In this document: positions 1 to 19,368 of the stretch, piece after piece
Position numbering within the stretch: the stretch's first letter is position 1
Layout: every line of letters begins with the position of its first letter
From: Candidatus Nitrosopumilus sp.
GTDB lineage: Archaea > Thermoproteota > Nitrososphaeria > Nitrososphaerales > Nitrosopumilaceae
NCBI GenBank assembly: GCA_030637455.1
Contig: DAOWGL010000195.1
Location: 1 to 19,368, forward strand
Direction of reading: 5' to 3'
Length of the DNA stretch: 19,368 nucleotides
Position numbers and translations under genes: made by a program
The notes under the pieces: generated by a model
Told to the model about the DNA's origin: nothing
The model's input: the letters and a program-made list of their open reading frames with translations, nothing else
Databases searched by the model: none

Positions 1-228
1 GTAGCTGGAATGGCAATTTTAGCCTCTGGAAATATTGGTTTCACCGATGTCCAGACATTAATCACACAACTGTTATCATACTTTAAAGTAGTAGCAAATC
101 CTAAGGCTGTGTTTCTAACCACAGAAGCTATTACCGATAATTCTGTTTCAGATGTAGATGCACAAAATAGACTAAAAGAGATGGTAGATGAAACTTTGGA
201 AATTGCGTCTAAATTGCATCAAGATTAA
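1..228 (+). CDS. C-terminal end of flavodoxin-fold NAD(P)H/FMN oxidoreductase (partial, 5' cut off)
   Basis: The frame is open from the first base, so the gene begins upstream of the window; the ATG at position 10 is probably an internal methionine. About 75 residues are visible. The sequence resembles the last strand and helix of iron-sulfur flavoprotein / WrbA-like reductases, where a glycine-rich strand (here AILASGNIG) is followed by a helix (TLITQLLSYFKVV) and a strand with an N-P pair. Such proteins bind FMN in a flavodoxin fold and reduce small substrates with NAD(P)H. The assignment rests on this fragment only, without the N-terminal FMN phosphate loop, so it is tentative. It ends with a TAA. 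A decayed gene lies on the opposite strand just downstream. Confidence 0.45.
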   Translation, partial: VAGMAILASGNIGFTDVQTLITQLLSYFKVVANPKAVFLTTEAITDNSVSDVDAQNRLKEMVDETLEIASKLHQD

Positions 229-239
229 GGTGTAGATTT

Positions 240-518
240 ACTATGAAGATTTTAACAGTATAACTACCATCAAAAATTTGTATTATAACAGGATAATCAA
301 AATATGATTCTGAATTTTTCCTTTAACAAATCCCTATGGAATTTAATTTTCTGCAGAGATATTCATTTGAATGGTGGATTTTTCAATTCTTATAGAATTA
401 CCAATTAGATTTATTTCAGTTTGATAATCCATTGATTCTGTAAATAAATTTGTATTAGAAAATCCAATGATTATAAATTATCTATGATAATACTTGCAAA
501 GAGTATATTTTTAAACAT
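240..518 (-). pseudogene. decayed gene for a small exported beta-sandwich protein
   Basis: No intact gene covers 229-616, but the minus strand reads as pieces of one protein in three frames. An ATG at 518 opens MFKNILFASIII, a signal-peptide-like start, which stops at 471. A second frame (477 to 343) continues with a hydrophobic run and then TESMDYQTEINLIGNSIRIE and a further 15 or so residues. After two stops the same frame gives GFVKGKIQN (333-307), and a third frame (about 321 to 240) gives ESYFDYPVIIQIFDGSYTVK. The order VKGKI then PVIIQIF is like the Ig-like repeats of thaumarchaeal secreted proteins. I infer a gene broken by at least two frameshifts and two stops. Chance resemblance in AT-rich DNA is the alternative. 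Confidence 0.4.
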
Positions 519-616
519 TATAAAATGACTCGGTATTTAGAATAAAAAATTTTTTCTTACTCATTTATGTTCAAACTTCAAAAGTAAAATATTAACATGA
601 TGTTGAAATTATACTA

Positions 617-742
617 TTGAGTTTGAAAAAAGATCCAACTGAATTATGTTCATGTAAATGCCATTATGGCGGTGCTGTAAGTTGTCCTAGTTGTAAGAAT
701 AATCATGACATGACATGTTGTCATTGTAAAGATTTGGACTAG
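617..742 (+). CDS. 41-residue cysteine-rich miniprotein (putative zinc binder)
   Basis: A short reading frame of 41 codons starts at TTG 617 (another TTG follows at 623) and ends at TAG 740-742. It holds seven cysteines and two or three histidines in about 28 residues: CSCKCHYGG, then CPSCKNNHDM, then CCHC. The dense CxC/CxxC spacing is what a small zinc-binding protein would show, and random AT-rich DNA would rarely give it. An AT-rich box (AAAATATTA, about 586-594) lies at leaderless-promoter distance. Its stop overlaps the stop of the convergent coiled-coil gene on the other strand. No family is recognised. It could be a non-coding coincidence, since no ATG is available. Confidence 0.5.
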   Translation: MSLKKDPTELCSCKCHYGGAVSCPSCKNNHDMTCCHCKDLD

Positions 743-987
743 TTACTCTTAGTTTTTCTTTTAGAAGCTAACATTTTCAGATTAGCCAATTCGGTTTTTA
801 ATGATTCGATCTGAACAAGAGTTTGCAAGTTAGAAATTTCTTGATTTAATCTTTCAATTTCACCATCTTTTAGTTTCATAGACTCTTTTAGATCATTTAG
901 TTCAGAAGATAATTCATTTTGAGCCTGTTTTATTTTTGAAAAGCTAACTTGGCTACTTGTAGTAACAATGGTTTGTGGACTACTCAA
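739..987 (-). CDS. small coiled-coil protein, function unknown
   Basis: 82 residues, begun by TTG at 987-985, whose bases overlap the TGA of the upstream gene (TTGA), so the two are translationally coupled. Residues 15-70 are a long amphipathic helix rich in E, K, L, N and Q with heptad-like leucines (QNELSSELNDLKESMKLKDG, then EIERLNQEISNLQTLVQIES), typical of a coiled coil. The C-terminus is basic (ASKRKTKSN). There are no membrane segments and no cysteines. The partner gene encodes a two-helix membrane protein, so this protein may be a cytoplasmic rod that docks to it; that is inference. I do not recognise the family. Confidence 0.7.
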   Translation of the reverse strand: MSSPQTIVTTSSQVSFSKIKQAQNELSSELNDLKESMKLKDGEIERLNQEISNLQTLVQIESLKTELANLKMLASKRKTKSN

Positions 988-1214
988 ACTTTTTTTTTAC
1001 TGTTAGTATCCTCTGGTGCTTGTTTATGCATGTAATCTGTACTTTTCTGGGATAGCCAACACATCAAGGTGAGAAACCATGTAATAGGAACTACTACCAT
1101 AAATGTAAAATTCAGTATTGGTGCAAAATCAACAAAGTATGGCCAAAGTCCTGTAAGTACTGCCGCAAAAGCACCAACCGAAAGAGTGGCTAAATGATTA
1201 TAGAAATACCCCAT
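984..1214 (-). CDS. small two-helix membrane protein, function unknown
   Basis: 76 residues with two predicted membrane helices, about residues 8-28 (LATLSVGAFAAVLTGLWPYF) and 34-55 (ILNFTFMVVVPITWFLTLMCW), joined by a very short loop. A charged tail (SQKSTDYMHKQAPEDTNSKK) follows. I chose the ATG at 1214 over the TTG at 1217 because a TATA-like TTATAAAC at 1243-1236 lies about 26 nt before it, as expected for a leaderless transcript. The stop codon overlaps the start of the coiled-coil gene downstream, so they form a two-gene unit. Family not recognised. Confidence 0.7.
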   Translation of the reverse strand: MGYFYNHLATLSVGAFAAVLTGLWPYFVDFAPILNFTFMVVVPITWFLTLMCWLSQKSTDYMHKQAPEDTNSKKKV

Positions 1215-1235
1215 CAATTATTTGAAAAAATCATT

Positions 1236-1243
1236 GTTTATAA
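1236..1243 (-). promoter_or_regulatory. TATA box for the membrane/coiled-coil gene pair
   Basis: TTATAAAC on the minus strand, centred about 26 nt before the ATG at 1214. Spacing and sequence match archaeal TATA boxes serving leaderless mRNAs. Assigned by position only. Confidence 0.5.
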
Positions 1244-1297
1244 CAGTAATGCTGAAAATCATGAAAATAATGTAATTAAAAAGAAAAAAGGCCGAAT

Positions 1298-1561
1298 TTA
1301 TTCGTCTTTCTCAGAGGTGATAGTTGCTTTAGGCATATCTGATTGTAAAATTTGGATCTTTTGTAGTAATTCAGTTCTCAGATCTCTTGCAACTCTCCTC
1401 ACAGTTGGTCGTGGAACACCTAGTTCATCAACAACTTTGGTATAGATATCCTGCTTGTCAGTTACCCCTTTGTCAAGATAAGAATTAATCGCTTCTTTAA
1501 TTATCGTGCTTTGGTTTGTACGATTCAACGAATACTGAATTTTAATTGTTCTATATAACAC
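1298..1561 (-). CDS. small helix-turn-helix protein
   Basis: Up to 87 residues. The central part (IIKEAINSYLDKGVTDKQDI, then YTKVVDELGVPRPTVRRVAR) reads as a tri-helical DNA-binding domain: a helix, a turn around KGVTDKQDI, and a recognition-type helix at PRPTVRRVARDLRTEL. It is probably a small transcription regulator or nucleoid-associated factor; its target is unknown. The frame opens at GTG 1561, but a TATA-like TTATATAG sits right there (about 1560-1552), about 26 nt before an in-frame TTG at 1528. A 76-residue product starting NRTNQSTI is therefore an equally good reading. The C-terminus is acidic. It is followed by an independent promoter and gene pair on the same strand. Confidence 0.7.
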   Translation of the reverse strand: MLYRTIKIQYSLNRTNQSTIIKEAINSYLDKGVTDKQDIYTKVVDELGVPRPTVRRVARDLRTELLQKIQILQSDMPKATITSEKDE

Positions 1562-1774
1562 TATAACTTTTGCAATTTCAAAATTGTAATTTTTAATTAA
1601 TTCAGACAGTATAGATAATAATGAAACAAAAAAATCTAAAGTCTACATAAATTAATTTTCTAACGAAAACCGTACAAATGATTATAGATTTTTTAATATT
1701 GTTAAAGTATCTGCAAGAAATTTCTAAGTCATTTTCACAAAAGACTATTAAGATGTCTTTGTAGATTGAACCTG
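1562..1774. other. intergenic region without a recognisable gene
   Basis: About 210 bases of AT-rich DNA between the divergent HTH and cyclophilin genes. It must hold both promoters; an ACTATTAAG at 1744-1752 is the likely TATA box for cyclophilin. A 28-codon ATG frame at 1678 has no family features and runs through that promoter. I see no RNA gene. Confidence 0.5.
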
Positions 1775-2251
1775 ATGACTACAGTAAGTATTGAAACGAA
1801 TTTAGGAAACATTTCATTTAAACTTCTACCTGAATTAGCTCCAGAAACTGTAAGAAATTTTCAAAAATTAGCCAAAGATGGATTTTATGATGGGACTCTT
1901 TTTCACAGAGTAATTCCAGGATTTATGATTCAAGGAGGCGATCCTAATACAAAAACTGATAACAAAGGTTCATGGGGAATGGGAGGGCCAGGTTATAACA
2001 TCAAGGCTGAATTTAGTTCAAGATCTCATTTACGAGGAATTGTTTCCATGGCTAGATCACAAGATCCAGATAGTGCAGGTTCACAATTTTTCATTGTTAC
2101 ATCTGATAGTGCATTTTTAGATAGAGAATACACTGTGTTTGGTGAAGTAACAGAAGGAATGGATGTTGCAGATAAAATTGTAAATCTTGATAAAGATGGG
2201 AATGATTGTCCACTAGAAAAAACATCAATGATTCATGTTACTGTGGAATAA
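1775..2251 (+). CDS. cyclophilin-type peptidyl-prolyl cis-trans isomerase
   Basis: 158 residues, a complete single-domain cyclophilin that speeds proline cis-trans isomerisation in protein folding. No signal peptide is visible, so it should be cytoplasmic. The signature FHRVIPGFMIQGGD is at residues 43-56, with catalytic Arg45 and Phe50, Met51 and Gln53 of the active site; GSQFFI (102-107) and the VFGEV motif (121-125) complete the pocket. The position of the cyclosporin-contacting Trp of human CypA is Phe114, as in bacterial cyclophilins, so cyclosporin binding may be weak. I chose ATG 1775 over TTG 1766 because the TATA-like ACTATTAAG lies about 27 nt before the ATG. The next gene starts on the base after the stop, so the two are co-transcribed. 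Confidence 0.93.
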   Translation: MTTVSIETNLGNISFKLLPELAPETVRNFQKLAKDGFYDGTLFHRVIPGFMIQGGDPNTKTDNKGSWGMGGPGYNIKAEFSSRSHLRGIVSMARSQDPDSAGSQFFIVTSDSAFLDREYTVFGEVTEGMDVADKIVNLDKDGNDCPLEKTSMIHVTVE

Positions 2252-3148
2252 ATGGACTCAAAAATTATTACAAGTTTTCTAATTTTATTAATGATTTTAG
2301 TTGTTCCACAGGCACACGCTCAATTAGAATCACTTAGTGAAGTCAGTCAAAAATCAGTTCAAGTTACAATTGATAACGAAGGAAAGGTAGTGGTAGTACA
2401 CCAAATAATAAATTCAAATCAAGATAAGATCTTAAAATTTGTAGATGGTACTGTTTCAAATTTAGAATTCATTGACAAGTTAGGCAGACATCAATCAATG
2501 GATGTTATTGAGGGATCAAAAAACATACCAATTTTAGCTAATCAAGGAGAGATGTTTGTAAAATATGATCTTGATGATGCTCTAGTTTTAAAAAATAACA
2601 TTTGGACATTGAATTTTAGATATCTTGAGACAACAACTTTTGTAGTTCCAGAAGAAGTGGGACTATTATTTGTAAATGAAAGACCAGTTTTCTTGGAAGG
2701 GAAAAATGCTTTTACATGTCATGGATGTCAAATGGTTTTAGAGTATTCAATTAATGAACCAAGAAAAATTCAATATGTTAATTGGGAAAATCAAGAATTT
2801 TTAATTGAAATGATTACATATACAGAGATAGACAATTTTGAATTTAGTCAACCTGCTAAACAAATTAGTTTCAGAGTAAATGATAGTAATCAATTTGTTA
2901 CAACAATAATACCTCTAGAATTATTGTGGGGTCCATATGTTGTATTATTAGATGATGAAAAAATATATTTTAATGAATATATCAATAATGGAACTCATGT
3001 TTGGGTAAACATGAAACCAGATACTACCGGCGAAGTTGCAATAATAGGAACCACTGTTGTTCCTGAATTTCCAATAATTGCACCATTGGCAATTGGATTT
3101 TTAATGATTATGATAATGCCATTTGTAAGAAAATTTAATCTCCATTAG
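2252..3148 (+). CDS. exported protein with C-terminal PEF-type membrane anchor
   Basis: 298 residues. A signal peptide covers residues 1-23 (FLILLMILVVPQAHA, cleavage likely after A23). The body is beta-rich, without repeats, and has a CxxC pair (CHGC) near the middle that could form a disulphide or bind a metal. The C-terminus is VPEF at about 270-273, then a hydrophobic segment (PLAIGFLMIMIMPFV) and a basic end (RKFNLH). This layout is like the archaeal PEF-CTERM/PEFG sorting signals processed by archaeosortases and seen in many thaumarchaeal surface proteins; a plain membrane anchor is the alternative. It starts immediately after the cyclophilin stop (TAAATG). Function unknown; a cell-surface role is inferred. 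Confidence 0.75.
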   Translation: MDSKIITSFLILLMILVVPQAHAQLESLSEVSQKSVQVTIDNEGKVVVVHQIINSNQDKILKFVDGTVSNLEFIDKLGRHQSMDVIEGSKNIPILANQGEMFVKYDLDDALVLKNNIWTLNFRYLETTTFVVPEEVGLLFVNERPVFLEGKNAFTCHGCQMVLEYSINEPRKIQYVNWENQEFLIEMITYTEIDNFEFSQPAKQISFRVNDSNQFVTTIIPLELLWGPYVVLLDDEKIYFNEYINNGTHVWVNMKPDTTGEVAIIGTTVVPEFPIIAPLAIGFLMIMIMPFVRKFNLH

Positions 3149-3290
3149 ATCCACAAGAACAAAAACCATATTCATCAATTCGAACATTACAAATTACACA
3201 TTTTTCACCATATTCCACTTCCCATGCTTCCTTTCCAAAAAGCTTGAAATGATCATCAATTTCTATTGGAATCTCTCTTTTCTTTTCCAA
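3135..3290 (-). CDS. 51-residue zinc-ribbon miniprotein
   Basis: A 52-codon frame from TTG 3290 to TAA 3137-3135. Residues 2-28 are charged and helical with an aromatic patch (EIDDHFKLFGKEAWEVEYG). The C-terminal half has CVIC (31-34) and CSC (44-46), which can form one zinc-ribbon site. An in-frame stop just upstream leaves TTG as the natural start, and a TATA element at 3320-3313 sits about 26 nt away. The 3' end overlaps the exported-protein gene tail to tail by 14 bases. The divergent neighbour at 3339 is also a small zinc-ribbon protein. Such proteins often act as adaptors or nucleic-acid binders; no specific role can be assigned. Confidence 0.7.
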   Translation of the reverse strand: MEKKREIPIEIDDHFKLFGKEAWEVEYGEKCVICNVRIDEYGFCSCGSNGD

Positions 3291-3311
3291 TGATTTGTAT
3301 AGTCATTTCAA

Positions 3312-3320
3312 CTATACATA
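3312..3320. promoter_or_regulatory. shared bidirectional TATA element of two zinc-ribbon genes
   Basis: CTATACATA on the plus strand reads TATGTATAG on the minus strand. Its centre is about 23 nt before the ATG at 3339 (+) and about 26 nt before the TTG at 3290 (-). The two start codons are only 48 bases apart, so the region can hold little beyond one near-symmetrical promoter core. Both genes would then be leaderless. Confidence 0.5.
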
Positions 3321-3338
3321 CATTATCGGAGAATAGTC

Positions 3339-3530
3339 ATGAAAATTGAATGTGGATGTCATTGTATAAAATGCAAAAGTACAGATTTGGAATCAAATAG
3401 AATTGGAAACGTTGAGAAAGATGGGTATTTTGACATGCATCATACGTGTAAACAATGTAATACACATTTTGATCATTTAGATGGTGAAATTTTTTCGCAC
3501 TGTAAAAAATGTGAATATTTTTCTAGTTAG
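3339..3530 (+). CDS. 63-residue zinc-ribbon protein
   Basis: Starts MKIECGCHCIKCKSTDLES and carries two metal-binding halves: CGCHCIKC (residues 5-12) and CKQC (37-40), with a further CKKC pair near the end (55-58) and several histidines (HH at 34-35, H43, H46, H54). This is enough for one or two zinc sites. It has no signal peptide and should be cytoplasmic. The start is supported by the TATA box about 23-26 nt upstream and the lack of a ribosome-binding site. It overlaps the convergent winged-helix gene by eight bases at the 3' ends. Family not recognised; nucleic-acid or protein binding is a guess. Confidence 0.75.
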   Translation: MKIECGCHCIKCKSTDLESNRIGNVEKDGYFDMHHTCKQCNTHFDHLDGEIFSHCKKCEYFSS

Positions 3531-4011
3531 CTATTAAAGATTCTTGAATAAAATAATGAGTTCGATTTTCTTCGGAATTTTTCATTATTTCTTTGTTAGA
3601 AGCCATTTTAGCTAAAGCCTTTGAGACATCTAATGGACTAGTTGCCCATCCATATTCTCTAAGTTGTTGAACTGTTTCAGTAACTGTTCTAGGAGAATCA
3701 AAGAATTTGCTTGTTTCTAAAATCCTCAGTTTTGATTTAATTTCATGAGATGTGATGTATTTTGGTTCATTAAATTCAGGCTCATATGCTTCAGCATCAT
3801 CAAGATATTCCAAGCCAAACTGTGCTGGATGTTCTGCCTCAGTTGGTGATTGAGTAGCATCTGTTTCGTAAACAATTTTAGCTTGATTTTCAGGTAAATG
3901 CTGAGAAATATCATCAATGATTTCACCTAATGTTTGATTATCAACATAGAAATCTCTAGAGTCGACCTCAATTTCATTTTCGCCTAGTTTGAGTTTAATT
4001 CTAGCCATCAT
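3523..4011 (-). CDS. two-domain protein with C-terminal winged-helix-like region
   Basis: 162 residues. The first 45 (MARIKLKLGENEIEVDSRDF, then a helical run ending near HLPEN) look like a small beta-hairpin and helix domain. Residues 46-85 are acidic and probably flexible (TEAEHPAQFGLEYLDDAEAY). The last 75 residues fit a winged helix: LRILETSKFFDSPRTVTETV, QQLREYGWATSPLDVSKALA, then a wing ending in THYFIQ. The pattern resembles thaumarchaeal helix-turn-helix proteins that begin with a short helix and a PRT motif. It may be a DNA-binding regulator with an N-terminal interaction domain. Two tandem ATGs (4011, 4008) are possible starts; a GAATAAATC box near 4039-4031 fits either. Confidence 0.65.
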   Translation of the reverse strand: MMARIKLKLGENEIEVDSRDFYVDNQTLGEIIDDISQHLPENQAKIVYETDATQSPTEAEHPAQFGLEYLDDAEAYEPEFNEPKYITSHEIKSKLRILETSKFFDSPRTVTETVQQLREYGWATSPLDVSKALAKMASNKEIMKNSEENRTHYFIQESLIAN

Positions 4012-4138
4012 GATTATATCATTTATTTTTGATTTATTCTGGTAGCTCTAAGGAGCTTTAAGATTACATCAAAACTTTTACACAATTTATTGTGATTTTT
4101 TTCCTTTCAAGTTAAATGTAAATTTACAAAAACTAGTC

Positions 4139-4588
4139 ATGAAATCTTCTAAAAAAGCAGGCATAGTAATTCTATTTGTACTAGGCATCAGTATTTTTGG
4201 ATATTCGCAATATGTGTCTGCTTCACAAATTGGAGTAAGCATTAGTCAAAGTGAATTATTAAATGAAAATGATAAAGGTTCAAACTATAATGTTGAGTTA
4301 CAATTTGAAAATCCTTCATTATTGGTATTAACTGCAGGAGAAACAGAGTTTTTTGTAATTTCAAATGATGAAATTATTGGAAAAGGTAATCTTGAATCAT
4401 TTACTTTACAACCATTAGATAGCAGTTTTGTAAAGGGTACATTTCATACAGATGCTAACTCAGGTGAATCACATTCAGTGAAAATTTCAGGAGTAACGAA
4501 ATATGATCTACTAGTTACATCAATAGATGTTCCATTTGTATACTATCCAACAGAAGAACAAGCAAGAGAATTTATACATCAAAATTAG
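4139..4588 (+). CDS. secreted or membrane-anchored single-domain protein, LEA14-like
   Basis: 149 residues. An N-terminal basic stretch and hydrophobic helix (KAGIVILFVLGISIFGYSQ, residues 6-24) form a signal peptide or anchor ending near YVSAS. The rest is a beta-sandwich-like domain: strands with FENPS (residues 56-60), FFVISNDEIIGKG, a central FTLQPLDSSFVKGTF, and a final VPFVYY. The FENPS-strand-IGKG-strand order recalls LEA14/WHy-type domains, but similarity is weak and I only suggest it. The C-terminus is hydrophilic without a sorting signal. The PfkB kinase gene begins 11 bases after its stop, so the two may share a transcript although their functions look unrelated. Confidence 0.65.
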   Translation: MKSSKKAGIVILFVLGISIFGYSQYVSASQIGVSISQSELLNENDKGSNYNVELQFENPSLLVLTAGETEFFVISNDEIIGKGNLESFTLQPLDSSFVKGTFHTDANSGESHSVKISGVTKYDLLVTSIDVPFVYYPTEEQAREFIHQN

Positions 4589-4599
4589 TTTCTCATCAA

Positions 4600-5493
4600 A
4601 TGCTTACTGTTTTTGGATCTACTGCATTAGATACCATCAGAACTCCTAAAAAAACTCTAAAGAATGTTTTAGGTGGGGCAGCTACGTTTGCAGCAATTTC
4701 TGCCAGTAATTTTGTAGATACAGGTTTAATCGCAGTAGTTGGAAATGATTTTCCTAAAAAATATCACAAGGTTTTATCAAAATATCTTGATTTGGAAGGA
4801 TTAACTATTAAAAATGGAAAAACATTCCGCTATGATGGGAAATATGATAGTACCCTTAGCACAAGATCAACATTAAAAACTGAATTAAATGTTCTAGGTG
4901 ATTTTAAAGCAACTGTACCTGAAGCATATAAAAAATCTCAATTTGTATATCTTGCAAATAATGATCCAGAACAAAATACTACTCTAATCAAAGAATTTGA
5001 TAATGTTAAATTTTCAATGTGTGATACCATAGACTTTTGGATTTCTACAAAAAGAGATGCAGTGATTAAAATGATAAAGGCAGTTGATGCTGTTGTAATT
5101 AATGATGAAGAAGCTAAACTCCTAACAAAAGAATTCAACTTGATAAAATGTGCAAAGAAAATGATGGAATGGGGAGCAAAATATGTCATTATTAAGAAAG
5201 GTGAGCATGGTTCTTTGATGTTTTATGATGATGTAATTTTTCCAACTGCAGGATTCTCTCTAGAAGATGTTGTAGATCCTACAGGTGCAGGAGATTCATT
5301 TGCAGGTGCAATGATTGGATATCTTGCAAGTAAAAAATCTACAAAGATATCTGACATCAAAAAGGCTGTTGTTTATGGAAATGTGCTAGGATCATTTGCT
5401 GTAGAAAGATATGGTCTTGATGGATTATTAAAAATTAAAAATAGCGATATTGTAAAACGTATCAAGACGTATGAAAAAATGATTCGTTTCTAA
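4600..5493 (+). CDS. PfkB-family carbohydrate/nucleoside kinase
   Basis: 297 residues, full length for the ribokinase/PfkB family, which phosphorylates a sugar or nucleoside hydroxyl with ATP. The N-terminal substrate strand (LTVFGSTALDTI) is followed by the glycine motif GGAATFAA (25-32). The C-terminal signature DPTGAGDSFAGA begins at Asp226; Asp232 is the catalytic base and GAG the anion hole. The N-terminal motif is shorter than in ribokinase (no lid-like insertion is evident). The true substrate cannot be read from sequence; archaeal relatives act on nucleosides, ribose or 2-keto-sugars. It lies 11 bases behind the secreted protein gene, with the dUTPase-like gene 39 bases downstream, which makes a nucleotide-linked role attractive but unproven. 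Confidence 0.88.
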   Translation: MLTVFGSTALDTIRTPKKTLKNVLGGAATFAAISASNFVDTGLIAVVGNDFPKKYHKVLSKYLDLEGLTIKNGKTFRYDGKYDSTLSTRSTLKTELNVLGDFKATVPEAYKKSQFVYLANNDPEQNTTLIKEFDNVKFSMCDTIDFWISTKRDAVIKMIKAVDAVVINDEEAKLLTKEFNLIKCAKKMMEWGAKYVIIKKGEHGSLMFYDDVIFPTAGFSLEDVVDPTGAGDSFAGAMIGYLASKKSTKISDIKKAVVYGNVLGSFAVERYGLDGLLKIKNSDIVKRIKTYEKMIRF

Positions 5494-5532
5494 AAAGACT
5501 TAAGTTTAATTATTTCTCAAATTAATTCATCG

Positions 5533-5874
5533 TTGTCAGAAGAAAAAGATCGACTAGAAACAATATTCAAACTTCAAAAAGGACTATCAGAGATAATGAA
5601 ATTGGATAGATATCCAAAAGATTCTGAAGGAAGAATTTCTGCTTTATGTACTGCCATAATGCACGAGGCTGTAGAACTACAAAGAACAACAAACTGGAAA
5701 TGGTGGAAAACTCCTGTCGAATTTAACGAAGCAGAGGCAAGAGAGGAATTAATTGATATTTGGCATTTTGTTGTACAGGCATCTATAGAACTAAAACTTA
5801 CACCTGATGATATTTTAGATGAATATAAAAAGAAAAATGAAATCAACCGTGAAAGACAAAGAACGGGTTATTAA
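5533..5874 (+). CDS. dimeric dUTPase-like / MazG-type all-alpha NTP pyrophosphohydrolase
   Basis: 113 residues, all helical. The metal-binding pattern of the all-alpha NTP pyrophosphatases is present: EAVELQ (about 45-50), an aromatic stretch TTNWKWWK, then EELIDIWHF (about 71-79) with the acidic pair and Asp, and a closing KKNEINRERQRTGY. The WKWWK and NEINRERQ..GY blocks are like dimeric dUTPases, which split dUTP to dUMP and pyrophosphate, keeping uracil out of DNA and feeding dTMP synthesis. A related house-cleaning specificity is possible. The start is TTG 5533, supported by an AT-rich TATA-like TTTAATTATT at 5505-5514 and no nearby ATG. The gene converges with the MtrA-like gene, overlapping by four bases. 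Confidence 0.8.
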   Translation: MSEEKDRLETIFKLQKGLSEIMKLDRYPKDSEGRISALCTAIMHEAVELQRTTNWKWWKTPVEFNEAEAREELIDIWHFVVQASIELKLTPDDILDEYKKKNEINRERQRTGY

Positions 5875-6347
5875 AAAATTCTAGAGTTTTTTAAAATTAA
5901 TTCAATTTCAATTACATTAATCAAATCTACAAGTTTTACATTATCTTGAAAATATTTTATTTCTGATTTTGAAACAGTGAGAAACGGATCTGGACTAGTA
6001 GAATTAATTATTCTATTATTTTGATCAATTCCATTTTTGTGAAGTTGAAACAATGAATGACCTGATTTATGTCCCCAAACCTCTTTGCCACAGACAATCA
6101 TGGTATTGACTTTAGGATGTTTGTTTACATATTTGATAATAGAATCAATTCCTTTATTTTCAGAAAGTAATCGTCCTGCAATGGATATTTTGCTTAGAAT
6201 TTCAGAATTTCTAATATTTTTGAGTAAATCTATGCTTGAAAGAGTACAAATAGCTATTTTTGAATCAGGATTTCCAAGGTAAAATTCTTCATTGATGGGT
6301 AAAATGACTTTACAAAGTTCGCCAATAGCCTCACCTATTGCATTCAC
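5871..6347 (-). CDS. soluble MtrA-like corrinoid-binding-family protein
   Basis: 158 residues resembling the cytoplasmic domain of MtrA, the corrinoid subunit of the methanogen H4MPT:coenzyme M methyltransferase. Shared blocks are FYLGNPDSKIAICTLSS (22-38), the SENKGID loop (62-68), NTMIVCGKEVWGHKSGHSLF (81-100), QLHKNGIDQNNRIIN (101-115) and a late IKYFQDNVKLVDLI. Histidines 93, 97 and 103 sit in the conserved block; the family's cobalt-ligand histidine should be among the conserved ones, but I cannot say which. There is no C-terminal membrane helix, unlike methanogen MtrA, and no other mtr gene nearby. GTG 6347 overlaps the TGA of the DegT gene (GTGA), so the two are coupled. A methyl-corrinoid carrier role, for example for methionine synthesis, is inference. 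Confidence 0.75.
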   Translation of the reverse strand: MNAIGEAIGELCKVILPINEEFYLGNPDSKIAICTLSSIDLLKNIRNSEILSKISIAGRLLSENKGIDSIIKYVNKHPKVNTMIVCGKEVWGHKSGHSLFQLHKNGIDQNNRIINSTSPDPFLTVSKSEIKYFQDNVKLVDLINVIEIELILKNSRIF

Positions 6348-7429
6348 AATATTTCACGTATTGTTTTAGCAATAAATTCAATATTTTTTTGAGTTACATT
6401 TGGATGAATCGGTAAGGATAGTACATGTGAAGCTGCCCAATCAGTAACAGGAAGTTTTGTTTTAAGTTTGTAGAATGGAGTTTTATGAACAGGTGTAGGA
6501 TAGTAAGAAGCTGCACCTATTCCTTTATCGTTTAATTTTTTTAAAAGATTGTCACGTTTATCAGATGAAATTGTATAAAGATACCAATTTACATTTTCAT
6601 TTTTTCTCTCTTTTGGTAATACAACATTAAGATTAGAAATCAATTTTGATAATAACATAGCATTATTTTTTCTAGATTTTAAAAATTTAGGGAGTTTTTT
6701 CATTTGTACAGTTGCAATTGCTGCGTTTATTTCAGGCAATCGTAAATTTAGACCCAACATTCGAGTGTCATATCCATGAACCATTCCATGATTTCTAATC
6801 ATTAGCAGTTTATCTCTAAGATTTTTATTATTAGTTACAATAAAACCTCCTTCACCAGCAGTCATTACTTTTGCAGGATACATACTGTAACATCCCATTT
6901 CAAAAAAAGTTCCAGAGTGTTTTCCTTTGTAAGTAGATCCTAAAGATTGTGCAGAATCTTCTATGATAGGAATATTATATTTTTTAGATATTTCAGAAAG
7001 TCTTTCGATAAATGCTATATTTCCATATAGATGAACTGGAATTATTGCTCTAGTTCTTTTAGTAATTTTTTTTTCTAAATCATCAGGATCTATAGTATAA
7101 TTTTCTTTTAAAATGTCAACAAAAACTGGTTTTGCTCCAGTTGCAACAACTGCATTTGCAGTTGCTACAAATGTAAATGAAGGAAGTAAAACTTCATCTC
7201 CTTTTTTAATATCTAATGCGTAAAGTGCTGCCTGTAATGCTGCAGTACCAGAATTTACTGCAACTGCATATTTTGATTTTACAAATGATGCAGCAGATTT
7301 TTCAAATGCCTGAACATGTTTTCCGCCTAAATTTGCAGCAGATGTTAGAGCTCCATTTTTAAGAATTGACGTGACTACATCTATCTCTTCTTTACCTACA
7401 ATAGGAATGTTAATTGCAATTTTCAACAA
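6344..7429 (-). CDS. DegT/DnrJ/EryC1/StrS-family PLP aminotransferase
   Basis: 361 residues, full length for this fold-type I family, which transfers an amino group to keto-sugars (or related ketones) for surface glycans and secondary metabolites. Seen: SGTAAL (60-65, cofactor phosphate), the SFTFVAT strand (84-90), IEDSAQS (156-162; Asp158 pairs with the pyridine N), and the PLP lysine K187 in YSMYPAKVMTAGEGGF. RNHGM and a C-terminal YYPTPVH complete the family pattern. The start is TTG at 7429 or 7426, with TATA-like TTTATAG near 7456-7450. It is translationally coupled to the MtrA-like gene, and no other sugar-nucleotide gene is in view, so its substrate is unknown. Divergent from the membrane-protein gene at 7509. 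Confidence 0.88.
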   Translation of the reverse strand: MLKIAINIPIVGKEEIDVVTSILKNGALTSAANLGGKHVQAFEKSAASFVKSKYAVAVNSGTAALQAALYALDIKKGDEVLLPSFTFVATANAVVATGAKPVFVDILKENYTIDPDDLEKKITKRTRAIIPVHLYGNIAFIERLSEISKKYNIPIIEDSAQSLGSTYKGKHSGTFFEMGCYSMYPAKVMTAGEGGFIVTNNKNLRDKLLMIRNHGMVHGYDTRMLGLNLRLPEINAAIATVQMKKLPKFLKSRKNNAMLLSKLISNLNVVLPKERKNENVNWYLYTISSDKRDNLLKKLNDKGIGAASYYPTPVHKTPFYKLKTKLPVTDWAASHVLSLPIHPNVTQKNIEFIAKTIREIL

Positions 7430-7476
7430 TATTCTTGTTTATAACTAGTCTATAAATCTCAGCAAAGAAACATGAA

Positions 7477-7487
7477 TTTTTATATTT
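7477..7487 (+). promoter_or_regulatory. TATA box of the four-helix membrane protein gene
   Basis: TTTTTATATTT centred 27 nt before the ATG at 7509, followed by a short G/C-containing stretch and no ribosome-binding site. This is one of the clearest leaderless promoters in the window. Confidence 0.6.
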
Positions 7488-7508
7488 CAAAATTCGGCAA
7501 ACGGCATC

Positions 7509-8084
7509 ATGAAGCCACGTCATCTTGAAAAATCAGATTCAGGCTACAAAGTCTATCTGTACATTTTCTATATTTGTGGATTCATTATGGCATCATCATT
7601 AGTTTTTGGGGTATATGTTACCATGATAGAATGGATGGAAAATGGAACATATGTTATGGGAGAAGCAATTCACAATACAACTATACCATTTGAAAATTTT
7701 GCAAGAGTAACTACTTGGATATTTTTCTCTACGATAATTGGGTGGTATTGTGTTACAAGGATTGGATGGAGAAGAACTGCAGGTGATAAAATTGTTGGTA
7801 CAAAAATGGCATTACTTCAATTAATGTTGTTAGGATTTTCAATAATTTCACTCTATGAAGTATTATACAATTTTACTGTGTTAAATGCACAAATGACTGC
7901 AGGTGTTATCAATGGAATGGTTCCAGACATTGATAGATTGGCAGTTGCTTATCCAGATCCTGATAGACCATGGAATTTAGTATTTGCAACCAAAGTATTT
8001 CTTGCATCATTTATCATTACTACTCATGGATTTTATCTTAGTGTAAAACCAAGAAAAAGTCTAGATGAATCAGAAATAGTGTAG
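7509..8084 (+). CDS. four-helix integral membrane protein, function unknown
   Basis: 191 residues with four hydrophobic segments: about 16-39 (VYLYIFYICGFIMASSLVFG), 66-84 (RVTTWIFFSTIIGWYCVTRI), 100-122 (MALLQLMLLGFSIISLYEVL) and 157-177 (LVFATKVFLASFIITTHGFY). Loops carry conserved-looking acidic and aromatic residues (EWMENGTY, PDIDRLAVAYPDPDRPW). There is no signal peptide apart from helix 1, and no cofactor motif that I recognise. It has its own strong TATA box and a tight ATG, suggesting good expression. The helix count and loop style recall accessory subunits of membrane complexes in ammonia oxidisers, but I cannot assign it to one. Downstream lies a separately promoted zinc-finger gene. 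Confidence 0.7.
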   Translation: MKPRHLEKSDSGYKVYLYIFYICGFIMASSLVFGVYVTMIEWMENGTYVMGEAIHNTTIPFENFARVTTWIFFSTIIGWYCVTRIGWRRTAGDKIVGTKMALLQLMLLGFSIISLYEVLYNFTVLNAQMTAGVINGMVPDIDRLAVAYPDPDRPWNLVFATKVFLASFIITTHGFYLSVKPRKSLDESEIV

Positions 8085-8146
8085 CTTTTTCTATACAGAA
8101 AAATTTGGTAAAAAAACTATATCAACTATGAATGACTAATTTGTAC

Positions 8147-8335
8147 ATGGGATTATTTGGTTCTAACAAAAATGAATTAAAATGTAAAAAATGCGGTACA
8201 GTTCTTCCAGATTCTGATAAATTAGAAAAACATCAAGAAAAAGCACACAATAAGAAAAAAGAAAAATGTAGAGTTTGTGGAACTGAATTTGACACTACAG
8301 ATGATCTAAGAAAACACAAGAAGAACTGTAAATAA
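8147..8335 (+). CDS. small protein with two zinc fingers (CCHH and CCHC)
   Basis: 62 residues from ATG 8147 (MGLFGSNKNE). Finger one uses C13, C16, H29 and H34; finger two C41, C44, H57 and C61. Each has the C2H2-like spacing CxxC-x12-H with a conserved leucine before the histidine (KLEKH, DLRKH). Such miniproteins in archaea probably bind nucleic acid or proteins. An upstream ATG at 8132 is in frame, but the TATA-like AACTATATC (8114-8122) would then be only 14 nt away; the ATG at 8147 is 29 nt downstream and its product starts in the usual MGLFG style. The stop is two bases from the convergent small helical gene. Confidence 0.75.
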   Translation: MGLFGSNKNELKCKKCGTVLPDSDKLEKHQEKAHNKKKEKCRVCGTEFDTTDDLRKHKKNCK

Positions 8336-8337
8336 AA

Positions 8338-8547
8338 TTATTTAGATAATCCAGATTCATATTTTGGCTGTCGTTTCAAAGCTTTTTCAATTGCTTCTAA
8401 ATTTTTAATTTCATTTTTAGAATTTAGTGATAAAGTTTGGATCATTTCTGAGCCTAATTGAACTGATTGTTCTGGTAATGTTTCAAGAAATTTTTCAAGA
8501 CCTTTTTTATAATTTGAAATTAATTCTAAACCTTCCTCAAGAGTCAT
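8338..8547 (-). CDS. small all-helical protein, function unknown
   Basis: 69 residues, no cysteine, no membrane segment. Two amphipathic helices can be read: residues 3-22 (LEEGLELISNYKKGLEKFLE) and 31-58 (QLGSEMIQTLSLNSKNEIKN followed by LEAIEKAL), ending in a basic tail. A helical hairpin that dimerises is likely. It starts at ATG 8547; a weak TATA-like GAATAGAAG lies at about 8573-8566. It is divergent from tyrS across 94 bases and convergent with the zinc-finger gene. No family is recognised. Confidence 0.6.
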   Translation of the reverse strand: MTLEEGLELISNYKKGLEKFLETLPEQSVQLGSEMIQTLSLNSKNEIKNLEAIEKALKRQPKYESGLSK

Positions 8548-8608
8548 AAACGGTATGAAAATATCTTCTATTCAAACCTTCTAAATTCAAACTGGAATTT
8601 TGAATAAC

Positions 8609-8614
8609 TTTATA
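8609..8614 (+). promoter_or_regulatory. TATA box of tyrS
   Basis: TTTATA about 30 nt before the TTG at 8642. It lies inside the longer open frame that begins at 8600, which argues that translation starts downstream of it. Confidence 0.5.
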
Positions 8615-8641
8615 CGTTTACTTCTCAAAAGTTGTTTTGAT

Positions 8642-9688
8642 TTGGATATTACAGAAAAAGTAGATTTAATTCAAAGACCACCAACTGAAGAAATAGTAAC
8701 ACAGGAAGAATTAATTGAATTGTTCAAAACTAATTCATCTCCAAACCATTACATTGGTTTAGAAATTTCGGGTTTCTTGCATCTTGGCAGTCTAATTAGT
8801 ACAGGTTTCAAAATTAATGACTTTGTAAAAGCTGGTGTAAAATGTAAGATTTTTCTGGCTGATTGGCATACTCTGATTAATGATAAACTTGGAGGGGATT
8901 GGGAAACAATTGAAAAAGTTTCAAAATATTATCAAGATGCTTTCAAGTTAGTTTGTCCAGATGCAGAAATAATTTTGGGATCTAAACTATATGAAGAAAA
9001 AACAGAATATTGGTCTGATCTTGTAAAATTTACAAAACATATGTCAATTGCAAGAACAATGAGAACTTTGACTATTATGGGTCGTTCTGAAGATGATAAA
9101 AAAATTGATGTGGCAAAATTACTTTATCCAGCAATGCAAGCAGTTGATATTCATTCTTTAGATGTAGATATTGCACATGCTGGAATGGATCAAAGGAAAA
9201 TCCACATGTTGGTTAGAGAAATATTTCCAAAAATGAAATGGAAAGTTCCTGTTGCTGTTCATCATAAATTATTACCAGGACTTTCAAAACCTGCAGATTC
9301 AAGCGATGACAAAATCGTAGGGAAAATGAGTAAATCAGATCCAAACTCAGGAGTGTTTATTCATAATTCTGATGATGAAATTAGGAAGAAAATAAGCAAA
9401 GCATGGTGTGAAGAAGCTAATATTGTAAATAATCCATTATTAGAAATTTCAAAATCTGTAATCTTTCATGAATACAATGAAATGAAAGTAGAGAGACCTG
9501 AAAAATTTGGTGGAAATGTATCGTATACCAATTACAATCAACTGGAAAAAGATTTTGCAGAAAAGAAATTACATCCAGGAGATTTGAAACAAACAGTTGG
9601 AAATTATTTAGTTAAAGTTGTTTCTCCAATTAGAGAAAAATTGAATCTCAGTGAAGAATTAAGTGAAGTAATTAAGAAAAGTTTCTAG
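8642..9688 (+). CDS. tyrS: tyrosyl-tRNA synthetase, archaeal type
   Basis: Class Ic synthetase that charges tRNA-Tyr with tyrosine. With the TTG at 8642 the product has 348 residues and begins MDITEKVDLIQRPPTEEI, matching the N-terminus of archaeal TyrRS such as the Methanocaldococcus enzyme. YIGLE (37-41) gives the tyrosine-binding Tyr; the HIGH box is HLGS (47-50); YPAMQAVDIH (162-171) and GMDQRKIHML contact tyrosine and ATP; GKMSKS (227-232) is a full KMSKS loop. PEKFGGN near the C-terminus is also typical. The frame is open back to TTG 8600, but that would add 14 residues lacking in relatives and include the TATA box. TrpRS is excluded by the tyrosine pocket residues. It overlaps cbiH tail to tail by four bases. 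Confidence 0.93.
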   Translation: MDITEKVDLIQRPPTEEIVTQEELIELFKTNSSPNHYIGLEISGFLHLGSLISTGFKINDFVKAGVKCKIFLADWHTLINDKLGGDWETIEKVSKYYQDAFKLVCPDAEIILGSKLYEEKTEYWSDLVKFTKHMSIARTMRTLTIMGRSEDDKKIDVAKLLYPAMQAVDIHSLDVDIAHAGMDQRKIHMLVREIFPKMKWKVPVAVHHKLLPGLSKPADSSDDKIVGKMSKSDPNSGVFIHNSDDEIRKKISKAWCEEANIVNNPLLEISKSVIFHEYNEMKVERPEKFGGNVSYTNYNQLEKDFAEKKLHPGDLKQTVGNYLVKVVSPIREKLNLSEELSEVIKKSF

Positions 9689-10479
9689 ACTTTAAGATCA
9701 GGATTGGTTTGTTCTTCTAAATTATATTTTGATTTGTAACCTCTTGGATTAATCATCAAATCTTTGTAAGTGTAAGTTGATGAATTTCCAATAATTACAG
9801 TACTAATCATGCCTAATTGATCTGAATGATTAGGCAAATTTTCTAAATCAGTCATTACTACAGTTTCAGATTCTCTAAATGCACCTTTGATAATTGCAAC
9901 AGGTGTAGTAGGTTTTCTATATTTTAAAAGAACTTTTCTTGTATCTTGTAATTGATGAATTCTTTTTTGACTGGCAGGATTATAAATTACAATTACAAAA
10001 TCACCTTGTGCAGCAGCTTCAACTCTTTTTGAAATAACTTCCCATGGAACTAGAAGATCACTCATACTTACAACTGCAAAATCAGTCATTAGAGGTGAAC
10101 CAATAAGTGATGCACATGAATTGAGTGCAGATACACCTGGAACAATTTCCACTTGAAGATCATCTTTTGGATTCCAACCAGATTCAGCAAGTGTTTCATA
10201 GATCAATCCTGCCATTCCATAAATTCCTGGATCACCACTTGATACAAGTGAAACAGTTTTTCCAGATTTAGCAAGATCAATACATTGATGAGCTCTTTCC
10301 ACTTCTTGTGTCATTGCATAACGATGAACAGTTTTTCCTTCAATAAGATCTTGTACTAAATTTACATAAGTTTCATATCCGACAATTGTATCACTTTCAC
10401 CAATCACTTCTTTTGCTCGAAATGTCATATGGTCATGATGGCCAGGTCCGACACCAACAATGTAGAGTTTACCAGTCAA
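9685..10479 (-). CDS. cbiH: precorrin-3B/cobalt-factor III C17-methyltransferase
   Basis: 264 residues of the CbiH/CobJ family. It uses S-adenosylmethionine to methylate C17 and drive ring contraction in cobalamin synthesis. Motifs: YIVGVGPGHHDHMT (6-19), the family's N-terminal glycine-rich strand; SSGDPGIYGMA (80-90), the SAM-binding loop; PGVSALN with the catalytic-region serine; and IYNPASQKR, characteristic of CbiH/CobJ rather than other corrin methyltransferases. Start TTG 10479; an ATAAAAAA box lies near 10505-10498 on the minus strand, and no nearby ATG exists. Whether the substrate is precorrin-3B or a cobalt factor depends on the aerobic or anaerobic route, which this window does not show. 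No other cob gene is adjacent; marine thaumarchaea are known B12 makers. Confidence 0.9.
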   Translation of the reverse strand: MTGKLYIVGVGPGHHDHMTFRAKEVIGESDTIVGYETYVNLVQDLIEGKTVHRYAMTQEVERAHQCIDLAKSGKTVSLVSSGDPGIYGMAGLIYETLAESGWNPKDDLQVEIVPGVSALNSCASLIGSPLMTDFAVVSMSDLLVPWEVISKRVEAAAQGDFVIVIYNPASQKRIHQLQDTRKVLLKYRKPTTPVAIIKGAFRESETVVMTDLENLPNHSDQLGMISTVIIGNSSTYTYKDLMINPRGYKSKYNLEEQTNPDLKV

Positions 10480-10526
10480 TTTTAAAAGAAATTTTTTATC
10501 AAGTAATTTATCCGTTTAGTGATATT

Positions 10527-11993
10527 CTATTGAAATGGATCAATGAATGGACAATTTACTATATGATCACTGTTAGTTGGTCTAGCAATACTAACTGAGA
10601 GTTTATTCTCTTCACTAAATGAGTCAATATCAGACCTTGTTTCTAGAATTTTTGCAGATTTTGCATCATTCCATTCAACCAGATAGATTCTCCACATAGG
10701 ACTGTAATTTGCATCTCCAAGTGAAGCTCCAGCAATTCCTGCTTGAAATCCTAATGGACCAGAACCAATAATTCCATTTTTGAATTGGAATAAATCTACA
10801 GCACCTGAATGAGCAATTAGATTTGCTGAACTTGGAGATGAGGCAACTCCCATTGTTTCGGCAGGTCCTGATGGTGTTGCATCAGTAACAATATAGTAAA
10901 TAGTCCTACCTTCAGGTCCCCAACCTCTATGAGCTACAAAAGTTACAGTCATTTCATCTTTATTAATTTCAGTTATTTGGCCACCACTGTAAGACATTTC
11001 ATCAGAAATTTCTTTGTCAGAACGAACTTTCATTTGTCCATCAGGCCAAATAATTTGTGGAGTATTCAATACAATTCCTGTTTCATTAAATTCAATTCTA
11101 CCACCTTCTTCAGCTGCAATTACATCTAATGCAGATTCAAACTCAATTTCTTTTTGACCAACTTTCCAAGTAACTTCAATAATAGAATTTAGTGCACTAT
11201 ATTCTGATTCTTGTGTTGGAGTGCTAGAAAACACTTCATTTTGGAATCCATATATCCCATCACCTTTCACTCCATTTTTGAAAATGTATAATTTTTGAAG
11301 TGTATTTTCTGGAACATCTGCAAGTACTGATGCAAATTCTACATTCCATTCTTGTTTATCTGAAATAGTTTTTGCATAATTTTTATCACTACCATCAGTT
11401 ATGATGTAATGAATTTGATTTCCTTCATAGATTCCTTTGTGCATTGGAATTGTAGCAGGTACATTTGTTCTTGAAAGTAAATATGATGATTCATCTTTTT
11501 CAAACTCAATTTTTTGCATTATTACTTCAGTAGGTTGTCCTCTAATCCATCCATCTACACTAACAGTAGTTGTGAATTTTTTAGAATTTGGTGAATGTAA
11601 TGCAAGAGCTGCTCCTGTAAACTCAAAAGAACCTGAATTTTTCTGTAAATCAATCAATGATAAACCATAGATTGTTTTTCCATCAACTGTCCATGTAGGT
11701 TGACCTTTTGATTCTTGGGAACTAATTTCATGTAAAACTACAATCTGTACAGGTTCACTTGAGGTAAACGTCATAGAGCCATCATAGATTGTTTCTTCAT
11801 TAGGAGATAAAATTAATGCTAGTTGGTGATTTTCATGTCCTTGACCTGGATCTTGAGATGATGTTATAGTTTCAGTAAAATGAATTTTTTTTCTAGAACC
11901 TGCATCAACAAATTGATCAGTTGATGAAGATACAAAAATAATACCAATAGAAATAATTCCAATTATTAACAAAGATTGAAGTTTATTCAACAA
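10527..11993 (-). CDS. large exported protein with internal duplication
   Basis: 488 residues. An N-terminal hydrophobic helix (LLIIGIISIGIIFVSSS, 8-24) is a signal peptide or anchor. The remainder is extracytoplasmic and beta-rich. A module occurs twice: about 185-277 and 355-441. Shared features are an H plus aromatic start (HKGIYEG / HRGWGPEG), IHYIITDG / IYYIVTDA, a FKNG segment (FKNGVKGDGIYGFQ / FKNGIIGSGPLGFQ) and an aromatic-rich end (IIEVTWK / IYLVEW). The N-terminal third is a distinct domain with HENHQLALIL and WTVDGKTIYG. Histidines and acidic residues could bind metal, possibly copper, but no recognised cupredoxin site is present. No C-terminal anchor or sorting signal. It starts at TTG 11993 or 11990, the latter 26 nt from TTTAAG. 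Widespread thaumarchaeal style; function unknown. Confidence 0.7.
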   Translation of the reverse strand: MLNKLQSLLIIGIISIGIIFVSSSTDQFVDAGSRKKIHFTETITSSQDPGQGHENHQLALILSPNEETIYDGSMTFTSSEPVQIVVLHEISSQESKGQPTWTVDGKTIYGLSLIDLQKNSGSFEFTGAALALHSPNSKKFTTTVSVDGWIRGQPTEVIMQKIEFEKDESSYLLSRTNVPATIPMHKGIYEGNQIHYIITDGSDKNYAKTISDKQEWNVEFASVLADVPENTLQKLYIFKNGVKGDGIYGFQNEVFSSTPTQESEYSALNSIIEVTWKVGQKEIEFESALDVIAAEEGGRIEFNETGIVLNTPQIIWPDGQMKVRSDKEISDEMSYSGGQITEINKDEMTVTFVAHRGWGPEGRTIYYIVTDATPSGPAETMGVASSPSSANLIAHSGAVDLFQFKNGIIGSGPLGFQAGIAGASLGDANYSPMWRIYLVEWNDAKSAKILETRSDIDSFSEENKLSVSIARPTNSDHIVNCPFIDPFQ

Positions 11994-12027
11994 ATAATCT
12001 TGAGATTATTCCCTTAAATGATTTGTC

Positions 12028-13431
12028 TTAATTGATTTTATTTAGTGCAAATTCATCATGTAAAGCTCGTACAGCTGTATTTGTATCAGAATTTTTTACA
12101 ACAAATGCAAGATTAAGCTCAGATGATCCTTGAGTAATCATAGATACGTTTACTTTATTTTTCTCAATTGCACCAAAAACTTTAGAGGCAACTCCAACAG
12201 TTCCTCTCATTCCTGAACCAATTAGTGCAATTATTGCAACATCTGTAGTAACATCTAATTTTTTGATAATTTTTCCTAATAATTCCATCTCTAATGCACT
12301 AACTGCTTTATCAAGATCTGCATTTTTTACTACAATTGTAATGCTTGATTCAGATGGATTCTGTGAGATCATCATTACGTTGATTCCAGCTTTTGCTAGT
12401 GTTGCAAATATTTTTGCCGCAGTACCTGGAGTTCCAACCATACTACCGCCTTGAACATCAATTAATCCATTATTTCGTACATTACTTACGCACTTTACGG
12501 TATTTTTTGCAGCTGAAGAAGTTGATGCAGAAACTAGAGTTCCTTCATTTTTGATATTGAAAGAACTTCTAATCTTCATTGGGATTTTCTTTGTTATTAG
12601 AGGTTCAAATGTTCGTGGGTGTATTTGCTTTGCACCAAATAGAGCCATTTCAATTGCTTCAATGTATGAAACTTCTTTGAGTAATTTTGCGTTTTTTACA
12701 ATTTTTGGATCTGCAGTCATTAAACCATCAACATCACTCATTAACCAAATTTCATCTGCTTTTATGCAGGAACCAACAATCGTTGCAGAATAATCAGATC
12801 CCCCTCTACCAAAGGTAGTGACATGACCATGTTGATCAGCACCAACAAATCCTCCAACAACTGGAATTGTTTTCTTTGAAAATAAAGCATCTACAGTCTT
12901 GGATACTCTCAATCGTGTTGTATCAATGAGTGGTTTAGATTCACCAAAATTGGAATCAGTAACAATTCCCACTTCTTTACCAGTAAGAGGAATTGATTTT
13001 ATTCCTGAATCGTTAATTGCTGATGAAACTAATTTTATCGATAACCTTTCTCCAAACGAAAATAGATAATCCATTGTTCTTGGAGTAACTTCACCTAGTA
13101 ACACCATTCCATCAATTAGGGCAACAAGTTCATTAAAATCCTCATCAAATTTTGAGAGTAATTTTTTTCTTATGTCAGATTTTTTAATTGTCTGTTTAGC
13201 TAATTGTTTATGTCTATTGGTAATTTTTGATGCAAGTTGTTCAGCTTTAGATTTATTTTCTTTTTTTATTGATTCTGAAATTTCTATTAAATCATCTGTA
13301 GTTCCACTAGTTGCAGAACATACAACGACAATTTGATTTTTCTTTGATAATTCATTAAGATTTTTAGCTATTGCTTGGATGTCTTTGGTGGCAGAAATTG
13401 ATGTTCCACCATATTTTATTACAAGTCTCAA
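12028..13431 (-). CDS. lysC: aspartate kinase with two ACT domains
   Basis: 467 residues. Phosphorylates aspartate, the first step toward threonine, methionine and, where present, lysine. The amino-acid kinase domain opens with VIKYGGTS (4-11, phosphate-binding lysine K6) and holds FGRGGSDYSA and the substrate-binding ERLS segment. Two C-terminal ACT domains follow: one with GTPGTAAKIFATLAKAGINV and one with SGMRGTVGVASKVFGAIEKN, ending ITQGSSELNLAFVV, as in feedback-inhibited aspartokinases; the effector cannot be read. No homoserine dehydrogenase domain is fused. Start TTG 13431, with the motif beginning at once and no ATG available; an AT-rich TTTAAAG box is near 13461-13455. It sits just behind pcn in the same direction but with its own promoter. 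Confidence 0.93.
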   Translation of the reverse strand: MRLVIKYGGTSISATKDIQAIAKNLNELSKKNQIVVVCSATSGTTDDLIEISESIKKENKSKAEQLASKITNRHKQLAKQTIKKSDIRKKLLSKFDEDFNELVALIDGMVLLGEVTPRTMDYLFSFGERLSIKLVSSAINDSGIKSIPLTGKEVGIVTDSNFGESKPLIDTTRLRVSKTVDALFSKKTIPVVGGFVGADQHGHVTTFGRGGSDYSATIVGSCIKADEIWLMSDVDGLMTADPKIVKNAKLLKEVSYIEAIEMALFGAKQIHPRTFEPLITKKIPMKIRSSFNIKNEGTLVSASTSSAAKNTVKCVSNVRNNGLIDVQGGSMVGTPGTAAKIFATLAKAGINVMMISQNPSESSITIVVKNADLDKAVSALEMELLGKIIKKLDVTTDVAIIALIGSGMRGTVGVASKVFGAIEKNKVNVSMITQGSSELNLAFVVKNSDTNTAVRALHDEFALNKIN

Positions 13432-13466
13432 TTCAAAATACCTGAACTTGTTAATCTTTAAATGCT

Positions 13467-14213
13467 TTAACTTTCTACGCGTGGAGCCAAGTAAAAGTGG
13501 ATTCTACCAATATTTGCTACTTTAAATTCAATTCTAAGAGGTTTTGCGCTTGAGAATTCACATGTAATTGAGCCTGCTTTGGAACCTACTGCTTTTACTA
13601 CAGGATTTAGATATTCAAGGCTGTAAGTACCAATACTGTCTTCTTTTGAAGAAATTTCTTCAATTTCTTTATCATCTTTGTCTAGTTCAATTACAACTTC
13701 ACCAGAATCACCTTTTCCTGAAAAATCTCCTTTTGAATCAGATGTATGTATTGTAAGGTAATCAGATACAACTTGAACATCGCCAAGAATTGTATCAAAC
13801 TTTGAAGAAGTCAGAACAATTTTTGAATCATATGGAATTTTTGGTAATGGTGTATCAGTTGCAGAACTTTCAATTAATCGTATCTTGTATTTTTTATTTT
13901 TTCCAACTGTTACAAGTAACATGTTTTGTTCAGAGATACTAATCTCAATGCTATCTTTTTTGTCTGCTCTTTTGATGAGTTTTGAGAATTCATCAATTCT
14001 CACACCAAATTTAATATCACTATCGCACTCATATTTTTCAAATGCAGAATTAGGCCAGGAAATATCAATTAGAGCTACATGTGATGGATCCATTCCTCTA
14101 AAAGTAATTCCTTCTGCTGTTGCAACAAAAGTTGCTTCTTCAACAAGTGTTGAAATTGCAGAAATGATAGCTTTTAGATCATCAGATCCACTTGTTTTTG
14201 CACCGAAAGTCAA
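13467..14213 (-). CDS. pcn: DNA polymerase sliding clamp (PCNA)
   Basis: 248 residues, normal PCNA length. The protein forms a trimeric ring that tethers polymerase and other replication and repair proteins to DNA. The N-terminal domain includes the family hallmark EGITFRGMDPSHVALIDISW (residues 34-53); FGVRIDEFSKLIKRADKKDS carries the basic inner-ring helix; the C-terminus ends HFYLAPRVES, close to the usual YLAPK/R tail that contacts client PIP motifs. It uses TTG at 14213; no ATG lies near the conserved N-terminus. It is placed behind rpoL and tfs in one direction, 34 bases after tfs, so co-transcription is likely though an internal promoter cannot be excluded. Confidence 0.95.
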   Translation of the reverse strand: MTFGAKTSGSDDLKAIISAISTLVEEATFVATAEGITFRGMDPSHVALIDISWPNSAFEKYECDSDIKFGVRIDEFSKLIKRADKKDSIEISISEQNMLLVTVGKNKKYKIRLIESSATDTPLPKIPYDSKIVLTSSKFDTILGDVQVVSDYLTIHTSDSKGDFSGKGDSGEVVIELDKDDKEIEEISSKEDSIGTYSLEYLNPVVKAVGSKAGSITCEFSSAKPLRIEFKVANIGRIHFYLAPRVES

Positions 14214-14247
14214 ATCAATTTTCTTGTCTTTATGTTCCAGTTAAACC

Positions 14248-14565
14248 TTATGTGTAATCACGCCAGGTGTATTTGCATTTTTGACAACGATAAAATCTTG
14301 TTGTTGGTTCATCTGCACTTCTAGTTTGGAACATCCAACCAACTGCTTCATCATGTCCACATTTTTCACAATCTATCTTGATAGTTGGATTAGATTCTTC
14401 ACCTTCATCTCCTTCAAAAGCAAGTAATGAGAAATCTGGTTCTTCTTCAGTAGCAATTTTTTTTGTTGGTTTAGCTTTTTCTCCTTCAGTATAACCACAT
14501 TTAGAACATTGAAGGCCTGAATCACTATTTTTTAACTTGACCTCACATTTGGGGCAAAACTTCAA
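14248..14565 (-). CDS. tfs: transcription factor S (RNA polymerase cleavage factor)
   Basis: 105 residues, the archaeal relative of Rpb9/TFIIS. It stimulates RNA cleavage by backtracked RNA polymerase and restores elongation. The N-terminal ribbon has C4, C7, C20 and C23; a charged linker (about 28-60) follows; the C-terminal ribbon has C66, C69, C94 and C97. The acidic hairpin RSADEPTT holds the catalytic pair D85-E86, so it should be an active cleavage factor rather than an Rpb9-like subunit. Start TTG 14565 is separated from the rpoL stop by a single base, with an AAGGTAAA-like Shine-Dalgarno stretch at the end of rpoL, as expected for an internal operon gene. Confidence 0.94.
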   Translation of the reverse strand: MKFCPKCEVKLKNSDSGLQCSKCGYTEGEKAKPTKKIATEEEPDFSLLAFEGDEGEESNPTIKIDCEKCGHDEAVGWMFQTRSADEPTTRFYRCQKCKYTWRDYT

Positions 14566-14566
14566 T

Positions 14567-14845
14567 CTAATTTACCTTAATTTGAGAATGGAATAGTTGA
14601 TTAAATTCTTGAGCCATTTTGATGGCAGAATCTGTTGCTTTTTTAATTTCACCAAGTGGTTTTGAACTAGAATTAACTCTCATCCAACATTCATTGGTAA
14701 GAGGGTGCTTTACAATAACTCCTGCAAAATCAGTAGATGATGCTTTTAGCAGTTCATGTTGAATTATGTATAAAATTCCAATATCAGTTTCAGTAATTGA
14801 AAGGCTGATTTCTTTAGGCTCAGAACTGATCACTTGTGCATTCAT
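14567..14845 (-). CDS. rpoL: RNA polymerase subunit L (Rpb11-like)
   Basis: 92 residues. RpoL pairs with RpoD (Rpb3-like) in the assembly platform of the archaeal RNA polymerase, equivalent to one alpha-subunit N-terminal domain. The family motif is seen as HELLKASSTDFAGVIVKHPL at about 31-50, including the LKASSTDFAGV segment and the KHPLTNE turn; the C-terminus is helical. Length fits the family. The ATG at 14845 is about 26-30 nt from the TATATC of a divergent promoter. First gene of an rpoL-tfs-pcn run on the minus strand, placing elongation and replication factors in one unit. Confidence 0.9.
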   Translation of the reverse strand: MNAQVISSEPKEISLSITETDIGILYIIQHELLKASSTDFAGVIVKHPLTNECWMRVNSSSKPLGEIKKATDSAIKMAQEFNQLFHSQIKVN

Positions 14846-14870
14846 GTATTCAGAAAAAGCACATATTGCG

Positions 14871-14880
14871 GATATAAATC
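14871..14880. promoter_or_regulatory. shared bidirectional TATA element of rpoL and the 14897 gene
   Basis: GATATAAATC on the plus strand reads GATTTATATC on the minus strand. The start codons at 14845 (-) and 14897 (+) lie about 26 nt on either side of position 14871. A single AT-rich core can therefore serve both leaderless genes, linking rpoL transcription physically to the plus-strand gene run. Confidence 0.5.
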
Positions 14881-14896
14881 ATTATGAGCAGGAATA

Positions 14897-15433
14897 ATGG
14901 CAGAAAGCAAGATTTCAGTAATAGAATTAGTAAAATCCAAAGATGAGTACTCATCTGACGAAAATATCGAGATAAATGTTCAATTTTCAATCGAAGGAGA
15001 CATTAGAAATGCCTTCAACGAGGCAAATTGGACTAAAGCCTACAATAACAACGATGTTTCATTCAAAGTGAAACATGGTATAAAATTGACATCAGGTGGA
15101 TTGAGAAAGAAGGAATTAGGAAGAACCATTGATACCTATAGAAAGGCATCAATATTTTGGACTCGAAATCCAAAATTAGTCAATCCAATGAAAGATAGAC
15201 GAATTTGGGTACAGATAGCCAAAAATTTTGAACCATTTATCAGATTATCAGAAGAAGAAGTTAGACAGGAATTATTTGACTTTAATGAAAAATTTGTATT
15301 CAAAGCATCAGATTTAGGAAAAGGTAAACACAAGATTGGCGCAGAAGCTTTTGCATCTTGGCAAAAGCATGACTTTACAGAAACTGGAAGTATCAAAAAC
15401 AGCTCAAGTGAAATTGAAATTACAATCAATTAG
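14897..15433 (+). CDS. beta-rich cytoplasmic protein, function unknown
   Basis: 178 residues, without signal peptide, cysteine or membrane segment. The N-terminal part alternates strands (ISVIELVKSKDEYSSDENIE, INVQFSIEG), suggesting a beta-sandwich. The middle is basic (KELGRTIDTYRKASIFWTRN), and the end returns to strands (FTETGSIKNSSSEIEITIN). A helical segment with RLSEEEVRQELFDFNEKF sits around residue 115-132. The family is not one I recognise; an immunoglobulin-like or arrestin-like shape is possible. The ATG at 14897 is supported by the TATA element at 14871-14880. It heads a plus-strand run of three genes with two miniproteins, divergent from rpoL. Confidence 0.7.
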   Translation: MAESKISVIELVKSKDEYSSDENIEINVQFSIEGDIRNAFNEANWTKAYNNNDVSFKVKHGIKLTSGGLRKKELGRTIDTYRKASIFWTRNPKLVNPMKDRRIWVQIAKNFEPFIRLSEEEVRQELFDFNEKFVFKASDLGKGKHKIGAEAFASWQKHDFTETGSIKNSSSEIEITIN

Positions 15434-15434
15434 G

Positions 15435-15442
15435 GATATAAG
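15435..15442 (+). promoter_or_regulatory. TATA box of the first miniprotein
   Basis: GATATAAG directly after the upstream gene's stop and about 27 nt before the ATG at 15465. It supports that ATG over the in-frame GTG at 15453 and over a longer upstream frame. Confidence 0.5.
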
Positions 15443-15464
15443 GAACTTTTTTGTGGAAATACTA

Positions 15465-15617
15465 ATGGCAAAATACGATGGTCTGTTAGGACAACCAATA
15501 CTTGAAGTTGAAGAACCTGATAAAGATGATGGAATTACCTTTATCCTCAAAGACAACAGGTTTATGTTCATAAAAGCAGTTGATGGTAAAATTGAGACCA
15601 TATCAATTCCAGAATAG
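15465..15617 (+). CDS. 50-residue miniprotein, first of a tandem pair
   Basis: Starts MAKYDGLLGQPILEVEEPDK and ends with a VDGK-containing strand and IPE. It aligns without gaps to the next small protein at 16 of 48 positions: MxKxD, VExPDxDxGxT and IKxVDGK. The fold is probably a small beta-meander (two hairpins around DG turns). The frame is open further upstream inside the previous gene, but the ATG at 15465 is fixed by the TATA box at 15435 and by the alignment of both N-termini. No cysteine, charge balance acidic. Family not recognised. The second copy follows ten bases later. Confidence 0.7.
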   Translation: MAKYDGLLGQPILEVEEPDKDDGITFILKDNRFMFIKAVDGKIETISIPE

Positions 15618-15627
15618 GTGAATATGA

Positions 15628-15774
15628 ATGGAAAAATTTGACCCAATCAAAATGTTAGAACTTGTTAAAGTAGAAGATCCTGATGCAGACGGTGGATTGA
15701 CTTTGTTTTTTCAAGAAGATAAAACCTTGAAGATTAAAGTTGTAGATGGAAAATTAGTTTCAGAATTTGTTTAA
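15628..15774 (+). CDS. 48-residue miniprotein, second of a tandem pair
   Basis: Starts MEKFDPIKMLELVKVEDPDA and ends VDGKLVSEFV. It is an ungapped paralogue of the preceding 50-residue protein, about one third identical, with the same VExPDxDxGxT turn and IKxVDGK turn. The ATG is preceded by AGGTGA eight bases upstream (at the stop of the previous gene), a real Shine-Dalgarno, unlike the leaderless first copy; the two are thus one transcript. The conserved frame and codon-by-codon match make it coding despite its size. The stop lies one base from the convergent phosphatase gene. Function unknown. Confidence 0.75.
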   Translation: MEKFDPIKMLELVKVEDPDADGGLTLFFQEDKTLKIKVVDGKLVSEFV

Positions 15775-15775
15775 A

Positions 15776-16270
15776 CTAATTTCTTACATGTTTTTCATAA
15801 AATCCAATAGCTAATTCTTGTACTTCAGATTGAATTGAACCTGGTCTTTCATCTCGAATTTTTTTAATTGCGTTATTGGCTGAAAATTTTTTGTATTTTA
15901 TAAAATAACAAGCAAGTATTGTTCCAGCTCTCCCCATTCCAGCTGCACAGTGAACCATTACGGCTTGATCATTTTTAATTTGTTCATAAATGAAATCAAC
16001 TGCTGAATCTATTCTATCCATATCAGGAGCTGTCAAATCAGGAGTTGGGACATGAAGATATCCAATATTTTCAACCCACTCATCTGGTAGTGATTGCTCA
16101 GTCATAGTTACAATTGATTTTACGCCTTGATTTAGAAGCCAATCAAATTCATCTAAACTTGTTGGAATACCTGAACCTGCTAATTTTTCTTCAATTAACC
16201 AAGAAAAGTTTGTGGGTTTTTTTGTAATTTTACCATGAACCTTTCTCCAAACATTACCAGGTTTACTCAT
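15776..16270 (-). CDS. DUSP23-like dual-specificity protein phosphatase
   Basis: 164 residues, cysteine-dependent phosphatase. The signature HCAAGMGRAGT gives His107, nucleophile Cys108 and Arg114 (CX5R). Asp78 in VPTPDLTAPD is the likely general acid. Flanking blocks NFSWLIEEKLAGSGIP (21-36), GVKSIVTMTEQSLP and RDERPGSIQSEVQ follow the small human phosphatase DUSP23 closely in order and length. The protein should remove phosphate from Tyr or Ser/Thr of proteins, or possibly from another phosphomonoester. It has no extra domains or signal peptide. ATG 16270 is preceded by a strong TATA box. It converges with the miniprotein pair one base away. Confidence 0.9.
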   Translation of the reverse strand: MSKPGNVWRKVHGKITKKPTNFSWLIEEKLAGSGIPTSLDEFDWLLNQGVKSIVTMTEQSLPDEWVENIGYLHVPTPDLTAPDMDRIDSAVDFIYEQIKNDQAVMVHCAAGMGRAGTILACYFIKYKKFSANNAIKKIRDERPGSIQSEVQELAIGFYEKHVRN

Positions 16271-16288
16271 GTTAAATTTAGGATTGTT

Positions 16289-16297
16289 CTATATTTT
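16289..16297 (-). promoter_or_regulatory. TATA box of the DUSP23-like phosphatase gene
   Basis: AAAATATAG on the minus strand, centred about 23 nt before the ATG at 16270. No Shine-Dalgarno is present, so the mRNA is probably leaderless. Confidence 0.5.
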
Positions 16298-16316
16298 TAG
16301 TATTACGTAAGTGTCA

Positions 16317-16958
16317 TTATGATGCTACTGCACGTACAGGAGAACCTGTAGCATTTTTTAGCTTTAAAGGGAGAATTGTAAAATTAAATTCCAAAGATCG
16401 TATTTTATTCATGTTTGCCAAATTTTCTACTATCAAAATATTGTTTTTAGATAATATATGATGTACAGAAAATGATTCATCTTTTCCAAGATCTATACTT
16501 GGGGAATCTATACCAACTAAATTGATTTTTTTAGATGCAAGATACTTTGCAGATGATATATCTAATCCAGGATTTTCAGTGAAATAATTATTATTTTTCA
16601 GATTTTTTTGCCAATCTGTAAAGAAAAAGATTGAAGAGTGGTTTGGGATTTTACCATTCTTTTTTTCAAATGATGTGATATCTGATTTAGTAATAGGAGT
16701 ATTCTTTGATTTTTTGAGTTTGATTAGAATTGCTTTCCCAAAGAGTCTATCAAGAGGAATTTGATGGATTTTTAGTCCTTTTTTAACAAAATGAAATGGT
16801 GCATCTAGATGTGTTCCTGTATGTGAACTTAGGAATAATAGTTCAAGATTATATCCATCATGTTCTATATCTGACCAATTGATGAATTGGGGTGTTGGAG
16901 ATCCAGGAAAACTTGGAATAGATTCTGATATTGTAAGTGACAGATCTATTGGCTTCAC
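16317..16958 (-). CDS. cyclase-family metal-dependent hydrolase (KynB-like)
   Basis: 213 residues of the cyclase/kynurenine-formamidase family, which hydrolyses amide or ester bonds with a bound Zn or Mn. The metal motif HTGTHLDAPFHF is complete at residues 46-57: His46, His50, Asp52, His56. A further block, GIDSPSIDLGKDESFSVHHI, holds the second histidine region and is followed by the ENLAN segment with the usual glutamate. Start GTG 16958, no closer ATG. The substrate is open: N-formylkynurenine is known for KynB, but no tryptophan-degradation gene is near, and many relatives act on other substrates. It runs divergent to the Lrp-like gene across 60 bases and has its own promoter independent of the phosphatase gene. 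Confidence 0.82.
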   Translation of the reverse strand: MKPIDLSLTISESIPSFPGSPTPQFINWSDIEHDGYNLELLFLSSHTGTHLDAPFHFVKKGLKIHQIPLDRLFGKAILIKLKKSKNTPITKSDITSFEKKNGKIPNHSSIFFFTDWQKNLKNNNYFTENPGLDISSAKYLASKKINLVGIDSPSIDLGKDESFSVHHILSKNNILIVENLANMNKIRSLEFNFTILPLKLKNATGSPVRAVAS

Positions 16959-17018
16959 ATTATCAGAACGTATTGGTGATTAATCAATTTTGAATAATGA
17001 AAAGTTAAATACTGTATC

Positions 17019-17291
17019 ATGAAAAAACCACTTGTGCCTACAGCGTATGTTCTATTGAATTCTGATTTAGGATCAGATGAATCAATCATCAGCGAAGTAA
17101 AACAAATTCTTGCGGAAGAAAATGTGAAATATGAAGTTCAGGGTGTATACGGAGTATACGATATTGTCCTAAAGTTAACTTCTGATGATGCTGAAAAATT
17201 ACGTGCAATCATTACCAATAAAGTTAGAAAAATTAGCAAAGTTCAATCTACGCTAACAATGATGGTAATTGAAGAGCAAGAAAACCTATAA
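17019..17291 (+). CDS. stand-alone Lrp/AsnC ligand-binding (RAM) domain protein
   Basis: 90 residues consisting of one alpha/beta RAM domain (PTAYVLLNSDLGSDESIISE, then VQGVYGVYDIVLKLTSDD), with no helix-turn-helix. The YGVYDIVLK strand followed by a helix (DAEKLRAIITNKVRKI) and a final strand (TLTMMVIEEQ) is the Lrp core. Such single-domain Lrp proteins oligomerise, bind amino acids, and can modulate full-length Lrp regulators or act as metabolic sensors. ATG 17019 follows a TTTGAATAATGA box about 26 nt upstream. Its 3' end overlaps the convergent aminotransferase gene by six bases. The ligand is unknown. Confidence 0.85.
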   Translation: MKKPLVPTAYVLLNSDLGSDESIISEVKQILAEENVKYEVQGVYGVYDIVLKLTSDDAEKLRAIITNKVRKISKVQSTLTMMVIEEQENL

Positions 17292-18437
17292 TTTCTTTAT
17301 TTTATCAATTACATCTAAAATCTGAGATTCAGTATTGAAAAAGTGTGGTGATACTCGTATTATCTTCTTGTCTATTATTTCCCTTACTGCTAAAATGATA
17401 TTTTGTTTTTCAAGTTTATCAACAACTTGTTGAGAATCAAATCCTTTGATGTTAAAAGAAACAATACTTGTTCTAACATTTGGATCATCTGGACCATACA
17501 AAATAATATTTGGAATTTTTGATAATTCTTCTCTAAAAAGATTAGATAGGTATTGATTTTTTTCACGAATGTTATTCATTCCAAATTTTAATAAATAATT
17601 TGCAGATGATTCTAATCCAACAATTCCCACATAATTTCTAAATCCAGTTTGAAATTTATCTGGCAATTCTTTGTATGCCAACTTTGAATCATCATAAATG
17701 ATTGCAGATTCACCACCAATAGTTTTGGGTTCTAATAGTTCACTAGAACTTCTTTTACAGTAAAATAATCCTGTACCCATAGGTCCACAAAGCCACTTAG
17801 ATCCATTAAATGACATGAAATCACATTTTATTTTTGAAACATCGATATCACCAATACAACCTATACTTTGTGCACTGTCAATGAAAAATGGGACCTTATT
17901 TTCAAGAATTTTTCCTATTTCTTCTACAGGTATAATTGCACCAGTATTATACAATACATGACTAAGTGTAACTAGTTTTGTCTTATCATTAACAAGTGAT
18001 TCTAAATCATCTAATTTAAAAAAACCATTATCATCAATGGGTAAATTTTGAATAGAAATTTTTTCTTGTAATTTAATCCATGGGTAAAAATTTGCATGAT
18101 GTTCGTGTGTCATTCCGCGAATTATCATATTAGAGTCATTATCAAAAGATAATCCATTTGCTACAAAATTAATTCCATCAGTAGTACTTTGAGTGAGAAC
18201 TACTTCATCAGGTTGACAAGAGATAATTTTTGCTATAGTTTTTCGCACATTTCGTAGTTTATCATTAACAAATGGTTCTGACTCTTTTGAATCAGGACCA
18301 ATAGAATTGTATGTAATTAAAAATTCTTTCATAGCCTCAATACTTTGAGTAGGCATTAAAGAGACAGAAGCATTATTGAGATAGATTTTATCTGAGATTG
18401 GGAAATCATCTGAAATGTCTTTAGATATCAAATTCAT
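17286..18437 (-). CDS. class V aminotransferase, SufS-like but lacking the catalytic cysteine
   Basis: 383 residues, fold-type I PLP enzyme. Seen: TQSTTDGIN (82-90, phosphate site), the THEHHANFYPW block (110-120) with the PLP-stacking His114, DSAQS (187-191), and SFNGSKWLCGPMGTG with K214 as the PLP lysine. These match SufS/CsdA cysteine desulfurases. However, the last 150 residues contain no cysteine, and the segment that carries the SufS active-site cysteine is shortened (ILAVREIIDKKIIRVSPHFF). It therefore should not form a persulfide; isopenicillin-N epimerase-like or another lyase/aminotransferase chemistry is more likely. ATG 18437; divergent from the RecA-fold gene with only a short spacer. 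Confidence 0.82.
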   Translation of the reverse strand: MNLISKDISDDFPISDKIYLNNASVSLMPTQSIEAMKEFLITYNSIGPDSKESEPFVNDKLRNVRKTIAKIISCQPDEVVLTQSTTDGINFVANGLSFDNDSNMIIRGMTHEHHANFYPWIKLQEKISIQNLPIDDNGFFKLDDLESLVNDKTKLVTLSHVLYNTGAIIPVEEIGKILENKVPFFIDSAQSIGCIGDIDVSKIKCDFMSFNGSKWLCGPMGTGLFYCKRSSSELLEPKTIGGESAIIYDDSKLAYKELPDKFQTGFRNYVGIVGLESSANYLLKFGMNNIREKNQYLSNLFREELSKIPNIILYGPDDPNVRTSIVSFNIKGFDSQQVVDKLEKQNIILAVREIIDKKIIRVSPHFFNTESQILDVIDKIKKL

Positions 18438-18460
18438 TATTATATCTGTAGAATGCTAAT

Positions 18461-19057
18461 TTGGTGTTGGATAAAAATCCTGAGCAAATTATAGATAATG
18501 ATTTAACACAAATTCAAATTAAATTTGAACAAAACAATCCAAATATCGTTTTATGTTCAAAACCATTCCATAAAATTGAATTTCTTAATAGATTAATCAA
18601 TTCAACTGAAGATCCAATAATTTTCATTGACATGGATTTACTATACACGGGATATGTAGAATCTAAAATGATTCAGAAAAAAGAAAATCTAACAATCTTT
18701 TGCCCAAATAAAACAGATTGGGAAGAAAAATTCTCTGAAATTATTTCCAAAGTATCAAAAGACAGATTTTTGATAATTATTGACTCCTTTAACGGGGTCT
18801 ACAATTTGTTTGATGACTTGGAATCAGCCATATTCATTAATTCGTGTATAATGTTACTCTCATCAATTGGAAATCATGTTAAATCATCTGTTGTAATAAC
18901 TGGAATGGCACGAAAAAAAGAAAATGATGGTTGGATTCTTTCACCAGGTGGAAGACACATCATTAAATCAGAAAAAACAGGTGTTTATTTTCTTAAAAAA
19001 ACTGAAAATGGCTTGACAATTAGCACTTTAGAACAAACAGATGGAAAAAGAAAATAA
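18461..19057 (+). CDS. RecA-fold protein with degenerate P-loop
   Basis: 198 residues. The strand KDRFLIIIDSF (100-110) looks like a RecA/RadA Walker B with Asp108. The C-terminal part (ILSPGGRHIIKSEKTGVYFL) resembles the late strands of RadA/RecA ATPases, where a GG precedes the hydrophobic strand. At the place of Walker A, residues 29-45 read IVLCSKPFHKIEFLNRL, with none of the GxxGxGKT glycines, so ATP binding is doubtful. It is shorter than RadA and lacks the N-terminal domain. Three start codons are tandem (TTG 18461, GTG 18464, TTG 18467); a TATTATATC box at 18437-18445 best fits the last. Possibly a non-catalytic RadA-like partner or a signalling RecA-fold protein. Divergent from the aminotransferase gene. 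Confidence 0.55.
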   Translation: MVLDKNPEQIIDNDLTQIQIKFEQNNPNIVLCSKPFHKIEFLNRLINSTEDPIIFIDMDLLYTGYVESKMIQKKENLTIFCPNKTDWEEKFSEIISKVSKDRFLIIIDSFNGVYNLFDDLESAIFINSCIMLLSSIGNHVKSSVVITGMARKKENDGWILSPGGRHIIKSEKTGVYFLKKTENGLTISTLEQTDGKRK

Positions 19058-19089
19058 AAAATGAAAATCTAAGATAGCGATCAAAATTA

Positions 19090-19122
19090 AAACGCCGTTA
19101 TAAAATATCAAACGCCGTTATA
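19090..19122 (+). repeat. two 13-bp direct repeats, likely operator of the ferredoxin gene
   Basis: AAACGCCGTTATA occurs at 19090-19102 and, identically, at 19110-19122, exactly 20 bp apart. Each contains the perfect 9-bp palindrome AACGCCGTT (centres 19095 and 19115), and the two centres lie on the same face of the helix. AAATATC and GATATTT arms flank the second copy (19103-19109, 19127-19133). The pair ends 20 bases before the TATA box of the ferredoxin gene, a position suited to a regulator binding as two dimers. The rest of the spacer, to 19175, holds nothing else that I recognise. Confidence 0.6.
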
Positions 19123-19142
19123 GCACGATATTTCTAGGCAAA

Positions 19143-19150
19143 TTATATTA
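19143..19150 (+). promoter_or_regulatory. TATA box of the ferredoxin gene
   Basis: TTATATTA about 30 nt before the ATG at 19176; AT-rich context, no Shine-Dalgarno. A leaderless transcript starting near 19173-19176 is expected. Confidence 0.55.
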
Positions 19151-19175
19151 ATACCAAATCAAAAAATACTTCATT

Positions 19176-19368
19176 ATGCCTGTAGGAATAATTCCAGACA
19201 TCAGTGAACAAATGTGTATCGGATGCGCACTATGTGTAGAAATCTGTACCACACTTGGACCAGATGTCCTAAGAGTAAAACCAGTTGAAGGCTGGAAGAG
19301 AGGTAAAGCATTTGTCTTTTACCCAGAAAGATGTATTTCAGATGGTGCATGCATTGGTGTATGCCCAA
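19176..19368 (+). CDS. ferredoxin with two [4Fe-4S]-type cysteine motifs (partial, 3' cut off)
   Basis: The first 64 residues are visible and the frame runs off the window. CIGCALCVEIC gives C14, C17, C20 and C24 (CxxCxxCxxxC), and the second set begins C53, C59, C63-P64 (CISDGACIGVCP), with the first cysteine spaced CxxxxxC. Between them lies an insertion with a GWKRGKAF loop, typical of archaeal ferredoxins and ferredoxin-like electron carriers. It should shuttle low-potential electrons, for example to oxidoreductases of carbon fixation or to nitrogen metabolism; no partner is visible here. The tandem operator-like repeats just upstream suggest regulated expression, perhaps tied to iron or redox state. 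Confidence 0.88.
   Translation, partial: MPVGIIPDISEQMCIGCALCVEICTTLGPDVLRVKPVEGWKRGKAFVFYPERCISDGACIGVCP

Follow-up and report, generated by a model that had tools for sequence, protein, structure and literature searches.

Palindromic sites at ferredoxin, sufB and transporter promoters of ammonia-oxidizing archaea suggest a shared iron-sulfur regulon

Introduction

Both the sea and the soil harbour ammonia-oxidizing archaea in abundance. At the end of the archaeal contig studied here (19,368 bp, called the window throughout), two identical copies of a short palindromic sequence stand in front of a ferredoxin gene. The question raised by this locus is whether the pair is a regulatory operator and, if so, which other genes carry the same site. 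A preliminary description of the window had proposed that two regulator dimers occupy the pair and that it belongs to a regulon of electron-transfer genes. Among the matches listed in a limited literature search, we found no description of such a motif or regulon in ammonia-oxidizing archaea. The site provides a defined piece of DNA to use as bait, along with a brief list of targets, so that a direct search for the regulator is feasible. With it one can also test how the supply of Fe-S clusters is matched to the demand of ferredoxins in these archaea, a matching that would operate although no IscR-type protein scored over cut-off in the eight genomes searched.

The operator pair in the window

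The operator pair and the features around it are as follows.

18461..19057, + strand: gene upstream of the operator pair, a flank outside the element, with no Pfam match
19077..19082, + strand: GCGATC element, whose GATC precedes the distal core by 12 bp; the second element conserved in ferredoxin promoters
19090..19102, + strand: distal operator copy AAACGCCGTTATA, with the core AACGCCGTT at 19091-19099; kept in orthologues
19110..19122, + strand: proximal operator copy AAACGCCGTTATA, with the core at 19111-19119; kept in orthologues
19137..19149, + strand: putative BRE/TATA box GGCAAATTATATT, assigned from its sequence; conserved in the alignment of 118 promoters
19176..19367, + strand: 4Fe-4S ferredoxin gene fdA with start MPVGIIPDISEQMC, truncated at the contig end

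As previously described, the two copies of AAACGCCGTTATA are identical, lie exactly 20 bp apart and precede a TATA box and a ferredoxin gene, the product of which is a 4Fe-4S dicluster ferredoxin (ATG at 19176). Other details of that description had to be adjusted. The 9-bp core is palindromic only if its centre base is left unpaired (AACG-C-CGTT); the copies are identical over 13 bp and, when lengthened to 20 bp, still 80% identical; and the gap between the second copy and the TATA box (AATTATATT, 19141-19149) is 18 bp, not 20 bp. Judging from the position of the TATA box, the fdA transcript is probably nearly leaderless. The exact core occurs twice in the window, both times at the operator pair, with a mean of 0.01 occurrences in shuffled windows. 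From this layout we infer that two dimers would bind the pair.

The gene upstream of the pair, whose orthologue in genome G046 has a weak RadB-like match below the cut-off, stops 32 bp before the distal copy, close enough to raise the idea that the copies act on the RNA of that gene or as its terminator. We regard this as very unlikely already, given that no Rfam family and no terminator-like site were found, and that the sites also stand in front of genes whose neighbours differ and, at fdA and at the paralogous ferredoxin gene fdB, lie upstream of the TATA box.

Two other genes near fdA were noted in the window. One (17286-18437) encodes an aminotransferase class V protein, with a G046 orthologue that is SufS-like below the cut-off, and the other (17019-17291) encodes a stand-alone Lrp-type ligand-binding domain protein; the gene order is kept in G046.

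Conservation at fdA promoters

The ferredoxin was found in 146 of the 151 genomes of the family, covering 22/22 genera. Of 448 relatives, 80 named loci were kept. The promoters read, without exact duplicates and without L281 (no start found), comprise 118 distinct fdA upstream regions. The preliminary description held that its proposal would fall if the repeat were absent from orthologous promoters or varied freely, and neither is the case. At least one AAC-N3-GTT core is present in 115 of the 118 promoters (at least two cores in 97, one in 18, none in 3) and in each of the 22 genera sampled. The promoters that lack a core are all three of those read from family f3 (L276, L280, L282), which have only ATC-N3-GTTATA. 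In a first set of 100 fdA promoters, the core was present in 97 versus 3.95% of shuffles and an AT-flanked core in 94 versus 0.55%, where the shuffling reverts to mononucleotides if the dinucleotide path fails.

A 75-promoter alignment had been chosen for its cores, so we quote conservation from the alignment of all 118 promoters, which was not selected for the motif. In this alignment, identity in the AAC/GTT columns is 97-100% for the proximal copy and 85-94% for the distal copy, and in the ATA tails 93-100% and 83-95%, respectively. Between the proximal copy and the TATA region the columns drop to 34-54%. The spacing from core to core is also narrowly kept: of 83 pairs, 70 are 20 bp apart, 12 are 21 bp apart and 1 is 19 bp apart. 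The central triplets (n=180) are mostly of the form purine-any-pyrimidine (GCC 91, GGT 39, GGC 23, ACC 12), so the inverted repeat is kept even where the centre changes. We are nearly certain that the operator pair is not a product of chance and that the copies are selected regulatory sites.

In the window, each copy has ATA on one side only. Genomes G003 and G034, which belong to two genera, have the distal copy inverted (TATAACACCGTT and TATAACAGCGTT, read in gene direction). At fdB the site is mostly symmetric, ATAAC-N3-GTTAT, usually within CATAAC-N3-GTTATG. Taken together, the one-sided fdA copies, the inverted distal copies and the symmetric fdB form indicate that the underlying site is (T/C)ATAAC-N3-GTTAT(A/G), a palindrome of 13-15 bp.

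Related sites before other genes

All 29 fdB promoters (29/29) contain the core, and 22 of them contain the full ATAAC-N3-GTTAT. Two of them, L146 and L155 from genus g3, have a degenerate extra copy upstream of the site (ACACCGTTATAA and ATAGCGTTATAA), possibly an incipient or decaying tandem pair.

Ferredoxin promoters share a further element. In 82 of the 115 core-bearing fdA promoters and in 22 of 29 fdB promoters, the first core is preceded by a GATC that begins 11-13 bp upstream of it, compared with 0.6% (fdA) and 0.5% (fdB) of mononucleotide-shuffled upstream stretches. In the window it is found at 19079-19082, within a GCGATC/CGATC element. This element suggests that ferredoxin promoters bind a partner factor or contain a longer composite site.

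The site is also found before sufB, a gene of Fe-S cluster assembly identified by TIGR01980 (718.6 bits against a cut-off of 346.4). It is present in 30 of the 41 sufB promoters read (28/38 anchored and 2/3 unanchored), a set that covers 35 of the 41 family genomes. Two other families of the same order, f2 and f3, have it as well, in 3/3 genomes each; these families may be Nitrosocaldaceae and Nitrososphaeraceae, and hence ammonia oxidizers too. It is absent from all sufB loci read of genera g2, g5, g7, g11, g13, g15 and g16, and from one of the three of g17. An ArsR-like gene was seen near sufB.

A third target encodes the binding protein of an SsuA-type ABC transporter (TIGR01728, 167.3 bits against a cut-off of 163.5), with a putative substrate. 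Promoters were read for 30 of the 39 genomes with a transporter match, two loci without an anchor included, and the site was found in 21 of the 30, as exactly TATAACGCTGTTTTATG in 14 and with one change in 7; it is absent from the loci read of g2, g5, g7, g15 and g16. Genera without the sufB or transporter site still keep their fdA sites.

A zinc-type ferredoxin, whose best match (NF041165, 96 bits) is below the cut-off of 280, has the site in a minority of cases, 8 of the 28 displayed loci out of 30, from genera g11, g16, g17, g20 and g22. In the draft genome of the window itself (1.27 Mb, 80% complete), the sites can be checked at fdA and fdB only: sufB starts at the edge of a contig, and the transporter did not turn up in this 80% of a genome.

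Additional palindromic boxes were observed in some of these promoters. A box TAGCTTAAGCTA / TAGCTTGAGCTA, which we take to resemble DtxR-type iron boxes, lies upstream of the TATA box in many sufB (for example L190, L196) and transporter (for example L303) promoters. Many zinc-type ferredoxin promoters (for example L222, L232, L235) have TTTAGT-N4-ACTAA just upstream of the TATA box, with or without an AAC-N3-GTT site.

Genome-wide distribution

The preliminary description had suggested looking for the regulon by searching the genome for the exact core. In the window's own draft genome, AACGCCGTT occurs only at the two places already known (the backwards pattern occurs five times), so we replaced it with a degenerate palindrome. 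The regulon becomes visible only with the AAC-N3-GTT palindrome plus AT flanks, and across relatives. As controls for these searches we used the same patterns read backwards, which do not preserve dinucleotides; with that reservation, AACRNYGTTATA has 41 matches in 12 genomes versus 207 for its backwards form. Of the 41, 38 are in target promoters: 24 are fdA copies, 8 are in the promoter of the SsuA-type binding protein, 3 are at sufB, 1 is at the zinc-type ferredoxin, and 2 (one site, counted on both strands) are at the start of the transporter operon in G008. Two more are elsewhere, and one (G061:C10:34476) was left unassigned.

The perfect palindrome ATAACNNNGTTAT has 18 sites in 7 genomes versus 62 backwards, with 13 in target promoters (6 fdB, 6 sufB, 1 transporter operon) and 5 elsewhere, 4 of these inside open frames. 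Relaxing the pattern to AACRNYGTTAT yields 72 matches in 8 genomes versus 555 backwards. Of those 72 matches, 29 loci were printed: target promoters account for 7, and most of the other 22 fall within open frames, so that a loose match by itself carries little weight. We judged single matches inside frames (L116, L340, L341, L348, L349) to be chance. A site 35 bp upstream of a frame (L138) and one at a frame end (L339) were each seen in one genome only.

In eight 20-kb stretches, a flanked site lies upstream of 7 of 155 ORF starts, and 6 of the 7 are sufB, the transporter or fdB. The stretches were picked around target genes, so it is only the remaining 1 of 149 other starts that serves as a background figure.

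This distribution bears on whether the promoters resemble each other by convergence, with separate sites for different factors or an element that merely sets promoter strength. Their flanks do differ, being one-sided ATA at fdA, symmetric CAT..ATG at fdB and TATAAC..GTTTT at the transporter, and the ferredoxin promoters have an extra GATC that the printed sufB promoters lack at that distance. Against convergence, genome-wide searches with the AT-flanked core lead to genes linked in function, and only that single one of the 149 other starts has it; we think this explanation improbable. It is instead likely that fdA, fdB, sufB and the transporter share one factor. The electron-transfer regulon of the preliminary description is borne out in that related sites stand before other redox and Fe-S genes, but it was drawn too narrowly, since the targets extend to Fe-S cluster assembly and a sulfonate-type transporter.

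Site position and a proposed mechanism

The sites fall into different places relative to the TATA box. At fdA and fdB they lie upstream of it, with the centre of the proximal core mostly 55-63 bp before the ATG. The sites of sufB and the transporter are placed between TATA and ATG: the former follows the TATA box immediately (TATTTATAATATAACG..), and the core of the latter stops two bases short of the ATG. Archaeal activators typically sit upstream of the TATA box, and repressors between it and the start. In the available sections of a report on OxsR of Haloferax, a site 5' of the BRE/TATA is associated with activation and a site 3' of it with repression (PMC9426492).

We propose that one dimeric factor binds the sites at fdA, fdB, sufB, the transporter and, in some genera, the zinc-type ferredoxin. 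Bound upstream of TATA, it would activate the ferredoxin genes; bound between TATA and the start, it would repress sufB and the transporter. Such a factor could balance the supply of Fe-S clusters against the demand of Fe-S proteins, and the cue to it might be cluster, iron, sulfur or redox status. From the promoter sequences, we consider an Fe-S/sulfur regulon run by one dimeric factor of position-dependent dual action to be probable, with a Ptr2-like Lrp/AsnC dimer as a candidate. For the split into activation and repression we argue from site position, and we lean towards it with less assurance.

A broader scheme is put forward tentatively. One regulator of Fe-S/sulfur homeostasis, not of the IscR type and dating from the common ancestor of the three families sampled, may switch demand and supply oppositely through a single palindrome: demand through ferredoxin sites upstream of TATA, with a GATC-binding partner, and supply through TATA-to-start sites at the sufB operon and at sulfonate-type uptake.

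Candidate regulators

One candidate for the factor lies in the target list itself. The suf operon ends, after sufU, with a gene for a small protein.

L250:13991-14335, L255:14831-15178, L257:5946-6293: last gene of the suf operon, uncharacterised

The protein (114-115 aa) may contain a winged helix and four cysteines, which would make it a SufR-like, Fe-S-sensing autoregulator. Its C-terminal cysteine pattern is invariant in the three genomes aligned, and it is present in 40/40 genomes of the family in the sample. There is no Pfam or NCBIfam match over cut-off, and PDB sequences gave two matches with E of 0.06 and 0.75, so the fold is a guess from sequence. It is also found in 0/3 f2 genomes and 1/3 f3 genomes, yet the sufB site is in all six. 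Given this mismatch, we consider the protein a weak candidate and its role as the regulator quite unlikely.

A narrower version of our preferred explanation is that the shared factor is an Lrp/AsnC regulator which, like Ptr2, recruits TBP to switch on ferredoxin genes. The inverted repeat of 13-15 bp, the two-turn spacing at fdA, the proximal site near the BRE and the ferredoxin target all fit this. There is also an Lrp-like gene in G046 (L251:15308-15727), and the stand-alone Lrp ligand-binding domain (17019-17291) is encoded near fdA. However, Lrp sites are degenerate with an AT-rich centre, while here the centre is often G/C and the arms are strongly conserved, and no Lrp gene is linked to the sites. 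We therefore think this version possible but doubtful. In G000, a AACACCGTTAT match in an Lrp-like frame (L166) was considered as an autoregulatory site and rejected, being near the 3' end of the frame. The shared dimeric factor may be of the Lrp type or another winged-helix protein.

Comparison with known systems

IscR, of the Rrf2 family, resembles the proposed factor in regulating Fe-S assembly genes. We rejected it as the regulator: PF02082 is over cut-off in 0 of 8 genomes, with weak partial matches in 5, while among 14 control genomes it has matches in 13, over cut-off in 12.

SufR acts, like the proposed factor, at a suf promoter through a palindromic operator with AAC/GTT half-sites. 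According to the available sections of the source, its operator is CAAC-N6-GTTG, and it is dedicated to the suf locus and restricted to Cyanobacteria and some Actinobacteria (PMC8593673). The conserved sufB site here has a spacer of 3, not 6. SurR, an ArsR-family regulator of redox and sulfur metabolism, has GTT/AAC half-sites with a 3-bp spacer; its motif is GTTn3AAC, and the sections available describe it as unique to Thermococcales (PMC8595942). The half-site order is opposite in the conserved sites of this study, which are AACn3GTT. The resemblance to OxsR, a TrmB-family protein of Haloferax volcanii, lies in the rule of 5' activation and 3' repression; as far as the available account goes, OxsR differs in its CG-rich motif, its response to hypochlorite and its haloarchaeal distribution.

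The geometry of the fdA sites can be compared with that of archaeal Lrp proteins. In the available sections of the literature, their sites are inverted repeats 13-17 bp long with two or three helical turns between them, and are described as degenerate with an AT-rich centre (PMC2995911), and activation is by a dimer site just upstream of the BRE (PMC2995911; PMC2894021). In Methanocaldococcus jannaschii, the targets of Ptr2, fdxA and rb2 among them, have two sites at regular spacing (PMC2995911; PMC2894021). In our set, ATAAC-N3-GTTAT is an inverted repeat of 13 bp that can be extended to 15, and the fdA cores are 20 or 21 bp apart in 82 of 83 pairs, but none of the fdB, sufB or transporter promoters analysed alongside them has two cores. 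An AT-rich centre is not seen, the fdA central triplets being mostly GCC, GGT and GGC. Sites downstream of TATA, as at sufB and the transporter, have no counterpart in the available part of the Ptr2 account, and the recognition sequence of Ptr2 presumably differs from the operator pair. The likeness is in the two regularly spaced sites upstream of the BRE/TATA of a ferredoxin gene, in the site length and, at fdA, in the two-helical-turn spacing. Given this geometry, and leaving Lrp membership aside, the fdA layout would work like a Ptr2-type activating region.
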